A stretch of DNA of 64,000 nt, taken from assembly GCA_002840715.1 (NCBI GenBank), contig PHBW01000016.1, positions 1 through 64,000 of the forward strand, in the 5' to 3' direction. Shown piece after piece: positions 1-64,000 of the stretch (the stretch's first letter is position 1; each line of letters begins with the position of its first letter). The stretch is from Chloroflexi bacterium HGW-Chloroflexi-4 (lineage in GTDB: Bacteria > Chloroflexota > Anaerolineae > Anaerolineales > Anaerolineaceae). The notes under the pieces are model-generated. The model saw only the letters and a program-made list of their open reading frames with translations, was not told the DNA's origin and searched no databases. The translations under genes were made by a program, and so were the position numbers.

Positions 1-1231
1 AGGCCACGATGGCCAATTTACCGGGATCGAAGAGGTCGACTTTTTCAGCCATCATGAGGGCAATACCCTGAACGCCGATGACACCATACAGGTAGATAGC
101 CAGACCACCGGTGACGGCGGTTGGGATACTGTAGATGACGTCGCGGAGGGGTCCGATGAAACCAAGAACCACAGCGATGACACCAGCGGTGATCAAAGCG
201 GGGCCGGAGTAGTTGCGGGTGATGACCATGAGGGAGTTGTTCTCACCGTAGTTGGTGCCAGCGGTGGAGCCGAAGAGACCATTGACCATGTCATTCAAAC
301 CATCAAGCATCAGGTTGAGGCCGATGTGTTTGGAAAGACCTGGTTTTTCGCGGCCTTGTTCTTCAGCCAGATGATCAACATACAGACCAATCTGATAAAG
401 GTGAGCAGTGGATTCTGGAATGGTGGCGATGGCCATAACACCAACACCGATCAAGGCAGTGGCAGTTAAGGGGCTGTTGAAGACGGGGAAGACAATCTTT
501 GGAACAGTGACCCAGCCGCTCGCGCCGATGGATGAGAAATCAACCAGGCCGATGGGTATGGCGACAAGATAGCCCAAAATCATGGCTAACAAGATGGGGA
601 GCATTCCGATGAAGCCCTTACCCTGAAGATAGACAGAGAAGATAACGGCTGCAAGGAAGGTGATGAGGGCTGCAAGCCACCATTTGAGGGTCGGGGCCAT
701 ATTGGCTTCGACGCCGCAGCAGGTACCGGAGGCCATGGTCAAAGCGGTGTAGGCAAGGCCGATACCGATGATGATGGCGACAGAGCCGGTGATTTCAGCG
801 GGCAGAATTTTGTCCAAGCTTTTCTTTCCACCAGTTACACGGATAAGCAAGCCAATGAGGACATTAATGACACCAGTTACCAAGAAGCCTGCGGTAACAA
901 CTGAAATTGAGGCGGGGGAGGCGACGGCACCGAAAGCTAAATCAGGTTCCAAAACGCCGATGATAGAGGTGACTGCAGCAATGTAGCTGAAGCTTGAGCC
1001 ATAGTAAAGGGGAATGTAGGTATTGATCGCGAACTTTGATCCAAGTAATGCGACGATGGTTCCAAAGCCAGTGACGGTCAAAACGGTTGACACATCAAAG
1101 TGCATGAGCAGGGCGCACAAAACCGTGGCTGGGAACATAGTCAGCACGTGTTGAAAACCGAGCAAAAGCATTCTGCCGAATGGAGGGGTATCTGATGGAA
1201 GATAACCCAACACTTTTGAAGTAGTTGCCAT
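1..1231 (-). CDS. NCS2-family uracil/xanthine permease (3' end beyond window)
   Basis: A membrane transporter that probably imports a nucleobase or related N-heterocycle by cation symport. Reading leftward from the ATG at 1231, the translation is a chain of hydrophobic helices. It contains the NCS2 signature region GTNYGENNSLMVITRNYS, close to the TTYGEN...AITRVYS stretch of UraA-type permeases. About 410 residues are visible and the frame is open at base 1, so the C-terminus is missing. A purine-rich AAGGA-like ribosome site precedes the start. The gene is the last of the catabolic cluster but has its own promoter and a leader of about 160 bases, and a strong hairpin separates it from the upstream genes. 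The substrate is not readable from sequence. A purine or a ureide precursor is the inference from the molybdenum hydroxylase and FdrA neighbours. Confidence 0.9.
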   Translation of the reverse strand, partial: MATTSKVLGYLPSDTPPFGRMLLLGFQHVLTMFPATVLCALLMHFDVSTVLTVTGFGTIVALLGSKFAINTYIPLYYGSSFSYIAAVTSIIGVLEPDLAFGAVASPASISVVTAGFLVTGVINVLIGLLIRVTGGKKSLDKILPAEITGSVAIIIGIGLAYTALTMASGTCCGVEANMAPTLKWWLAALITFLAAVIFSVYLQGKGFIGMLPILLAMILGYLVAIPIGLVDFSSIGASGWVTVPKIVFPVFNSPLTATALIGVGVMAIATIPESTAHLYQIGLYVDHLAEEQGREKPGLSKHIGLNLMLDGLNDMVNGLFGSTAGTNYGENNSLMVITRNYSGPALITAGVIAVVLGFIGPLRDVIYSIPTAVTGGLAIYLYGVIGVQGIALMMAEKVDLFDPGKLAIVA

Positions 1232-1393
1232 AGGTTTTTTTCCTTCTTTCCTTTGATTAAGTTGTGTGCTTCGATTTATTACTCATTGCATGGATTGAAC
1301 AAAATTTTAAAATACAAGTTTGCTCACACCTAGATTGCAGCACATTCTATCCGATATGCACCTCCTGGATATATTTTTCTAATCCTGACTTTT

Positions 1394-1421
1394 GATATAA
1401 ATATAATACATCATATGTCAA
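1394..1421 (-). promoter_or_regulatory. Promoter of the NCS2 permease
   Basis: On the minus strand TTGACA (1416-1421) lies 16 bases before TATATC (1394-1399). The -35 element is a perfect match and the -10 a moderate one. The position is right for the permease and leaves a leader of about 155 bases with no riboswitch class I recognise. Confidence 0.5.
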
Positions 1422-1427
1422 GATATT

Positions 1428-1455
1428 ATACGGATGGAATTGCTTCCATCCGTAT
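1428..1455 (-). terminator. Hairpin ending the catabolic operon
   Basis: ATACGGATGGAA (1428-1439) pairs perfectly with TTCCATCCGTAT (1444-1455) around a 4-base loop, 10 bases after the small membrane-protein stop codon. The downstream side on the minus strand is AT-rich (TATAATATCTT) rather than a clean U tract. The better T tract is on the plus strand, where no gene is expected. Confidence 0.6.
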
Positions 1456-1465
1456 TTTTAACACC

Positions 1466-1615
1466 TTATTTGCCCAGAAGTAACGCAAGGACCGTAATAA
1501 TGGCGGCCACAGGAATAACGTAAATGAGCATGCGAAATTCGGCAACTTTCATCAATTTTTGCCAGGTGGTTTCATTTTTTGTTTCTTCAGTTTTCTTTTC
1601 TACTTCTGTTGACAT
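1466..1615 (-). CDS. Small single-pass membrane protein (49 aa)
   Basis: A 49-residue frame with a hydrophilic, Glu/Lys-rich N-terminus (MSTEVEKKTEETKNE) followed by one predicted transmembrane helix from about residue 29 to 47. Its ATG (1613-1615) is preceded by a very good Shine-Dalgarno, TTTGGAGGAACG, and overlaps the end of the CoxG-like gene by 16 bases, the pattern of translational coupling. I know no family for it. From its place last in the Mo-hydroxylase operon it could anchor the CoxG-like protein or the hydroxylase at the membrane, or assist the permease encoded next. That is inference. Short genes like this are often missed by annotation. Confidence 0.7.
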   Translation of the reverse strand: MSTEVEKKTEETKNETTWQKLMKVAEFRMLIYVIPVAAIITVLALLLGK

Positions 1616-2055
1616 CGTTCCTCCAAAGTTTTTTGTAATTTTTCACAACCAGATTTGATCATTGATTTGGCGACGCTGTCAATCATTCTTTGACCAACGC
1701 TTGCCAATGTACCACCAATATTAACTTCGCCGGAGTAGTTTAGTTTCGTTTGGTTATTGCCAAGGTCAGTGAATTTAACCCGGCCAACACCTTTGGCAAA
1801 ACCGGCTTTGCCTTTGCCTTCGATGTTCAATGTGCAACTTTCGGGCGGATTTATGTCAGAAAGAGATAAAACGCCTTCGAATGCCGCTGAGATGGGTCCA
1901 ATTCGAAGGAAGATTGCGCCTTCGTAATGGGTTTCATCGACCTGTACCATTTTTTGCATTCCTGGTACAGCTGTGGCCAGCGCGTTCGGGTCGTTGAACA
2001 TGTCATAGACTGCTTGCTGTGGACCGTTAAAAATATACTCGCCTTCGACGTTCAT
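1600..2055 (-). CDS. CoxG-like SRPBCC-family protein
   Basis: A 151-residue protein of the CoxG branch of the SRPBCC fold. It begins MNVEGEYIFNGPQQAVYDMF and has the typical VPGMQKMVQVDETHYEGAIF and GVGRVKFTDLGNNQTKLNYS regions. CoxG proteins accompany CODH-type molybdenum hydroxylases and are linked to membrane attachment or maturation of the enzyme. This one lies 56 bases after the Mo-subunit gene. The ATG at 2055 has AAAGGAGG at good spacing. It gives no evidence for CO oxidation by itself, because the Mo subunit lacks the CO dehydrogenase active-site loop. Confidence 0.85.
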   Translation of the reverse strand: MNVEGEYIFNGPQQAVYDMFNDPNALATAVPGMQKMVQVDETHYEGAIFLRIGPISAAFEGVLSLSDINPPESCTLNIEGKGKAGFAKGVGRVKFTDLGNNQTKLNYSGEVNIGGTLASVGQRMIDSVAKSMIKSGCEKLQKTLEERCQQK

Positions 2056-2111
2056 TTGGGCCTCCTTTGTTCTAATTTTCTTTGTAATTCAAAGGTGATG
2101 TTTTACCTGAT

Positions 2112-4460
2112 TTACCTTTTTATGGCTTTGTTTCTGAATTCATAGAGCATGGACGGATTGAGATTGGATTCAGTCAAGTCCAGTTCATATTCATACAAGG
2201 CGTCCTCAACGGCCTGGCAGAAAGCCGGGGATGGTGGCAAGGCACCAGCTTCGCCAACACCTTTGAGTCCTAGGGTGTTTAGTGGACTGGGATGTACATT
2301 GTGGCCTATTTCCATTTTCCTGGGCATATCCGTGGCTTGTGGCATCAAATAATCCATAAAGGATGCGGTCATCAACTGTCCGTTTTCATCATAGACCATC
2401 TTTTCATAAAACGCGTTGCCGATGCCCATTGAGACGCCGCCCTGAATTTGTCCTTCGAGCAGCAGGGGATTGATGACTGTACCGCAATCGTGCACAAGCA
2501 CGAAACGCTCAATTTTCACTTTGAAGGTCTCTGGGTCCACGTCCACGATCATGGCGCAAGCACCAGAGCCTGTGGCACCATGAGGAGGTGCGTAGTATGC
2601 GGTGGCTTCAAGCCCGGGTTTGACATCTGCTTCAACAGCACCGCGCATGGGGTTGGCTTTGCCAGCCAGATCACCCAATGAGATGAATTTTTCGGGATGT
2701 CCTTTAACGCAGGCAGAACCTTCGCAGAGATCCACCTGATCTTCAGGCACTTCAAGGAATTTGGCGGCAGTGGCGAAGATCTTCTCGCGCACCAATACGG
2801 CTGCGGCATGGATGGCCGAACCGGCGATGGTAGCACCGCGACTGGCGAAAGTGCCTGCTCCCCAGTGGAAATGGCCAGTATCGCCTGTGATGACTCTTAC
2901 ATCCTCTACCTTTACGTTTAGCTGTTCGGCGACGATTTGAGCGAACACGGTGAAGTGTCCCTGGCCCTGAGTGCTGTAACCGGTTGAGACACTGACTTTG
3001 CCATTGTTGCCAACGGTGACACGAGCGCCTTCATAGGGGCCAACTGCTGTGCCTTCAGTGAAAGCGACTACACCGATGCCCAAGTGTTTGCCTTCTTTGC
3101 GGGCTTTGGGTTGAATTTCTTTGCGGAATTTCTCGTAATCCACCATCTGAATGCATTTTTCAAGGTTGTTCTTGTAATCACCGCTGTCAAGCACTCCAAC
3201 CACAAAGTCCTGGCCGATAACGCCGGTATTCAGCGGAAATTCTTCTTTTTTGAGCAGGTTCTTCAAGCGGATTTCCACCGGATCCATTTTCAGTTCTTTG
3301 GCAGCCAGATCCATCATGCGTTCCATGACGAAAACGCCTTCAGAACGACCAGCACCGCGAACGGGGGTGACAACCATCTCATTGGTGAAAACCATGCGGA
3401 TTTCGGTGTAGAAGTTGGGTACACGATAGTTGCTGACCGTATGTGTCTGGGTGTTGAGGGGCACAGTCATGCCGTAAGGATCGTAGGCGCCGGTATTGTG
3501 ATAGAACACGTCTTTGAATCCCAGGATGGTGCCGTCTTTTTTGAGCGCCATTTCGCAATGATGCACCTGGTCGCGTTCAGATGTTGTAGCTAAAAAGTTT
3601 TCGCGGCGATCTTCAATCCATTTGATGGGGCGGTTCAATTTCATCGAGATCCAGGGCAGTAGTACATCATCTGCCTGGGAGGTCATTACTTTGGGGCCAA
3701 AACCACCACCGATGTAGGGGGTGATCACACGCACTTGATTTTCGACCAGACCCATACGGCCGGCAATGGCGCTGCGCAATGGCAGGGGGGCCTGGGTGCC
3801 AGCCCAGACGGTCATTTCCTGGGTACGTTCGTCCCAATTAACCACGAAACCACGGTTTTCCATGGCGGCACCAGCCACATGGTCGGCCACAAAACGTTTG
3901 CTGACGACAACATCAGCTTGTTTCTTGGCTGCTTCGTAATCACCGGCTTCCTGTTTAACCAGAGCAGCCATGTTTGACGGCAGGTCATCATGCACGAGCA
4001 CCGAAGTGTCTTCCCAGGCTTTTTCGAGATCAATCACAGCCGGCAGGGGTTCTGCGTCGAAGATGATATCTTCACAGGCATCTTCCGCAATGTAGCGAGA
4101 CTCAGCAATCACGATGGCAATAGGTTCGCCAGAGAATCTTACTTTGTCTTTCGCAATGGGGGGCAGGGGGCGGGCGTTAAATTGCGCGTCCTTTATGGCA
4201 AAAGGAGGGGGAACTTGCAGGGGGCCAATTTTCCAATAATCTCCCATATCCTCGGCGGTATAAACAGCCACAACGCCGGGGTGTTTACGGGCTTCGGTTA
4301 CATCGATGTTCTTGATAATCGCATGCGCATAGTCACTGCGTAGAAACGCGGCGTGCAGCATACCGGGGATAACAATATCGTCACAAAACTTGGCTCTGCC
4401 GGTAAGCAGATGCTTGTCTTCAAGTCTTAGAACAGGTTGACCAAAGTATTTTCCAGTCAC
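2112..4460 (-). CDS. Molybdenum hydroxylase, large Mo-cofactor subunit
   Basis: A 782-residue xanthine dehydrogenase/CoxL-family catalytic subunit. It has the N-terminal ald_xan_dh_C-like domain (about 15-130), the GGGFGPKV Mo-pterin motif near residue 250, a TPVRGAGRSEG loop near 365 and the C-terminal KGVGEAG motif whose Glu is the general base in this family. The loop is RGAGR-type, as in aldehyde oxidoreductases and many N-heterocycle hydroxylases, not the Cys-bearing VAYRCSFR of true CO dehydrogenase. The start is GTG at 4460, preceded by AGAGGTGA. It forms a heterotrimer with the two genes just upstream. The substrate is unknown. Hydroxylation of a purine-like or other N-heterocycle fits the permease and FdrA context. 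Confidence 0.92.
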   Translation of the reverse strand: MTGKYFGQPVLRLEDKHLLTGRAKFCDDIVIPGMLHAAFLRSDYAHAIIKNIDVTEARKHPGVVAVYTAEDMGDYWKIGPLQVPPPFAIKDAQFNARPLPPIAKDKVRFSGEPIAIVIAESRYIAEDACEDIIFDAEPLPAVIDLEKAWEDTSVLVHDDLPSNMAALVKQEAGDYEAAKKQADVVVSKRFVADHVAGAAMENRGFVVNWDERTQEMTVWAGTQAPLPLRSAIAGRMGLVENQVRVITPYIGGGFGPKVMTSQADDVLLPWISMKLNRPIKWIEDRRENFLATTSERDQVHHCEMALKKDGTILGFKDVFYHNTGAYDPYGMTVPLNTQTHTVSNYRVPNFYTEIRMVFTNEMVVTPVRGAGRSEGVFVMERMMDLAAKELKMDPVEIRLKNLLKKEEFPLNTGVIGQDFVVGVLDSGDYKNNLEKCIQMVDYEKFRKEIQPKARKEGKHLGIGVVAFTEGTAVGPYEGARVTVGNNGKVSVSTGYSTQGQGHFTVFAQIVAEQLNVKVEDVRVITGDTGHFHWGAGTFASRGATIAGSAIHAAAVLVREKIFATAAKFLEVPEDQVDLCEGSACVKGHPEKFISLGDLAGKANPMRGAVEADVKPGLEATAYYAPPHGATGSGACAMIVDVDPETFKVKIERFVLVHDCGTVINPLLLEGQIQGGVSMGIGNAFYEKMVYDENGQLMTASFMDYLMPQATDMPRKMEIGHNVHPSPLNTLGLKGVGEAGALPPSPAFCQAVEDALYEYELDLTESNLNPSMLYEFRNKAIKR

Positions 4461-4480
4461 TGTATCACCTCTATCCTTTA

Positions 4481-4963
4481 CTATTTGCCCGAAGACATTT
4501 TTTCTGAAGCTGCCTGAACGGATTCAATGATCTTTTCATATCCGGTGCAGCGGCAGATGTTTCCGTCAATGGCTTCGCGAATTTCATCTTCCGTTGGATG
4601 GGGATGTTCTTCCAGGAAGGGAACCACGGTCATTAAAATGCCAGGAGTGCAGAATCCGCATTGCAGCCCGTGTTTTTCATGGAATGCTTCTTGTAAGGGA
4701 TGCATATGATCGGGGCTTCCAAGGGATTCAACGGTTTTGATCTGATGACCATTGGCTTGAACAGCAAAAATCAAGCAGGATCGGACGGGTTCGCCATCAA
4801 AGAGGATGGTGCAGGCGCCGCACATGCCGTGTTCACAACCTACGTGTGTTCCAAAAAGGCCCAGTTCGTGGCGAATGAAATCGCTCAGCAGAAGTCTGGG
4901 TTCAACTTGCCTCTCATAAACTGTGTCATTCACAGTCACTTTGATAGGGATTAATTGTGCCAT
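4481..4963 (-). CDS. Molybdenum hydroxylase, 2Fe-2S subunit
   Basis: A 160-residue electron-transfer subunit with the two classic cluster sites. The plant-ferredoxin type CEHGMCGACTILFDG...C lies near residues 43-63. The second, QCGFCTPG...NICRCTGY, lies near 100-140. It passes electrons from the Mo centre to the FAD subunit. The ATG at 4963 lies only one base from the end of the FAD-subunit gene, with AAGGAAG as ribosome site inside that gene's end, so translation is probably coupled. The gap to the Mo-subunit gene is 20 bases. Confidence 0.95.
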   Translation of the reverse strand: MAQLIPIKVTVNDTVYERQVEPRLLLSDFIRHELGLFGTHVGCEHGMCGACTILFDGEPVRSCLIFAVQANGHQIKTVESLGSPDHMHPLQEAFHEKHGLQCGFCTPGILMTVVPFLEEHPHPTEDEIREAIDGNICRCTGYEKIIESVQAASEKMSSGK

Positions 4964-4964
4964 T

Positions 4965-5846
4965 CTAACTTCCTTTTTTGGCGCGTTCTAAAGATAAGGC
5001 GAGGGAGCGCGGCACCAACACGCGAATCAGATCACGCCTGTATTCTGAAGTACCATTCAAATCTGAAGAGGGGTCAATCTCAGATTGTACCGCTTCGCCT
5101 ACTTCTTTGAAGGCTTCTTCAGTGGGTTCCTGGCCGATGAGAATTTCTTTGACTTTGTCAGACAAAATTGGCATTTCACCAACACCCATTAATATCAAGC
5201 GCGCGTCTTGACATTTATTTTTATCATCAAGGGTTAAAACACTTGCACAAGCCGCCAATGCATAACCGCCATTTTGGCGGGCAACTTGCTGGTAGCTGCT
5301 GCCAGTCCGTGGAGGATTGGGAGGCAGAACGACTTCGGTTAAAAGGTCTTCATATTCAATCACGGTCATGAACGGACCAATGATCAAATCAGCGGCATCA
5401 ACCCAGCGATCTTCCTTGCCTTTTGAACGGATGAGGCATTTGGCATTCATCACTTTTGCGATGCCTGGAAGCTGGCCTGATGGATCAGCATGTGCAATGG
5501 CACCTCCAAACGAGCCGCGGCGGCGAATTTGGGCGTGTCCGATGTAGTGTGCAACTTCTGGCAGCAATGGGAAGCGTTTGGCAACCTCGGGACTGTGTTC
5601 AACAGCATAAACACGGGTCATGGTACCAATTGCTAAACCGCCATCAGCAGTAGGTTTAATATATGAGAGTTCCGGGATGTTGTTTAGATCCACCAGGGAA
5701 CCCGGACGGGCCATGCGGAAGTTCATGGCAGCGATCAGACTTTGTCCGCCTGCCAAAACTTTACCTTCATAACCCAGTTCAGCCAGTTTGTCGAGTGCTT
5801 CTTCGACGCTGGCAGGGGCATAATAATCAAATTGTGCTGGCTTCAT
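4965..5846 (-). CDS. Molybdenum hydroxylase, FAD-binding medium subunit
   Basis: A 293-residue subunit of the CoxM/XdhB type with the FAD-binding signatures AGGQSLIAAMNFR (about 33-45) and GSFGGAIAHADPSGQLP (about 117-133), then the CO_deh_flav_C domain. It accepts electrons from the 2Fe-2S subunit for transfer to NAD or another acceptor. The ATG at 5846 has CAGGAGG upstream. It is the first gene of the FAD/2Fe-2S/Mo/CoxG/small-membrane-protein run and is separated from the upstream cyclase gene by 141 bases holding a strong hairpin. Confidence 0.93.
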   Translation of the reverse strand: MKPAQFDYYAPASVEEALDKLAELGYEGKVLAGGQSLIAAMNFRMARPGSLVDLNNIPELSYIKPTADGGLAIGTMTRVYAVEHSPEVAKRFPLLPEVAHYIGHAQIRRRGSFGGAIAHADPSGQLPGIAKVMNAKCLIRSKGKEDRWVDAADLIIGPFMTVIEYEDLLTEVVLPPNPPRTGSSYQQVARQNGGYALAACASVLTLDDKNKCQDARLILMGVGEMPILSDKVKEILIGQEPTEEAFKEVGEAVQSEIDPSSDLNGTSEYRRDLIRVLVPRSLALSLERAKKGS

Positions 5847-5936
5847 TAATTTCTAGCCTCCTGAAATTGTGGGATTCAATCGCTTGAAGGCGATTTCCAA
5901 CAATTTTAATCGAATAACCTTACTGTAATTAATTCG

Positions 5937-5976
5937 ATAGACCTTCAGTGAGTAACGACTTCTCCTGAAGGTCTAT
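5937..5976 (-). terminator. Strong hairpin between cyclase and hydroxylase genes
   Basis: ATAGACCTTCAG (5937-5948) pairs perfectly with CTGAAGGTCTAT (5965-5976), loop 16 bases, 11 bases after the cyclase stop codon. On the minus strand it is followed by CGAATTAATT, not a U tract, so it may be an RNA-stabilising or processing hairpin rather than a full terminator. It would let fdrA-DUF1116-cyclase and the hydroxylase genes be expressed at different levels. Confidence 0.45.
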
Positions 5977-5987
5977 GAAAAAAACAA

Positions 5988-7655
5988 CTATTCTTTGAAG
6001 GCCACGAAGCGGCCCCACATGGATTCAGCTTCCATGGCTTTCTGCAACCAGCAGCCGATGTAATAGCGGCCGCTCTTGGCGTTGGCGAGATCGCCAGCCA
6101 GGTTTTCTGCATGCACAATGGTCTTTGAGAAGAGGTTTAGGTGCATATCCTGATAGAAACCATCCAGAGGATACATTTCATCCCAGTCTTTGCCGAAGTC
6201 TTTGATCAACTTGGCGTTGGCTTCTGCGAAGGTCTTGGGGTGCCAGATACGCATAATGGTGTTCATGGGATGGTCCGCAGATACCGCGTCCACACCGATC
6301 CATTTGATATCCATATCAATACACCATTTCGAGAAATCTGCTGAAGGACCCGGATGTTTCACCATATAGCGGAATTCATCTGAATCCTTGCTGCACCAAC
6401 CGAATTTGTTCCAGCCGGTCTTGATGATCAAGATGTCGCCCTTGCGAACTTCAACCTGGTCCATGATCATTTGTGGGGTGTAAACGCTGGCATCACTGAC
6501 CATTTTGGAGATATCAGCGATAACGCCGGGACCAACCCATTCTTTCATCGCAACCTGACCAATAGTGCGTCCGTTGGGGAAGAAGTGTTTCTCGCCATCC
6601 ATGTGAGTGCCAAGATGGATGCTGGCGTTACAGATAGAGCCGTTGCGGCCCATTCCGAAGTACTGTCCGCCAACACGCTTGGTGTAGGTGACGCTCAGGG
6701 GAACATAGTTCAACCACTGGGGAGTCTGAACGCTGAAGGGCACGGTCATGTCTATCATTTCTGATTTTTCCATGGCTTTGAAGAAATCATCTTCGCTCAT
6801 GCCATCAGGTGCAGTCAGGGCAGTAACACGTGACCAGGCAGTTTCGACTTCCATGTAAGGAATTGGCATGATTTGAATCCATGCGCGTTTGTTTTTCAAT
6901 TTGTCGATTTCACCGACAATGGCTTCGGTCATGAGCACATGAGCCTTGGGCATGTCGATGTGGGTCATTTGATAGTATTCACCCTGAGGGAATGTTTCAT
7001 CCCAGGTCTTGCCGGTTTCTTTTTGAAGCTTGGCTTCGGCCAGCTTGAAATGATTTTCGTGCCAGCGGCGGATGGGGGTGTTCATGGGGTGCTCTGCTGC
7101 ACCGCAATCCACGCCGATGACTTTCAATTTCATGTCAATGGCCCATTTGTAGAAGCTGAGTGAAGGACCGGGATGGCGAACCAGGAAACCAAATTCCATG
7201 GATTCAACGCCACCTTGAGCTTTTTTGTTGCTGACTTTGGGCTGATCCCATGAATATTTGTGATATCCGGTGTTAATGATCAGGATATCGCCTTTTTTGA
7301 CTTCAACCTTCGACATGATCATTTCGGGGGTGTAGATGCTGTAATCTGAAACGAGGTCAGAGATGTCAGCGATAACGCCGGGGCCGTTCAAGTCGGTCAA
7401 GGGGATATCTGCGATGGCGCGTCCGCCTGAATTGAAAGCACGTTCGCCAACGAGATGGGTTCCAACAGTGTTGCTCCAGTTCAAGATTTGACCGTTCGCG
7501 CCTTGTCCGCCGCCATAAGCGCCGGTGACACGTTTGAAAAAGTGAACTTCGAGAGATTTTTCATGTGGATGAGGCGGTGTGAAGATACTGCAGTCCTGGG
7601 TCAGGTCATACAGTTTGGCATCATCCATCATTTTAATAAAACTTTCGCGATCCAT
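5988..7655 (-). CDS. Tandem cyclase-family (kynurenine-formamidase-like) hydrolase
   Basis: A 555-residue protein made of two homologous cyclase-family halves (about 1-275 and 280-555). The family includes kynurenine formamidase and isatin hydrolase, metal-dependent amidohydrolases with an HxGTHxDxxxH metal motif. The second half keeps it (HLGTHMDGEKH). In the first half it reads TVGTHLVGERA, so the first His, the Asp and the last His are Thr, Val and Ala. The first half is probably inactive and structural or regulatory. The usual family length is about 210-270 residues, so this looks like a duplication and fusion. Two ATGs are adjacent (7658, 7655). GGAGG suits the second better. Probable role: opening a ring amide made by the neighbouring Mo hydroxylase, which is inference. 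Confidence 0.82.
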   Translation of the reverse strand: MDRESFIKMMDDAKLYDLTQDCSIFTPPHPHEKSLEVHFFKRVTGAYGGGQGANGQILNWSNTVGTHLVGERAFNSGGRAIADIPLTDLNGPGVIADISDLVSDYSIYTPEMIMSKVEVKKGDILIINTGYHKYSWDQPKVSNKKAQGGVESMEFGFLVRHPGPSLSFYKWAIDMKLKVIGVDCGAAEHPMNTPIRRWHENHFKLAEAKLQKETGKTWDETFPQGEYYQMTHIDMPKAHVLMTEAIVGEIDKLKNKRAWIQIMPIPYMEVETAWSRVTALTAPDGMSEDDFFKAMEKSEMIDMTVPFSVQTPQWLNYVPLSVTYTKRVGGQYFGMGRNGSICNASIHLGTHMDGEKHFFPNGRTIGQVAMKEWVGPGVIADISKMVSDASVYTPQMIMDQVEVRKGDILIIKTGWNKFGWCSKDSDEFRYMVKHPGPSADFSKWCIDMDIKWIGVDAVSADHPMNTIMRIWHPKTFAEANAKLIKDFGKDWDEMYPLDGFYQDMHLNLFSKTIVHAENLAGDLANAKSGRYYIGCWLQKAMEAESMWGRFVAFKE

Positions 7656-7683
7656 CATGTCCTCCGTAAAAAATTAGAATAAA

Positions 7684-8931
7684 TTAGATGTTGTATTTTT
7701 CAGCGAAGGCGACGAGAGCGTCTTCGAATAAACTCATCGGAGCGGAAGCAACGCCGGCGCCAACCTGACCCACACCGGGATCTTTGTGTGCCACACCAGT
7801 GTTGACACGCGGGGTGATTTGTTTTTCAACCACTTTGCGAATGTCGACGCCAGTCGGGGTGCCGCGGAAGTCAAGCAGGGGAATGGTGAACTGCTTGTGT
7901 TCTGCATAGGTAATTTCGTACATATCGAGGGTGGTATTGATGGCATCTTTAGGAACGCCACCGATGAAAGTGACCAATGCAGGTGAATTAGCCATGGCGA
8001 AACCACCGATACCAGCTGTTTCTGTGATCACGCTGTCGCCAATATCGCGGCAGGCATCTGCTTCAGTGAAACCGGGAAAGTATAAGGATTTAACAATTGG
8101 AGATTGAGCTGTGAACCATTGATTGCCCAAACCACTGACCTTAATGCCCCAATCCGTGCCGTTGCGGGCCATAATGGTGACAATGGTGCTGCCTTCGACA
8201 TTGTGCCCGGCGGCAGTCATGGTCTTGCAGCCAGCCATGACAGGGTTCAAAATGCTCAGTGCATTCTCGCCAAGGAATTTAATGACTTCAAAGGCAGTAT
8301 CTGTATTTTTGGCAGTTTTTGCAATCCATGGAGCCAGTTGGGTGGTCCAGAGCACAGAAGCGGCATCCAGGCGGTTGTGGCCGTCGTCGCCCATGTGCAT
8401 GGCTTTTGAGAGAATAGCGCGGATATCAATGCCGTCCATGGCTTCGAGTGCAGCTTTAACGGTGGGACCAAGAGTGGTTTCCATCCAGCTCAGTTTATCC
8501 AACACGTCTTGGCTGTAAGCGCCCATGCGTAATACTTTGCCACGGCCTTCGTTCAAATTGGAGAAGCATTTGATGCCGTGGGTTTTGTTTTCGATCTCAT
8601 AAACGAGCATGGAAGGTGAGATTACGCCAGCCATCGGGCCGGTGCACATATGTTCGTGATTTGGTGAAAATTCAATTTTGCCGCCAGAAAGCATTTTCTC
8701 AGCTTCTTCAGCAGATTTGGCTTTGCCTTCAAAAATCAGTGCGCCAATCATGGCACCCTTCATGGGGCCGGACATGCGTTCCCAGGTGACAGGGGGACCG
8801 GCGTGGAGCAGCATATTCTCGTGAAAACCGGGAACAACTTCAATAGCCTTGGCCAAAGTGGTTGCTACTGGGCGGGCTTCCATAAATCGTTCAACAACTT
8901 TTGCGTTTGCTTTTTCGATATCAATTGCCAT
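7684..8931 (-). CDS. DUF1116 (AllG/YlbE-like) protein
   Basis: A 415-residue member of DUF1116, the family of E. coli YlbE/AllG and YahG. Recognisable stretches are the N-terminal region around LLHAGPPVTWERMSGPMKGA, the FSPNHEHMCTGPMAGVISPSM block, and a C-terminal GVPKDAIN...DFRGTPTGVD region. E. coli fdrA, ylbE and ylbF (allFGH) have been reported to encode oxamate carbamoyltransferase of allantoin degradation, and FdrA-DUF1116 pairs recur in ureide and purine clusters. Here the gene follows fdrA by 48 bases, with GGAGGA before its ATG. The third partner (DUF2877, AllH) and a carbamate kinase are not in this window, so the exact reaction is open. Confidence 0.85.
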   Translation of the reverse strand: MAIDIEKANAKVVERFMEARPVATTLAKAIEVVPGFHENMLLHAGPPVTWERMSGPMKGAMIGALIFEGKAKSAEEAEKMLSGGKIEFSPNHEHMCTGPMAGVISPSMLVYEIENKTHGIKCFSNLNEGRGKVLRMGAYSQDVLDKLSWMETTLGPTVKAALEAMDGIDIRAILSKAMHMGDDGHNRLDAASVLWTTQLAPWIAKTAKNTDTAFEVIKFLGENALSILNPVMAGCKTMTAAGHNVEGSTIVTIMARNGTDWGIKVSGLGNQWFTAQSPIVKSLYFPGFTEADACRDIGDSVITETAGIGGFAMANSPALVTFIGGVPKDAINTTLDMYEITYAEHKQFTIPLLDFRGTPTGVDIRKVVEKQITPRVNTGVAHKDPGVGQVGAGVASAPMSLFEDALVAFAEKYNI

Positions 8932-8979
8932 AACAAATCCTCCAGATAATAGTGTCTAGGGTGTCTCGACTATGTGAAG

Positions 8980-10710
8980 TTACAGGTTTTTCATTCTTTC
9001 AAGAATGCCGGCTAATTTTTCGTTGCCGCCAGCGGGGGGTTTCCAATCTACTTGTACGTATGGTGCATTTTGATCTTTGAGGTTTTCTGAGAAAGATTCC
9101 AAGCCAACGTTGATGGCTTGCATCGGTTTCTTCAAGGATTCGAGGTCAACCGGTTTGCCAATGGCTGCGGTGTCTTCAGAATCGCGTTCTGCCAGTGCAC
9201 GAAGGATGCGGCCAATGCGGCGAACAACGACTTCATTACTGGGATCAACCCATGCACCGGCTTCTTTTAACAATTTGACCTGTTCGTTAAAGTCTTGAGG
9301 ATCTTCGTCTGTGCCGGTGACCACGCATACGATTTCGAGATGGCGGTTGGCTTTTTTGGTATCGTCAAGAACTTTCTTGATGGCAGGAGCAATTTCGCTG
9401 GCGGGGTTTGGATGAGAACCATAACCGATGACAACATCCAACATGATCACAGCTACTTCGGGGTCTTTGGCTTCTTCATAAAGTCTGCGAATGCGCAGTT
9501 CATTATCCATCATGGGGTGCAGGCGGCCGACGGTAAATTCATCCTCACCGAGGTCAATGATGGAATGTTCCTGGCTGACCAGGGAGTTTTCCATCTTGTT
9601 TTCTTTATTTAGAGGAGAGTTTGCCCATACTTTTGGCAGGTAACCAGCCAAAATGTATTGTGCCTCATAAGCCAGGGTACCTCCAGAGAACAGTCCGCGC
9701 AGGTATTTTTGTTCGGGTTTGAAGATTTTTAAATCCACATCAATATCGCTGCCGATTTGCGGAGGATTATTAGCCAGTTCAACAGCCAGACGGGCAGCGT
9801 CATCCAATCCGGTGGCGAAGAACAGGTTGCCATCGCGAAGGGTAGTGACGGGACGGGCAATAAAGTTGATCACAACCGGTTTGCCTGCTTTTCTGGCTTT
9901 CTTTAACACTTCTTCAGCAACTTTGGGTGAAGGTGGTTTTGATGTAAGAACGATGACTTTGGTATCTGGATCTCGTGCCAATACTTCAAGAGCCATCAAG
10001 AAGGTGATGGCGCCGACTTTTTCAGACAAGTCTTTGCCGCCGGTGCCAATGCCTGAAGTAATGCCACTGCCCAATTGATGGATGCGGCAGGCAACCTGCT
10101 GCAAGCCTGTTCCAGCTGCGGCGACGATACCGATCGGTCCAAGGCGAATTTTGTTTGCAAAAGCCAGCCCCATACCTCCTATCATGGCGGTTCCGCAGTC
10201 TGGTCCCATGACCAGCAAACCGAGTTCACGAGCTTGTTTTTTGAGTTCGATTTCTTCTTCTATGGAAACGTTATCGCTGAAGAGGTGCACATGTTTTCCG
10301 AGGCGGAGAGCTTCACGGGTTACGCCAGCAGCATAGCGACCGGCAACAGAAACGATGACCCAATTTGCATCAGGCAGCATGCCTGCGGCGGTTTCAAGGC
10401 TGCGGGGTTGATAATCTTGATCATTGTTGCCTTTTCTCGCTGCGAGAAGTTCATCCACTTTTGAAAGGGCAAACTCGGCTGATTTTTCATCATCAGCTTT
10501 TAATGCAATCACTAATTCATCAGGTTTTGAAGCTAAAATTTCGGGGGAAGTTAAACCAATATGGGAGAGCAGTTCCTTGTTGGAGTCGGTTCCCATGATG
10601 ACACCGGTATCCAATATGCCGTCAAAGTCAGCTAATGAACGTTGAAGTTTCATTAGTTTTGCAGAATCAATATATACACCACGTCGAATTTCAGTTTTAA
10701 TTATTGCCAT
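8980..10710 (-). CDS. fdrA: FdrA-family protein (acyl-CoA-synthetase-like)
   Basis: A 576-residue FdrA protein, related in fold to succinyl-CoA synthetase alpha and ATP-citrate lyase CoA-ligase domains. It has VMGPDCGTAMIGGMGLAFAN near residue 168, the glycine-rich IVAAAGTGLQQV near 197 and a second nucleotide-binding-like half near 395. Members act with DUF1116 proteins in carbamoyl transfer from or to oxamate-like products. ATG 10710 is preferred over an in-frame GTG six bases upstream because CAGGAG lies five bases before the ATG. It is the first gene of the operon, behind a leader of about 190 bases ending in an intrinsic terminator. Confidence 0.88.
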   Translation of the reverse strand: MAIIKTEIRRGVYIDSAKLMKLQRSLADFDGILDTGVIMGTDSNKELLSHIGLTSPEILASKPDELVIALKADDEKSAEFALSKVDELLAARKGNNDQDYQPRSLETAAGMLPDANWVIVSVAGRYAAGVTREALRLGKHVHLFSDNVSIEEEIELKKQARELGLLVMGPDCGTAMIGGMGLAFANKIRLGPIGIVAAAGTGLQQVACRIHQLGSGITSGIGTGGKDLSEKVGAITFLMALEVLARDPDTKVIVLTSKPPSPKVAEEVLKKARKAGKPVVINFIARPVTTLRDGNLFFATGLDDAARLAVELANNPPQIGSDIDVDLKIFKPEQKYLRGLFSGGTLAYEAQYILAGYLPKVWANSPLNKENKMENSLVSQEHSIIDLGEDEFTVGRLHPMMDNELRIRRLYEEAKDPEVAVIMLDVVIGYGSHPNPASEIAPAIKKVLDDTKKANRHLEIVCVVTGTDEDPQDFNEQVKLLKEAGAWVDPSNEVVVRRIGRILRALAERDSEDTAAIGKPVDLESLKKPMQAINVGLESFSENLKDQNAPYVQVDWKPPAGGNEKLAGILERMKNL

Positions 10711-10736
10711 TTTCACTCCTGAGAGGATGGTTGATT

Positions 10737-10776
10737 AAAAAACGCGGAATTGGCATGAAAAACCACCAATTCCCCG
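10737..10776 (-). promoter_or_regulatory. Leader terminator/attenuator before fdrA
   Basis: On the minus strand GGAATTGG pairs with CCAATTCC (10766-10773 with 10746-10753), extended by two outer C-G pairs, and is followed by GCGTTTTTT (T run at 10737-10742). This is a standard intrinsic terminator, but it sits 26 bases upstream of the fdrA ATG. An upstream CCAACCC in the same leader can pair with the GGGG...TTGG of the terminator's left arm, which would make an antiterminator. The arrangement suggests conditional readthrough by a metabolite, protein or translating ribosome. No known riboswitch class is recognised. Confidence 0.6.
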
Positions 10777-10909
10777 ATGAATAACAAATGGGTTGGGCGC
10801 AGCATAAATGAACAATCAATTGTGTTCTTATTTGGAGTTGTCTTTGCTCGTATCTTCACCAGTCCATCCATTCATTCTGATATTGACCTAGCAAGCTGGG
10901 ACATAATTC

Positions 10910-10938
10910 ACTATAACACGTGTAAAAAACAAAATCAA
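10910..10938 (-). promoter_or_regulatory. Promoter of the fdrA operon, with palindrome in spacer
   Basis: TTGATT (10933-10938) and TATAGT (10910-10915) on the minus strand are separated by exactly 17 bases. The 8-base palindrome ACACGTGT (10916-10923) fills the spacer beside the -10 and could be a repressor site. The start point near 10903 gives a leader of about 190 bases. Confidence 0.55.
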
Positions 10939-10993
10939 ATTACCTTAAGCACCATTTGTATGACAAACTTCACGAATTGAATTATTCAAAAAA

Positions 10994-11030
10994 TCATCCC
11001 TTGACCAAACTGGTGCTTGTCAAGGGATGA
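10994..11030 (-). terminator. Intrinsic terminator of the GNAT-like gene
   Basis: TCATCCCTTGAC (10994-11005) pairs perfectly with GTCAAGGGATGA (11019-11030). On the minus strand the stem is followed by TTTTTT. It lies 22 bases after the stop of the gene at 11053-11778 and separates it from the fdrA operon. Confidence 0.85.
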
Positions 11031-11052
11031 AGTCTATATATTGAAATGGAAA

Positions 11053-11778
11053 TTAGAGATCAAGAGTCTCGGGCACGCGGAATTTCTCGTTGGCTTTGAG
11101 TACTTCGTCGGTAACCTTGAAGTTCAAATCGTCGCCGATGATCTGCTTGCAGTATTCTTTCAAACGACCCTGCCAGGTATCTTGATTGACATAGAAGATC
11201 TTGGCACCGCCCAATTCATGCTGCATTTGGGGGAAAGGTTTGGTCGGTTGAGCCATGGATAAACCAGCCATGCGCCAGCCGTTATAACTTTCGAAGGTTG
11301 ACCACCATTCCTGAACCTTGAGCATTTCCATCGCATAGTAGGTTTTGGCATAGTACATTGGGTAGCCCAATTTGGCGCGGCGGGAGAAGGTCATGGTGTG
11401 CAGGCTAATGGCCAGGTCTTTATCCCAAGCGCGGCCGTTGGCGAAACCAAGGAATTCACCATCGATCAGACCGACAAAAGTAAAGGGATCTTTGAGGCGT
11501 TTGCGGCGCAGAGCAAGTACTTCACCGTAAACACGAACGCCCACGATATCATAAAAGTCTTTTTCGACTTTCATCACTTTTTCCATGACACCGAGAATCG
11601 GATCGATATCGCTGTCTTGAATCGCACGGATATAAAGCATGCGGCCATCCAATAATTTGACCTGGGCGCCAGGCCATACCGGCATATTCATTGCGGGTGA
11701 AGATAAAATGCCCTCGATTTCTCGAACGTCTAATTTCATCTCTTCAACAGAAACAGGAGTTGGAAGTTCTATTTTCAT
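11053..11778 (-). CDS. GNAT-like N-acetyltransferase-fold protein (hypothetical)
   Basis: A 241-residue cytoplasmic protein without signal peptide or membrane helix. The segment from about residue 39 (VKLLDGRMLYIRAIQDSDID) followed by FVGLIDGEFLGFANGRAWD and a later YNGWRMAGLSM has the rhythm of a GNAT acetyltransferase (strand, helix, acceptor strands, late loop). A convincing acetyl-CoA RxxGxG/A motif is not clear, so the family call is tentative. It has its own terminator and AAAGGA before its ATG, so it is probably a single-gene unit upstream of the fdrA operon on the same strand. The 291 bases between this gene and the divergent GGDEF-EAL gene are AT-rich and show no other feature. Confidence 0.5.
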   Translation of the reverse strand: MKIELPTPVSVEEMKLDVREIEGILSSPAMNMPVWPGAQVKLLDGRMLYIRAIQDSDIDPILGVMEKVMKVEKDFYDIVGVRVYGEVLALRRKRLKDPFTFVGLIDGEFLGFANGRAWDKDLAISLHTMTFSRRAKLGYPMYYAKTYYAMEMLKVQEWWSTFESYNGWRMAGLSMAQPTKPFPQMQHELGGAKIFYVNQDTWQGRLKEYCKQIIGDDLNFKVTDEVLKANEKFRVPETLDL

Positions 11779-12069
11779 TTCTAATCCTTTCCAGGGTAAT
11801 AAATACTATCAAAAAAAGTATAGCAAACCCAAAATGGATAGTCAATCAGTCCTCAGACAATTAAGCGGAATTAGGGACTTATGTAATATGATACGCAAAT
11901 GCACTAACATTTATCACCAATATTGAGTGAAATAAGAGATACAACAAATTTAATTGTTAATATACACTCGAAATTAGAAATAAAAACTATAATAACTCTT
12001 GTCCTTTCTACTAATAATTGGTGGGCAATCAACAAGCTTTAACGACAGAGGGCGAGGTGTCGTTTATCA

Positions 12070-14502
12070 ATGGATATTTATAAATTATTTTCCAGGCGCA
12101 AATTGGGGATTGTGGCGCTGTTTCTTTTGGCTCCATTGCTTATTTATTTAATTAGCCAAAGTCAGAGTGATCATTTTAGACCTTTGGTACTTGGGGTCGG
12201 TGAGATACTTTTTTCTCTGATTGCGATCATCGGGTTATGGATGGCTGCAAAACAGTATCGGCAAATTTCAAAAAAATACCATGTTGCCTGGTTGTTTTTG
12301 CTCATTGCAGTCTTATCAACGCTTGTGGCAGATCTTTTCTGGAGATTCTCATCCAATCCTCGGTTTTTTGATTTATTCATTTCTGCTGCTGATGTAGTAT
12401 ACATTTTTGAATACTTGTGTTTTTTTATTGCAATGGGGGTTTTTGGCGCGCAGCATTTCAATCGTATTGAATGGCTAAAACGAGCCTTTGATATTAGCAT
12501 CATTATCATTTCCACATTGATGGTATTTTTAATTTTTGTGTTTACACCAGCCCTAAAAATTTTACAAAACCAAAGCAACACTAGTAATTTTCTACTCATG
12601 TTATATCCATTGGCAGACATAATTTTAATGTTTGCGGTGCTCGCGGTCCTTTATTTCAAGCCGCGCAAGATTTACTTGATTCCTTTCTGGTTGTTTTTGG
12701 CAAGTTTTGCGATCTTGTGTGTCACCGATTATCTGTTTGGTCTGCAAATGATCAAAGAGGAATATTCCTCCGGAGACATGGTAAATATTGGCTGGTGGTA
12801 TTCCAATTTGCTGCTCGGTTTGGCCGGATTGATTCAATACAAGTTTCTTATTTCAAAAGATAACACCGAAGTAATTCTAAAGAAAATCACACCATTCAGA
12901 AAGTGGCTTGCATCATGGGTGGTTTATTTTCCATATATGATGGTTGCCTGTGTTTATTTATTGTTTATCGTATATCATAATGCCGATCCAAATCTGTTAA
13001 GGCAATTATTATCCGGTTTGGGGGCAATTTTTGGATTGGTGCTTGTCAGGCAGGTTGTTGTGATAGCTGAAAATCGACAACTCCTGATTTCATTAACTAA
13101 TGCGAATCATAAATTGCAACTTCAAACTCAGGATTTAAAGGGAGAAATTGATAAAAGTAATTTAATCCAAGAAAAGCTTTCTTATGATGCCATGCATGAT
13201 TCATTGACAGGTCTTTCAAACAGGGTGTTGTTTACCAACCGTCTTGAACATGCATTTGAAAAGATTAAACGCCAGCCCGGTTTGGTCTATTCAGTTTTAT
13301 TTCTGGATTTGGATGATTTTAAATCGATCAATGATATTCTCGGGCATAACGCAGGCGATCTAGCCTTGATTGAATTAGGCCACAGGCTGGGCAAATGCAT
13401 CCGTACGGTTGATACGCTCGCCCGTTTTGGGGGAGATGAATTCGTAATACTGCTTGAAAACACTGAGGATGTTGATGTCACCCTTTCAGTTGCCAATCGG
13501 ATTCTGGTTGAACTGCAAAACCCATTTTTGCATAATGAAAGAAAAGTAACTGTTACCTGCAGTATCGGCATCGTGCAATCCATCCACGGGTATCGAAACC
13601 CTGAAGAGGTTCTGCGCGATGTGGATATTGCCATGTATACCGCCAAAAAGACTGGCAAAGCCAAGTTTGAGATCTTCAATATTGAAATGGGCACGGCGGC
13701 CACCTATCAACTCGAGGTGGAGGGAGAGCTGCACCGCGCCATAACCAACAAAGAATTATTTTTACAATATCAGCCGATCATTAATTTAGCCGATCACAAG
13801 ATTGTGGGTTTTGAGGCATTGTTACGCTGGCAGCATCCCATGCGCGGATTACTGGAACCGGATGATTTCATCCCCATTGCAGAAGATTCAGGCGCCATCA
13901 ATCCCATTGGTGATTGGATGCTGCGTGCGGCTTGTCAACAGATGCAATCCTGGTCAAAGAATTGTCCTGATGCTGATGAAATGTTTTTAAGCATCAATCT
14001 GTCTGGCAAGCAACTGCTTAAACCCACGATGGTCGAATCCATTGCGCAGATTCTTAATGAGACCGGATTGAATCCACATCAATTAACGCTTGAAGTCACA
14101 GAGAACACATTGATTATGGATGAGAAGGTCGTGGCTGAGTGTATTGTTGCTTTGCATGCGCTTGGGGTAACGATTTCAGTGGATGATTTCGGAACAGGGT
14201 ATTCATCACTCTATAACCTGAATAATTTCTATATTGATGAGATCAAGATTGACAATCTCTTCGCAGAAAACATAGCGCCAGGGAAGAAGAATTACGAGAT
14301 TTGCAGTTCTCTCATCCGTCTTGCAGGCCAATTGGGAATCCGCACTGTGATAGAAGGTATTGAAGAACTCAATCAACTTGAGGTATTCACCAAACTGGGT
14401 TGTGAAATGGGACAAGGCTATTATTTGGCCAGACCCATGCTTGCCAGCGATGTGCTGTGTTATATATTTGAAGAACAAACTTTTCAACTTCCATCTGAGT
14501 AG
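12070..14502 (+). CDS. Membrane GGDEF-EAL protein (c-di-GMP turnover)
   Basis: An 810-residue protein with about ten predicted membrane helices over residues 13-335, a short coiled linker, a GGDEF domain (about 370-535) and an EAL domain (about 550-800). The cyclase site GGDEF is intact, with an inhibitory RxxD site (RTVD) exactly five residues before it. The phosphodiesterase residues also look intact: EALLRW, LEVTENTL and DDFGTGYSSL. Both making and degrading c-di-GMP are therefore possible, with the N-terminal membrane region as likely sensor. It is a single-gene unit ending at a bidirectional terminator. The ribosome site before the ATG is weak (GAGGTG, 12 bases away). Confidence 0.93.
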   Translation: MDIYKLFSRRKLGIVALFLLAPLLIYLISQSQSDHFRPLVLGVGEILFSLIAIIGLWMAAKQYRQISKKYHVAWLFLLIAVLSTLVADLFWRFSSNPRFFDLFISAADVVYIFEYLCFFIAMGVFGAQHFNRIEWLKRAFDISIIIISTLMVFLIFVFTPALKILQNQSNTSNFLLMLYPLADIILMFAVLAVLYFKPRKIYLIPFWLFLASFAILCVTDYLFGLQMIKEEYSSGDMVNIGWWYSNLLLGLAGLIQYKFLISKDNTEVILKKITPFRKWLASWVVYFPYMMVACVYLLFIVYHNADPNLLRQLLSGLGAIFGLVLVRQVVVIAENRQLLISLTNANHKLQLQTQDLKGEIDKSNLIQEKLSYDAMHDSLTGLSNRVLFTNRLEHAFEKIKRQPGLVYSVLFLDLDDFKSINDILGHNAGDLALIELGHRLGKCIRTVDTLARFGGDEFVILLENTEDVDVTLSVANRILVELQNPFLHNERKVTVTCSIGIVQSIHGYRNPEEVLRDVDIAMYTAKKTGKAKFEIFNIEMGTAATYQLEVEGELHRAITNKELFLQYQPIINLADHKIVGFEALLRWQHPMRGLLEPDDFIPIAEDSGAINPIGDWMLRAACQQMQSWSKNCPDADEMFLSINLSGKQLLKPTMVESIAQILNETGLNPHQLTLEVTENTLIMDEKVVAECIVALHALGVTISVDDFGTGYSSLYNLNNFYIDEIKIDNLFAENIAPGKKNYEICSSLIRLAGQLGIRTVIEGIEELNQLEVFTKLGCEMGQGYYLARPMLASDVLCYIFEEQTFQLPSE

Positions 14503-14521
14503 AAGATCATTTAGATTTATA

Positions 14522-14561
14522 AAAAAACAAGCGGGTTCTGCTATGAACCCGCTTGTTTTTT
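14522..14561. terminator. Bidirectional terminator between convergent genes
   Basis: AAAAAACAAGCGGGTTC (14522-14538) pairs with GAACCCGCTTGTTTTTT (14545-14561), 17 pairs with a 6-base loop. It has a U tract in both directions and serves both the GGDEF-EAL gene and the beta-glucosidase gene, whose stop codon it overlaps. Confidence 0.95.
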
Positions 14562-15930
14562 ATATAAGGATTAAGCCGTTTTCTTTGATCACTTTGCCAT
14601 ACCAATATGCACTGGCTTTGGGCGTACGCTTTTGGGTTTTGTAGTCGACGTAGACTAGCCCAAAACGCTGTGAATAGCCTTGCGCCCATTCAAAATTATC
14701 CATGAATGACCAGAGGAAGTATCCCTTAACCGGAATGCCAGCCTGAATGGCTTTGGCGACAGTTTGAAGGTGCATGTCCAGGTATTCGATCCGTTTTGAG
14801 TCATCAATTTTGCCGAAATTATCAGGCGCATAGGAATAGCTTGCGCCGTTTTCAGTGATCAGAATCTTGGTGGGTTTATATTCTTGATAAATTTTTTGAA
14901 GCAGGTCAAACAAGCCCTGTGGGAAAATTTCCCATCCCATTTCGGTTTGATTGTCTTTCGGTGCTGGTAGTGATTTGAAGCTGATCTCGGCGGAGGAGTT
15001 TGGCTGGTCGGTGTGAAAAACCTGACGGGTGTAATAGTTGATACCGAGAAAGTCTGTGGGGGCTGAGATAAGCTGCATATCGCCGGATTGGATGAAATCA
15101 GGGTTCTCGTTTTTAAGCACACCCTTGCGAATGTATGCTTGAACAGCCTCAGCCGGGTACGATCCTTTGTAGATGGGGTCGGCGAACCAGTGGTTATGCA
15201 GGGTTTCGACCTGGTTGACCAAGCTGTGGTCGGCAGTTGAATCAGTCAAAGGATAAATCGATGCAGGGTTGAGGGCTATGCCTATTTCAGCATCTGAGTA
15301 ACGGGCGTGGATGGCTTTTACAGCCAATCCGTGTGAGAGCAAGAGATGATGGGCGGCTACCAATCCCTGATAGGGGTCTGACATACCAGGAGCGTGATGC
15401 CCCCAGGTATAACTTAAGAAACTGGCACAGATCGGCTCGTTGATGGTCATCCAGTTTTTGACACGATCACCAAATGAAAGTGCGCAAACATCACTGAATT
15501 CTTCAAAAGCATATGCGGAGTCGCGGTTTAACCAGGCACCTTTGAGCTTGGTCGGGATATCCCAATGATAGAGGGTTAAATAAGGTTCGATATCTGACTG
15601 AAGCATTTCATCAATCAGACGGTTGTAGAAATCAATCCCTTGTTGGTTGATTCTCCCTCTTCCATCAGGCAGAATTCTGGGCCAGGCAACCGAAAACCGG
15701 TAAGCTTTGTACCCCAGTTCTTTCATCAAGTGAATATCTTCTTTCCAGCGGTGATAATGATCGCAGGCTATATCGCCATTTTCATTGTTACGGATGGTGC
15801 CTGTGCGGTGAGAGAACTCATCCCAAATGGATGGACTGCGTCCGCCTTGATCGGCTCCGCCCTCAATTTGATATGAAGAAGTTGCGGTTCCCCATTTAAA
15901 TTCTTTTGGGAATTCATAAAAACCTGACAT
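14560..15930 (-). CDS. GH1 beta-glucosidase
   Basis: A 456-residue intracellular glycoside hydrolase family 1 enzyme of normal length, with no signal peptide. The N-terminal WGTATSSYQIEGG is typical. The acid/base Glu is E165 in TINEP and the nucleophile is E360 in ITENGAS. It retains the YFLWSFMDNFEWAQGY substrate-binding region near the C-terminus. It should hydrolyse cellobiose and short beta-glucosides. It stands third after the LacI and the two GH94 genes on the same strand, but a terminator lies between it and the nearest GH94 gene, so it probably has its own promoter. GAGGTG precedes the ATG. Confidence 0.95.
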   Translation of the reverse strand: MSGFYEFPKEFKWGTATSSYQIEGGADQGGRSPSIWDEFSHRTGTIRNNENGDIACDHYHRWKEDIHLMKELGYKAYRFSVAWPRILPDGRGRINQQGIDFYNRLIDEMLQSDIEPYLTLYHWDIPTKLKGAWLNRDSAYAFEEFSDVCALSFGDRVKNWMTINEPICASFLSYTWGHHAPGMSDPYQGLVAAHHLLLSHGLAVKAIHARYSDAEIGIALNPASIYPLTDSTADHSLVNQVETLHNHWFADPIYKGSYPAEAVQAYIRKGVLKNENPDFIQSGDMQLISAPTDFLGINYYTRQVFHTDQPNSSAEISFKSLPAPKDNQTEMGWEIFPQGLFDLLQKIYQEYKPTKILITENGASYSYAPDNFGKIDDSKRIEYLDMHLQTVAKAIQAGIPVKGYFLWSFMDNFEWAQGYSQRFGLVYVDYKTQKRTPKASAYWYGKVIKENGLILI

Positions 15931-16005
15931 GACACCTCGATGATTTTTATTAAAAAATTTGTTTGGTGCGGACGTCCATTATAAGTCGCAATAGACAAAA
16001 AAGAA

Positions 16006-16044
16006 CCATCCTGGCAGGTTCAGATTAAGAATCTCTCAGGATGG
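16006..16044 (-). terminator. Terminator after the first GH94 gene
   Basis: CCATCCTG (16006-16013) pairs with CAGGATGG (16037-16044), with an inner AGATT/AATCT helix. On the minus strand it is followed by TTCTTTTTT. It ends the unit 16073-18472. Confidence 0.85.
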
Positions 16045-16072
16045 AATTGCTACATATTTGAGGCAAAGTGTT

Positions 16073-18472
16073 TTAATCTTCCAGCCAGATTTCAACTTGG
16101 TTGTGCTGCTCCAACCGGTCTGCGGGGATTAAGTTGCCCTTGATTTGGATTCCGTTCAAAGTCATTTGCCTAACGCCTTTACAAAGATGTTTGGGGTTGT
16201 GAACAGAAATATTGATCTCCTTGCCTCTGAACATGCGTTTGACAGTGAAGCCATCCCATTTGGAGGGGATACAGGGATCAATCCGCAGCCCGTTGACTTG
16301 CGGTTGGATACCCAACACATATTGGGTTGAACTGTAATAAAACCAGGCGGCAGCGCCAGTCAACCATGAGGTACGTGTATTGCCCGCCCTGGGAGAGAAA
16401 GATGAATAAGTGGCCTGGCCTTGTACGTAAGGCTCCATCTGCCTTATCTCTGCTTTTTCGTTATAAGAGGCCGGCATGGCCGCCCGTAGATACTCCCATG
16501 CCTGGTCGCCGTTGCCCAAAAGACATTCGGCCATGATGCCCCAGCCTTGAGTGTGGTTGAAAATGCCGGCGTTCTCTTTGATGCCGCTATTGAAAACCAC
16601 CGCCCGCATAACCTCCACCGAGGTTTTTACGAATGGGGGTGCAGAAAGCATCAGACCGTAATGTGTGGCTAGTTTGTTTTTGACCGTCTGCATGCAGAGT
16701 TTTGCCTGTTCGGGGGTGGCTGCGCCGCAGATCACGGACCAAACCTGGGTGTTCAGATAAACCTGGCCTTCAGAATAGTCTTTGGTGCCGTAAATGGTGC
16801 CGTCTTCTGAAATTGCCCAAATGAACCATTGGCCATCCCAGGCGATGGATTTGATACTTTGATCCAGTTTTTGAAGTTCAGCTTCAGCCCACTGCTTGTC
16901 TTCAAGCCGCCAGGTTTGTTCTGCAATCTCGGCCAATATCTTCAAGCCCAGGTAGACCTGAAATGCAACAAATAAGCTTTCTCCGTTGTATCCGAGGCGA
17001 AGGCAGTCGTTCCAGTCTGCCAATAGACCACAGGGTAATCCGTGCTTGCCGGTTCGTTCGAGGTTGAATTCAAGCGCACGTCGCATGTGACCGAAAACAG
17101 TGTCTTCTCCAAAGTCGGCATATGGCAACACTTTGTTGTAGAAATCTATGTCGCCGGTTTCGTTCACATAAGCGGGGATGGCATTGAAGAACCACAGACA
17201 GTCATCCGAGCGGAATTCTTCTGGCGCAGGGGTTTTTTCTTTTCCAGGCTTGTGGTCGAAGGGTTGAATGATGGGGATGGCGCCGCCGCAATTGACCTGA
17301 CCGGTGAGCATCAATTCAAGGCGCTGTCTGGCTTGATCAGGGATGGCGGTCAGCACACCTAAAACATCTTGCACACTGTCGCGATAGCCAAGGCCATCCC
17401 TTTCGCCGTTGTAAACCAGGCTGGCGGCTCTTGACCAGGCAAAGGTGATCAGGCAGTTGTAAAGCCCCCACATGTTGATGGTGTGATTGAATTCTTCATC
17501 AGGGGTGTTGGCGGTCATACTACCAATTTGAGAATGCCAGCTTTGTTTTAATTTTTCCAGTTCGAGATCGGCTTGTTTGAGCGACCCAAATTTGGCAAGG
17601 GTGCGTTTTCCGATGGTGCGGGCATCACCGATACCCAGCATAATCATTACTTCACGGCTTTCACCAGGTTGTAACTTTATCTCGGTTTGAAGGCTGCCGC
17701 AGGCATTATCACCATATGCATTGCTGTTACTGCATTTTCCATTTTCAACTGCAGTTGGGTTATGATAACCGCGGTATGTGCCTAAAAAGGCTTCGCGGCT
17801 GGTGTCATAACTACTTACCTTGGAACCCACCATGGCGATCCATGTATACATTGCGCCGTCATTTTCAACAAATGTATTATCAGGCTGGTTTAAATTGTCC
17901 TGGATGGAAAAATGCAATAAATTATCATCAAGTTGAGACCCCTTGATGATAAACAAGGAGTATTGAAGATTGACTGTGTCTTGAAAAGTGTTCCACTGGT
18001 TGGTGAATTCACAAAACGAAAAGACAGAAAGGTCGCGGGGTTTGTCGCTTTCATTGGTGAGTTTAAGTTGCCAATATTCAAAACGCTCACCAATGGGGAC
18101 GAAATAAGTGGTTTCGCTTTTGATCCCGCTATAGCTAGATTCGATGGTGGTGTAAGCAGTACCGTGGCGGCAGATGGAAGTGTACTGGTCAAGTGGTTTG
18201 CCCACCGGCTGCCAGGAGGCTGACCAATAATCGCCACTTTGGCGGTCTCTGAGATAAAAATAACGCCCGGGTTGATCCATTGGGACGCTGTTAAAGCGCA
18301 GCCTTAAGAACCGCCCCTTGGCGCCTGATTTATAAAATCCGTAGCCTCCGGCATTGTTGGTGATGATGGCGCCGTATTCAGTTGAACCCAGGTAATTGCT
18401 CCATGATTGGGGCGTATCCGGTCGGGTAATCACATATTCTTTTTTGTCGTCATCAAAATATCCGAATTGCAT
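16073..18472 (-). CDS. GH94 sugar phosphorylase, acceptor uncertain
   Basis: A 799-residue GH94 inverting phosphorylase. It starts MQFGYFDDDKKEYVITRPDTP, with the N-terminal beta-sandwich, helical linker and (alpha/alpha)6 barrel of the family. The catalytic Asp is D489 in LLADWNDCLRLG, and GYRDSVQDVLG and the late WLTGAAAWFYY motif are present. It phosphorolyses a beta-linked disaccharide to a sugar-1-phosphate. Compared with the next gene it lacks the cellobiose-phosphorylase GIGRGMGFRDSNQD context and reads NGERDGLGYRDS, so its acceptor may differ (chitobiose-, laminaribiose- or cellobionate-type enzymes are in the same family). AAGGAG precedes the ATG. Confidence 0.88.
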   Translation of the reverse strand: MQFGYFDDDKKEYVITRPDTPQSWSNYLGSTEYGAIITNNAGGYGFYKSGAKGRFLRLRFNSVPMDQPGRYFYLRDRQSGDYWSASWQPVGKPLDQYTSICRHGTAYTTIESSYSGIKSETTYFVPIGERFEYWQLKLTNESDKPRDLSVFSFCEFTNQWNTFQDTVNLQYSLFIIKGSQLDDNLLHFSIQDNLNQPDNTFVENDGAMYTWIAMVGSKVSSYDTSREAFLGTYRGYHNPTAVENGKCSNSNAYGDNACGSLQTEIKLQPGESREVMIMLGIGDARTIGKRTLAKFGSLKQADLELEKLKQSWHSQIGSMTANTPDEEFNHTINMWGLYNCLITFAWSRAASLVYNGERDGLGYRDSVQDVLGVLTAIPDQARQRLELMLTGQVNCGGAIPIIQPFDHKPGKEKTPAPEEFRSDDCLWFFNAIPAYVNETGDIDFYNKVLPYADFGEDTVFGHMRRALEFNLERTGKHGLPCGLLADWNDCLRLGYNGESLFVAFQVYLGLKILAEIAEQTWRLEDKQWAEAELQKLDQSIKSIAWDGQWFIWAISEDGTIYGTKDYSEGQVYLNTQVWSVICGAATPEQAKLCMQTVKNKLATHYGLMLSAPPFVKTSVEVMRAVVFNSGIKENAGIFNHTQGWGIMAECLLGNGDQAWEYLRAAMPASYNEKAEIRQMEPYVQGQATYSSFSPRAGNTRTSWLTGAAAWFYYSSTQYVLGIQPQVNGLRIDPCIPSKWDGFTVKRMFRGKEINISVHNPKHLCKGVRQMTLNGIQIKGNLIPADRLEQHNQVEIWLED

Positions 18473-18505
18473 TTGAGTCTCCTTTGTTGATCACAACGAA
18501 TAACA

Positions 18506-18557
18506 GAAACGGGTCAGGCAAGAATAAATGGATAATTCTTCTTGTCCTTCCCGTTTC
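18506..18557. other. Long imperfect inverted repeat between the GH94 genes
   Basis: GAAACGGG (18506-18513) pairs with CCCGTTTC (18550-18557), and an inner CAAGAAT segment pairs with ATTCTT/CTTG. There is no U tract on either strand. It lies in the leader of the 16073-18472 gene and may be an mRNA structure or a protein site. Confidence 0.4.
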
Positions 18558-18636
18558 AAAAGAGGTTTATGTCATGACCATTCCAAGTCTTTTCAACGAA
18601 AACCGCCATCGTACTAATTGTTGCTGCCAAATAAAA

Positions 18637-18669
18637 CCTTCATACTTGATGAGTTGTCAAGTTTGAAGG
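18637..18669 (-). terminator. Terminator after the cellobiose phosphorylase gene
   Basis: CCTTCATACTTGA (18637-18649) pairs with TCAAGTTTGAAGG (18657-18669) with one mismatch, followed on the minus strand by TTTTATTT. It lies 11 bases after the stop codon of the gene at 18681. Confidence 0.8.
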
Positions 18670-18680
18670 GTAATCAGTAT

Positions 18681-21131
18681 CTATTTGATCGTCACAACCA
18701 CAGTCACTTCTTTGACGCCATCAGCAGGTAAGGGGATGACATTGCCCGATATGGCGTTGCCATCCACTGTTAATGTAACTTCATTACCTTTACCTTGACG
18801 TTCAACATTGATTTGATAGGTGACGTTGCGGTATTTACGCACTGCTTTAAAACCTGGCCAGTCGGTGGGGATGATCGGAGCGATCTGCAGTCCGGCATAA
18901 GTGGCGCGGATGCCCAGAATGTGCTGGGTAATCGCCACATAATTCCAGGCGGCAGTGCCAGTGAGCCATGAATTTTTCGCTTCACCTTTAACCTGGGCTT
19001 CTTCGCCAGAGATCATCTGTGAATAGACATAAGGTTCGCAGCGGTGTTGTTCGCTGATCTCTTCGCGAACTGATGGATTAATGCGCAGGTAATAATCAAA
19101 AGCTTTATCGCCGCGTCCGATTTTGGTTTCGGCGATCATCACCCACGGATTGGTGTGGCAGAACACGCTGGCGTTTTCTTTGTAACCGGGGGGATAAGAA
19201 GAAATTTCGCCAATATGTAAATAGTATTGTTTATACGCCGGGTGCAGCAGCACAATGCCGTGTTTGGTGGTCAGACGTTTTTCGACAGAATCCAGTGCTT
19301 TTTGTGCTTTACCGTTTTCAATGCCGAGGCCTGCCATCACACACATGCCCTGCGGTTCAATGAAGATTTGACCTTCTTTGCAGTCCTTTGAGCCAAGCGG
19401 ATTGCCAAAGTCATCATAGGCGCGGCGGAACCAATCGCCATCCCAGCCGGCTGTTTCAACCACTTTTTCCATCTTGTCGCGCAAGTTTTGATATTGATTG
19501 ACTTCATCGGTCTTGCCAAGGTGAGCGGCCAGTTTGCCGATTTCATCCAACGCCAGGCAGAACAAGCCGGCAATGAAGACACTTTCAGCTACAACACCGT
19601 CTTTACTGGTCGTGGTCTGGAAGGATTGCCCAGGTGTGTCAGAGAAACAGTTGAGATTGAGGCAGTCGTTCCAGTCTGCACGGCCGATCAGAGGCAGGCC
19701 GTGAGGTCCAAGCCGTTCAGCAGTGTATCTGATCGAACGCTGCAAGTGGGCATAGAGAGGTTCCTCCGAGCCCGGTTTGTTATCGAATGGAACAGGGGCA
19801 TCCAGAATGGACCAATCGCCTGTTTCTTTGACATACGCACAAACGGAAAGCACCAGCCATTGGGGATCGTCGTTGAAATTGCCACCAATTTCATTGTTGC
19901 CAAGTTTGGTCATGGGTTGATACTGGTGATACGCCCCGCCGGTAGGCAGTTGGGTTGAAGCAAGGTCGATGATCCGCTCGCGTGCTCTTTCGGGGATGAG
20001 GTGCATGAACCCAAGCAAGTCCTGATTGGAATCGCGGAAACCCATGCCGCGGCCAATGCCGGTTTCAAAATAGGAGGTGGAGCGGGAGAAGTTAAAGGTA
20101 ATCATCATCTGATAGGCATTCCAGATGTTCACCATACGGTTGGTGTGGCTGTCGGGTGTAGTGACATTGAGCTTGTCCAACAACTCTACCCAATAAGATT
20201 GAAGTGCTTTGAAGGCTTTATCCACTTCGGTGGGCTGCAAATATTTTTTAATAATTGGTAAAGCCCGTTTTTTATTGATCGTTTGCGTGACCTGAGGGTC
20301 AAATTTGTCTTCGACCGGGTTTTCTTGATACCCGAGCAGAAAAATGAACTTTTTGCTTTCGCCCGGGACGAGGGTTACTTTTATATGCTGAGACCCAATG
20401 GGCTGCCAGCCGATGATGTGTGATTGGGTTGATTGACCGGTTTCAACGACCACCGGGTTTTCCCATCCGCGATAAGAGCCCAAGAAAGATTCACGCTGCG
20501 TGTCAAAACCATCGGCTTTTTCTGAACAGGTAAAGAAAGCGAAGTGATTGCGTCGTTCACGGTATTCAGTTTTGTGATAAATGACATTATCTACAATTTC
20601 GAGTTCGCCGATGGAGTAATTGCGTTGATAGTTGTTGGTGTCATCCACGGCATCCCAGAGGCAAAATTCAATGGCAGAGAAGAGTGAGAGATTTGCTTTT
20701 TCAGTGCGATTGTTGGTGATCACAAACTCCCAAATCTCAAGATTCTCGCCAAGGGGCACGAAATATTTACTTTCAGATTGGATGCCCTGATATTCTGATT
20801 TGATTTTGGTGTAGCCCATGCCGTGACGGCATTCATACGAGTCAAGGGTGGTGCGGGTCGGCTGCCAGGTAGGTGACCAGAAGGTTGGTTTTGGTGTATC
20901 GTTGTCGCGGATATAGAGGTAGCGTCCGCCTACGTCTAGAGGGACGTTATTGTAACGATAGCGAGTTAGTCTGCGTAAACGGGCGTCTTTGTAAAAAGAA
21001 TATCCACCTGCGGTATTAGAAATAATGCCAAAATAAGCTTCCATACCCAAATAATTTATCCAGGGCAAGGGTGTATCAGGTCTGGAGATTACATATTCTC
21101 GCTGTTGATCGTCAAATTTCCCAAAACGCAT
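18681..21131 (-). CDS. GH94 cellobiose phosphorylase
   Basis: An 816-residue GH94 enzyme converting cellobiose and phosphate to glucose-1-phosphate and glucose, which saves one ATP compared with hydrolysis. It matches the Cellulomonas gilvus-type enzyme closely along its length: RFGKFDDQQREYVISRPDTP at the start, TGIGRGMGFRDSNQDLLG, PLIGRADWNDCLNLN with catalytic D489, and YPPGYKENASVFCHTNPWV. The length is normal (C. gilvus about 822). AAGGAGA precedes the ATG. It has its own terminator and lies 157 bases after the LacI gene. Together with the GH1 and the second GH94 it makes an intracellular beta-glucan oligosaccharide set. No transporter for the substrate is adjacent. Confidence 0.93.
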   Translation of the reverse strand: MRFGKFDDQQREYVISRPDTPLPWINYLGMEAYFGIISNTAGGYSFYKDARLRRLTRYRYNNVPLDVGGRYLYIRDNDTPKPTFWSPTWQPTRTTLDSYECRHGMGYTKIKSEYQGIQSESKYFVPLGENLEIWEFVITNNRTEKANLSLFSAIEFCLWDAVDDTNNYQRNYSIGELEIVDNVIYHKTEYRERRNHFAFFTCSEKADGFDTQRESFLGSYRGWENPVVVETGQSTQSHIIGWQPIGSQHIKVTLVPGESKKFIFLLGYQENPVEDKFDPQVTQTINKKRALPIIKKYLQPTEVDKAFKALQSYWVELLDKLNVTTPDSHTNRMVNIWNAYQMMITFNFSRSTSYFETGIGRGMGFRDSNQDLLGFMHLIPERARERIIDLASTQLPTGGAYHQYQPMTKLGNNEIGGNFNDDPQWLVLSVCAYVKETGDWSILDAPVPFDNKPGSEEPLYAHLQRSIRYTAERLGPHGLPLIGRADWNDCLNLNCFSDTPGQSFQTTTSKDGVVAESVFIAGLFCLALDEIGKLAAHLGKTDEVNQYQNLRDKMEKVVETAGWDGDWFRRAYDDFGNPLGSKDCKEGQIFIEPQGMCVMAGLGIENGKAQKALDSVEKRLTTKHGIVLLHPAYKQYYLHIGEISSYPPGYKENASVFCHTNPWVMIAETKIGRGDKAFDYYLRINPSVREEISEQHRCEPYVYSQMISGEEAQVKGEAKNSWLTGTAAWNYVAITQHILGIRATYAGLQIAPIIPTDWPGFKAVRKYRNVTYQINVERQGKGNEVTLTVDGNAISGNVIPLPADGVKEVTVVVTIK

Positions 21132-21233
21132 ATTGTCTCCTTAAGTTCCTTGCTCGTACTATGAAATGTAAAACTATGAAAACATTTACCCAAATTGCCA
21201 TATAAAAATGAAACAGATTAAAGTGGGTATAAA

Positions 21234-21260
21234 TGCTCATCTTCAAAAATAAGGTGAGCA
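21234..21260 (-). terminator. Probable terminator of the LacI gene
   Basis: TGCTCATCTT (21234-21243) pairs with AAGGTGAGCA (21251-21260) including one T-G wobble. On the minus strand only TTTAT follows. The opposite side carries GGTTTTTATTTTT, so termination may work better on the plus strand. Confidence 0.5.
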
Positions 21261-21288
21261 GGTTTTTATTTTTCGATCTTTAGGACGC

Positions 21289-22317
21289 TTACTTCTTTTG
21301 GCGTAATTTCGCGCCGCAAGAATCCCTAACGATTAATTCCGTGTCAAGAATGAAATTCCGCGGCGGTTGACTGCCATTTTCAATTAAATCAATCAGTAAT
21401 TCAACACCTTTAGAGCCGATTTGAGTGATCGGCTGCCTGATAGTTGTTAAACGGATTTTGGTCAAAGCTGCCAACGGAATATCATCAAAACCTACCAGCG
21501 CAATATCTTCGGGTACATGCAGCCCCGAATCTTGCAATGCGCGAATGGCGCCTGACGCCATTAAATCGGATGCAATAAAAACGGCATCCGGTTTATGAGG
21601 GAGCAGACTTTTCATTGCTTCATAACCACTGGTTTCAGAAAACTCCCCTTTAGAGATTAAAGAGGGTTGAACAACGAAACCAGCTTCAGTCAGGGCATTA
21701 ACGTAACCTTCGATGCGGTCCAAAGTAACTGTACTTCCGTGCGAACCAGTGATGGTGGCGATGCGTGTATACCCAAGGTCGATCAAATGTTTGGTGGCAG
21801 AATAAGCCGCTTTTACATTATCAACATCTATGTAATTGAAGCAGTCATGATTAAATGGGCGGCCCAATACCACGCACGGAATTCTCGAATTGGTCAGACG
21901 TTCCATAAGAGGGTCGTCTGCACGACCCGATTGGACCAAAATGCCATCCAGCATGCCGCTGCGAGAAATGCGCGGCATAATTTTATCTTCATCCTCTTTA
22001 TTGGTGACCAAGAAGAGTGAAAGTGAAAGGTCGTTTGCATTGCATCCAACCGCAATACCCTGGGTAAGCTGCGGAAAGAATGGATCGGTGAAAAAAGAGC
22101 TGACGCTGCGGGGCAGCACAAGCCCGATAACACGGGTGCGTTGAGAAGCGAGAGACCTCGCTGCTGCATTTGGATGAAAGCCGGTGATTCGAATCGCTTC
22201 TTCCACTTGCAGGCGTACTTCAGGGCTGACATTTGGTGAGCCGTTGACCACACGTGAAACCGTAGATCGAGAAACACCAACCTGTTTAGCAATATCTTCC
22301 AGGGTTAATTCAGCCAT
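21289..22317 (-). CDS. LacI-family transcriptional regulator
   Basis: A 342-residue sugar-responsive repressor. The N-terminal helix-turn-helix LTLEDIAKQVGVSRSTVSRVVNG is followed by a hinge with the minor-groove YxPNxxARSL-type segment (FHPNAAARSLASQ) and a periplasmic-binding-like effector domain (about 62-335). It lies directly upstream of the beta-glucan genes, so cellobiose or a related glucoside is the likely effector. An operator-like palindrome lies just downstream of its own promoter, indicating autoregulation. I found no copy of that palindrome before the GH94 or GH1 genes. Confidence 0.92.
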   Translation of the reverse strand: MAELTLEDIAKQVGVSRSTVSRVVNGSPNVSPEVRLQVEEAIRITGFHPNAAARSLASQRTRVIGLVLPRSVSSFFTDPFFPQLTQGIAVGCNANDLSLSLFLVTNKEDEDKIMPRISRSGMLDGILVQSGRADDPLMERLTNSRIPCVVLGRPFNHDCFNYIDVDNVKAAYSATKHLIDLGYTRIATITGSHGSTVTLDRIEGYVNALTEAGFVVQPSLISKGEFSETSGYEAMKSLLPHKPDAVFIASDLMASGAIRALQDSGLHVPEDIALVGFDDIPLAALTKIRLTTIRQPITQIGSKGVELLIDLIENGSQPPRNFILDTELIVRDSCGAKLRQKK

Positions 22318-22360
22318 CCCTATACTCCAAGCGTATAAATGCGAGCAGAATAATTACAGA

Positions 22361-22376
22361 TTGAGAGCGCTCCCAA
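22361..22376. promoter_or_regulatory. LacI-type operator
   Basis: TTGAGAGCGCTCCCAA is a 16-base palindrome around a central CG/GC step, with one mismatched pair. It has the odd-even GAGCGCTC core typical of LacI-family sites. On the minus strand it starts about four bases after the expected transcription start of the LacI gene, an ideal position for repression. Confidence 0.8.
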
Positions 22377-22386
22377 GAATGTCTTC

Positions 22387-22415
22387 ATTATAAGGATTTT
22401 TTTCTGCATTGTCAA
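22387..22415 (-). promoter_or_regulatory. Near-perfect sigma-70 promoter of the LacI gene
   Basis: TTGACA (22410-22415) and TATAAT (22387-22392) are both exact consensus on the minus strand, with a 17-base spacer. The LacI operator lies immediately downstream. Confidence 0.9.
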
Positions 22416-22437
22416 CTGGCAATTGTCAGACCAGTTG
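22413..22437. repeat. Inverted repeat overlapping the LacI -35 element
   Basis: CAACTGG (22413-22419) and CCAGTTG (22431-22437) form a 7-base inverted repeat with an 11-base spacer that overlaps the -35 hexamer. It could be a second regulator site or an extra operator. The remaining bases from 22438 to 22708 show no gene or clear signal. Confidence 0.35.
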
Positions 22438-22708
22438 AGATGTAAATCATAAATTAGTTTACTTCCACCCTGCATGTTTCTTATTACCTTCTTTCTTGAA
22501 AAGTATAATGTTTTTTAAAAAAAGCTGCGAAAAAAAGAAGTAATTATTATTCATCTAATCCATTCTGATTTGTTGTTTTCTTTTGAGAGAAATTATTCTA
22601 AAACGAAATGTTTATTATATTCGAAGTCTGGGGGGACACATAAATGCTTTCATGAAAAATTAATTTATTCGTCAGCCTATTTGTGAAGTGTATTGATTTA
22701 TTTTAAGT

Positions 22709-22752
22709 AAAAACATCCCTTAATTGAGAAGTTTTGCGCAAGGGATGTTTTT
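22709..22752 (-). terminator. Terminator of glmS
   Basis: AAAAACATCCCTT (22709-22721) pairs with AAGGGATGTTTTT (22740-22752), giving a 13-base stem with U tract, 21 bases after the glmS stop. The CATCCCTT core resembles the terminator at 10994-11030. Confidence 0.9.
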
Positions 22753-22773
22753 GAAAAATAAGGGTAATAAAGT

Positions 22774-24561
22774 TTAATCCACAGTCAGAGTCTTGCTCAA
22801 ATTGCGTGGAAAATCAGGGTCAAAACCGCGCGCCACAGCCATATGGTAAGAGAGCAACTGCAAGGGAATGACAGAAAGCAGTGAAGAAAACCAAGGATTT
22901 GATTTTGGCAGAGTGATCATATCACTGGCATTGGTTCGAAGTTGTTCATCTTCTTCACCAATGGCAATCGCGCGTCCGCCGCGGCAGGTGACTTCGTTCA
23001 AGCCGCTGACGATCAAGGGCACATTGTTAGGTCCAGCCATGAAAAGTATGGGCAAGCCTTTGATGACCGCAGAAAGCGGACCGTGTTTGAATTCTGTGGA
23101 GAGCATGCCTTCGCAGTGGGCATAGGTGATTTCTTTGAGCTTTAAGGCACCTTCCAAAGCCATTGAAAAGGTCGCCCCATACCCTAAACAATAAAGGTCT
23201 TCCCATTTATTGATTTCAGGGGTTAATGCTTGCACTTGGGGTGAGGTGGAAGAAATTGTGCTTTCCATTAAACCAGGTAAATCATCCAACTCTGTCATGT
23301 TTTTTCCACCGAGTTGATAGGCCAGATACAAGAAGGCGATGATCTGGTTGGTGAAGGTCTTGGTGGCTGGCACGCTGATTTCGTATCCACAGCACAAGGG
23401 CAGCCATTCTGAAACTGCACGGGTCAAAGTGGATCCGATGACATTTGATAACCCGAAGCAGGTCATACCGGATGCTTTTGATGCATTGATGGCATTCAGC
23501 ACATCTTTGGTTTCACCTGATTGGCTGACAAAAATACCGACATCCTGGCTGGTGAGGGTGGGTAGAAATTGTTCAATGAATTGAGTTGCCACGACGGGCA
23601 CTGCGGACCGGTTGGCCAGTTGCGCAAAATAAACGCTGCCTGCCTGACAGGCATGATAACTGGTGCCGCAGCCAATCAGATAAACCTGTCTGGCGTTATT
23701 GATCTTATCGAGGATGGTTTTAACAGCCTCGCTTTTTTGAAGGACGTGCAGCAATTCTCTTGCAACTTCAGGCTGCTCATGAATTTCTTTCAGCATGAAA
23801 TGGGCGAATCCACCTTTTTGAACGGCATTCATTGCTTCAGTGACCAATTCCACTTCTCTTTGAATAATAGAACCATCTTTAACTGAATGAAGTTCAACCC
23901 CATCGGATTTAAGGGTGACAATTTCGCCGTCTTCGAGCCGAATGATCTTGCGGGTGAGTGGCAGGATGGAGGGAAGATCAGACGAAAGGCAGGTGAAGTC
24001 ATCACCGATGCCCACCACCAGACCTGAGCCTTTTTTGATGGCAAACAATTTGTCATCATTGATCTTGCCGATCACGAAGGCATAATCACCCTGCAAATCG
24101 TGATAAGCATTGCGGATGGCTTCGATGAAATCCTGGCCCTGGTTGATATAGCGTTCAACGGCATGCACGCACGATTCGCCGTCGTTCTGTGAACGAACCA
24201 ACATGCCCTCGGCCATGAATTGCTTGCGTAGTTCGACATTATTAACGACGTTACCATTATGGGCGCCAACCATATCACCATCTGAATCCAAATGCGGCTG
24301 TGAATTTACTTGAGAGGGTTCACCAAAAGTTGCCCACCTTAATTGGGTTATGCCTCTTGTTCCATTCATGTCAGCCAGATTGAATTTGGCGGCGACGTCT
24401 TCAACCCTGCCGGCATCTTTGCGTAAATCTATGGTCGCCCCGCTGATCGTGGCAACGCCTACTGAGTCATATCCCCTGTAAGTAAGTCTTTTGGCTGCTT
24501 CAACCAAAATCGATCCAAGATTTTGTTCTTTTTCAGTAACAATTCCAAAAATACCGCACAT
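22774..24561 (-). CDS. glmS: Glutamine-fructose-6-phosphate aminotransferase (variant)
   Basis: A 595-residue GlmS that makes glucosamine-6-phosphate for cell-wall amino sugars. The N-terminal glutaminase starts with Cys2 (MCGIFGIV) and has LRWATFGEP and AHNGNVVNN. Two SIS domains follow, with IGCGTSYHACQ, VSQSGET, SVPATKTFTNQI, EFKHGPLSA and the family C-terminus PRNLSKTLTVD. Two differences from the usual pattern: the WATHG histidine is Phe, and the AHPH motif reads SQPH. The oxyanion HNG is kept, so activity is expected. A single-gene unit with its own terminator. No glmS ribozyme is evident in the 205 bases upstream. Confidence 0.92.
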   Translation of the reverse strand: MCGIFGIVTEKEQNLGSILVEAAKRLTYRGYDSVGVATISGATIDLRKDAGRVEDVAAKFNLADMNGTRGITQLRWATFGEPSQVNSQPHLDSDGDMVGAHNGNVVNNVELRKQFMAEGMLVRSQNDGESCVHAVERYINQGQDFIEAIRNAYHDLQGDYAFVIGKINDDKLFAIKKGSGLVVGIGDDFTCLSSDLPSILPLTRKIIRLEDGEIVTLKSDGVELHSVKDGSIIQREVELVTEAMNAVQKGGFAHFMLKEIHEQPEVARELLHVLQKSEAVKTILDKINNARQVYLIGCGTSYHACQAGSVYFAQLANRSAVPVVATQFIEQFLPTLTSQDVGIFVSQSGETKDVLNAINASKASGMTCFGLSNVIGSTLTRAVSEWLPLCCGYEISVPATKTFTNQIIAFLYLAYQLGGKNMTELDDLPGLMESTISSTSPQVQALTPEINKWEDLYCLGYGATFSMALEGALKLKEITYAHCEGMLSTEFKHGPLSAVIKGLPILFMAGPNNVPLIVSGLNEVTCRGGRAIAIGEEDEQLRTNASDMITLPKSNPWFSSLLSVIPLQLLSYHMAVARGFDPDFPRNLSKTLTVD

Positions 24562-24665
24562 GGATATCCTCTTGTTTGAGTAATTAAGATTTAATTAAAT
24601 TATAAAGCTTACGAAGTTTATCACATTCAAAAGAGACTTTTCTATATGTAGAAAAGCAGCAATTA

Positions 24666-24695
24666 TTGATTCTTTTTCCCTATTATTTGTATAAT
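24666..24695 (+). promoter_or_regulatory. Promoter of the 7TM-PAS sensor gene
   Basis: TTGATT (24666-24671) and TATAAT (24690-24695) with an 18-base spacer, about 65 bases before the predicted start of the gene at 24767. Confidence 0.6.
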
Positions 24696-24766
24696 GAATT
24701 CGAAAGTTTTGAAACTAATAATGTTAACCTGGTGTCTTCGCGTAGTATTTATATGGGTAGTTAAAT

Positions 24767-26467
24767 ATGGATGGAATTGCACTGATAAATTTATTGCCTT
24801 ACCTTTTTTCATTGTTAATAAGCTTGTCTGTAGGCATTTTTGCATTTAAAAGAAGGCATGTGGTTGGGGCCAAGTTTTTTGCGGTAATCATTTTATTAGA
24901 GGTTGTTACAACAAGCGCTTATATTCTCGAACTAGTGACAACAGGTTTACCAGGGAAGATGTTTTGGGATAATTTGCAGTGGTATACATCACTGATGTAT
25001 CCTGTTGCACTTTTACTTTTCTCTTTTGAGTATTGTGAGACGTTAAAAACCTCAAGTTATCGGATTGTGTATTTTCTGTCGATGATCTCTATATTTTTGG
25101 CCACAGCAATTAGTTTCAACATTTTTCCTGGTTTAGGTATTGTCTCTCCTAAACTAATTGAATTTCATCCTTTTGCGATATATACATATCAATTTGGGCT
25201 AATTACCATTCTGGCAGCTATACTCGCTTATGGAATCACACTAATTGGGATCTCGTTATTGGTTATTGACTTAATTCGGAAAGAAAAACACTTCAGGGGG
25301 CAGACTTTCATCATCATTCTAGGGGTTTTAATACCGGTTTTAGGCTCAACTCTTGCTCTTACCGGAATCGAATTGTTTCCAAACCGGGATATTGCACCAC
25401 TTACTTTTGCGATAGCGAATTTGATCATTGTCTATGGTTTATTTCGATATCGGATATTTGACATTATTCCGATTGCACGCAGCTCGGTCATGGATTTTAT
25501 TTACGACCCCGTTGTCATTCTTGATCAGAACGATTTAATTTTGGATGCAAATCAATCTTTTGAAAAGCTGGTTGAATTAAATAAAAAAATATTTATCCAT
25601 AAATCTGTTCATGAATTTATTTCTTCAACTTTATTAGAATTGGATGAACTTCAGGTTCCAAGTGATTCACAAAAAGAAGGACTTGTGCACTACGGTGAAA
25701 ATATCGGTTACTTTGAGGTCAGCACAAAAACCTTTCTTAACCGGCTCTCGAGGTATTCCGGCCGATTGATCATTTTTCATGACCTTACCAACCGAAAAAA
25801 TTATGAAAACCAAATGCAGCTTGCTAATGATGTGTTGGAAGAAACTGCAACATTGAGAAATTTGGAGCTTAAACAATTAAATTCTTTATTAATTAATGAA
25901 GTTAATGAACGAAAGAGAGCGGAAAAAGAAAAAGACAATTATGCTCAAGAAATGGAAGTGCTTTTTAACCTGGCGATTGAAATTTCTGAGCTTGGTATGG
26001 AAGAGGATATTGAGGGGTTTTTAGCCAGAAGACTCAAAGAAATTAATCAAGCTTTTTTTGTTGTGCTCTCAGAATATGATGCTGAAAAGAAAATGCTTTT
26101 TCCGAAACATATCATTATCGATGAAAAGGCAATGACTAAAGTGATAGAAATAATTGGTGAAGATCCTCGCAATATTAATTTGCCAGTGGATGATGTGACG
26201 TATCACCACATCACAAATGAAGTGGTTCTTTATCGTCAAAGCCTGAACCAAGCTTTTTATGGAGTCATTGATCCAAATGTTGGAGACCGCATTCAAGAGA
26301 AATTTTCAATTGATCAATTTGTGGGGGTGTCAATAAAAAGTAATGGTAAATTGGCGGCTTCTTTAGTGATTGCTTTGCAAAAGAATAGAACAGTACCAAG
26401 TGCAAAATTTTATGAATCCTTGGCCAATCTGGCATCAGTCGTTTTTTGGCGAAAACAAATTAAATAG
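24767..26467 (+). CDS. 7TM-PAS-GAF-like sensor without recognisable output domain
   Basis: A 566-residue membrane sensor. Residues 1-225 are seven predicted helices of the histidine-kinase N-terminal 7TM type. A PAS domain follows (about 235-340, with DPVVILDQNDLILDANQSFEKL), then a coiled coil (about 345-400, rich in Glu and Lys) and a GAF-like domain to the end. No HisKA, HATPase, GGDEF, EAL or HTH motif follows. The frame stops at 26467 and the next 455 bases encode nothing. It may be a sensory partner acting through protein contacts, or a remnant of a kinase that lost its catalytic half. The ribosome site is weak. Confidence 0.75.
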   Translation: MDGIALINLLPYLFSLLISLSVGIFAFKRRHVVGAKFFAVIILLEVVTTSAYILELVTTGLPGKMFWDNLQWYTSLMYPVALLLFSFEYCETLKTSSYRIVYFLSMISIFLATAISFNIFPGLGIVSPKLIEFHPFAIYTYQFGLITILAAILAYGITLIGISLLVIDLIRKEKHFRGQTFIIILGVLIPVLGSTLALTGIELFPNRDIAPLTFAIANLIIVYGLFRYRIFDIIPIARSSVMDFIYDPVVILDQNDLILDANQSFEKLVELNKKIFIHKSVHEFISSTLLELDELQVPSDSQKEGLVHYGENIGYFEVSTKTFLNRLSRYSGRLIIFHDLTNRKNYENQMQLANDVLEETATLRNLELKQLNSLLINEVNERKRAEKEKDNYAQEMEVLFNLAIEISELGMEEDIEGFLARRLKEINQAFFVVLSEYDAEKKMLFPKHIIIDEKAMTKVIEIIGEDPRNINLPVDDVTYHHITNEVVLYRQSLNQAFYGVIDPNVGDRIQEKFSIDQFVGVSIKSNGKLAASLVIALQKNRTVPSAKFYESLANLASVVFWRKQIK

Positions 26468-26790
26468 AGATTAGAAACAATCTGGATTTTATTATTTGCA
26501 TTATTGATAAGTTGAAATTTATGAGACACCTTTTATTTTCAAAGTGAAGAATTTTAAGATTGGCATAATTTTACGCGTTTTTCACAGGCGCTTTTTTTAA
26601 GCTTGAAATCTTGAGGGAAATAAATCATTTATCTCTCACCCATTTTTTCAATTGATTAATATTTTTATTCTCATCTTTGTTTGAAAATTTTCATAAAGAC
26701 ACTTTAATCTTGACTGATTATCAAATTTATTAATAAACTTAAATAGTCCCAATGCAAGTGAAAGTTTAAGTTAAATCTCTTTTATGTGAC
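26468..26790. other. AT-rich intergenic stretch
   Basis: No gene, clear terminator or repeat is seen between the sensor gene and the ribonucleotide reductase promoter. The short T runs near 26590-26600 follow only a very weak stem. Confidence 0.6.
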
Positions 26791-26819
26791 TTGAATTGAC
26801 AGACCAAATGTGCTAATAT
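26791..26819 (+). promoter_or_regulatory. Promoter of the class II ribonucleotide reductase gene
   Basis: TTGAAT (26791-26796), a 17-base spacer and TAATAT (26814-26819) preceded by TGC, an extended -10. The expected start near 26826 is just before the first NrdR-like box. Confidence 0.65.
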
Positions 26820-26828
26820 TGTCTTTAC

Positions 26829-26875
26829 AACCTAGATATAGGAGGGGGCGCGATATCTACCCCCATATATGGGGG
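26829..26875 (+). promoter_or_regulatory. Tandem NrdR-like boxes
   Basis: Box 1, AACCTAGATATAGGAG (26829-26844), and box 2, CCCCCATATATGGGGG (26860-26875), start exactly 31 bases apart. The NrdR consensus is close to ACACTATATATAGTGT, and NrdR sites normally come as pairs about three helical turns apart. The central ATATAT-type cores agree. The outer bases differ (CCCC/GGGG in box 2). Lying at the start point, they fit repression by ATP/dATP-bound NrdR. Confidence 0.75.
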
Positions 26876-26922
26876 ATGTTCTTTTCAAAAAGGATACTTA
26901 TCGAAGCAAGAGGAGATCGGTT

Positions 26923-29223
26923 ATGGATAAGGTTGGTAAGCAGATTATGAGTGACATTAACGAAAATACCTCACACAACGATGACCCCTTTGGTCAGGAA
27001 GTTATTGTTGTTCCCAGTACGGTTGTTAAACGGGATGGAAGTGTTGTCCCTTTTAATATTGAACGAATTGAAATTGCTTTGCGCAAGTGTTTTGAGAGTA
27101 TTGGCAAGAAACCTATTATTCCGATCGAAACCATAGCAAAACGTGCCGTAAATGTGGTGGCGAGCAAATTTGACCGCCCCTCGGTGGAAGCCATTCAAGA
27201 TATAGTTGAAATGACCCTGCAATCATTGGGTGAATTTTCGGCAGCTAAGCACTATATTTTATATCGCGCTGAACATGCCAAGCTGCGGCAATCACGGCCT
27301 GTGCCAAGTGATATTCGCCAGGCTTTTGACGAATCGGATGCATTCTTCCCTACACAGCTTCAAAAGTTTCAGTTCTATGATAAATATTCACGCTTTAACT
27401 ATGAACTCGGACACCGCGAAACCTGGGTTGAAACCGTGGATCGCGCCACGGATTACCTCAAAGAATTGTCAGAGAACAAGCTGCCCGAAGAAACTTATGC
27501 CCGTGTGCGCAAAGGTATTCTTGAGATGCGTGCCATGCCCTCCATGCGCTTGTTAGCCATGGCTGGACCGGCAGCCCGCCGCAACAATATTGCCATCTAT
27601 AACTGTTCTTACATGCCGGTTGACAGCATTGATTCCTTTGTTGAAGCTTTGATTATCTCGATGAGCGGCTGCGGAGTGGGTTATTCGGTTGAAAAACAAT
27701 ATGTTGAAAACTTCCCGCGTGTTCACCGCCAGATCCCTGGCGATGTGCCAACATTGATCATTGAAGATTCGGCTGAAGGCTGGGCTGACGCTTTGCGTAA
27801 AGGCCTGCAAACATGGTTTGACGGACATGATATAAAATTTGATTTCTCAGAGATCAGACCGGCCGGCGCTCCTCTTCGAATTAAAGGAGGTCGTGCTTCA
27901 GGACCTGAACCTCTGCGCAAAATGCTTGAGTTTGTGCGCAGCCGCGTATTGGCACAGCAAGGCGGCTTTATTCGTCCGATTGATGCTCATGACATCATGT
28001 GTGAAGTAGGCAACGCTGCGGTTTCTGGCGGTGTGCGTCGAACAGCCATGATCAGCCTTTTTGATTATGATGATGTTGAAATGCGCAAATGCAAGAGCGG
28101 CGATTTTGAGCGAGAGAACAATCAGCGCTGGAACGCCAACAATTCACTGGTTTGGCCGGATCGCAAACTGACCCAGCTTGAAATCTTCAATATCATCGCC
28201 GACATGCACATGTCAGGTCGCGGCGAACCCGGCATCTTCAACCGCCGCGCCGCGCATAACACCGTCCCTGAAAGACGCAAAAAAGTTGATTTTGGCACCA
28301 ACCCCTGCGGAGAGATTGTGCTGCGCCCTTACGAATTTTGTAATTTGAGCATTGCAGTCGCCCGCAGTGAAGACACTTACGAGTCTTTAAAAGAAAAAGT
28401 GGAATTAGCCACCATCATCGGCACCATCCAGGCTATGGCCACAAACTTCCCCGGCATGCGCGATGTTTGGAAGCAAAATTGCGAAGAGGAACGTTTGCTG
28501 GGTGTGGATATCAACGGTCAACTGGATTGTCCGGTAGCGCAAGACCCCGAAGTACAGGAAAAGCTGCGCAAAGTGGCTGTTGAAACGAATGAAAAATATG
28601 CTGACATGCTTGGCATCAACCGTTCTGCTGCCGTAACCACTGTCAAACCTTCCGGCAACAGCTCACAACTTTTGGATTGTTCCCCCGGCATACATCCCCG
28701 CTGGTCGCCTTTCTATGTCCGCAACGTACGCGTTGGCACACACTCGCCCATTTTCAAAGTCCTGCGCGATGCCGGTGTTCCCATGAGCCCTGAAAACGGC
28801 CAAACCATCGAAAACGCCACCACATGGGTGATTCACTTCCCTGTTAAGGCACCAGAAGGCGCAGTTACCCGAGAAGCACGCCCAGCCTTGATGCAGTGTG
28901 ATTATTGGCTGCAAAATAAAATGCACTGGACGGAGCATAATCCCAGTGTGACCATTACCTACAAACCGGATGAGATCATTGACATCATCAAGTGGGTTTG
29001 GGAGCATCAAGATGTGATCGGCGGTATGACCTTCCTGCCCTCTTACGATTCCCTCTTCAATCAAATGCCCTATGAACAGATTGAAGAAGCTGAATACAAC
29101 AAGCTGGCTGCGAAATTCCCGAACATTGATTTTTCGAAGCTTTATTATTATGAAGAAAAAGATCTAACCACTGCTGCCCAGGAATTAGCCTGTCTGGCTG
29201 GCACTTGTTCGATTGAGTTTTAG
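26923..29223 (+). CDS. nrdJ: Adenosylcobalamin-dependent (class II) ribonucleotide reductase
   Basis: A 766-residue enzyme reducing ribonucleotides to deoxyribonucleotides. It begins with an ATP-cone (about 30-115, VVKRDGSVVPF) for allosteric control. The three active-site cysteines expected from the Lactobacillus leichmannii enzyme are present: C228 (YNCSYM), the radical C462 in NPCGEI, and C473 (EFCNL). The C-terminal redox pair is C757-x4-C762 (CLAGTC). An in-frame ATG at 26869 lies inside the second NrdR-like box and has no ribosome site. ATG 26923 follows AGAGGAG by a good distance and is the better start. It heads the deoxynucleotide region, and a strong hairpin separates it from the next operon. 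Confidence 0.93.
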   Translation: MDKVGKQIMSDINENTSHNDDPFGQEVIVVPSTVVKRDGSVVPFNIERIEIALRKCFESIGKKPIIPIETIAKRAVNVVASKFDRPSVEAIQDIVEMTLQSLGEFSAAKHYILYRAEHAKLRQSRPVPSDIRQAFDESDAFFPTQLQKFQFYDKYSRFNYELGHRETWVETVDRATDYLKELSENKLPEETYARVRKGILEMRAMPSMRLLAMAGPAARRNNIAIYNCSYMPVDSIDSFVEALIISMSGCGVGYSVEKQYVENFPRVHRQIPGDVPTLIIEDSAEGWADALRKGLQTWFDGHDIKFDFSEIRPAGAPLRIKGGRASGPEPLRKMLEFVRSRVLAQQGGFIRPIDAHDIMCEVGNAAVSGGVRRTAMISLFDYDDVEMRKCKSGDFERENNQRWNANNSLVWPDRKLTQLEIFNIIADMHMSGRGEPGIFNRRAAHNTVPERRKKVDFGTNPCGEIVLRPYEFCNLSIAVARSEDTYESLKEKVELATIIGTIQAMATNFPGMRDVWKQNCEEERLLGVDINGQLDCPVAQDPEVQEKLRKVAVETNEKYADMLGINRSAAVTTVKPSGNSSQLLDCSPGIHPRWSPFYVRNVRVGTHSPIFKVLRDAGVPMSPENGQTIENATTWVIHFPVKAPEGAVTREARPALMQCDYWLQNKMHWTEHNPSVTITYKPDEIIDIIKWVWEHQDVIGGMTFLPSYDSLFNQMPYEQIEEAEYNKLAAKFPNIDFSKLYYYEEKDLTTAAQELACLAGTCSIEF

Positions 29224-29286
29224 TTTCTTTCAGGGATTCGCAATACATCCCTGGATGAACGCTCAACCTTGACCTTTTTAGCGGAT

Positions 29287-29326
29287 ATCAAACAGGTTGG
29301 CTGAAATCTTTGCCAATCTGTTTGAT
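29287..29326 (+). other. 15-bp stem-loop between nrdJ and the thymidylate operon
   Basis: ATCAAACAGGTTGGC (29287-29301) pairs with GCCAATCTGTTTGAT (29312-29326), one G-T wobble, loop 10 bases. No U tract follows. A smaller CAGGGAT/ATCCCTG hairpin (29231-29253) precedes it. Possible roles are mRNA end protection for nrdJ or partial termination. Confidence 0.55.
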
Positions 29327-29366
29327 CTCATTTCAAAGATTAAACAAAACAATCAGGAGCAAACAA

Positions 29367-30101
29367 GTGACCTCTTTGGCGGGAAAAGTGATTTTGGTAA
29401 CCGGTGGTGCGCATCGCGTGGGAAAATCCATCGCGCTGGCATTGGCGCGTGAAGGGGCATCCATTGCCATCACTTACCATTCCTCCCAAAAAGATGCGCT
29501 TCAAACCGTGGAAGAACTCAAAGCTCTTGAGGTTAATGCGGTCGCTTTTTACTGCGATCAAACCGAGATTGATCAGATTCAAAAAACGGTGGTCGATTGC
29601 CATACTTTTTTTGGCCGTTTGGACGGCTTGGTCAACAATGCAGCCATCATGCAGGAAATTCCGTTTCAAGAGATCACCCCCGAAACCTGGGCTCAATCCA
29701 TGGATACCAACGCCAGAGCGCCTTTTTTCTTTACTCAGGCAGCCAGCAAGTTGATGCAAGAAGGGGAGGGCGGCGCTATAGTCAACATACTTGATGAAAG
29801 TGCACAGGTACCCACCCGATATTACATTCATCACAGCGCTTCAAAAGCAGCTTTACGCATGCTCACTCTTTCTACCGCGCTGGAGCTTGCCCCGCGCATC
29901 CGCGTGAACGCTGTTCTGCCCGGACCGGTGTTGATGCCAGAAGGCGGCGATGAAGAAAGATGGAAACGTCTTGAAAAGAATACACCGCTCAAACGTCTGG
30001 GAACACCGGATGACGTTGCAAGGGCGGTTCTCTATTTAATGAAGGAAGAATTCATTACCGGGCAGGTTTTGGTGGTGGATGGCGGTAGGACGATCAAATA
30101 A
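29367..30101 (+). CDS. Pteridine-reductase-like short-chain dehydrogenase
   Basis: A 244-residue SDR with the NAD(P) motif VTGGAHRVGKS, the arginine pattern of pteridine reductases and FolM. In those enzymes the active site is Asp...Tyr-x3-Lys. Here Asp143 (NILDESA) and Lys160 are in place with the PTR1 spacing of 13 and 4 residues, but the Tyr position is His156 (HHSASK). FolM/PTR1 enzymes reduce dihydropterins and dihydrofolate. Thymidylate synthase yields dihydrofolate, and no folA-type reductase is nearby, so this protein may recycle the folate. That is inference. GTG 29367 with AGGAG is the start, rather than an upstream TTG inside the hairpin. Confidence 0.75.
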   Translation: MTSLAGKVILVTGGAHRVGKSIALALAREGASIAITYHSSQKDALQTVEELKALEVNAVAFYCDQTEIDQIQKTVVDCHTFFGRLDGLVNNAAIMQEIPFQEITPETWAQSMDTNARAPFFFTQAASKLMQEGEGGAIVNILDESAQVPTRYYIHHSASKAALRMLTLSTALELAPRIRVNAVLPGPVLMPEGGDEERWKRLEKNTPLKRLGTPDDVARAVLYLMKEEFITGQVLVVDGGRTIK

Positions 30102-30120
30102 TCTGTATCGGAGTGTATGC

Positions 30121-30657
30121 ATGGGTTCAGTTTTATCAGCAGCAAAGATTCGAGAACTCCAAAAAAATAATCCGCCCTTGATAGAAGGGCTATTGGATGC
30201 AGATCAACAGATCCAGCCCAACGGTGTGGATCTGAGTCTTTATTCTATTCAGGCTTTTCAATCTGGCGGTCAGCTTGGGTTTTCAAGCGCTGAACGAATT
30301 TTGCCTCAACTCACCGCCATTGATTTTATGGAGGGTTGGGTAACTCTGCCTCAAGGTCAATATCTTGTGACATTTAATGAGATCGTCCATCTGCCGGTGG
30401 AAGTGATGGCGCTGGGACGTCCGCGCTCAAGTTTACTGCGCATGGCCGTTTCTGTTGGAACGGCGGTCTGGGACGCGGGTTACAACGGACGCAGTCAGAG
30501 CTTGTTGATCGTATACAATCCGGGCGGGGTTAAATTGGCGCAAAATGCCAGGCTGCTGCAGTTGGTTTTCTTTGAAATTGAAGGTGGCACCCACGCTTAT
30601 GATGGATTCTTTCAAAACGAAAACTTGATTCTACCCAATCAAAAGGATGCAGTATGA
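30121..30657 (+). CDS. Archaeal-type dUTPase (dCTP deaminase/dUTPase family)
   Basis: A 178-residue trimeric-fold dUTP pyrophosphatase candidate that would make dUMP. It has QPNGVDLSL (about 37-45) and the core GRPRSSLLRM...GTAVWDAGYNGRSQSLLIVYNP, a pattern usual in archaeal dUTPases. The start ATG 30121 has GGAG upstream. The frame also extends upstream into the SDR gene, which is not needed. Its end overlaps the next start codon (ATGA at 30654-30657), so the operon is translationally coupled. A dCTP deaminase activity cannot be fully excluded by eye. Confidence 0.82.
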   Translation: MGSVLSAAKIRELQKNNPPLIEGLLDADQQIQPNGVDLSLYSIQAFQSGGQLGFSSAERILPQLTAIDFMEGWVTLPQGQYLVTFNEIVHLPVEVMALGRPRSSLLRMAVSVGTAVWDAGYNGRSQSLLIVYNPGGVKLAQNARLLQLVFFEIEGGTHAYDGFFQNENLILPNQKDAV

Positions 30658-31082
30658 AAATTACGGCTTATGTATCTGGGGCGCTCACCGGCGGAGATGA
30701 AATCGAACTGCTCAAACATTTTTATGAGCGAATTGCCGAAACGTGCAAAGTCGCAGGTATAGAGGCTTATGTACCCCATCTTGTTTCTGACCCGATTGGC
30801 AACCCAAACATGACCCCCGAAGAAGTCTACGATCTAGATCGCCGCCAGGTGCTGGATTCGAACCTGTTGGTGGCTTATGTGGGCTATCCCTCATTGGGGG
30901 TTGGTCAGGAAATTGAAATTGCCCGCGAGAATAACATTCCGGTCGTAATGTTGATGGAAAAAGACCGTAGAATTTCGCGCATGGCGCGCGGCAACCCCGC
31001 TGTGGTGGCTGAAATCCATTTCACCGACCATGATGACGCCCTGCAGCAACTTTCACACTGGCTAAAGGAGTGGAAGGCATGA
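30654..31082 (+). CDS. Nucleoside 2-deoxyribosyltransferase-fold protein
   Basis: A 142-residue protein of the nucleoside 2-deoxyribosyltransferase/DNPH1 superfamily. It begins KITAYVSGALTGG and has the DLDRRQVLDSNLLVAYVGYPSLGVGQEIEIA segment, where the Glu after GVGQ is the expected nucleophile. Relatives either exchange bases between deoxynucleosides or hydrolyse deoxynucleoside 5'-monophosphates. DNPH1 removes 5-hydroxymethyl-dUMP. In this operon, next to a dCMP-hydroxymethylase-like TS, a clean-up or salvage role on modified deoxynucleotides is an attractive but unproved idea. Both ends overlap neighbours by four bases. Confidence 0.68.
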   Translation: MKITAYVSGALTGGDEIELLKHFYERIAETCKVAGIEAYVPHLVSDPIGNPNMTPEEVYDLDRRQVLDSNLLVAYVGYPSLGVGQEIEIARENNIPVVMLMEKDRRISRMARGNPAVVAEIHFTDHDDALQQLSHWLKEWKA

Positions 31083-31909
31083 CCCAGTTTGACCGTACCT
31101 ACAGCGATTGCCTGAAACAGATCCTTGATCACGGCATTGAAGAAGTGAATGAGCGGACAGGGCATAAAGTGAAAGCGCTGCCCGGGCTGCATTTTAATCT
31201 GGACGCGGGCTTTCCACTTTTATCGCTTCGCAAGATCGCACCGAGGGTGTTCGCAGCGGAACAGGTATGGTTTATGATGGGCAGCCGTAAACCGGTTGAA
31301 TTTATTGATCAATACACAAAAATCTGGAATGATTTCACCAATCTCAACGGCGTGGTCAACTCAGCATACGGCTTTCGCTGGCGGCAGTTTTTTGGCCGGG
31401 ATCAAATCGGATTGTTGGTGAAACTGCTTGAAAAAGAACGCAGTTCACGCCATGGCGTTGTGATCACCTGGGATCCGGCTGCCGACGGCTTGAACCCTGA
31501 ACTCAAAAAGAAAAATGTTCCCTGTCCGCTTTCGTTCACAGTCAATATTATTGGTGAAAGACTTCACTTTCACACCATTTTCCGTTCAAACGATATGGTG
31601 GTAGGCTGCCCCTTTGATGTGGCTGGGTTTGCCCTGCTTCAGCGCATGCTGGCGGCGAGGCTGGGCGTGGGGGTGGGGGTTTACTCCCATTCGATATCCA
31701 ATGCCCATATTTATGATGTGCATTATGAGGCGGCGAGAGAGATCATCAGCCGCAGCGGACAGGAAAACGAAATTGAGCTCAACGCAGAACCAAATTGGTT
31801 TGAACGCGCTGAAAAAGGCGACGTCACCCTGGTGGATGAGATTGTGAAAATTCTGGATGCCCAATATACCCCGGCCCCTCCCATTAAGGGCCTGCCGGTG
31901 GTTTTGTAA
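31079..31909 (+). CDS. Thymidylate-synthase-family methyl/hydroxymethyltransferase with Asp switch
   Basis: A 276-residue TS-fold enzyme. The nucleophile is Cys149 (NVPCPLSF), and RSNDMVVGCPFDVAGFALL and SNAHIYDVHYE align with the dUMP-binding and late HxY regions. Where dUMP-specific TS has Asn (E. coli N177, PFNIA) it has Asp180 (PFDVA). The same Asp occurs in T4 dCMP hydroxymethylase (C148, D179), where it selects cytosine. The residue after the Cys is Pro instead of His. So it may act on dCMP, making 5-methyl- or 5-hydroxymethyl-dCMP, or be an unusual dTMP synthase. ATG 31079 overlaps the previous stop and has AAGGAG. Confidence 0.8.
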   Translation: MTQFDRTYSDCLKQILDHGIEEVNERTGHKVKALPGLHFNLDAGFPLLSLRKIAPRVFAAEQVWFMMGSRKPVEFIDQYTKIWNDFTNLNGVVNSAYGFRWRQFFGRDQIGLLVKLLEKERSSRHGVVITWDPAADGLNPELKKKNVPCPLSFTVNIIGERLHFHTIFRSNDMVVGCPFDVAGFALLQRMLAARLGVGVGVYSHSISNAHIYDVHYEAAREIISRSGQENEIELNAEPNWFERAEKGDVTLVDEIVKILDAQYTPAPPIKGLPVVL

Positions 31910-31936
31910 GTTATTTCGAATATCGAAGGCAAATTG

Positions 31937-32965
31937 ATGGCAGAAACTTCAATGGCTATTAAAGGCGCCACGCTTAAAGATCTGTTGGCTGAAGCTCACG
32001 ATTACGTGATCAGCCACGGCGTAAAGCGTGAATCTCAACGCGGCACCACTTTTTCTGTCAAAGCTCTGACGCTGCTGTGGGAGACCCCTACTAATTCGGA
32101 TGAAAATTATTGGGGATGGCCTCGCGCATCTGCGGATTTTTATCAGCAGATTTTTGTGGATGGCAGAACTGAAAACCGGCCAGAGCGGCTGGCTGAAAAA
32201 GGGGATTATCTTTTCCCATATACTTATGCGGCGCGCTCGCGTTTTTGGGACGGCGGCTGGGGATACATCCAGGCGGTGCTGCGCGCCACGCAAAAAGTGG
32301 GCGGCACTGTGGCCTCAATCACCAATACCCAGGCTGCCTTTCTTGAATATCTGGCTTCTGCCGGCGAATTGGTTCATTTGCAGGTGATTCTGGAAGTATG
32401 GGATTGGCTGGGCAGTCAGCAAATGGCTGCTTTTTTGGAGAATCCTTTTCAGGTGGATTCCTTTTTAACCAGATCGCGAGTCGATCAATTGAAACGCATC
32501 ATCCATGAAATCAATGAAAACCCGGCTTCGCGCCGCGCGGTGACGGTTTCATTTGTTTACCCCGAACTGGATCAGCGCATGAAACCCCTGCTGGGCATTC
32601 CGCCCTACCAGTTTTTTCAGTTGCTGCCGGGTGAGGCAAACGAACCCCTGCACTCATTCCACGTGCACCGCTCGCTGGATGCCGGGCAAGGAGTGTTATT
32701 GGATTTCATGCATGATTACACTTGGCTTTCTGAAGCATCGGCCAGTGTGAAACGTCCAATAGGCACGATTACAGTCACCGCGGGAGATTTTCATGTTTAT
32801 CTGCCGTCAGAAAAAGCCCCTGCCGTGGACCGGATTGACCAATGGCTGATGGATGTGACCGATGGCTACCAGGCAGGCATGGGCACGCCTTCCAAATGGC
32901 TGAAAAACGAGAAGTACCTGCAAAATGCAGAAAGAATTTATTCCTTATTGGGAGATGCTCAATGA
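31937..32965 (+). CDS. Divergent cysteine-free thymidylate-synthase-like protein
   Basis: A 342-residue protein that is clearly TS-like. NPASRRAVTVSF matches the phosphate-binding SRR motif, IPPYQFFQLLP the region of PPCHxxxQF, RSLDAGQGVLLDFMHDY the RSxDxxxGxPFN block, and TAGDFHVYLP the HGDxHxY strand. The nucleophilic Cys is Tyr224, and the protein contains no cysteine anywhere. The Asn position is again Asp. It cannot use ordinary TS chemistry, so it may be a regulatory or scaffold partner of the active TS next door, forming a heterodimer, or use another mechanism. ATG 31937 with GAAGG, 27 bases after the first TS gene. Confidence 0.78.
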   Translation: MAETSMAIKGATLKDLLAEAHDYVISHGVKRESQRGTTFSVKALTLLWETPTNSDENYWGWPRASADFYQQIFVDGRTENRPERLAEKGDYLFPYTYAARSRFWDGGWGYIQAVLRATQKVGGTVASITNTQAAFLEYLASAGELVHLQVILEVWDWLGSQQMAAFLENPFQVDSFLTRSRVDQLKRIIHEINENPASRRAVTVSFVYPELDQRMKPLLGIPPYQFFQLLPGEANEPLHSFHVHRSLDAGQGVLLDFMHDYTWLSEASASVKRPIGTITVTAGDFHVYLPSEKAPAVDRIDQWLMDVTDGYQAGMGTPSKWLKNEKYLQNAERIYSLLGDAQ

Positions 32966-33594
32966 TCTTAACCAGCCAGCAAATTATGGATCGAATCGAG
33001 AAAAAAGAACTCATTTTTTCACCGCAAATTGATCAATTTCAAATTCAGCAGCATTCAGTGGATTTACGGCTAGGCTTCTCTTTTTTGCTACCCAAAGCTT
33101 GGGACTTGACCAATGAAGGTCGTGTGGCGGTGCGTACAGACCATCTGGATGTTGATCATAAAACCATGCGTCACACGCTGGTGGAGTTGGAAGAAGGCCA
33201 GGTATTTGATATTTTGCCTGGTGAATATGTGGCGGTGACCACACTCGAAAAAATAAAACTACCTGACAATCTGATGGCCATTTTATATCCACGTTCGTCG
33301 GTCAACCGCAGAGGTCTCTCAATCGACCTGACCGGCGTAGTGGATGCCGGTTACGAGGGCAATCTGCTGATTCCGGTGCGTAACAATACTCAGTCACAGG
33401 TCATTCGCATGTATCCTGGAGAGCGCATCTGCCAGGTGGTGTTTGAAGAGATCAACGGATCTGTGCAAGTGAAACAGAGCCGCTGGCAGAACTCAGATGT
33501 GATAGTCACTATCAAAGAAGAACGCAGTACAAATGAGATGGATTTTGTGCGCAAGGGTAATATCACAGGCTTGAAAAAAGAATTTCCTATGTAA
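32962..33594 (+). CDS. dcd: dCTP deaminase (possibly bifunctional dCTP deaminase-dUTPase)
   Basis: A 210-residue member of the dCTP deaminase family. MILTSQQIMDRIEKKEL at the start, QQHSVDLRLG, the core YPRSSVNRRGLSIDLTGVVDAGYEGNLLIPVRN and MYPGERICQVVFEEI are all typical. It turns dCTP into dUTP, or directly dUMP if bifunctional. The ATG at 32962 overlaps the previous stop (ATGA) and has GGGAG. The frame also opens upstream at 32842 within the TS-like gene, which lacks a ribosome site. It is the last gene of the coupled operon and ends five bases from the convergent glnE. Confidence 0.87.
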   Translation: MILTSQQIMDRIEKKELIFSPQIDQFQIQQHSVDLRLGFSFLLPKAWDLTNEGRVAVRTDHLDVDHKTMRHTLVELEEGQVFDILPGEYVAVTTLEKIKLPDNLMAILYPRSSVNRRGLSIDLTGVVDAGYEGNLLIPVRNNTQSQVIRMYPGERICQVVFEEINGSVQVKQSRWQNSDVIVTIKEERSTNEMDFVRKGNITGLKKEFPM

Positions 33595-33599
33595 AAAAC

Positions 33600-36500
33600 T
33601 CAAGCTTGCAGCAGCTTCTGGTTGATCTCAAGCACTTCCTGCGGATAGCGGGTTAAGTCTTGTTTGAGACGTTGCACATCCGATCCGTATTGCAGACGGC
33701 GGGCGAGATAAGCGAATTCGTCGCTCTCATAGGGTGGAATGTTGACATCCTTGGCGTTGCCTCTCACAACCCGCAGAGAATCAATCAGCCAGCGCATGAA
33801 GGTGTGTGCCTTACGCAGACGGTCATAATCTTCAATGGTGAGATACCCGGCCTGATGCATGGCTGCCATAGCTTCGCGGATGTTGGTAAGTCTGAGTGAT
33901 GAATCTTTAAATCCGTAATTGATCTGCAACCCCTGAACAAGATATTCAATATCCACCAGGGCGCCGGGGCTGAACTTGGCGTTGAAAGTTCCGGCAGCGG
34001 TCAGGTGGCGTACCTGTTTTTCACGCATGGCACGCATGGATGTGACGTCAAAGACCGTGCCGTTATAGACGTATTCATCACGTAAACTGCTTAATTGACT
34101 GCCCAAATTTTCGCTCCCGGCAATCGGACGCAGCTTGACCAACGCCTGCCGTTCATAAGGCCAGGCAGGCCCGTCAGGGGCATAGTATTTCTTGAAGGAT
34201 TCAAGTGAGACGGCCTGGCTACCGGCTTTGCCATAAGGGCGAAGCTGTAAATCAATATGAAAGACGCCTTCCTGCCTGGCCTGAATCGACAGGATCAGGG
34301 ATTGGATCAGTTCCTCATAAAAATTACTGGTGGCGATGCTTTTGAATCCGGTTGTTTTGCCCTGGCCGGTATAAACGAGCATGAGTTCGATATCAGAGGC
34401 GAAACCGAGTTCGCGTCCGCCGCACTTGCCCAGGGCCAACAAAACAGCTTCAGCGGGCTGGCTTTTTTCAAGCTTGGGCTGGCCGTGTTGTTTCACCAAC
34501 TCCTGTTTGCAACGCTCAAAAGCCTCGCTTAAAACAACTTCCACAAGATCGGTGAGTTCTTCTGAGAAGGTGCCGAATTCGGCGGTGTATCCGAGGATAT
34601 GGCGCATGTCGATGCGGAACATCTCGCGGTCTTTGAAGGCGTTCAACCCTTCACGCCAGTTGGCAGCTTTGGCGATTGCCTTTCGGGCTTCTTTTTCAAG
34701 GTCCTTTCGGGTAAAGGCTTTTTCAAGCGTATCCACGTTACTCACGATCGGAAAGAGGTTGGAATACTGCATGCGCAAAAAGTCATCCCACAAGAAGTCG
34801 CTGACACCCAGCAATTTGGCCAGGGCGTTGAGCACTTCGGGGCGTTCAATGCGCGCAAATTCATCCACCCAGTTGGGACGTTCAAAAAGTTGAAGCAAAA
34901 ATTCTCTGAAATGCAGCATGGCGCTTTCAGGGTTGGGAGAGTGGGGCAGTAAATGGGTGAAATGTTTAATCAATACTGCGGCAGCCCGCAGTTCTCGCTG
35001 CTTTTCGGGTGTGACGATTTTCTCACCCTTTTCATTGGTGACATATAAGATGTCGCTGGCCTGGCTGCCCACGGATTGCACCAGCATGCGCACGATGTTA
35101 ATGTGGCTGAGTGCCAGGGCATTGCTGAATTCATACAGGAAACCAGCCGTGTCAGGCGCACTGATGCGCAGCAGTGTATATTTATCATCCGCTTCGTTGT
35201 CAATTTCAATTTCAACAGGGTAAAGGGGCATGCCTTCGGCTGGTGTTTCGTGGAAGGTGGCGCCAACCCGTTTGACCAAATCGCCCTGGGCTTCACGCCG
35301 CCTGCCGGTCTTGATTTTGGTGATTAAAGCCTTTAAATCGTCAGCATAGTTTTTCAAGAGGTCGGGATGTATGGATTCATCTTTCACTGATCGCACGGTA
35401 AAAACATCCACGATCTTCTTCAGCCCCTGATCTCCGCTGCTGGTAGTATTGGCTTCATAGGTAAAGACCTGGCTTTCAAGAATATCCAGACCGTAGAGGT
35501 ACATCAAACCGCAGATGATCGAGAGCACACCCAGATAGTCGTATCCGACAATGGTGATGCGCCAGCGATTGTCATCTACAAGCTGGGGTTCGACGATCAC
35601 AGGTTTATCACTGGAAAGCATTTCGGTCAGGCGGGTGTGGTGAGCAATCTCATCAGGGCTAAAAGTGGTGGCGTAAGACGCATCCATGCGGGAAACGTGC
35701 TGCTGAACCTTGATTGCGATTTCAGGGGACACGACCACGGGTTCAACCGCCTGGTTGCCGACATATTTCAAGAAGATGGTGCGCAGCGCCTGTGATTGTT
35801 TCTCATAAGCCTGGATGAAGCGTTCACCGGCACCATGACCTTCAAATCCGAGTCGGCGAGCTAATAATGCCAGTGAGTGTACATCAGAGGGCAGGGTATA
35901 TGTTTGCTGATAGTCTGTAATTTGCAGATAATGTTCAATGGTGCGCAAAAAGATATAACCGTCGGTGAGGATGCGCGCTTCTTCAGGTGTGATCAGCTTG
36001 GCATCTCTCAATTGAGGGATGGCTTTAAGGGTTGACCGGGTGCGAATGGATGAATGGGTCAACTGTAATGATTGAACCACAAACTCAACGTCGCGGATGG
36101 AACCTGCACCAAGTTTAACCTCGCCCCATTTACGACCTTTTTCGAGCAGAAATTCTTCTGTGCGCTGTTTCATTGAGAAAATGCCGGCGCGCACTTCATC
36201 CGCAGGGATGCTGAAGAGCAAGGGCTCCACATCTCGGCGCAGTTCTTCGCCAAATGCCAGGTTGCCGGCAATGGGGCGTGCTTTAAGAAAAGCTTGTTTT
36301 TCCCACAGCAGCGCGGATTGTTTGTAGTAACGCAAATAGCCTTCAAGGGTTGTGACCAACGGACCGTCATGCCCCCAGGGACGCAGGCGCATATCCACGC
36401 GGTAAAGGAACCCATCTCCCGTGGATTTTGAGATGATGTCTATCAACGATTTTGCGAGTTTAAGATAATTTTCAGATGCCTGTTTGGCAATGAAAAGCAG

Positions 36501-37184
36501 ATCAATATCCGAACTGTAATTGAGTTCGCGGGCGCCGAGTTTGCCCATGGCCAGCACGGTAAAGTTGGAGGCAGAGACTCCGGTTTCTTCGGCAGCCAAC
36601 GCCAGGCAGGCGCGGGTCATGCCAATAGCCATACGCGAAAGCTGAGAAAAAACAGCCCGCAAGTCGAACAGGTCTAAAAAGTCGCTGACCCCTATGCGCA
36701 AAAGTTCCCTGCGCTGGTAACGCCGAAGTGCGTCCAGCCGCTCCAGATAATCATTTCTGGATTGCCATGCAGCCATGCCTTCACTGTGGAATTGATCCAC
36801 GGTTTTGCGCTCGGTCAGCAGGCTGCGCTGCGCCACCAGACGGATGGCATCAGGCGTTCCCAGTAATATCTCGGTTAAAAAAGGACTGGCGGAAAAAAGG
36901 GTCACCAAAATTTCCACCAGGCGCGGATTTTCTTGCAGGTCAGCGAACAAGGAACCGCTGAATGTATCCACCAGACGTTCAAAATGCACCAGCGAACGAT
37001 CAGGGTCTGCGGCGACCGAGAGCGCAGGAATCAGCCAGGGCAGCAGTTCCTTCATCTGGTCGGGGTAGGTTGTGGTCAGGCGGTTGAATATGGATTTGGC
37101 GTTTTGGCTGTCAGCAAAACTATTTCCATCAAAAAGCTGAGAAATGGCGGTATTGGCGTCGGCGCTGTTCTTTTCGGTTTTCAT
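33600..37184 (-). CDS. glnE: Glutamine synthetase adenylyltransferase with inserted GlnD-like ACT module
   Basis: A 1194-residue GlnE, well above the E. coli 946. The N-terminal transferase has GKLGARELNYSSDIDLLF (about 214-231) and GSIRDVEF (361). The C-terminal one has GKCGGRELGFASDIELML (919-936) and ALVDIEYLVQ (1075). Between them (about 505-745) is a segment with the GlnD tail pattern SPDEIAHHTRL...P.IV and two ACT domains (about 540-600 and 669-720). No HD domain is present. It would adenylylate and deadenylylate glutamine synthetase, perhaps sensing glutamine directly through the ACT pair. ATG 37184 with GGAAGAG is preferred; an ATG at 37199 lies at the likely transcription start. Confidence 0.88.
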   Translation of the reverse strand: MKTEKNSADANTAISQLFDGNSFADSQNAKSIFNRLTTTYPDQMKELLPWLIPALSVAADPDRSLVHFERLVDTFSGSLFADLQENPRLVEILVTLFSASPFLTEILLGTPDAIRLVAQRSLLTERKTVDQFHSEGMAAWQSRNDYLERLDALRRYQRRELLRIGVSDFLDLFDLRAVFSQLSRMAIGMTRACLALAAEETGVSASNFTVLAMGKLGARELNYSSDIDLLFIAKQASENYLKLAKSLIDIISKSTGDGFLYRVDMRLRPWGHDGPLVTTLEGYLRYYKQSALLWEKQAFLKARPIAGNLAFGEELRRDVEPLLFSIPADEVRAGIFSMKQRTEEFLLEKGRKWGEVKLGAGSIRDVEFVVQSLQLTHSSIRTRSTLKAIPQLRDAKLITPEEARILTDGYIFLRTIEHYLQITDYQQTYTLPSDVHSLALLARRLGFEGHGAGERFIQAYEKQSQALRTIFLKYVGNQAVEPVVVSPEIAIKVQQHVSRMDASYATTFSPDEIAHHTRLTEMLSSDKPVIVEPQLVDDNRWRITIVGYDYLGVLSIICGLMYLYGLDILESQVFTYEANTTSSGDQGLKKIVDVFTVRSVKDESIHPDLLKNYADDLKALITKIKTGRRREAQGDLVKRVGATFHETPAEGMPLYPVEIEIDNEADDKYTLLRISAPDTAGFLYEFSNALALSHINIVRMLVQSVGSQASDILYVTNEKGEKIVTPEKQRELRAAAVLIKHFTHLLPHSPNPESAMLHFREFLLQLFERPNWVDEFARIERPEVLNALAKLLGVSDFLWDDFLRMQYSNLFPIVSNVDTLEKAFTRKDLEKEARKAIAKAANWREGLNAFKDREMFRIDMRHILGYTAEFGTFSEELTDLVEVVLSEAFERCKQELVKQHGQPKLEKSQPAEAVLLALGKCGGRELGFASDIELMLVYTGQGKTTGFKSIATSNFYEELIQSLILSIQARQEGVFHIDLQLRPYGKAGSQAVSLESFKKYYAPDGPAWPYERQALVKLRPIAGSENLGSQLSSLRDEYVYNGTVFDVTSMRAMREKQVRHLTAAGTFNAKFSPGALVDIEYLVQGLQINYGFKDSSLRLTNIREAMAAMHQAGYLTIEDYDRLRKAHTFMRWLIDSLRVVRGNAKDVNIPPYESDEFAYLARRLQYGSDVQRLKQDLTRYPQEVLEINQKLLQA

Positions 37185-37205
37185 ATGAGACTCTTCCATA
37201 AAAAA

Positions 37206-37211
37206 ATTATA
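37206..37211 (-). promoter_or_regulatory. -10 element of glnE
   Basis: A perfect TATAAT on the minus strand, 6 bases before an in-frame ATG (37199) and 21 before the chosen start. No good -35 is seen. If used, the glnE mRNA has a leader of only about 15 bases or none. Confidence 0.45.
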
Positions 37212-37281
37212 CAGTAAGTGCAGGTTTGGAGAATAAGCCAATCCACGCTTTAATCTTATTCCATTTGAAGCGTGAAAAAAG

Positions 37282-37295
37282 TACCCGTTCGGGTA
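37282..37295. promoter_or_regulatory. Operator-like palindrome between glnE and glnA
   Basis: TACCCGTTCGGGTA, a 6-2-6 inverted repeat, touches the -35 element of glnA and lies upstream of glnE. Candidate site for a nitrogen regulator. The family is unknown. Confidence 0.45.
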
Positions 37296-37296
37296 A

Positions 37297-37325
37297 TATA
37301 CAGGGTAAGGGTGTTTCTCTATAAT
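37297..37325 (+). promoter_or_regulatory. Promoter of glnA
   Basis: TATACA (37297-37302), 17 bases, TATAAT (37320-37325). The palindrome at 37282-37295 abuts it on the upstream side. The leader is about 65 bases. Confidence 0.55.
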
Positions 37326-37396
37326 CACTAAATACTTTTTGAGGACTTATATCTTTTTATCTAAAAATTGACCTCGAATTCTAAAGGAGAAAACTC

Positions 37397-38809
37397 ATGG
37401 GAAAGACAGTGAAAGAAGTACTTGAATTAGCAAAGAACGTAAAAATGGTTGACCTGCGATTTATTGACCTGCCGGGAACCTGGCAGCACTTTACCATTCC
37501 TGCCCACCGATTGGACCTTGACCTTTTCGAGGAAGGCATTCCATTTGACGGTTCATCCATTCGCGGGTTCCAGGAAATTCACGAATCTGACATGCTGCTG
37601 CTGCTTGATCCTGAGACCGCATTTGTTGATCCAGTAGCACCGTTGCCTACTTTGGTGATTAGCTGCGATGTTTATGACCCGATCACCAAGCAACCTTACA
37701 GCCGTGATCCCCGTTTTGTTGCCAGAAAAGCCGAAGCCTATTTAAGGCAAACCGGCATTGGCGACACTGCTTTCTTTGGACCTGAAGCCGAGTTCTTTAT
37801 TTTTGACAATATTCGCTACGGCAGCAACACCAATGAATCTTTCTATGAAATCGACAGTGCTGAAGGCTGGTGGAACAGCGGTGATAAATCCAAACCCAAC
37901 ATGGGCGGTCAAATTTTGCCCAAACGCGGATATTTCCCCGTGCCTCCAACCGATACACTTCAGCTATTGCGCAGCCAGATCGTTATGGCGCTTGAAGAGT
38001 CTGGCGTCGAAATGGAGATACATCATCATGAAGTTGCTTCCGCTGGTCAAGTTGAGTTGGGTATGAAATTCAACACCTTGATCCGCATGGCTGATCAACT
38101 CTTGATCTACAAATATATTGCCAAGAACGTTGCCCGACAGAACGGCAAGACGGCCACCTTTATGCCCAAACCCCTCTTTGGCGATAACGGCTCTGGCATG
38201 CATGTGCACTCGTCAATTTGGAAGAACGGCAAAAATGTCTTCTTTGATGCCTCAGGTTATGCCCAGCTTTCTGATACTGCCAAGTATTACATCGGAGGTT
38301 TGCTGAAACATGCTCCTTCATTGTTGGCGTTGACCAACCCCACCACCAACTCATACCGCCGCCTCGTGCCCGGTTATGAAGCACCTGTCAACCTGGCTTA
38401 CTCACAGCGAAACCGTTCGGCTGTCTGTCGTATTCCAGTTACAAGCAGTGAGAAATCCAAGCGTGTTGAATTCCGCGCCCCGGATGCCACCAGCAACCCC
38501 TATTTGTGCTTCTCTGCTTTGTTGATGGCTGGTTTGGACGGCATCCAGAATCGGATCGACCCCGGCAATCCTGTTGATAAAGACCTATATGAACTGCCGC
38601 GTGAAGAAGCCAAGTTGATCAAACAGGTCCCAGGTTCTTTGGGTGATGTGTTGATTGCACTCGAAAACGACCATGATTATCTGCTCAAGGGTGACGTCTT
38701 CACCAAAGATTTACTTGAGGCGTATATTTCATACAAACGTCAGAATGAGCTTGATCCCGTGCGCATCCGCCCTGTGCCTTACGAATTTGTGTTGTACTAC
38801 GATATTTAG
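37397..38809 (+). CDS. glnA: Glutamine synthetase type I
   Basis: A 470-residue type I glutamine synthetase that makes glutamine from glutamate, ammonia and ATP. It has [18 protein letters not shown] (N-terminal beta-grasp to catalytic domain), [28 protein letters not shown], the [14 protein letters not shown] glutamate-binding region and VEFRAPD. Tyr398 in [11 protein letters not shown] corresponds to the adenylylated Tyr397 of E. coli (numbered without Met), so control by the divergent GlnE is expected. AAAGGAG precedes the ATG. A terminator follows the gene. Confidence 0.97.
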
Positions 38810-38846
38810 ATCATTTCCTGTCTCTCCTTTAGACGTCGCATCAAAT

Positions 38847-38872
38847 CTGACAGGTGTTCAAGCACCTGTCAG
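38847..38872 (+). terminator. Terminator of glnA
   Basis: CTGACAGGTG (38847-38856) pairs perfectly with CACCTGTCAG (38863-38872), followed by GTTTGTT, 37 bases after the stop codon. Confidence 0.8.
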
Positions 38873-38932
38873 GTTTGTTAAAGGCCAGTTCTTTTTTAGA
38901 CATGCTACAATTATCTGAGCAGGATGCCAAAC

Positions 38933-41185
38933 ATGAGTGAACAAAACGCCAATTCCCGACTATACGATGCCCTGGCCAGTCTGAATCAGATTGGCGCTAC
39001 CGTCAACCAGATTGGACAAGACGGCAGGGTCAGTGTAGACGACACCTTAAAACTGATTGTCGCCAGCGCCATCCAGGTATTACAGGGGGCGTCTGCGGTG
39101 ATCTACTCTTATGATGACACTCAGGGTGAATTTATTGTGACATCACGCGTGACCGCGGGTGTTAATGATAATGGGGAATTAAGTGATGAGCCCCGACCCT
39201 ACGGGTTGGGTTTTCGCGCCATCAAACAGCGCCGAAGGGTCTTATCATACGAAGAAAAAGGCACCAACATCCATCCGGCAAGAGCCATGGCAGGCGCCAG
39301 GGTGATGGGGTGTTTTCCATTAATTGTGGCTGATATTCCAGTGGGGGCGCTATATGTTTACCTTCAGGATGAACGCGAGTTCAGCCAGCTCGAATTATTG
39401 ATGTTGGATAATTTTGTCAATCAGGCCGCCATGGCCATTTATCATGCGCATAATCTTGAAAAAATGCAGCGCAACCTATCCCGCAAAGAAGAAGAAATCA
39501 AGCGAATGCGCCGTGCAGGTTTGCTGATCTCTTCAAGGTTACGGTTGGAAGAAACCCTCGAATCGATTTTGCAAATGGCGCTTGAAGTCACTGGCGCGCA
39601 GTACGGCATCTTCCGCCTGTTGGATCAAAAAGCAAAAACACTGAACACCAGGGCGGTTGCCGGTGAATATACCGCACGGCCTTTGATCGAATCGCTGCCG
39701 CTGGATTCTAACAGCGTAATGGCATGGGTGGCGCGCGAACGGCAATCAGCCTGTATCGCAGACTTGCATGCCGACCCCTGGTCGCACATCTACTATCCGC
39801 TTGATTCAAACATGGAAATGCGTTCCGAGCTAGCCGTACCCTTGGTGGGTGCAACGGGAAGACTGGAAGGGGTGCTCAACCTTGAAAGCCCGATCGTGGG
39901 CGCGTTTAGCGAAGAAGACAGCTATCTGCTTCAGGCGCTGGCTACCCAGGCGGTCATCACCATTCAAGAGGTGAGGCTGCTGGATGCGCTTGAAGAAATC
40001 ACCCATTTGTTATTAACCGAGCCGCTGCAAAAAGTGTTGATTCGCCTTTCTGCTCTGGCCTGCGACCTGCTGGATGCAGCCACCAGCGCAATCTGGAATT
40101 TAAAAGGGGATGTACTGGAAGTTGCTGCCGAGAGCGGAGGCTACCGCCATGGGGAAAGTATTCCCGTGGAAGGAAGTCTTGCTGGGTTTGCGATTCTCGA
40201 ACGACAACCGGTTGTGAGTGAAGATGTGCGCACCGACAAACGTTTTCACCGCGCAGACCTGGCAGTGGATCAGGATTGGTCGCGCGCCTTGATTGTGCCG
40301 CTGCTGCCTGGGGATAAAGGCGAGCCGCTCGGCGCATTTGGTGTTTACAGTTCCACCAGCGGGGCGGGGCATTTTGCCGAATCAGAGTGGGATAAGAAAG
40401 TTCTGGTCACGCTGGCTGATTATGCGGTGCTGGCTTATCAGAATGCTGCTCATCAAGATGCACTGCGTGCCGCCCAGGAACAGCGTTCCGTCGCTGAGAC
40501 GTTTGCAGCGGTTGGCGATATTGCCTCCAATTTGCTTCATCACTTGAACAACAAAGTGGGCACCATCCCTGTGCGTATTCAAGGCATTGAAGATAAATTA
40601 CAGGATGTGCTGAGCGCCAACCCTTATCTGGCGCACAACCTGGATGAGATTGAACACTGCGCCACTGACGCCATGGAAAGCGTGCGGGAGAGTCTTTCGC
40701 ATTTACGCCCCATCAAGCGTGAACCGGTGCTGGTGGTAAGCCGGGTGCTTGAAGCGATCAGCCTGGTGAAGATGCCCCCGACTGCTGAAGTGAAGATCAA
40801 TCAACTCGATCATTTACCGGTGGTGATGGCCGGAGAACGCACCCTGACGCTGGTTTTCACCAACCTGATTGAAAATGCTCTGGACGCGATGAACGGAAAG
40901 GGCGTGATTACCATTTCAGGCAGTGTTGACAAAGATTGGGTCGAAGTTAAGGTGAGTGATAACGGACCGGGCATTCCACCCGAGCTGCACGAGCACATTT
41001 TTGATCTCAATTACAGCGGCCGCGGTGCTTCGCGACCGGGCAAGCTGGGTTTTGGCCTGTGGTGGGTGAAGACCTTGATGACCCGTCTTGAGGGCAACGT
41101 CTCCATACAAAGCGACGGAGTCCACGGCACCACCTTTGTTTTGAGGCTTCCGATTGCCAAGCCGAATGGCGGAGAAAAAGTATGA
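38933..41185 (+). CDS. Three-GAF cytoplasmic sensor histidine kinase
   Basis: A 750-residue soluble kinase. There are three GAF domains (about 15-180, 210-355 and 365-520), then a HisKA-like region with NLLHHLNNKVG holding the likely phospho-His, and a HATPase (about 620-745) with TNLIENALDAMN, VSDNGPGIPPEL and LGFGLWWVKTL. No membrane helix is predicted, so the signal is intracellular (redox, ligand or second messenger). ATG 38933 has AGGA eight bases upstream and is preferred to ATG 38924. An extended -10 (TGCTACAAT, 38903-38911) gives a short leader. The stop overlaps the regulator start (ATGA), so the two are a coupled pair. Confidence 0.92.
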   Translation: MSEQNANSRLYDALASLNQIGATVNQIGQDGRVSVDDTLKLIVASAIQVLQGASAVIYSYDDTQGEFIVTSRVTAGVNDNGELSDEPRPYGLGFRAIKQRRRVLSYEEKGTNIHPARAMAGARVMGCFPLIVADIPVGALYVYLQDEREFSQLELLMLDNFVNQAAMAIYHAHNLEKMQRNLSRKEEEIKRMRRAGLLISSRLRLEETLESILQMALEVTGAQYGIFRLLDQKAKTLNTRAVAGEYTARPLIESLPLDSNSVMAWVARERQSACIADLHADPWSHIYYPLDSNMEMRSELAVPLVGATGRLEGVLNLESPIVGAFSEEDSYLLQALATQAVITIQEVRLLDALEEITHLLLTEPLQKVLIRLSALACDLLDAATSAIWNLKGDVLEVAAESGGYRHGESIPVEGSLAGFAILERQPVVSEDVRTDKRFHRADLAVDQDWSRALIVPLLPGDKGEPLGAFGVYSSTSGAGHFAESEWDKKVLVTLADYAVLAYQNAAHQDALRAAQEQRSVAETFAAVGDIASNLLHHLNNKVGTIPVRIQGIEDKLQDVLSANPYLAHNLDEIEHCATDAMESVRESLSHLRPIKREPVLVVSRVLEAISLVKMPPTAEVKINQLDHLPVVMAGERTLTLVFTNLIENALDAMNGKGVITISGSVDKDWVEVKVSDNGPGIPPELHEHIFDLNYSGRGASRPGKLGFGLWWVKTLMTRLEGNVSIQSDGVHGTTFVLRLPIAKPNGGEKV

Positions 41186-42261
41186 TGACCTCAAAACCAT
41201 CTCCGCGGGCGATTGTGATTGAGGATGATTCTTCATGGCAGCAGATTCTGAGTGAAATTCTTTCAGATTCCGGCATGACAGTGGATGTAGCGGACAACCT
41301 TGAAGACGCCTTGAAACTGCTTAAAGCAGAACCCCACCGGTTGGCGTTGGTGGATTTGTCACTTGAAAGCAAAGATCACAGTAATGAAGACGGGCTACGG
41401 GTGCTTGAAGCCATCAAACGTCTAGACCCGGGCTGCCAAAGCATCTTGCTGACCGGTTTTGCCACGGTGGAGCTGGCAGTCAGCGTGTTGACCGAACTTG
41501 GTGCTTTTTCATTTCTGCGAAAAGAAAGTTTCAACCGGGCACAGTTCCGTGAGTTGATCAGCCAGGCATTGGTATCTGCCCCGAAGATCCAAGCTGATGA
41601 AATAACTCCAAACCTTGCTGCAAAGAGTACGTCAAACATAAAATCTGAGCCTGTTTCGCATAAGGCGGCGAATGTGCTGGTGGTCGAAGATGATGCTGGC
41701 TGGCGCAGCATCCTGTCGGAGTTGCTCACGGATGCCGGGTTGGAGATCAGGGTGTGCAGCAGCTACGGGGATGCGCTCGGCGCGCTACGGCGCGAAACTT
41801 TTTCGCTGGCAGTGGTTGATCTTTCACTAACGGCGGATGTGGTCTGGGATGATGCCGCAGACAGCGATTCCCTCGAAGGGTACAGCCTGCTGGCCAACAC
41901 GCGCGTTGCAGGTACGCCCACGATCGTGGTCAGCGGTGTGGTGGGCGTGGATGAGATTCAGCGCGCTTATAATGAACATTCAGTGTTTGCCTATCTTGAA
42001 AAGCAGGCGTTTGACCGCAACACCTTCAGACGTCTGGTGCGTGAGGCGATTGCCGCAGGCAGCACTTTCTCGGAATTGGATCAGCTCACCCAGCGGGAAA
42101 GGGAAGTCTTTGATCTGCTGGCAAAGGGCATGACCAATAAAGAGATCGCCGATGCACTGGTGATCACCAACAACACGGTCAAACGACATTTGAAGGCGGT
42201 GTTTGAGAAACTGGATGTGCATACGCGTGCGGCAGCGCTTTCCAAGGCGAGGGGCGGTTAA
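41182..42261 (+). CDS. Double-receiver LuxR/NarL-type response regulator
   Basis: A 359-residue regulator with two receiver domains (about 10-130, VIEDDSSW and LALVDLSL; about 160-290, VVEDDAGW and LAVVDLSL) and a NarL/LuxR helix-turn-helix (about 297-357, LTQREREVFDLLAKGMTNKEIA). The second receiver has an acidic insertion (ADVVWDDAADSDSLEG) just after its phospho-Asp loop. It is the cognate regulator of the overlapping kinase. With two phosphorylation sites it could integrate two inputs or use one as a phosphate sink. No target site is evident in the window. Confidence 0.9.
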   Translation: MMTSKPSPRAIVIEDDSSWQQILSEILSDSGMTVDVADNLEDALKLLKAEPHRLALVDLSLESKDHSNEDGLRVLEAIKRLDPGCQSILLTGFATVELAVSVLTELGAFSFLRKESFNRAQFRELISQALVSAPKIQADEITPNLAAKSTSNIKSEPVSHKAANVLVVEDDAGWRSILSELLTDAGLEIRVCSSYGDALGALRRETFSLAVVDLSLTADVVWDDAADSDSLEGYSLLANTRVAGTPTIVVSGVVGVDEIQRAYNEHSVFAYLEKQAFDRNTFRRLVREAIAAGSTFSELDQLTQREREVFDLLAKGMTNKEIADALVITNNTVKRHLKAVFEKLDVHTRAAALSKARGG

Positions 42262-42411
42262 AACCCTTTTTTATCCACATACCACACGTAAAGTTCTAAT
42301 AGACTTAGAAAAAGAACTGAAGACTAAACCATTAAATCCAGTAATATTTTTTTCCCCCGCGGTTTATAACCGGGGAGACTTTGAGTAGTTCTTTCTATTC
42401 AATTTGGAGTA

Positions 42412-43815
42412 TTAATTCCACTCGGTGTGGTACGTGCCTTCTTTGTCGAGACGGCGGTAAGTGTGAGCGCCGAAATAATCGCGCTGAGCCTGGGTGAGGT
42501 TGGCGGGCAGACGGTTACTGCGGTAGGTATCGTAATAGGCGAGCGCCGAACTGAAAGCCAGCGAGGGTATGCCGCTGTTGGCAGCCATGCTGACGAGGGT
42601 GCGCAGGGCGGCCTGGCCTCGGTTCATTTTGGTCGAAAACTCGGGGTCCACCATCAGGTTGGTCAGATCGTTGTTGCGCTTGTAGGCATCGCGGATGTCG
42701 TTCAAGAATCGAGCGCGGATGATGCATCCACCGCGCCAGATGCGGGCAATCTCTGAATAATTAAGGTCGTAACTGTATTCTTTGCTGGCCAGGCGTAGCA
42801 TGGCAAAACCCTGGGCGTAGGAACAAATTTTGGCGGTGTAGAGAGCGTCGCGGATAAAGGCAATGTTTTGCGTGCGGTCGCCTTTGATCTGAGCTTTAGG
42901 GCCGACCAATAGACTTGAAGCGGTCACACGTTCCGCTTTGAGACCGCTGATGATGCGGCTTTCGACTGCGGCATTGATGGTGGGGATGGGTGCGCCGATG
43001 TCAAAGGAATTCTGGCTGGTCCATTTGCCGGTGCCTTTTTGCTGTGCTTCATCCAAAATGAGGTCGACAATGGCTTTATCTGTCTCACGGTCGTACCTTT
43101 GGAAAATGTCAGCAGTGATTTCGATTAAGTACGATTCAAGATCACCTTTATTCCATTCAGCAAACACATCGTGCAGTTCCTGATTGTTTAATCCTAATCC
43201 GCGGTGCAGCAGGTCGTAGGCTTCGGCAATCAACTGCATATCGCCGTATTCGATGCCGTTGTGCACCATCTTGACGTAATGCCCCGCACCGCGAGGACCC
43301 ATGTACGCTACGCAGGGTTCACCATCCACTTTGGCAGAAATTGCTTCGAAAACCGGCTTGATTAGCTCCCAGGCCTGGGGCTGCCCGCCGGGCATGATGG
43401 AGGGTCCCCACAATGCGCCTTGTTCCCCGCCGCTGACACCGGCGCCAATGTAGTTCAAGCCCAGCAGTTCCAACTCGCGTGAACGCAGTTCAGTCTCATA
43501 AAAATAGGTGTTACCGCCATCAATCAGCAAATCGTCTTTTGAAAGCAAGGGTTTTATTGAGTTGATTGCTGATTCAATGGGTTTGCCGGCCGGCACCATG
43601 ATCAATATGCGCCTGGGATGCTCAAGGGATTTTAGAAAGGATTCAAGTGTGTCACAAGCGATCAGCTTTTTTGTTCTGGCTTCTTCACCAAATGAGGTCA
43701 CCTTGGCGGCGTCCAAATCGTAACCGGCCACGCGAAATCCGTTGCGTTCCATATTCAAGGCGAGCATGCGTCCCATCACGCCGAGACCCATGACGCCGAA
43801 ATTAGCTTTTTGCAT
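42412..43815 (-). CDS. gnd: 6-Phosphogluconate dehydrogenase, decarboxylating
   Basis: A 467-residue enzyme of the oxidative pentose phosphate pathway, giving ribulose-5-phosphate, CO2 and NADPH. It has FGVMGLGVMGRMLALNMERNG (N-terminal Rossmann motif), MPGGQPQAW, the catalytic GAGHYVKMVHNGIEYGDMQ with its Lys and His, and QKGTGKWTSQNSFDIG. The length is normal for the long, homodimeric form. GCAGGAGG precedes the ATG. It stands alone between two plus-strand units. The 150 bases to the convergent regulator gene hold a small C/G-rich stem without a usable U tract. Confidence 0.96.
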   Translation of the reverse strand: MQKANFGVMGLGVMGRMLALNMERNGFRVAGYDLDAAKVTSFGEEARTKKLIACDTLESFLKSLEHPRRILIMVPAGKPIESAINSIKPLLSKDDLLIDGGNTYFYETELRSRELELLGLNYIGAGVSGGEQGALWGPSIMPGGQPQAWELIKPVFEAISAKVDGEPCVAYMGPRGAGHYVKMVHNGIEYGDMQLIAEAYDLLHRGLGLNNQELHDVFAEWNKGDLESYLIEITADIFQRYDRETDKAIVDLILDEAQQKGTGKWTSQNSFDIGAPIPTINAAVESRIISGLKAERVTASSLLVGPKAQIKGDRTQNIAFIRDALYTAKICSYAQGFAMLRLASKEYSYDLNYSEIARIWRGGCIIRARFLNDIRDAYKRNNDLTNLMVDPEFSTKMNRGQAALRTLVSMAANSGIPSLAFSSALAYYDTYRSNRLPANLTQAQRDYFGAHTYRRLDKEGTYHTEWN

Positions 43816-43989
43816 TATTCCTCCTGCAAGTTGTCGTGCAACAACCGATAAAAAATGGAAAAGGATTATTCCACCTATTCTTTACTTATTGCGATACCCT
43901 CTTTTATTTTATCTTATGGGTGGGTATAAATCCACAAGATGGAGGTGCGGATTAAAAATTGATTTTGTTTTGTTTTATGATCAAGCGAT

Positions 43990-44643
43990 ATGACTGGAAA
44001 AAAGAAAAGTAAAAACTGGATCCTGTTTGTGATCCTTGCATGCTTGTCTTGCTGCTTCCTGATCATGCTGCAGCCCATCGGCGACTACCTGGTTGTGCAG
44101 GATGAAATTCAAAAAACGGATTTGATTGCTGCAGTCAGCGGACCTGAATACCGCATTTTATATGCTTCAGAACTCTACATGAAGGGGCTGGCGAATACGG
44201 TTTTTTTCACCGGCGGGTTCAGTAAAGAAAACAATCGCATCGAAGCTTCGTGGAGCAAGTATGTGGCTGAAACTCACGGCGTGCCGGGGGAGGCGATCGT
44301 AATTGATGAAAATGCTGTTCTTACCACACATGATGAAGCAGTACTGCTCAAAAATTACATTGATGCCCATCCTGACACTGTTAAGACGGTCGCTCTTGTG
44401 ACCGATCCGTGGCATTCGCGGCGCACCAGGTGAATCTACCAAAAAGTGCTGGGCGACGAGGTCAAGGTCTATATGATGCCTGTGACGCGCACCCGCACGG
44501 ACTTTCCGAAATACTGGTGGACGGAAGCCAGCTCACGCCAATTGGTCTGGAACGAGTATGTCAAGTTGGTCTTTTATCTATTCCGTCACCAGATCGCCAC
44601 CGGGCACTTCCGCTCATGGCTGTCACAGTTCGACAAGTTCTAG
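43990..44643 (+). pseudogene. DUF218 (SanA/YdcF-like) gene with in-frame TGA
   Basis: The frame begins MTGKKKSKNWILFV with one membrane helix (about 10-32) and continues as a DUF218 domain to a TGA at 44431-44433. The same frame then resumes (IYQKVLGDEVKVYMMPVTRT) to a TAG at 44641. The stop falls in the family region DPWHSRRTR-x-IYQ, where a Trp (TGG) would fit, so one G-to-A change explains it. The intact protein would be about 217 residues, normal for this envelope-associated family. Other genes here use TGA as a normal stop, so recoding to Trp is unlikely. Alternatives are a true nonsense mutation or a sequencing error. Confidence 0.8.
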
Positions 44644-44660
44644 TTATAAGGAATTGACTG

Positions 44661-45302
44661 TTGAAAAATCACCAGCGATTAGCATATATCTTTTCCAAGG
44701 CATACATAATCTGCGGTGCGCCCTGTTGCGGAAAATCAACCCTTGCGGAACGATTATCATTGGATTTTGGTCTGATCTATTTTAAAGCAGATGATCACGT
44801 CTCCGATTACATGCTGCGATGCACTCAGCGAGATCAACCAATGATGTTCCAGTATTCAAAACTATCCTGGAATGAGATCTGGTCCAAACCTGTTGACGTT
44901 CTAGTTACTGAAGAATTCATTTTTTATCAAGAATTATTTCCCTATATATTGGAAGATCTGTTGAAAATTGAAGATGATAATGCGGTTTTATTGGAAGGGG
45001 CTGCTTTTCTACCAGAACTGTTGGATGATTGGCCGATAGATCGAAAAAAAGTTGTTTTTATGAAACCGACACCTGAGTTTCAAAGTATTCATAATTGCAA
45101 ACGTTCGTGGATTCAACCAATTTTAAACTCGTGTGACAATCCTGATCTTGCTTTCCATAATTGGATGAAAAGGGATGAATTGTTTGGAGATGAAGTTTCC
45201 AGGCAGGCATTAAATCGCGATCTAAACGTTGTTGTTGTAGATGGTTCCCTTTCTTTGGAAGAGCAATATATGGCAATTAATAAACAATTTGATTTAAAAT
45301 GA
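44661..45302 (+). CDS. P-loop NTPase, small-molecule-kinase-like (hypothetical)
   Basis: A 213-residue cytoplasmic protein with a Walker A motif, CGAPCCGKSTLAERL (about residues 18-32). The layout recalls AAA_33 or AAK-type kinases, with a second conserved-looking block VLLEGAAFLPELLDD near 110-125. The substrate is unknown. The only well-placed start is TTG 44661, which has AAGGA upstream. The next Met lies past the Walker motif. It follows the broken DUF218 gene by 17 bases and ends at a strong terminator. Base composition is more AT-rich than gnd, which may hint at a different origin. Confidence 0.6.
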   Translation: MKNHQRLAYIFSKAYIICGAPCCGKSTLAERLSLDFGLIYFKADDHVSDYMLRCTQRDQPMMFQYSKLSWNEIWSKPVDVLVTEEFIFYQELFPYILEDLLKIEDDNAVLLEGAAFLPELLDDWPIDRKKVVFMKPTPEFQSIHNCKRSWIQPILNSCDNPDLAFHNWMKRDELFGDEVSRQALNRDLNVVVVDGSLSLEEQYMAINKQFDLK

Positions 45303-45363
45303 TTAATTTCCTCACAATATTACTTGAAATTGTGATATCCCAAAATCAGGTAACAGCTGACTC

Positions 45364-45390
45364 CCCTCCAAATAAAGTGGAGGGTTTTTT
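45364..45390 (+). terminator. Intrinsic terminator after the P-loop gene
   Basis: CCCTCCA (45364-45370) pairs with TGGAGGG (45378-45384), followed by TTTTTT. Confidence 0.9.
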
Positions 45391-45459
45391 CTTAATTTCG
45401 ACACTTAATAGTATATATATCTAACACTTATGCAAGTTCATTTTCAATCACTTGACCTG

Positions 45460-45465
45460 TATAAT
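45460..45465 (+). promoter_or_regulatory. -10 element of the HD-GYP gene
   Basis: An exact TATAAT lies 43 bases before the chosen start. No consensus -35 is visible. It falls inside an upstream extension of the reading frame, which supports the downstream start. Confidence 0.4.
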
Positions 45466-45508
45466 GTGTGTAGCAGTTCTATTTACTTTTAATTGGAAGA
45501 GGGATTCC

Positions 45509-46786
45509 ATGACCGATTTATTAACCATTTCACTCGAAGAACTCGTTTCCAGTCTATCCTCCTTAATGGATCACACTATTGCTCCTTTGCGAGACCATCA
45601 CCGCCGCACCGCCATTGCGGCATTTCATATCGCTGACCAACTTGACCTCACTTGGCAGCAGCGGCATGATTTAATTTTTGCTTCTGCCATTCACGATATT
45701 GGGGCTTTTTCTGTGATGGAACAGCAAGTGCTGCATGATTTGAGTTTTGAATCGCAATATATTAACCTGCATGCCAGGGCAGCTTACCTGCTGCTCAAAG
45801 AGTTCAGTTATTTTGACACCATTGCCGAAATCCTTCGTTACCATCACGCTTACCTCAATAACAGCACAGAGTTGGATCGCACCTTGATCCCCTACGAATC
45901 CTTAATCATGCAAGTAGCTGATCATGCCGCAGTCTTGTCAGTTGATTCGCTGAATATCCTTGATGCATCAGCAGCGATCATCAATGAAGTTAACCAACAG
46001 TCAGGGATCATGTTTGTACCAGAAATCGTTGAAGCCTTTAATCGGGCTGCCGAAAAAGAAAATTTCTGGTTGGATATCAAGAACCTGCCCTTAAGTTCGC
46101 TTTTTAAAGATCGTCTGAAATTGGATAATCTGCATATAAAAAGCAGTGAGCTTATGGGTTTGGTCAATCTATTTCGCAGGATCATTGACTTTCGCAGTGA
46201 GGTCACTTCAACGCATACAGCCGGTGTGGCGGCAGTTTCAGCAGAATTAGCCAGGTTCCACGGCAGAGAAGAAGAGACTATCCGTAAAATAAAGATTGCA
46301 GGTTACCTGCATGATATTGGCAAACTGATTGTGCCATCTGAAATTCTTGAAAAGCCTAGTAAATTGACACCGCAGGAATTTAACATCATTCGCACACATA
46401 CCTATTTCACTTATGAGTTTCTTAACGGCATGACCATTTTCAAAGATATCCGCGATTGGGCTTCTCAGCATCATGAACGTTTGAACGGCCGCGGATACCC
46501 CTTTCACGAGAATGACAATACGCTGCCGTTTGAATCGAGAGCGATTGCGGTTGCAGATGTTTTCACCGCCTTGACTGAAGACCGGCCTTATCGAAAAGGG
46601 GTTACTGGTAAAGATGCAATGCTCGTTATGGATGTGGATGTGCAGAAAGGTGAATTGGACGGCGTACTGGTAGCCTTGTTAGGTGCTCACTTGGATCAGA
46701 TCAACCAGGCGCGCGTGATTGCTCAGGATGCCTCCCAAAAAGAGTATCAGGTGTTTGTGATGGAATTAACTAAGGATCAATTCTAG
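45509..46786 (+). CDS. Tandem HD / HD-GYP c-di-GMP phosphodiesterase
   Basis: A 425-residue protein with two HD domains. The second (about 235-400) is a full HD-GYP: YLHDIGKL, a HHERLNGRGYP motif and the ADVFTALTEDRPYR block, so it should hydrolyse c-di-GMP. The first (about 15-175) keeps DHHRR, IHDIGA and YHH but lacks the GYP region, and may be regulatory. There is no membrane helix or receiver domain. ATG 45509 has AGAGG at good distance; a longer frame from 45452 would run through the -10 box. A single-gene unit with a strong terminator. Confidence 0.9.
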   Translation: MTDLLTISLEELVSSLSSLMDHTIAPLRDHHRRTAIAAFHIADQLDLTWQQRHDLIFASAIHDIGAFSVMEQQVLHDLSFESQYINLHARAAYLLLKEFSYFDTIAEILRYHHAYLNNSTELDRTLIPYESLIMQVADHAAVLSVDSLNILDASAAIINEVNQQSGIMFVPEIVEAFNRAAEKENFWLDIKNLPLSSLFKDRLKLDNLHIKSSELMGLVNLFRRIIDFRSEVTSTHTAGVAAVSAELARFHGREEETIRKIKIAGYLHDIGKLIVPSEILEKPSKLTPQEFNIIRTHTYFTYEFLNGMTIFKDIRDWASQHHERLNGRGYPFHENDNTLPFESRAIAVADVFTALTEDRPYRKGVTGKDAMLVMDVDVQKGELDGVLVALLGAHLDQINQARVIAQDASQKEYQVFVMELTKDQF

Positions 46787-46813
46787 AAAAAGGTTGTATT
46801 TTTTAATGGACTG

Positions 46814-46850
46814 ATAACAGACTTAAGCCCTGAGTCTGTTATTTTTTTTT
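46814..46850 (+). terminator. Intrinsic terminator of the HD-GYP gene
   Basis: ATAACAGACT (46814-46823) pairs with AGTCTGTTAT (46833-46842), followed by an uninterrupted T run. Confidence 0.95.
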
Positions 46851-46899
46851 AATTCCCCTTCTATCTGTTGTTTTTTCGGCATTTCATTGGCAAAAGTAT

Positions 46900-46921
46900 G
46901 GCGGAATCACCGCCCTTTTTT
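46900..46921 (+). terminator. Second terminator-like hairpin, upstream of the sugar operon
   Basis: GGCGG (46900-46904) pairs with CCGCC (46910-46914), followed by CTTTTTTG. It lies 71 bases before the kinase start. It is either a back-up terminator for the HD-GYP gene or an attenuator for the sugar operon. No clear promoter is seen between the two hairpins. Confidence 0.5.
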
Positions 46922-46992
46922 GTTTTATCCTTTATTTGTCAAAAACAAACACAAAAACCTCGCCATTTTGCGGTGGTAACGGAGTTGATCGC

Positions 46993-48504
46993 TTGAAGTA
47001 TGTGGTTTCTTATGACCTGGGGACTGGTGGACTGAAAGCAGGGCTCTATCAATTGGATGGAGTCTCAGTTGGTTTCGAGTTTGTTTCTTATCAAACCTAT
47101 TATCCTGGACCGGACTGGCATGAGCAGCGTCCGCAAGATTGGTGGCAGGCAGTTTGTCTGGCCACTAAAACGCTGATGCAAAGGAGTTGCGTCAACCCTT
47201 TAAATGTGGCGGCAGTAGCTGCCAGCGGACACAGCTTGGTGGCTGCTCCCATTAACAATTATGGCGATTTGCTGCTTGAAAGTGTACCGATCTGGTCGGA
47301 TCGGCGGGCTAAAGTACAAGCAACAGAATTCTTTAAACAGGTCGATTACGAAAAGTGGTATTTGACCACCGGTAACGGTGATCCGCCTGAGACATATTCT
47401 GTCTTTAAATTAATGTGGCTTAAAAAACACTATCCTGACATTTTCGCCGGAACCAGTGCAGTATTAGGCAGCAAAGATTTCCTCAATTTCATGTTGACTG
47501 GCGTAATCGCCACTGATTTTTCATATGCATCGGGAAGCGGTGTGTTTGACCTGTTAAATTGGGGCTACAAAGACGCATATATTGAAAAGGCAGGTTTGCC
47601 CAGGCACTTATTTATTGAACCCATAGAATCTCACGCTCTTGTCGGCAGAGTGACTGCCAAAGCCGCTGAGGCTTGCGGCTTGCATGAAGGTATCGGGGTT
47701 TTCTGCGGCGGTGTGGATAATTCTTGCATGGCGCTCGGCACCACCGGCATGGGAAAGGACAGGGTTTATACCTCACTGGGTTCATCGGCATGGATTGCTG
47801 TTTCGGCAGAAAAGCCAATCTTGGATACCAAAAAATTGCCTTTTGTGTTTGCCCATGTTGAAAAGGGATATTACACCACGGGAGTTTCGATTTTTGCGGC
47901 TGGCAGCGCATATCGCTGGGCGAAAGAAACGTTGTGTGCAGACCTCTCAGGTGATGTTTACGAAAAAATGAATGCCCTGGTTGCAGAATCCCCGGCGGGG
48001 GCAAACGGGGTGATGTTCAATCCTTCTCTGGCCGGAGGCAGCTCTCAGGAACCCAGTGAGGAGCTCGCGGGTGCCTTCTTCGGTTTGAAGTTATCCAATA
48101 CGCGGTCTGATCTTTTAAGAGCCATCCTTGAAGGGGTGGCGCTGAGTCTTGGAACCTGCTGTCTTGCGGTGATTGACCCGATGCTCGACACGGATGAACC
48201 AATGATCATGTGCGGCGGCGGCGCCAAGAGTGAGCTGTGGATGCAGATCTTCGCTGATGTGTATAACCGTAAAGTAGTGATTGCCAACGTGGATCAGAAC
48301 GCGGCATCTCTCGGGGCGGCTGCCATTGCCCTTCGCGGCGCAGGCTTCTGGCATGATTACGCTCCTTTGAATGCATTGTTTCAAATTCAGAAAACCTATT
48401 TACCTATAGAAGAGAATCATAAAAGTTATACCCTGCTGGCTAAACGGTTCACGCAGTGGATCACTGCCCTAGCAGAACTTCATGAAAGTATTGATCAAGG
48501 ATAA
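46993..48504 (+). CDS. FGGY-family carbohydrate kinase
   Basis: A 503-residue sugar kinase of the xylulokinase/gluconokinase fold. It starts KYVVSYDLGTGGLKAGLY (phosphate-1 motif) and has GVFCGGVDNSCMALGTTG and the late MIMCGGGAKSELWMQIFADV (adenosine motif). TTG 46993 is chosen because GGAG lies upstream and the protein then begins exactly where FGGY kinases do. An in-frame TTG at 46936 adds an unrelated low-complexity stretch. It heads a five-gene run (kinase, isomerase, dehydrogenase, aldolase, flavin oxidoreductase) and should phosphorylate a ketose or polyol. The substrate is not readable. Confidence 0.88.
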   Translation: MKYVVSYDLGTGGLKAGLYQLDGVSVGFEFVSYQTYYPGPDWHEQRPQDWWQAVCLATKTLMQRSCVNPLNVAAVAASGHSLVAAPINNYGDLLLESVPIWSDRRAKVQATEFFKQVDYEKWYLTTGNGDPPETYSVFKLMWLKKHYPDIFAGTSAVLGSKDFLNFMLTGVIATDFSYASGSGVFDLLNWGYKDAYIEKAGLPRHLFIEPIESHALVGRVTAKAAEACGLHEGIGVFCGGVDNSCMALGTTGMGKDRVYTSLGSSAWIAVSAEKPILDTKKLPFVFAHVEKGYYTTGVSIFAAGSAYRWAKETLCADLSGDVYEKMNALVAESPAGANGVMFNPSLAGGSSQEPSEELAGAFFGLKLSNTRSDLLRAILEGVALSLGTCCLAVIDPMLDTDEPMIMCGGGAKSELWMQIFADVYNRKVVIANVDQNAASLGAAAIALRGAGFWHDYAPLNALFQIQKTYLPIEENHKSYTLLAKRFTQWITALAELHESIDQG

Positions 48505-48529
48505 CTAATTAAAACAGGAGAAGATAATT

Positions 48530-49507
48530 ATGAAGGTCGGTTTTTGCACAATTAATTACTCCGAGCTGGCGCTGGATGATGTCATCGAAATGGTGGCAAA
48601 AAAGGGATATGAAGCCGTAGAGATACCGGCTTATACCGACAATGGACAGATGGATGTTGACGAAATGTTGAAAAACGGCAACGCCAAAAAGCTGAAAAAG
48701 AAGGTGAATGACGCAGGCTTGATCATCTCAGGCATTTCAAATCATGCTGATTCGCCGCTGGTGCTAGGCCCTCACGGCAGAGACCTGGCAGCCATCTGCC
48801 CCGGCACTCCCGCCGAGCAGATCAAATTCGGCACGGAAAGCATGCTGAAGTGCGCCAGACTGGCCAACGAACTCGAAATCCCGGCAGTGGTGGCCTTCTC
48901 GGGTGTTGGTAATTTTGGACATTTCAATGACTGGCCTTACCCTGAAGGTTGGAAGGAAGAGGAAGAGGCTTTTGTTAAGAATTGGGTGCCCATCTTTGAT
49001 AAATTCGCTGAGTACGGCGTCAAGGTGGCTTTTGAGCCGCATCCCAATAATATTATCTATGACATTCACACCACAAAACGCTGCCTGGCCTTGTGTGATA
49101 ATCACGTGGCATTTGGCATCAATTTTGACCCGGCCAATATCTTCTATACGGGCATCAATCTTGGCAGCTATATTGACGAGATCGGTGACCGCATTGTGTT
49201 GGTGCATGCAAAAGACTGCGAACTGGTGGAGCACAACATGGCTCGCGGCGGGTATTGGATGCTTCAGCGAGATTGGGGCAATCTTGACCGCAGCTTCCGC
49301 TTCAGAATCCCCGGCTGGGGCTCGATCAATTGGAAGAGTGTGATCACTGAACTCTTTATGACCGGCTACACCGGTGTGTTTTCATACGAGCATGAAGATG
49401 TGACCATGTCTCGCGCGGATGGAATTGACAAGGCGATTGCCTTTTTGAAACCTTTGATGATCAACCAGCCCTACGAAGGCCGCAACGATAAACTCTTTCA
49501 AAAGTAG
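48530..49507 (+). CDS. Sugar phosphate isomerase/epimerase (TIM barrel)
   Basis: A 325-residue xylose-isomerase-like TIM barrel of the AP-endonuclease-2 superfamily. Metal ligands are suggested by FEPHPNN (Glu near 165), NFDPANIF (Asp near 203), VHAKDCE (His near 224) and YEHED (Glu near 286). It should interconvert a ketose and aldose or epimerise a keto-sugar. It follows the kinase by 25 bases, with AGGAGA before its ATG. The partial gene at the right edge is a paralogue, sharing the HAKD and EHED blocks. Confidence 0.88.
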   Translation: MKVGFCTINYSELALDDVIEMVAKKGYEAVEIPAYTDNGQMDVDEMLKNGNAKKLKKKVNDAGLIISGISNHADSPLVLGPHGRDLAAICPGTPAEQIKFGTESMLKCARLANELEIPAVVAFSGVGNFGHFNDWPYPEGWKEEEEAFVKNWVPIFDKFAEYGVKVAFEPHPNNIIYDIHTTKRCLALCDNHVAFGINFDPANIFYTGINLGSYIDEIGDRIVLVHAKDCELVEHNMARGGYWMLQRDWGNLDRSFRFRIPGWGSINWKSVITELFMTGYTGVFSYEHEDVTMSRADGIDKAIAFLKPLMINQPYEGRNDKLFQK

Positions 49508-49518
49508 AGGAGACACCC

Positions 49519-50586
49519 ATGAGAACAATGAAAGCCATGGTTCTTGAAGAACCCAAGAAATTTGTCTACCAGGATGTGCCCGTTCCCAGCATTAACAGTG
49601 AAGAGGTCTTGATCAAGGTTAAATACTGCGGCATTTGCGGTTCGGATTGGGGTTCATACCAGGGCAAATATGCGGAAGAGGTTGCCTGCCTGCCGTTAAT
49701 CACCGGTCATGAATTTTGGGGTGTGATCGAAGAAGTTGGCAAGGATGTCATATCCGTCAAGCCCGGAGACCGGGTGGCGGTGGATATCTGTCTGCCTTGC
49801 GGAACCTGCTATTACTGCCGGCGCGGAGAACCCCTGTTATGCGGTTCTTTCGCGCAAATTGGCATCCATGTGAACGGCGCATTTGCAGAATATGTCAAAG
49901 CCCCGGCCCGCAACTGCTACATTTTGCCGGATGAAATTGATGATTATGCCGCCGCTTTTATTGAACCTCTGACCGCCTGCATCAATGCTTCTCGCAAGAT
50001 GAACTGCGAATTGGGCGCATCTGTGGCGGTGATCGGGGCAGGGCTTGGCACCATCCATGCGCTGTTGGCTAAACTGCGCGGAGCTGCACCTGTGATCGTG
50101 ATCGACTCTCAGCAGAAACGTCTCGAAACTGCCAAAGCCATGTCTGCCGATTATGTGATCGACATCACCAAGACACCGGATGCCGTGGCAGAAGTGATGA
50201 AACTGACCGACGGTGTCGGGGTGGATTATGTGATTGAAGCCGTGGGCAAATCCCAAACCTATGAACAGGCGTTCAAGATGATCCGTCGCGGAGGCAAGCT
50301 TGAAGCTTTTGGCATCTGCTCGGATGACGACCTGGCTAAGCTGCCTCCTGCAGCTTTTGTGCTTCAAGAAAAGAAAATCGGCGGTTCATGTGCCGGCATC
50401 GGTCATGATTGGGAAGTGGCGATTGCACTGCTGCAATACAAACGGGTTGATCCGCACCCGTTGATCTCGATGATCGTTCCGTTGCGAGAGCTGGAACAGT
50501 CGCTCAATGAATTACAGCAAAACAAAGACCTGGTTAAAGTACTGGTTTCGCCCGAGATCAGCGAGAGAATCATCCTTATTCAATAG
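49519..50586 (+). CDS. Zinc-dependent alcohol/polyol dehydrogenase
   Basis: A 355-residue medium-chain dehydrogenase of the sorbitol/threonine dehydrogenase type. Catalytic zinc ligands lie in YCGICGSDW and ITGHEFWG. The structural-zinc cysteines are in CLPCGTCYYCRRGEPLLC. The cofactor fold has VIGAGLGTIHALL. It probably oxidises a polyol or sugar hydroxyl to a ketone with NAD. It begins 11 bases after the isomerase stop, with GAGGAGA upstream, so it is in the same operon. Confidence 0.92.
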   Translation: MRTMKAMVLEEPKKFVYQDVPVPSINSEEVLIKVKYCGICGSDWGSYQGKYAEEVACLPLITGHEFWGVIEEVGKDVISVKPGDRVAVDICLPCGTCYYCRRGEPLLCGSFAQIGIHVNGAFAEYVKAPARNCYILPDEIDDYAAAFIEPLTACINASRKMNCELGASVAVIGAGLGTIHALLAKLRGAAPVIVIDSQQKRLETAKAMSADYVIDITKTPDAVAEVMKLTDGVGVDYVIEAVGKSQTYEQAFKMIRRGGKLEAFGICSDDDLAKLPPAAFVLQEKKIGGSCAGIGHDWEVAIALLQYKRVDPHPLISMIVPLRELEQSLNELQQNKDLVKVLVSPEISERIILIQ

Positions 50587-50667
50587 ATTTAAGTGGAGAT
50601 TTTTTCCACAACATCCGTTTACCGAATTAGATTCGGCAAACAAAAAATTAATTTGGAGACAAGCACA

Positions 50668-51387
50668 ATGAAGATCACTTATTTGGAATATGCAAAAATG
50701 ATTGATGCAAGCTCACTAAAACTGGATACGTCTTATGATGATTACCATGCTTTGGTGGCGGCCTGCAAGAAATACAGTTTTGGTTGTGTTTTTATCTGGC
50801 CGGCTTATTATCCTGAAATCTGTGAAGCTTTAAAAGGAACAGTTACCGAATTCGGCACATCGCTTTCCTTTCCATCCGGGCAGGAAGCAACAGAAACCAA
50901 GGTGCATCAGGCGCGCCTGTTCACCAGCCTTGGCGCTGAACAGGTGGATATGGTAATGAACGTTGGCTGGTTGAAAAGTAAAAAGTATGACATGGTCAAA
51001 GCCGACATTGCCGCGATACGTGCAGCCACCAAATATACCTCTCTCAAGGTGATCATCGAAGCCATGCTGTTGACTGATGAAGAGATTGTCAAAGCCTGCG
51101 AAATCGTGGCAGATTGCGGCGCGGATTATGTAAAAAGCGGCACCGGTTTTTCTGCTGAACCCACAACCTTGCATCACATCGCTGTGATGAAAAACACCGT
51201 GGGCAACCGCTGCAAGATCAAAGCGGCAGGCGGCGTAAAAACACTCGATTTGTTGGTTAAGATGCATGCGATGGGTGTCACCCGTTTTGGCATTGGTTAC
51301 AAAAATGCCATCGCCATTTCTGAAGAAGCAATGTTGATGAAAGACGGCATCGAGATTCCTGAAATTCGCATCGAAGATTATCTTTAA
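50668..51387 (+). CDS. Deoxyribose-phosphate-aldolase-like (DeoC family) aldolase
   Basis: A 239-residue class I aldolase of the DeoC family. The Schiff-base lysine is Lys156 in DYVKSGTGF, the second active-site lysine Lys185 in KIKAAGG, and the Asp lies in VDMVMNVGWL (usual VVNIG). It could split a (deoxy)sugar phosphate into acetaldehyde or a similar fragment and a triose phosphate. Since the operon lacks nucleoside phosphorylase and phosphopentomutase genes, a role in carbohydrate rather than nucleoside breakdown is likely. ATG 50668 with TTGGAG is preferred to an upstream in-frame codon at 50593. Confidence 0.88.
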   Translation: MKITYLEYAKMIDASSLKLDTSYDDYHALVAACKKYSFGCVFIWPAYYPEICEALKGTVTEFGTSLSFPSGQEATETKVHQARLFTSLGAEQVDMVMNVGWLKSKKYDMVKADIAAIRAATKYTSLKVIIEAMLLTDEEIVKACEIVADCGADYVKSGTGFSAEPTTLHHIAVMKNTVGNRCKIKAAGGVKTLDLLVKMHAMGVTRFGIGYKNAIAISEEAMLMKDGIEIPEIRIEDYL

Positions 51388-51414
51388 TCCGCCTGTCATA
51401 AAGGAGATCAAACT

Positions 51415-52659
51415 ATGGGATACAAAGAAACCTTGCTCCAGCCGCTCAAAATTGGCAATCGGGTCGTTCAAAACCGGTTCTTTGCACAGCCTATGGAATG
51501 TGTCGACTCGGATGAAGAGGGGAATCCGACCGATTTGACCTTTAAACGCTACGAAAATCTCTTCAAGGGACATTTTTCGCTGATTGACCTCGAAGCGATC
51601 ACCATCACCAATGAAAGTCGGGCACGAAAAACACAGCTTGAGATCATGCCCCGTAATGAAAAAGCTTTGACCAAATTTGTGAAAAGCCTGAAAGAGATCA
51701 ACCCTGAAGCACAGTTCGTTTTTCAATTGACACATTCGGGTGAGATCAGCGAACCGGAGTTCTCACGGCGGGTGACGGTCAAGCCTGTTTACGGTCTGGA
51801 GGGCGACCTGCTGACCGAAGAAGAAGTTGAAAAAATCATCGACCAGTTTGCGCTGGCCGCGAAGATCACTCAGAACGTGGGCGCTGACGGCGTGGATATG
51901 AAGTTCTGCCACGGATACCTGGGAAACCAGATTCTGCGTCCATATAATGACCGCAAATGGAAATATGGCGGCGAGTGGAAGAACCGCGTGCAGTTCGCGT
52001 ATGACCTGTATGAGCGCATTCAGAAAGCCACGAACTATGACAAGAACTTTTTGATCGGGTCAAAGATCTCCATGTGGGAAGCTTTTCCCGGCGGGTTTGG
52101 GTCAGCCGGACCGGACTCTCCGCTGATGGATATGACCGAACCGATCGACCTGATCAAAGGGCTGGAAGAACGCGGCGCGCAGTATTTCGTCGAGTCGCTG
52201 GGCAACGTGCATTGCAGTATGGAATTTATGGAGGCTGGCAAGGAAGATCCTTATTTGTCATATCTGCACATTTATTTTTCCAAGCTGATGAAGGATGTGC
52301 TCAAACCCGAGACGGTTGTGGTCGGGTCGCACTTCTCGTCCTTCAGAGGTACGACCAACAAGCTACTTTCGATTGAACCTGAGAAATCATCCATGTTTGC
52401 CATGGGGGCGCGCTGTATTGACGACGGCCTTATGGATATGATTGGCCTTGGAAGACAATCTTTCGCTGATCCGCTGACACCCTTGAAACTTGAAGAAGGT
52501 CGCGAACAAGAAGTCAAGTATTGCAACCAGTGCATGAACTGCGAAGAATTGATGATCCGCCAGATGCCGGTGGGCTGCGTGACTTTTAATAAGTACTACA
52601 CCGATCTTTTTGTTGAAGTGCGCAAGAAGATGGGCAAGCTGGCAGAATTGCATACGTAG
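51415..52659 (+). CDS. Old-Yellow-Enzyme-type flavin oxidoreductase with Fe-S site
   Basis: A 414-residue FMN TIM-barrel protein of the NADH:flavin oxidoreductase family (LLQPLKIGNRVVQNRFF, HGYLGNQILRPYNDR). Cysteines C370, C373, C376 and C388 form a 4Fe-4S site as in 2,4-dienoyl-CoA reductase. The C-terminal FAD/NAD half of those enzymes is missing, so electrons must come from another protein. An ene-reductase is unusual in a sugar operon. It may reduce an unsaturated or keto intermediate. AAAGGAG precedes the ATG. It is the last gene of the run and two hairpins follow. Confidence 0.87.
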   Translation: MGYKETLLQPLKIGNRVVQNRFFAQPMECVDSDEEGNPTDLTFKRYENLFKGHFSLIDLEAITITNESRARKTQLEIMPRNEKALTKFVKSLKEINPEAQFVFQLTHSGEISEPEFSRRVTVKPVYGLEGDLLTEEEVEKIIDQFALAAKITQNVGADGVDMKFCHGYLGNQILRPYNDRKWKYGGEWKNRVQFAYDLYERIQKATNYDKNFLIGSKISMWEAFPGGFGSAGPDSPLMDMTEPIDLIKGLEERGAQYFVESLGNVHCSMEFMEAGKEDPYLSYLHIYFSKLMKDVLKPETVVVGSHFSSFRGTTNKLLSIEPEKSSMFAMGARCIDDGLMDMIGLGRQSFADPLTPLKLEEGREQEVKYCNQCMNCEELMIRQMPVGCVTFNKYYTDLFVEVRKKMGKLAELHT

Positions 52660-52671
52660 TGTTTACATTGT

Positions 52672-52761
52672 TCCCGAATTCTTTGGCATTTGAATTCGGG
52701 AGCATACAATAATTTGTAATCTTATTTAGTGCAACTACCCGGTTTCCTCAAAGAAACCGGG
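52672..52761. terminator. Double hairpin between convergent genes
   Basis: TCCCGAATTC (52672-52681) pairs with GAATTCGGGA (52692-52701), and CCCGGTTTC (52738-52746) pairs with GAAACCGGG (52753-52761). Both stems are perfect and without U tracts. The first lies closer to the plus-strand operon and the second to the minus-strand dehydrogenase gene. Confidence 0.6.
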
Positions 52762-52771
52762 ATTTGATATT

Positions 52772-53878
52772 CTATACCTCCAGTGAGGTGCTGACAGATT
52801 TTTCGATCACCTCGGCAGCAGTGACCTCGCGGCCAAGTTTTTGCGAGAGGTAAATGCCTTCCGAGATCAACATGGTATTCAACGCAATCTCGGCGGTGGG
52901 GATGAGCGGTACGCGCCCCTGGGAAGCGGCTATAAAATGTTGGCGTGGACCATCGTAAGCGTCGCCGTTTTCACGCACGTTATGAATGCGATAATCAAAG
53001 CCGTCTAGATTGGCGGTGGCATCAATATCCATATCATCAAGGCTGCGGAAGAGCCCGAAAGGTCTGAGCCTGACGCCGCCATCCGTGCCGGTGATGTAGG
53101 AACCTTCGAGCGCATCGAGATGCATAGCCCACGATTCGATCAATGAGAAGGCAATATCTTTTTCAAGGTTGATCAGGCCGACCGCAAGTTCTTCAACATC
53201 AAAATTGCTGACGGCGCGGCGTTTCTCATCCATGGCAGTGCGCTGGAAGGTGCGTCCGCTGATGCGCAGGGGGGCAGGGTTGCCGAGCAGATATAACACG
53301 TTCGCAATGTGGTAGATACCGACATCAAAAAGCGCTCCGCCGCTGGCAGAAGATTTTTGAACAAAATTGGGGGTGCCGTAGCCATCCACGTAGGGACGTC
53401 CGCGACGGCGAAAACCCGAGGAGTGGGCGAGGTAGGGTGTTCCCAGCCATCCGTTCTCAATGGCGCTCAAGGCCGCCTTGGATTCCCGGCTGAAGAGGTC
53501 AGAGATTTGTATGGAGAGCTGCTTTTTCTCTTGCCTGGCAACTTCGATCATCTTTGCGCCATCACAGTAAGAGCCTGCAATCGGTTTTTCACAGAGCACA
53601 TGCTTGCCCGCTTTCAACGCAGCAACGGTCACTGGCATATGCAGGTTGTTGTGCAGGCAGACACTCACAGCTTGAACTTCTTTTTTATCCAAAAGGGCGC
53701 GAAAATCGGTGGTCCAAAAAGGGATATTGTATTTTTTGGCAATGGTTTCGATTTTTTGTGCATCACGATCTGCAATGGCAATGATTTTTACATTTGGCAA
53801 AGTGAGATAATTTTCAAGGTGCACCATTCCGATTTGGCCTAAGCCTATAATGCCAACATTTGCAATTTCGCTTGTCAT
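52772..53878 (-). CDS. Gfo/Idh/MocA-family sugar dehydrogenase
   Basis: A 368-residue NAD(P)-dependent oxidoreductase. The N-terminal Rossmann motif VGIIGLGQIGMVH and the family EKP motif (HVLCEKPIAGSYCD, near residue 95) are present, with the C-terminal alpha/beta domain holding YHIANVLYLLGNP. Members oxidise sugar hydroxyls or act as sugar oxidoreductases. It lies 19 bases after the histidine kinase gene on the same strand and near a sugar ABC importer and isomerases, so it is probably part of that uptake and conversion module. GAGGAT precedes the ATG. Confidence 0.9.
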   Translation of the reverse strand: MTSEIANVGIIGLGQIGMVHLENYLTLPNVKIIAIADRDAQKIETIAKKYNIPFWTTDFRALLDKKEVQAVSVCLHNNLHMPVTVAALKAGKHVLCEKPIAGSYCDGAKMIEVARQEKKQLSIQISDLFSRESKAALSAIENGWLGTPYLAHSSGFRRRGRPYVDGYGTPNFVQKSSASGGALFDVGIYHIANVLYLLGNPAPLRISGRTFQRTAMDEKRRAVSNFDVEELAVGLINLEKDIAFSLIESWAMHLDALEGSYITGTDGGVRLRPFGLFRSLDDMDIDATANLDGFDYRIHNVRENGDAYDGPRQHFIAASQGRVPLIPTAEIALNTMLISEGIYLSQKLGREVTAAEVIEKSVSTSLEV

Positions 53879-53897
53879 GCTATCCTCGCCAGAATTT

Positions 53898-55283
53898 TTA
53901 TTTTTTCTTGATGACCAATGGGACCGAGAAATACACGGTGGTGCCTTTGCCCAGTTCGCTGGTCAAAGCCATTTCACCGCCGTGCAGTTCGATCAGTTGT
54001 TTTGAGATTGAAAGGCCAAGACCTGTACCGTAATCTTCGCGATCATTGGATTTATCAACCTGAAAGAAGGCATCGAAGACTTTTTCAAGATCCTCTTCGG
54101 GGATGCCCTTGCCGGTGTCTTTCACATAAACGTATGCCATCGAATCCACGACAGTGGATGATATTTTAACACCACCTTTCGTAGTGTACTTAAGTGCATT
54201 TGAAAGCAAGTTAAGTAAAACTTGTTTCAAACGTATGGCATCACCATATACATTTTTCACTAGAGAGGATAGGTTGGTTTCTAGGTAAAGCCCTTTTGAT
54301 TTATACGCGCTTTCGGTAATTAACACCACTTCATGTATGAGATTGTTGAGGTTGGTCGTTGAAATTTCGACCTCGTATTTTTTGTTTTCGAGCGAGGCCA
54401 TATCCAGAATGTCGTCAATCAACGCCTTAAGGTGCTGACTGTTTTGATAGATGCATTCGATGTCACCGCGCAGATCGGGCGTCCAGTTCACTTCGCCGTA
54501 ACTGCGAGGAGAGTTAATCATGGTTTCACTGAAACCGATGATCAAATTCAAGGGGGTGCGCAGTTCATGGCTAACATTTTGAACAAAGTTCTGCTTTACC
54601 GTCCGTGCAAGCTCGGCCTCTTCCCGGGCCTGGATCAATGATATGTTGGTGGCCGACAGGTATTTTTTATAGTCATTCAGATTGTTAACCAGTTTTTCAA
54701 GTTTGACTTCATTTTCGCGGATAATTTGTTCGTTTTGCAGGGCTGTTTGATAGCGTTTGTGATACCAGGTCAAATTGGAATGGATTTGACTCAAAATCAG
54801 TTCAAGCAGAATGGAGATGGAAATCAAGAGAAATAATGGAAAAGCCAGATTATCTAAAAAATCCCATGATTGATAGTGAATGTAAAAGAGGCTTACAGAA
54901 GCCACCACCACCAGTGCAATGAAAAATATCGATTGTTTCGTTTCAAGAAGAATGAGGGCAAACAAAATTGGGATGATGAAACTAAATAGGTAATGCGGGT
55001 CGAAATAGACAGTTAAGAGCACAAATATGGCACTGCCTTCTGAGAGACATAATGCCCAACTGGAAACGATTGGTGCTTTTTCCTTAAAATATAATGCGAC
55101 TATAAATCCGACAAGATTAAGGCCGCATACGATCCAGATGGAATTATCAAGCGAACTCAGGAGGACGGTCTGGGTATTGTAACCGGCGTGCAAAGACCAT
55201 ACCCCGGCATAGGCAAGCACTACCCCCACAATAAATGTAAAGCCCAGGCAATACTTGAGTGATTCGCTGCGAAATGTGTTCAC
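53898..55283 (-). CDS. Membrane sensor histidine kinase
   Basis: A 461-residue kinase with about six membrane helices in residues 10-190, a coiled linker, HisKA (about 235-305, QNVSHELRTPLNLIIGF with the phospho-His) and HATPase (about 345-458, LLNLLSNALKY, VKDTGKGIPEED, GTGLGLSIS). There is no extracellular domain, so it may sense within the membrane. The start appears to be GTG 55283. No ribosome site precedes it, but a perfect TATAAT lies 10 bases upstream, so the mRNA may be leaderless. No standard response regulator is adjacent. The nearest receiver protein is the unusual one at 57358-58581. Confidence 0.9.
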   Translation of the reverse strand: MNTFRSESLKYCLGFTFIVGVVLAYAGVWSLHAGYNTQTVLLSSLDNSIWIVCGLNLVGFIVALYFKEKAPIVSSWALCLSEGSAIFVLLTVYFDPHYLFSFIIPILFALILLETKQSIFFIALVVVASVSLFYIHYQSWDFLDNLAFPLFLLISISILLELILSQIHSNLTWYHKRYQTALQNEQIIRENEVKLEKLVNNLNDYKKYLSATNISLIQAREEAELARTVKQNFVQNVSHELRTPLNLIIGFSETMINSPRSYGEVNWTPDLRGDIECIYQNSQHLKALIDDILDMASLENKKYEVEISTTNLNNLIHEVVLITESAYKSKGLYLETNLSSLVKNVYGDAIRLKQVLLNLLSNALKYTTKGGVKISSTVVDSMAYVYVKDTGKGIPEEDLEKVFDAFFQVDKSNDREDYGTGLGLSISKQLIELHGGEMALTSELGKGTTVYFSVPLVIKKK

Positions 55284-55292
55284 CAGATTTGT

Positions 55293-55298
55293 ATTATA
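55293..55298 (-). promoter_or_regulatory. -10 element of the histidine kinase gene
   Basis: TATAAT on the minus strand, nine bases before the GTG start, implying a transcript that begins at or near the start codon. No clear -35. Confidence 0.45.
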
Positions 55299-55336
55299 AC
55301 TTTTTCAGTCCGTTCATGGTTAGAGAATTTTTATGT

Positions 55337-56092
55337 TTAGAGCAACACATAATCATTTGAGCGGTAAGCAGCATACATAGCCGCGCCGATCACGCCCGCT
55401 TGGTTGCGATAAAAGGCGGGTGCCAATTTGGCATATTTGGTGGTCAAGTAAAGGCGGTAATCTTCAAAATCGGAACTGATGCCGCCGCCCAATAAAATGT
55501 GATCGGGTGAAAGAATGATCTCGATCTGATTGATGACCTCCTGCAAGCGGGCAGCCCAATCTTGCAAGGTCAGATTGTCTCGCCGTAAAACAGATGCTGC
55601 GGCATAGTGCTCAGCCCACATGCCCTTTATTTCGATCATGCCAAACTCGGTATTGGGCAGCAGTTTTCCATTCAGAAACAATCCAGAGCCGATGCCGGTG
55701 CCAAGTGTCAGCACAACAGTAACCCCCCTGCGGTATTCAGCCGCACCGGGATTGTAAAGTTCTGCAAAACCTGCCGCGTCAGCATCATTAAGGGCAAAAT
55801 GGGGAACTTGTTTTTCGCGCAGGATTGAATCCACTTTTTGCCAGATATCATCAAACTGAATATCCAGATTCATGATGCCGTGTTCCCAAACCACACTTGG
55901 AAAACCGATGCCAATGCCCTTGTAGTTTTTGGCAGAAGAGATTAATTCGAGTAATGCTTCAGTGTATTTTTCGGTTCTTTGTGTTTGTGGAATTAATTTC
56001 ATATCGAAATCAATGGTTTTGATTTCTTTGCCAAATTCAACTTCACCAAATTTGATGGCGGTGCAACCAATATCAATGCCAAAGTAATTCAT
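55337..56092 (-). CDS. Polyphosphate-glucokinase-like ROK family kinase
   Basis: A 251-residue sugar kinase. YFGIDIGCTAIKFG (phosphate-1), the catalytic NDADAAGFAE, VVLTLGTGIGSGLFLNG and NTEFGMIEIKG match the polyphosphate/ATP glucokinase branch of ROK (usual NTELGHLE). The His of the last motif is Met here. It would phosphorylate glucose or an amino sugar with polyphosphate or ATP. It follows the SIS gene by 16 bases with GGAAGG upstream of its ATG, so the kinase and SIS isomerase are probably co-expressed for an imported amino sugar or glucose. Confidence 0.85.
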   Translation of the reverse strand: MNYFGIDIGCTAIKFGEVEFGKEIKTIDFDMKLIPQTQRTEKYTEALLELISSAKNYKGIGIGFPSVVWEHGIMNLDIQFDDIWQKVDSILREKQVPHFALNDADAAGFAELYNPGAAEYRRGVTVVLTLGTGIGSGLFLNGKLLPNTEFGMIEIKGMWAEHYAAASVLRRDNLTLQDWAARLQEVINQIEIILSPDHILLGGGISSDFEDYRLYLTTKYAKLAPAFYRNQAGVIGAAMYAAYRSNDYVLL

Positions 56093-56108
56093 GCTTTACC
56101 TTCCAAAA

Positions 56109-57251
56109 TTAATGTGTGCCAGGTGGAAAGAAGGAGGCGTAAATATCACCCAATTCAGGATGGCGGTCTTCAAGATTTACATCAGGATTCAACCCCTTAT
56201 GCAGGGCAAGGGAGTAAAACAAATATTGTGAAGCAACTGCAGCAGGGAACTGGCCGTAGAGACGACCGTTTTCCAACTCGGGAAGGGACATTTTGTAGGC
56301 TTTGTCTGCCCAATCTGCTTCAGGGTGATCGGTAATGATGATTAAATTTACATTGGAGAAAATGATCCCTTTGGAAATGCGAACTGCTTTGTCAAGCGAG
56401 CGTTCGTCTGTTTGCAGCAGGATGACCGTGAGGTCGCTCTTGAAACAAGCGCTGGGACCGTGGGTAAATTCTTCCAGACCGAAACTGGTGGCGCTCTCGC
56501 CGAGCACTTCCATCATTTTCAATCTGATCTCATCCGCGTTGGCTTTTTGAGCGCCAAAACCAGTGACCATGTAGCGCGTTTGTGAAACTGGCAGCTTTTC
56601 TGCTATGGCTTTTGCGGATTGCGCCCATAGTTGTGCGTTTTCACGGATGGATTCGATGGTTTTAGACATTTGTGCGATAAAGGGTGCACTGATGGCTTCT
56701 GATTGTGTCAGGATGCCGGCCAGCATGGCAAACAAGGCGGTGCTCAGGTAAGTGCGTGTTTTGCCAAGCGGAATTTCGTGTAAAAAGGGATCGGTCAGTG
56801 CCAGATCAGCAGATTTTGCCAGGCGAGACTCGGGGTTGGCTGATATGCCAACTGTAAAAGCGCCAAGTGCTTTTGATTTTTCAAGTGACAGACAGGTGGT
56901 GATGGATTGACCGGATTCACTGATTCCGATGACCATGGTTTTTCCATCGATGCCGGGAGGGGAGTCGAGTTCGAAATCGTAAGCATCCAAGGCAGTGACG
57001 GGGATGTTCAAAAGGGATTGTAAAATATATGCCGATGCCTGGCAGGCATTATAGGAGGTGCCGCAGCCAACAGTGAAAATCTTCGCAGGGGTAAAACCGG
57101 ATACAGCAAGTTTAACGCGTTTGAGAATATCAGTCGCCATGCAGGCTGTCAAACAATCCGGAATATCGGCGATGGCGTCAGCCATGTAAAAAGGGTGCTG
57201 TTTGCGCAAGACACCAGATGGGAATTTTTTGCTGAGTTTTTCGAGATCCAT
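56109..57251 (-). CDS. SIS-domain sugar-phosphate isomerase/deaminase (GlmS-like, no glutaminase)
   Basis: A 380-residue protein with two SIS domains similar to the isomerase half of GlmS: VGCGTSYNACQASAYILQ, GISESGQSITTCL, TRTYLSTALFA and LEEFTHGPSAC. It lacks the N-terminal glutaminase. Such proteins (AgaS-, FrlB- or NagB-II-like) deaminate or isomerise amino-sugar phosphates, or split fructosamine phosphates. ATG 57251 with GAAGGA is preferred to a start at 57275. Together with the ROK kinase and the ABC importer it suggests amino-sugar or glycated-compound use. The exact substrate is not readable. Confidence 0.82.
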   Translation of the reverse strand: MDLEKLSKKFPSGVLRKQHPFYMADAIADIPDCLTACMATDILKRVKLAVSGFTPAKIFTVGCGTSYNACQASAYILQSLLNIPVTALDAYDFELDSPPGIDGKTMVIGISESGQSITTCLSLEKSKALGAFTVGISANPESRLAKSADLALTDPFLHEIPLGKTRTYLSTALFAMLAGILTQSEAISAPFIAQMSKTIESIRENAQLWAQSAKAIAEKLPVSQTRYMVTGFGAQKANADEIRLKMMEVLGESATSFGLEEFTHGPSACFKSDLTVILLQTDERSLDKAVRISKGIIFSNVNLIIITDHPEADWADKAYKMSLPELENGRLYGQFPAAVASQYLFYSLALHKGLNPDVNLEDRHPELGDIYASFFPPGTH

Positions 57252-57357
57252 GATTATTCCTTCGTTTAGAGTCAAGAACCAATATAAACGATTATTGAAA
57301 GGAATAATTGCCTTTCATCTGCCAAATCATTGCCAATGAAATAAAACTTGCGAAAGA

Positions 57358-58581
57358 TTAATCGACGGTTTTGATGAGATTTAAATCTTGCAGAGTTTTG
57401 ATCAATTCCAGCCGATTGATCGGCTTGCGGATATATGCCGCCGCTTTGACCGCCTGTGAAAGTTCTGGTTCGAAGAGCACTGAACAAATAATCACGGGGA
57501 TATCCATGGTTTGGGGGTTGGCCTTCAGATTTTTGATCATCTGCCAGCCATCCATTTTGGGCATCAAGATGTCGAGCAGGATGAAATCAGGTTTGACGAG
57601 TTGAATCAGATTGAGGGCGATGGTGTAGTTATCCGCACCGAAAACCTGGATGCCGTATGACCCCAGCATCCTTTCAATCAAACGGCGAACGGATTCAACA
57701 TCGTCTATCACAAGGCAGCTGATCTGCTTTTTGACCGGTAAAATCACCGAGATTTCGGTCACGCCGTCTTTTTCGCTGAAATGGTGGCGCAGCCCTTGAA
57801 TGGTGAAAAAGAGCTGTGCGATGCTCCAATGCTCGGAAGTGCGGCTGTTGGGGGTATTAAAAATGAAAGCCAGTTCGTAGAAAAAATCATTTAACTTGCG
57901 TGTTTTAATCTGAGCCTGCAGATTGCCGTTACTTTCGCCAATCATCGAATATATCTTGTAAAGCCCCTGCTTGGTAAGCACCTGGTCAACCATTACATTG
58001 AGGGATGTGTCTACATCCTTTAGTTCAATCCGCTCGTGAAAATTGGTGTTCATTAACGATTTGCATAATTGTAGAGCTTGTTCGAGGATTTGTGACAGAT
58101 TAATCAGATCGTATGAGATTTCCCAGTTTTTCAGTTCTTCTTTGATCAGTTCCTGGTCGTAGGTTTCAATTTCTTGGATGGATTCTACTTCAGGCTGATC
58201 AGATTCTTTGGTTTGGGAGGCATGGTGATCCCAAAGGATTGAGACAAGGGCGTCAAGCCCTTTTTTTAAATCTCGTTGAACCTGTCTCTGACTTAAACCC
58301 AATTCTTCTTCAATGACATGCCATTCTTTGAGTTGAAAATAACGAAAGGTGAGAATCTTGTAACACCGCCATTCAGAGGCAATTGACGGCGTACCATCAG
58401 GGGGTTGTAGAAAGTTAATACTTTTTTGAATGGTTTCTCGCAATGCATGCATTCGAACGGTGATAGGCGCATCTTCACCGGAATAAAAGAGGTTCAGTAA
58501 ATTGTGGTTTTCAAGATAGGCAGGGTCAGACAAATGATTCAGGATATCTTTTACAGCATTTTGAAATTCAGTCCTATCCAT
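57358..58581 (-). CDS. Receiver protein with N-terminal sigma-like HTH and C-terminal REC
   Basis: A 407-residue protein with reversed domain order. Residues about 75-125 hold a helix-turn-helix resembling sigma region 4 (LKEWHVIEEELGLSQRQVQRDLKKG). The middle (about 155-285) looks like a degenerate HATPase-type region without clear G boxes. The C-terminus (about 290-405) is a receiver, SCLVIDDVES, FILLDILMPKMDGW with the phospho-Asp, and AYIRKPI. It may be partnered with the orphan kinase at 53898. It is divergent from the sugar ABC operon, so it may control it. ATG 58581 with GGAAGGTG is preferred to a longer form. Confidence 0.8.
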   Translation of the reverse strand: MDRTEFQNAVKDILNHLSDPAYLENHNLLNLFYSGEDAPITVRMHALRETIQKSINFLQPPDGTPSIASEWRCYKILTFRYFQLKEWHVIEEELGLSQRQVQRDLKKGLDALVSILWDHHASQTKESDQPEVESIQEIETYDQELIKEELKNWEISYDLINLSQILEQALQLCKSLMNTNFHERIELKDVDTSLNVMVDQVLTKQGLYKIYSMIGESNGNLQAQIKTRKLNDFFYELAFIFNTPNSRTSEHWSIAQLFFTIQGLRHHFSEKDGVTEISVILPVKKQISCLVIDDVESVRRLIERMLGSYGIQVFGADNYTIALNLIQLVKPDFILLDILMPKMDGWQMIKNLKANPQTMDIPVIICSVLFEPELSQAVKAAAYIRKPINRLELIKTLQDLNLIKTVD

Positions 58582-58890
58582 GAGCACCTTCCAAAAATTG
58601 GTCAACAAAAAATTATTAGCTCAAATATATCATTTTATTGAAACATCGTTAATTACCTCTAAATAAAATTGTGATTGAAAAAACAAAAAGGCAATTCTTT
58701 GGCAACAACTTGTCGCAAGAAGCCCTTCAAATTGTAATATTCTGTAATTGCGAAACTTCTATACCAGATTAACCATGAATTTTGAATCTTTTTACTTTTT
58801 TTAATTGGAGGTGCGAATAAGTCGATTAAGATTATGTTACTTACATTGCCGGCAATTCATTCTTTGCAAGCGATAAATTGAGGAGAAAAA
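58582..58890. promoter_or_regulatory. Divergent control region with palindromic operator
   Basis: This 309-base AT-rich region holds no gene. The perfect 12-base palindrome ATTGCCGGCAAT (58845-58856) lies 34 bases before the ABC binding-protein start and looks like a LacI-family or similar operator. GAGGAG at 58880-58885 is the ribosome site of that gene. No convincing promoter hexamer pair was found by eye. Confidence 0.5.
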
Positions 58891-60225
58891 ATGAAGAAAA
58901 GTATTCAAGTATTACTCAGCATCATCATTTTAGGCGCACTTTTGCTTTCAGCCTGCGCCCCACAAGCACTGGCACCAGAAGTTGCTGCCACTGAAGCTGC
59001 CGCCCCTGAAGCCGCTGCAACTGAAGCAGCTGCTGAAGCTCAACCTGTTACCCTTGAGTTCTGGACGTTCTCTGATTATGCCTCCGATGCCGGCGGCGAT
59101 ATGATGAAAACCTTCATCTCTGAATTTGAAGCTGCCCATCCCGGTGTTACGATCAACATTACCGGCAAGGGTGGTGATGAATTGAATACTGGTATTGTCA
59201 CCAGTGCTGCAAGCGGCACGATCCCTGATATTTACATGGGCACAACCAGCCAGGGTGCTCTCTTCACTGGCATTAATGCCATGGCCAATGTCTATGATCG
59301 CTGGATGGCTATGCCGGAAGATTATCGTTCTCAATTTGACCCCAATATGATCAGTGAAGTCACCCCAGTTGACGGCGAAATGTATGCCATGCCTTTCACT
59401 GGTTATGCCACATTCCTGTATCGGAACCTGACTGTTTTGAAAGCTGCAGGAATTGATCCTGCCACCCCTGTCAATACTTGGGATGAATGGCTTGCTCAAA
59501 TGAAACAAATCAAGGAAGCAGGATTCCTTGGAATGGGTTCATTCTATAATGACTGGTGGGATTTCACCAATATTTATAGTGGTGCTGCCACAGATGACGA
59601 ATGGGGTATCGATTTTGATGCCAAAACCACCAAAATGAGCCCGGAGAAATACATCGAGACTATCAAATTCCTCGAAGCCGCCAAAGAATACGGCACCGAA
59701 AATGGTGACCAGGATCAAGCGACCACCGACCTATTCTTGAGCGATCGACTTGCTTTCATTGTCACCGGTCCCTGGATGGACCCCACTTTCACTGCAGCTA
59801 AAGAAAATGGTTTGGATTATGACTATGTTTTGATCCCTGGCGCTACCCCTGATAACAAGGGTGGTGTTCGTGGAACAGAATTCGTGACCATCTCTCCTGC
59901 CACTGCCAATGCCGACCTGGCTTGGGAATTCGTCACCTATATCTGCGACGAACCTCAGCTCTTGCGCTGGTCTGAAGCTTTGGGCCGTTTCAATGGCAAT
60001 CAAAAAGCCATGGCTCAGGTTGAGAATTCACTGCTTAAGATCACCATCGACGCAGCTGCATCATCCCTGTTGGAACGACCCCCTCATTTCACCACCGCCT
60101 ATCCCGGTAACTACTACCAGGTGCTTCAAGACAACCTGGCCCAGATCACCTCTGGTGTATTCACTCCCGAAGACGGCGCTGCTGATTTGATCACCCAATT
60201 GAACGCAACCATCGCTGGAAACTAA
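58891..60225 (+). CDS. ABC sugar transporter, substrate-binding lipoprotein
   Basis: A 444-residue family 1 solute-binding protein. The signal peptide MKKSIQVLLSIIILGALLLSAC ends at lipobox LLSAC, with lipid on Cys22. An Ala/Glu/Thr/Pro repeat linker (about 27-50) of a type common in Chloroflexota binding proteins is followed by the binding fold (LEFWTFSDY, GTIPDIYMG, FLYRNLTVLKAAGID). It captures an oligosaccharide, sugar or glycoside outside the membrane for the two permeases. AGGAG precedes the ATG. An 11-bp hairpin between this gene and the permeases probably keeps its mRNA more abundant. Confidence 0.94.
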   Translation: MKKSIQVLLSIIILGALLLSACAPQALAPEVAATEAAAPEAAATEAAAEAQPVTLEFWTFSDYASDAGGDMMKTFISEFEAAHPGVTINITGKGGDELNTGIVTSAASGTIPDIYMGTTSQGALFTGINAMANVYDRWMAMPEDYRSQFDPNMISEVTPVDGEMYAMPFTGYATFLYRNLTVLKAAGIDPATPVNTWDEWLAQMKQIKEAGFLGMGSFYNDWWDFTNIYSGAATDDEWGIDFDAKTTKMSPEKYIETIKFLEAAKEYGTENGDQDQATTDLFLSDRLAFIVTGPWMDPTFTAAKENGLDYDYVLIPGATPDNKGGVRGTEFVTISPATANADLAWEFVTYICDEPQLLRWSEALGRFNGNQKAMAQVENSLLKITIDAAASSLLERPPHFTTAYPGNYYQVLQDNLAQITSGVFTPEDGAADLITQLNATIAGN

Positions 60226-60253
60226 CCCTTCTTAGCTTCTTTTCTCTGTACGA

Positions 60254-60281
60254 TGAGGTGCGGATTTACCTCCGCACCTCA
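60254..60281 (+). other. Intra-operon stem-loop after the binding-protein gene
   Basis: TGAGGTGCGGA (60254-60264) pairs perfectly with TCCGCACCTCA (60271-60281), loop 6 bases, no U tract. Typical of RNA hairpins that protect the binding-protein message and reduce permease expression. Confidence 0.75.
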
Positions 60282-60309
60282 AACAACACTAATTAGGAGA
60301 ATCAAAATA

Positions 60310-61194
60310 ATGAAATACTGGTTCAGGAAGACACTCAAGCATTATTTGATGCTTCTCCCTTTCTTCTTTTTCTTTTCGGTTTTCTTTATCTACCCAATAA
60401 TTAAAGGGTTGAATACCAGTTTTTTCAAATGGGATAGTGTCAATCCTGCGGTATTTGTTCAGTTTCAGAACTACATCAATTTAATCAAATCGCGTGATTT
60501 CATTATTTCTTTTACAAATATTTTAAAGTATGTTTCAATCACGGTTCCCCTGGGCATCACAGTGGCTTTTTCACTGGCGTTGTTTGTCAACAGCCTGAAA
60601 GGACCGTTATCCAATTTCTTCCGAAGTGCTTATTTTGTTCCCACCATGATGCCCCTGTTTTTGGCGGCATCGGTTTGGCGGTGGATGTACGCACCTGAGG
60701 TTGGCATTATCAATACCGCACTCCAGGCAATCGGGCTGGATTCAATTAACTTCCTAAAAAATCCGGCCTATATGATGTTCGCTCTCATTATTGTTGACGT
60801 GTGGCGGTCTGCCGGATGGAATATGGTAATCCTGTTAGCCGGTTTGAAAAACATTCCCAATGACTATTACGACGCTGCAAAGGTCGATGGTGCAAATAAA
60901 TGGCAAGAGATGATCTACATCACTATTCCACTGCTTGAACCAGTTCTGTTCTTTGTCATTGCGCAAGGTTTCATCTTCGCACTTCAAGTATTTGATGCTC
61001 CCTGGCTTCTTACACTTTCCACAACCCAGGGGTATGGCGGACGTCTCAAAGCACTGCTCTTCCCGGTAATGGATATGTTCGGACGCGCTTTCGGTGTTTA
61101 CAAATTTGGTGAAGCGTCGGCTTACGGGTTCATGCTCACCATCTTGATCATCATCATCACCTCCATCTTGTTTATCGTGCGCCGAAAAGACTAG
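60310..61194 (+). CDS. ABC sugar transporter permease (MalF/UgpA type)
   Basis: A 294-residue inner-membrane permease with six predicted helices. The EAA loop for ATPase contact is YYDAAKVDGANKWQEMIYITIPLL (D-A-x-x-D-G core). ATG 60310 with AGGAGA is chosen; the frame is open further upstream through the hairpin but has no ribosome site there. It pairs with the next gene. No ATP-binding subunit is encoded here, so a shared MsmX-type ATPase from elsewhere is expected. Confidence 0.94.
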   Translation: MKYWFRKTLKHYLMLLPFFFFFSVFFIYPIIKGLNTSFFKWDSVNPAVFVQFQNYINLIKSRDFIISFTNILKYVSITVPLGITVAFSLALFVNSLKGPLSNFFRSAYFVPTMMPLFLAASVWRWMYAPEVGIINTALQAIGLDSINFLKNPAYMMFALIIVDVWRSAGWNMVILLAGLKNIPNDYYDAAKVDGANKWQEMIYITIPLLEPVLFFVIAQGFIFALQVFDAPWLLTLSTTQGYGGRLKALLFPVMDMFGRAFGVYKFGEASAYGFMLTILIIIITSILFIVRRKD

Positions 61195-61202
61195 AGGATT
61201 TC

Positions 61203-62060
61203 ATGACGACCTTTTTTAAATTTATTAAGAAACATTTCAGCATTGGCGGCATTTTTAAGTGGACGCTGGCGATCATCTTTCTCATTATGGCGCTCTTCCC
61301 CATCTGGTGGATGTTTAACATCGTTTTCAGCGAACCCGGAATACCCATTGCCATCAATCCGCGTTTGTATCCGACCTCGTTTTCTGCCGGTATTCAGAAT
61401 ATCAAGGATGTGCTTTCTGAAGCCAATGTATTGGCTGCTTACGGACATTCGTTAACCTATGCCTTCCTCACCGTTATCGGGTCACTCCTATTAACTTCCA
61501 TGGCGGCGTTTGAATTTGCATTGTTTGATTTTCCTGGCAAAAAGATTTTGTTTGCGCTTGTGCTGGTCGCCATGATGATCCCCACGGCAGTCACGCTTGT
61601 GCCTACCTACCTGTTGGTAGCCAAATTGGGGTGGGTGAACAAAATGCAGGGTTTGGTGGTACCGGGTCTGGCATCTGCATTTGGGCTTTTCATGCTGACC
61701 CAGTTTTTCAAAGATATTCCGCGCGAGATCATGGATGCAGCTCAGATTGACGGTGACACTCATTTTGGCGTCTACTGGCATGTGGTGCTGCCCCTTTCAC
61801 GCAACGCCTTGGTAACCATGGCCATTTTGACTTTCATGACCACCTGGGGCAACTATGTTTGGCCGATGGTGATTGCCAAAAATAATGACATCATAACCGT
61901 CAGTCAGATGATCAACTGGTATAACGATCCGAACTCGTTTATGACTGTCAATCTGATGATGACTGCCTTCCTGCTGGCTGCAATTTTGCCTATCATTGTC
62001 TACATCATTTTCCAAAGGCAGATCATTCAGGGCATATCCATCACAGGCCTCAAAGGCTAG
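61203..62060 (+). CDS. ABC sugar transporter permease (MalG/UgpE type)
   Basis: A 285-residue inner-membrane permease with six predicted helices. The EAA-type loop is IMDAAQIDGDTHFGVYWHVVLPL. It starts 8 bases after the first permease with GAGGA upstream, so the two are made together. They form the channel for the substrate delivered by the lipoprotein. Confidence 0.94.
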   Translation: MTTFFKFIKKHFSIGGIFKWTLAIIFLIMALFPIWWMFNIVFSEPGIPIAINPRLYPTSFSAGIQNIKDVLSEANVLAAYGHSLTYAFLTVIGSLLLTSMAAFEFALFDFPGKKILFALVLVAMMIPTAVTLVPTYLLVAKLGWVNKMQGLVVPGLASAFGLFMLTQFFKDIPREIMDAAQIDGDTHFGVYWHVVLPLSRNALVTMAILTFMTTWGNYVWPMVIAKNNDIITVSQMINWYNDPNSFMTVNLMMTAFLLAAILPIIVYIIFQRQIIQGISITGLKG

Positions 62061-62101
62061 TCATTCACCCATGAATTCCCACTCATAAGGAGAGAATTTC
62101 A

Positions 62102-63064
62102 ATGTTCAAGATCAAGCAAAGTTTGGATGCAGTAAATTATGGGGCTTATTTCTACAATGGCAGCCCACTGATCATGGAAGCGGTGGTTGACCGCGCGGCA
62201 AAATTTGGATACGATGCTGTTGACTTGTGGCCGCACCGGCCGATGACCTTTCCGCCTGATTTAAATGCGGAAGCCCGCAAAAAGCTGCTCAGTTATGCCA
62301 ATGATAAGGGGATCAAGTTTGCGGCAGTGGATGCCTGCACAAATTTTATGCGCAGCGACCATGCACTGGTTCCGCATACCGAAAAAGAACTTTTATACGT
62401 GCGTTCTTGCTGTGAATTGGCTCGTGATCTGGAATGCCCAACTGTCCGCATTTTGCCGGCTTTCATCGGTTACTTCTGGCAGCAATATTGGGACCAGGGT
62501 TATTGCCAGACGGCCATGCATTCCCGTACTTATGAAGTATCCACACAAGACGATTACTTGTTGGAATGGGATTCTGTGCGTTCTGGCATTATTGAATCTG
62601 GCAACATCGCCAAGGAATTCGGCGTCGAATTGGCCGTGCAGGGGCATCCTCCAGTGGTGAACGAGGTGCAGGACCTGATTGATCTGGTGGATGAAGTCAA
62701 TCTGCCGAATGTGAAGATTGGTTTGGATCTGCCCTTGTTTGACCATCAAGAATCCGATTATGTCTATGAAACCGTGAAAAAGATCGGCAAGAAAATGATC
62801 CACTCACACACCCTGGGGTCAAAAACCCGCATCGGCCCCGGTGGATTCGCCTATGCCAGCATGGAAGTCGTGCCAGGTGAAGGTGTTGAAAATTGGCTGC
62901 CTTTCTTCAAAGCCTGCAAAGAAGTCGGTTACGAAGGTTATTTTGCATATGAACAGTGCGCGCCTTTCTTGATGCCCGGGCACGTAAAACCCACCATCGA
63001 AGAGTTTGATCGCCGCCAACAAGTTGGATTTGACTTCATCAAGTCATTCGAAGACCAGATCTAG
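62102..63064 (+). CDS. Sugar phosphate isomerase/epimerase (TIM barrel)
   Basis: A 320-residue xylose-isomerase-like TIM barrel. Candidate metal ligands are in LAVQGHPP, IGLDLPLF, MIHSHTLG and YFAYEQCAP. It lies 41 bases after the second permease with AGGAGA before the ATG, so it is the last gene of the import operon and probably acts on the imported sugar or its phosphate. It is only distantly like the isomerase at 48530. The Glu usually found at the strand 5/6 site reads as Gln (VQGH), so metal binding may differ. Confidence 0.85.
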   Translation: MFKIKQSLDAVNYGAYFYNGSPLIMEAVVDRAAKFGYDAVDLWPHRPMTFPPDLNAEARKKLLSYANDKGIKFAAVDACTNFMRSDHALVPHTEKELLYVRSCCELARDLECPTVRILPAFIGYFWQQYWDQGYCQTAMHSRTYEVSTQDDYLLEWDSVRSGIIESGNIAKEFGVELAVQGHPPVVNEVQDLIDLVDEVNLPNVKIGLDLPLFDHQESDYVYETVKKIGKKMIHSHTLGSKTRIGPGGFAYASMEVVPGEGVENWLPFFKACKEVGYEGYFAYEQCAPFLMPGHVKPTIEEFDRRQQVGFDFIKSFEDQI

Positions 63065-63133
63065 CTTTTAAAGTAACTCATATGGCAACCGATTTAAGGT
63101 GACCTAATCCGGTTTGAGTGGTTGGTTAAAATT

Positions 63134-63170
63134 ACAGGATTATCACGATTGTGATAATCCTGTTTTCTTT
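63134..63170 (+). terminator. Intrinsic terminator of the ABC operon
   Basis: ACAGGATTATCAC (63134-63146) pairs perfectly with GTGATAATCCTGT (63151-63163), 4-base loop, followed by TTTCTTTT. It lies between convergent genes and may also act on the opposite strand, where ATTTT follows. Confidence 0.93.
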
Positions 63171-63196
63171 TGTGTATAACTTATTAATATAAAAGT

Positions 63197-64000
63197 CTAT
63201 TTATACTTTTCGTCAATATCGAAAGCTTTGGGTTTCGAAGCCGGCTGCACCAAAAGCACCTGACGCAGGTTGGCAACGGCTTTATCCAATCCCTCTTCAA
63301 CCGACATATAAGAGTCTTCATGTTCAATGCTCACGAATTCGTCGTAACCGACAGAGCGCATGGTGCTGAACAGGTCAGCCCAGACTTTTAGCTCATGTCC
63401 GAAGCCAACAGTGCGGAACTGCCAGGCACGGCCAAAAGCGGTACCGAAACTTTGCATATCGGTGACGCCGTAATATGAGACATAATTCGGGTCGATGGCT
63501 GCATCTTTTGCGTGAAAATAGAACAGGCAGTCTTTGCTGCTTAAATAACGTGCAGCCTGGGCTGGGTCAATCCCCTGCCACCACATGTGACTCGGGTCAA
63601 GATTGGCACCAAGTGCCTTGCAACCGGTTTGCTCGCGCATACGGATGGCTGTGGCAGGCGAATGAACGGAGTATCCGCCGTGCATTTCCATGGCGACTTT
63701 AACACCTTTATCTTCGGCATACTTGCCCATTTCTTTCCAGAAGGGGATTAGCTTCTTTTCCCACTGCCACTCCAGCACGGTTTGAAAATCTTCAGGGAAG
63801 GGTGAAACCGGCCAATTGGGGTAAAGTGAGTTTTCACAATCTCCCGGACAGCCTGAAAAGGTAACGATGGTTTCCACGCCGAGCAAGGCTGCCAGATCAA
63901 TTGAATCTTGAATATCCTGGCGGTAACTGAGGGCCAGATGTTGTTGTGGATGAACTGGGTTGCCATGACAGCTTAAACTAGAGATGCCCATGCCTCGGCT
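63197..64000 (-). CDS. Sugar phosphate isomerase/epimerase (5' end beyond window)
   Basis: At least 267 residues of a xylose-isomerase-like TIM barrel. The frame stays open to base 64000, so the N-terminus is missing. The ATG at 63991 is probably internal, because LSCHGNPVHP is a mid-N-terminal block of the family. Candidate metal ligands are in MEMHGG (Glu), NLDPSHMWW (Asp), FHAKDAA (His) and SIEHEDSYM (Glu). The FHAKD and EHED blocks link it to the isomerase at 48530. It is convergent with the ABC operon. Confidence 0.87.
   Translation of the reverse strand, partial: SRGMGISSLSCHGNPVHPQQHLALSYRQDIQDSIDLAALLGVETIVTFSGCPGDCENSLYPNWPVSPFPEDFQTVLEWQWEKKLIPFWKEMGKYAEDKGVKVAMEMHGGYSVHSPATAIRMREQTGCKALGANLDPSHMWWQGIDPAQAARYLSSKDCLFYFHAKDAAIDPNYVSYYGVTDMQSFGTAFGRAWQFRTVGFGHELKVWADLFSTMRSVGYDEFVSIEHEDSYMSVEEGLDKAVANLRQVLLVQPASKPKAFDIDEKYK

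Follow-up and report, generated by a model that had tools for sequence, protein, structure and literature searches.

An Asp-type thymidylate synthase homologue and a nucleophile-less paralogue: a candidate two-gene route to dTMP in Chloroflexota

The locus and its gene neighbourhood

Two consecutive genes of the thymidylate synthase (TS) family, here called A and B, lie among genes of nucleotide metabolism in the window analysed (the whole 64,000-nucleotide stretch at the start of contig PHBW01000016.1 of Chloroflexi bacterium HGW-Chloroflexi-4; Table 1). The source genome is a draft of 3.86 Mb, 85.6% complete. The motif AAAGGAG upstream of the ATG of A supports the start and the residue numbering used in an earlier note on this DNA, which was made from the sequence alone. 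That note had placed both reading frames in the TS family, and rightly so: PF00303 is the sole Pfam match of each (160.4 bits for A and 40.1 bits for B, against a gathering cut-off of 24.3), and neither matches PF02511 (ThyX).

Table 1. Genes of the cassette, in window coordinates
Feature	Position	Strand	Remarks
Adenosylcobalamin-dependent ribonucleotide reductase (ATP cone)	26869..29223	+	Best NCBIfam match, the triphosphate reductase model RTPR, is below cut-off
Pteridine-reductase-type SDR (FolM/PTR1-like)	29367..30101	+	PRK09135, 237.7 bits, below cut-off 288 (best NCBIfam match)
dUTPase, archaeal-type	30121..30657	+	NF002598, 182 bits, over cut-off 130; 9w59, E 6.6e-50
(d)NMP N-glycosidase-like protein (BlsM/MilB/DNPH1 type)	30654..31082	+	Overlaps start of A
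A: TS-family catalytic subunit, TS-like C-terminus	31079..31909	+	ATG start; Cys149 nucleophile; Asp180 at Asn177 site
B: TS-fold paralogue without catalytic Cys or E58	31937..32965	+	ATG start; nucleotide-pocket residues and Asp kept
dCTP-deaminase-family, dUTPase-like protein	32962..33594	+	Overlaps stop of B; every pair genome tested has an ortholog

The gene order of Table 1 recurs in four congeners at 82-97% identity, with the ribonucleotide reductase staying upstream of the cassette. The SDR probably serves in dihydrofolate (DHF) recycling. It has an ortholog in G009 and G013 (87%), two congeners that also carry A and B; congeners with ThyX have generic SDRs only (33-38%), and orthologs of the pteridine reductase and of the N-glycosidase-like gene are present in the congeners with the pair and were not found in those with ThyX. 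Ten genomes of the genus, some with ThyX and some without, were tested for DHFR of the PF00186 type, and none had it. In the distant genome G309 a PF00186 DHFR sits between A and B, and the order there is A, DHFR-like gene, B, dCTP-deaminase-family gene, thymidylate kinase. Neither hydroxymethylation nor ThyX would call for an enzyme that recycles DHF beside A, whereas reductive methylation would; the pteridine reductase or DHFR near A points to a DHF-producing reaction.

The small N-glycosidase-like gene is translationally coupled to A and is 96-97% identical in congeners. Its product matches PF05014 at E 1.4e-4 (below cut-off) and, among PDB entries, BlsM at 1.9e-4 and Rcl/MilB at 0.003-0.007; it may clear unwanted (d)NMPs. 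On the other side of the pair, the dCTP-deaminase-family protein exceeds the TIGR02274 family HMM yet lacks the deaminase Glu (E. coli E138, in the LEFYN/LELxN strand). Pro replaces this Glu in the orthologs of G000, G009, G309, G158 and G339, and the protein carries a dUTPase-like motif 3 (DAGYxGN). The gene is present also in G158 and G339, where A and B are unlinked. No dCMP deaminase was recognisable in the eight genomes that have both A and B (the pair genomes, which are metagenome-assembled drafts, 68-98% complete; all genomes compared are drafts): the PF00383 matches considered for this role were rejected as cytidine deaminase, TadA-like or RibD-type proteins. Beyond the cassette, the reverse strand at 33600-37328 encodes a protein of 1242 residues that by eye is an adenylyltransferase of the GlnE type carrying an ACT-like regulatory insertion; a glutamine synthetase gene (37397-38809) adjoins it.

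Sequence and structural features of A and B

Aligned by MAFFT to E. coli ThyA, whose numbering is used below, A keeps Cys146, E58, R21, W80, Y94, R126, R166, S167, D169, H207 and Y209, and is changed to Asp at 177, Pro at 147, Phe/Val at 165 and His/Gln at 127. The Cys146 column is Cys and the Asn177 column is Asp in every A member, which confirms the nucleophile Cys149 and the Asp180 (in PFDVA) that had been read from this protein. A thus has both marks of an Asp-type dCMP C5-transferase, the Asp at the Asn177 site and the catalytic Cys. Its score against TIGR03284, the model of dUMP-specific ThyA, is 110.4 bits (cut-off 108.35), and it falls far under the remaining ThyA equivalog models.

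The ThyA set of Cys with E58, R166, D169, H207 and Y209 is complete in A only: B is without the Cys, E58 and the C-terminal tail, and the TS profile leaves its N-terminal half unmatched. What B does keep is R126, R127, R166, S167, D169, Asp at 177, H207 and Y209, as expected from the earlier observation that its SRR, RSxD and GDFHVY blocks and an Asp at the Asn site survive. Tyr224 had been placed at the Cys position of B; HMMER agrees, whereas MAFFT puts Pro there with the Tyr adjacent, and neither alignment leaves a nucleophile. Likewise, this B has no cysteine among its 342 residues, but that is no family trait, since relatives of B carry Cys elsewhere: the lost nucleophile is what is conserved. 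In three distant genomes A is 55-62% and B 37-44% identical, with the features of both proteins kept, so chance is excluded. Asp stands at the 177 site throughout A and B, invariant over distant lineages, where dUMP-specific ThyA has Asn; a single base change would revert it. The two proteins are related to each other only through the superfamily (hhalign E 7e-5), and B forms a long separate branch.

The structural model of B (pLDDT 77, pTM 0.76; weak in the Cys loop, residues 204-225) has a TS fold. In VIA-align it comes closest to two phage dCMP hydroxylase entries, 9iqu (Z 16.1) and 9iqc (Z 15.8), followed by MilA and TS at Z about 13-14. No AfhB-type sequence match to B was detectable, which does not argue against a fold relation between the two. 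The model of A is poor (mean pLDDT 66) and was used for the fold alone, which is TS-like (Z about 19).

Distribution of the pair

Within the genus, five of the 16 genomes sampled carry A and B (G000, G006, G009, G012 and G013) and have no ThyX match; the remaining 11 have ThyX matches and no TS family. The same exclusion is seen more widely: among 121 relatives, PF00303 occurs in 25 and PF02511 in 90, with no overlap (hypergeometric 1.4e-20, phylogeny ignored). Across the phylum, full-length B and high-scoring A homologues are found in the same four of 400 genomes (G000, G309, G158 and G339). The last three share one class (Ktedonobacteria-like), most of whose 47 genomes are without B, and the pair is present in two classes in all. 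In G158 and G339, A and B lie on separate contigs with flanks that exclude adjacency: co-inheritance persists when the genes are unlinked. These observations support A and B as an obligate evolutionary pair; the earlier note had suggested an obligate heteromer. Neither ThyX nor canonical ThyA turned up elsewhere in the pair genomes: PF02511 had no match in the genome of the locus itself, no ThyX was found in G309, G158 or G339, and no further TS-family match exists in the pair genomes besides A and B.

Viral contigs, phages and plasmids gave no B beyond weak generic TS matches; the weak matches in phages proved to be ordinary or Asp-type TS and were rejected as B homologues. A weak match in G239, a 444-residue ORF beside a 1468-residue ATPase-like ORF, is no TS and was taken as chance.

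The ThyX of the congeners (L038:9600-11051, L039:2016-3452 and L040:8727-10205, all on the reverse strand) has about 480 residues and two Thy1 domains. Its first half is without the RHR motif, its second half reads RHRM(M/L)TxTPQ instead of RHRxxSxxxxS, and a RibF-like gene (FAD synthesis) lies upstream. It probably works despite the unusual motif, because the TS family is excluded with it across the 121 genomes. Two members of the same family, G031 and G062 (98-99% complete), have neither ThyX nor a TS-family match and are auxotrophic for thymidine or else rely on an unknown route. Another genome without a ThyX match, G092, has a fragmentary TS-family sequence that is interrupted by two stop codons (L026, C23:2627-2860).

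Ancestry of A

In a maximum-likelihood tree A is a single clade (support 97/93). Its nearest sister is the TS of an incomplete phage contig (100/98), and the two together are sister (99/96) to the Asp-type synthases of Pamexvirus/Bradleyvirinae-like and Rhodobacter phages, which groups A with the Xp12/Pamexvirus enzymes. On this phylogeny A descends from the Asp-type synthases that phages of the Xp12 group carry, in a cassette that runs MazG-like gene, TS, dCMP deaminase, DHFR. The DNA of Xp12 has 5-methylcytosine in place of cytosine, and phages of the group resist restriction (PMC9206674); an Xp12 dCMP methylase is cited in PMC5175136. The position of A in the tree backs the earlier reading of its Asp as of the dCMP type, and so does published work: Asn-to-Asp at this site (N177D/N229D) shifts TS towards dCMP (PMC8670742), Asp179 of the T4 enzyme is required for cytosine (PMC6400193), and Asp is the mark of cytosine-specific members of the TS family (PMC5175136).

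The A-type synthase of the phage contig, from IMG/VR (L116:4001-4837 / L120:8206-9042), is 56% identical and has His at the Arg127 site. It adjoins a true dUTPase and a MazG-like gene, and no B lies in the 18 kb of its sequence (the contig is incomplete). Asp also occupies the Asn177 site in two further TS-family proteins of Chloroflexota (L082 in G362 and L084 in G176); these belong to a separate clade, which groups with an annotated phage dUMP hydroxymethyltransferase.

A possible role in dTMP supply

To our knowledge, only two enzyme families make dTMP de novo, ThyA and ThyX. The absence of both from the pair genomes, together with the neighbours for DHF recycling and the dTMP pathway, strongly indicates a dTMP route: the pair very probably makes dTMP, and both proteins are likely to be required for it. 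The overall reading favoured here, held tentatively and at just short of an even chance, is a two-gene replacement for ThyX/ThyA in de novo dTMP supply, with A likelier to act on dCMP and B as a required partner or a deaminase. Whether A and B form a physical heteromer is an even call. In the proposed reaction, Cys149 of A would attack C6 of the base and methylene-tetrahydrofolate would give a methylene group that is reduced to methyl; the DHF left behind would be recycled by the neighbouring pteridine reductase (DHFR in G309). If A acts on dCMP the product would be 5-methyl-dCMP, deamination to dTMP would be needed, and B could be either a required subunit or the enzyme of this missing step.

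The choice of base is where the evidence divides. The residue that is Asn in dUMP enzymes is Asp in A and in all its phage relatives, which makes dCMP the likelier base; that dCMP is the actual substrate of A is evenly balanced. Two facts stand against it. None of the eight pair genomes has a recognisable dCMP deaminase, and the operon holds two dUTPase-like genes that suggest a supply of dUMP; one of these two genes accompanies the pair in all pair genomes tested. The same facts favour A and B as a dUMP-methylating TS with a Cys-less regulatory or scaffolding subunit, the Asp being accommodated and not dictating cytosine. The thymidylate kinase in the G309 operon fits as well, and pairs of a catalytic protein and a dead paralogue exist, for example trypanosome AdoMetDC and prozyme (PMC6221367). 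Nevertheless, engineered as well as natural enzymes with Asp at this site use dUMP less well and prefer dCMP (PMC8670742, PMC6400193), and the Asp has stayed invariant in A and B over distant lineages, easily reverted though it is; a dUMP-methylating pair is credible, with clearly less than an even chance. Of the earlier suggestion of a dTMP route through dCMP, the dTMP part is strongly indicated and the dCMP part has about an even chance. The proposal that B is the deaminase is coherent, because B is always with A in cells, is not seen with the phage relatives, and has most of a nucleotide pocket with the cytosine-type Asp. We know of no precedent for a deaminase in the TS fold, and this function for B is unlikely; a two-step route, with 5-methyl-dCMP made from dCMP by A and then deaminated to dTMP by the Cys-less B, is distinctly unlikely. 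A point against the overall reading itself is the relative of A in a phage contig without B, though that contig is incomplete. Because A has His/Gln in place of Arg127 and B has Arg-Arg, B might lend A its second phosphate-binding Arg in trans, but comparison with other synthases weakened this idea: Arg127 is Gly in the TS of T5 and of a Vibrio phage, Gln in those of SPO1 and an Achromobacter phage, and His in the B-less phage contig, and bacterial TS of the VAAP clade are active with Gly at this site (PMC6005164).

The earlier note had also suggested that the pair makes 5-substituted dCMP (methyl or hydroxymethyl), which would serve phage-like modified DNA. The Asp site, the ancestry that A has in common with the Xp12-group enzymes and the likeness of the N-glycosidase-like neighbour to MilB/BlsM would fit, but the pair is found exactly where ThyX and ThyA are absent and replaces the cell's only thymidylate synthase, its neighbours are DHFR or pteridine reductase and thymidylate kinase, and an unsystematic look at the neighbours noticed no glycosyltransferase or other modification enzyme. 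The suggestion is not supported and has very little chance of being right. The least probable reading is that thymidine salvage feeds the pair species while A and B carry out some other nucleotide reaction, B perhaps independently and as a fold relative of phage dCMP hydroxylases. The near-complete G031 and G062 indicate that loss of both synthases is tolerated in the family, and the B model lies closer to 9iqu and 9iqc than to MilA or TS; against this, the distribution of the pair is complementary to that of ThyX inside one genus, and the operon is built around dTTP synthesis.

Neither a heterodimeric or two-component thymidylate synthase nor a 5-methyl-dCMP route turned up in a literature search of partial coverage. 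Genomes without recognisable ThyA or ThyX that have an Asp-type TS and a nucleophile-less paralogue point to a chromosomal system with its origin in cytosine-modifying enzymes of phages. Such a system would show either that a partner subunit can override the textbook Asn/Asp specificity rule or that thymine can be built from dCMP via 5-methyl-dCMP. If the latter is true, with A as methylase and B as deaminase, thymine would have a third route, one that does not pass through dUMP, and the TS fold would have a new activity.

Comparison with known systems

The best structural match of the B model is the phage dCMP hydroxylase AfhB (PDB 9iqu; Z 16.1 over 200 residues at 18% identity), to which B has no detectable sequence match. 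ThyX has the same apparent role in the cell, dTMP supply, and is mutually exclusive with the pair in the genus; its fold and chemistry are unrelated and it produces no DHF. T4 gp42 (dCMP hydroxymethylase) and MilA/BcmA (CMP hydroxymethylases) have the same TS fold, Cys and Asp at the Asn177 site as A, and the pairing of MilA with MilB resembles that of A with its N-glycosidase-like neighbour. Those enzymes are hydroxymethylases without DHF production, whereas the context of A and B indicates a DHF-producing reaction and dTMP supply. With ThyA (TIGR03284, PF00303; E. coli), A has in common the fold, Cys146, E58, R21, Y94, R166, S167, D169, H207 and Y209, the C-terminal hydrophobic tail and DHF-recycling neighbours; it differs in Asp for Asn177, Pro for His147, Phe/Val for Gln165 and His/Gln for Arg127, and the obligate, Cys-less second gene is extra here. 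A is the sister clade (99/96) of the Asp-type TS of the Xp12/Pamexvirus phages (PaMx74, Mallos, Elanor, RcSimone-Hastad; the Xp12 dCMP methylase). Both have the NVPCP and Asp motifs and a DHFR neighbour. The phages are without B and their cassette has MazG and dCMP deaminase, whereas A is chromosomal and the sole TS-family catalyst of its cell.
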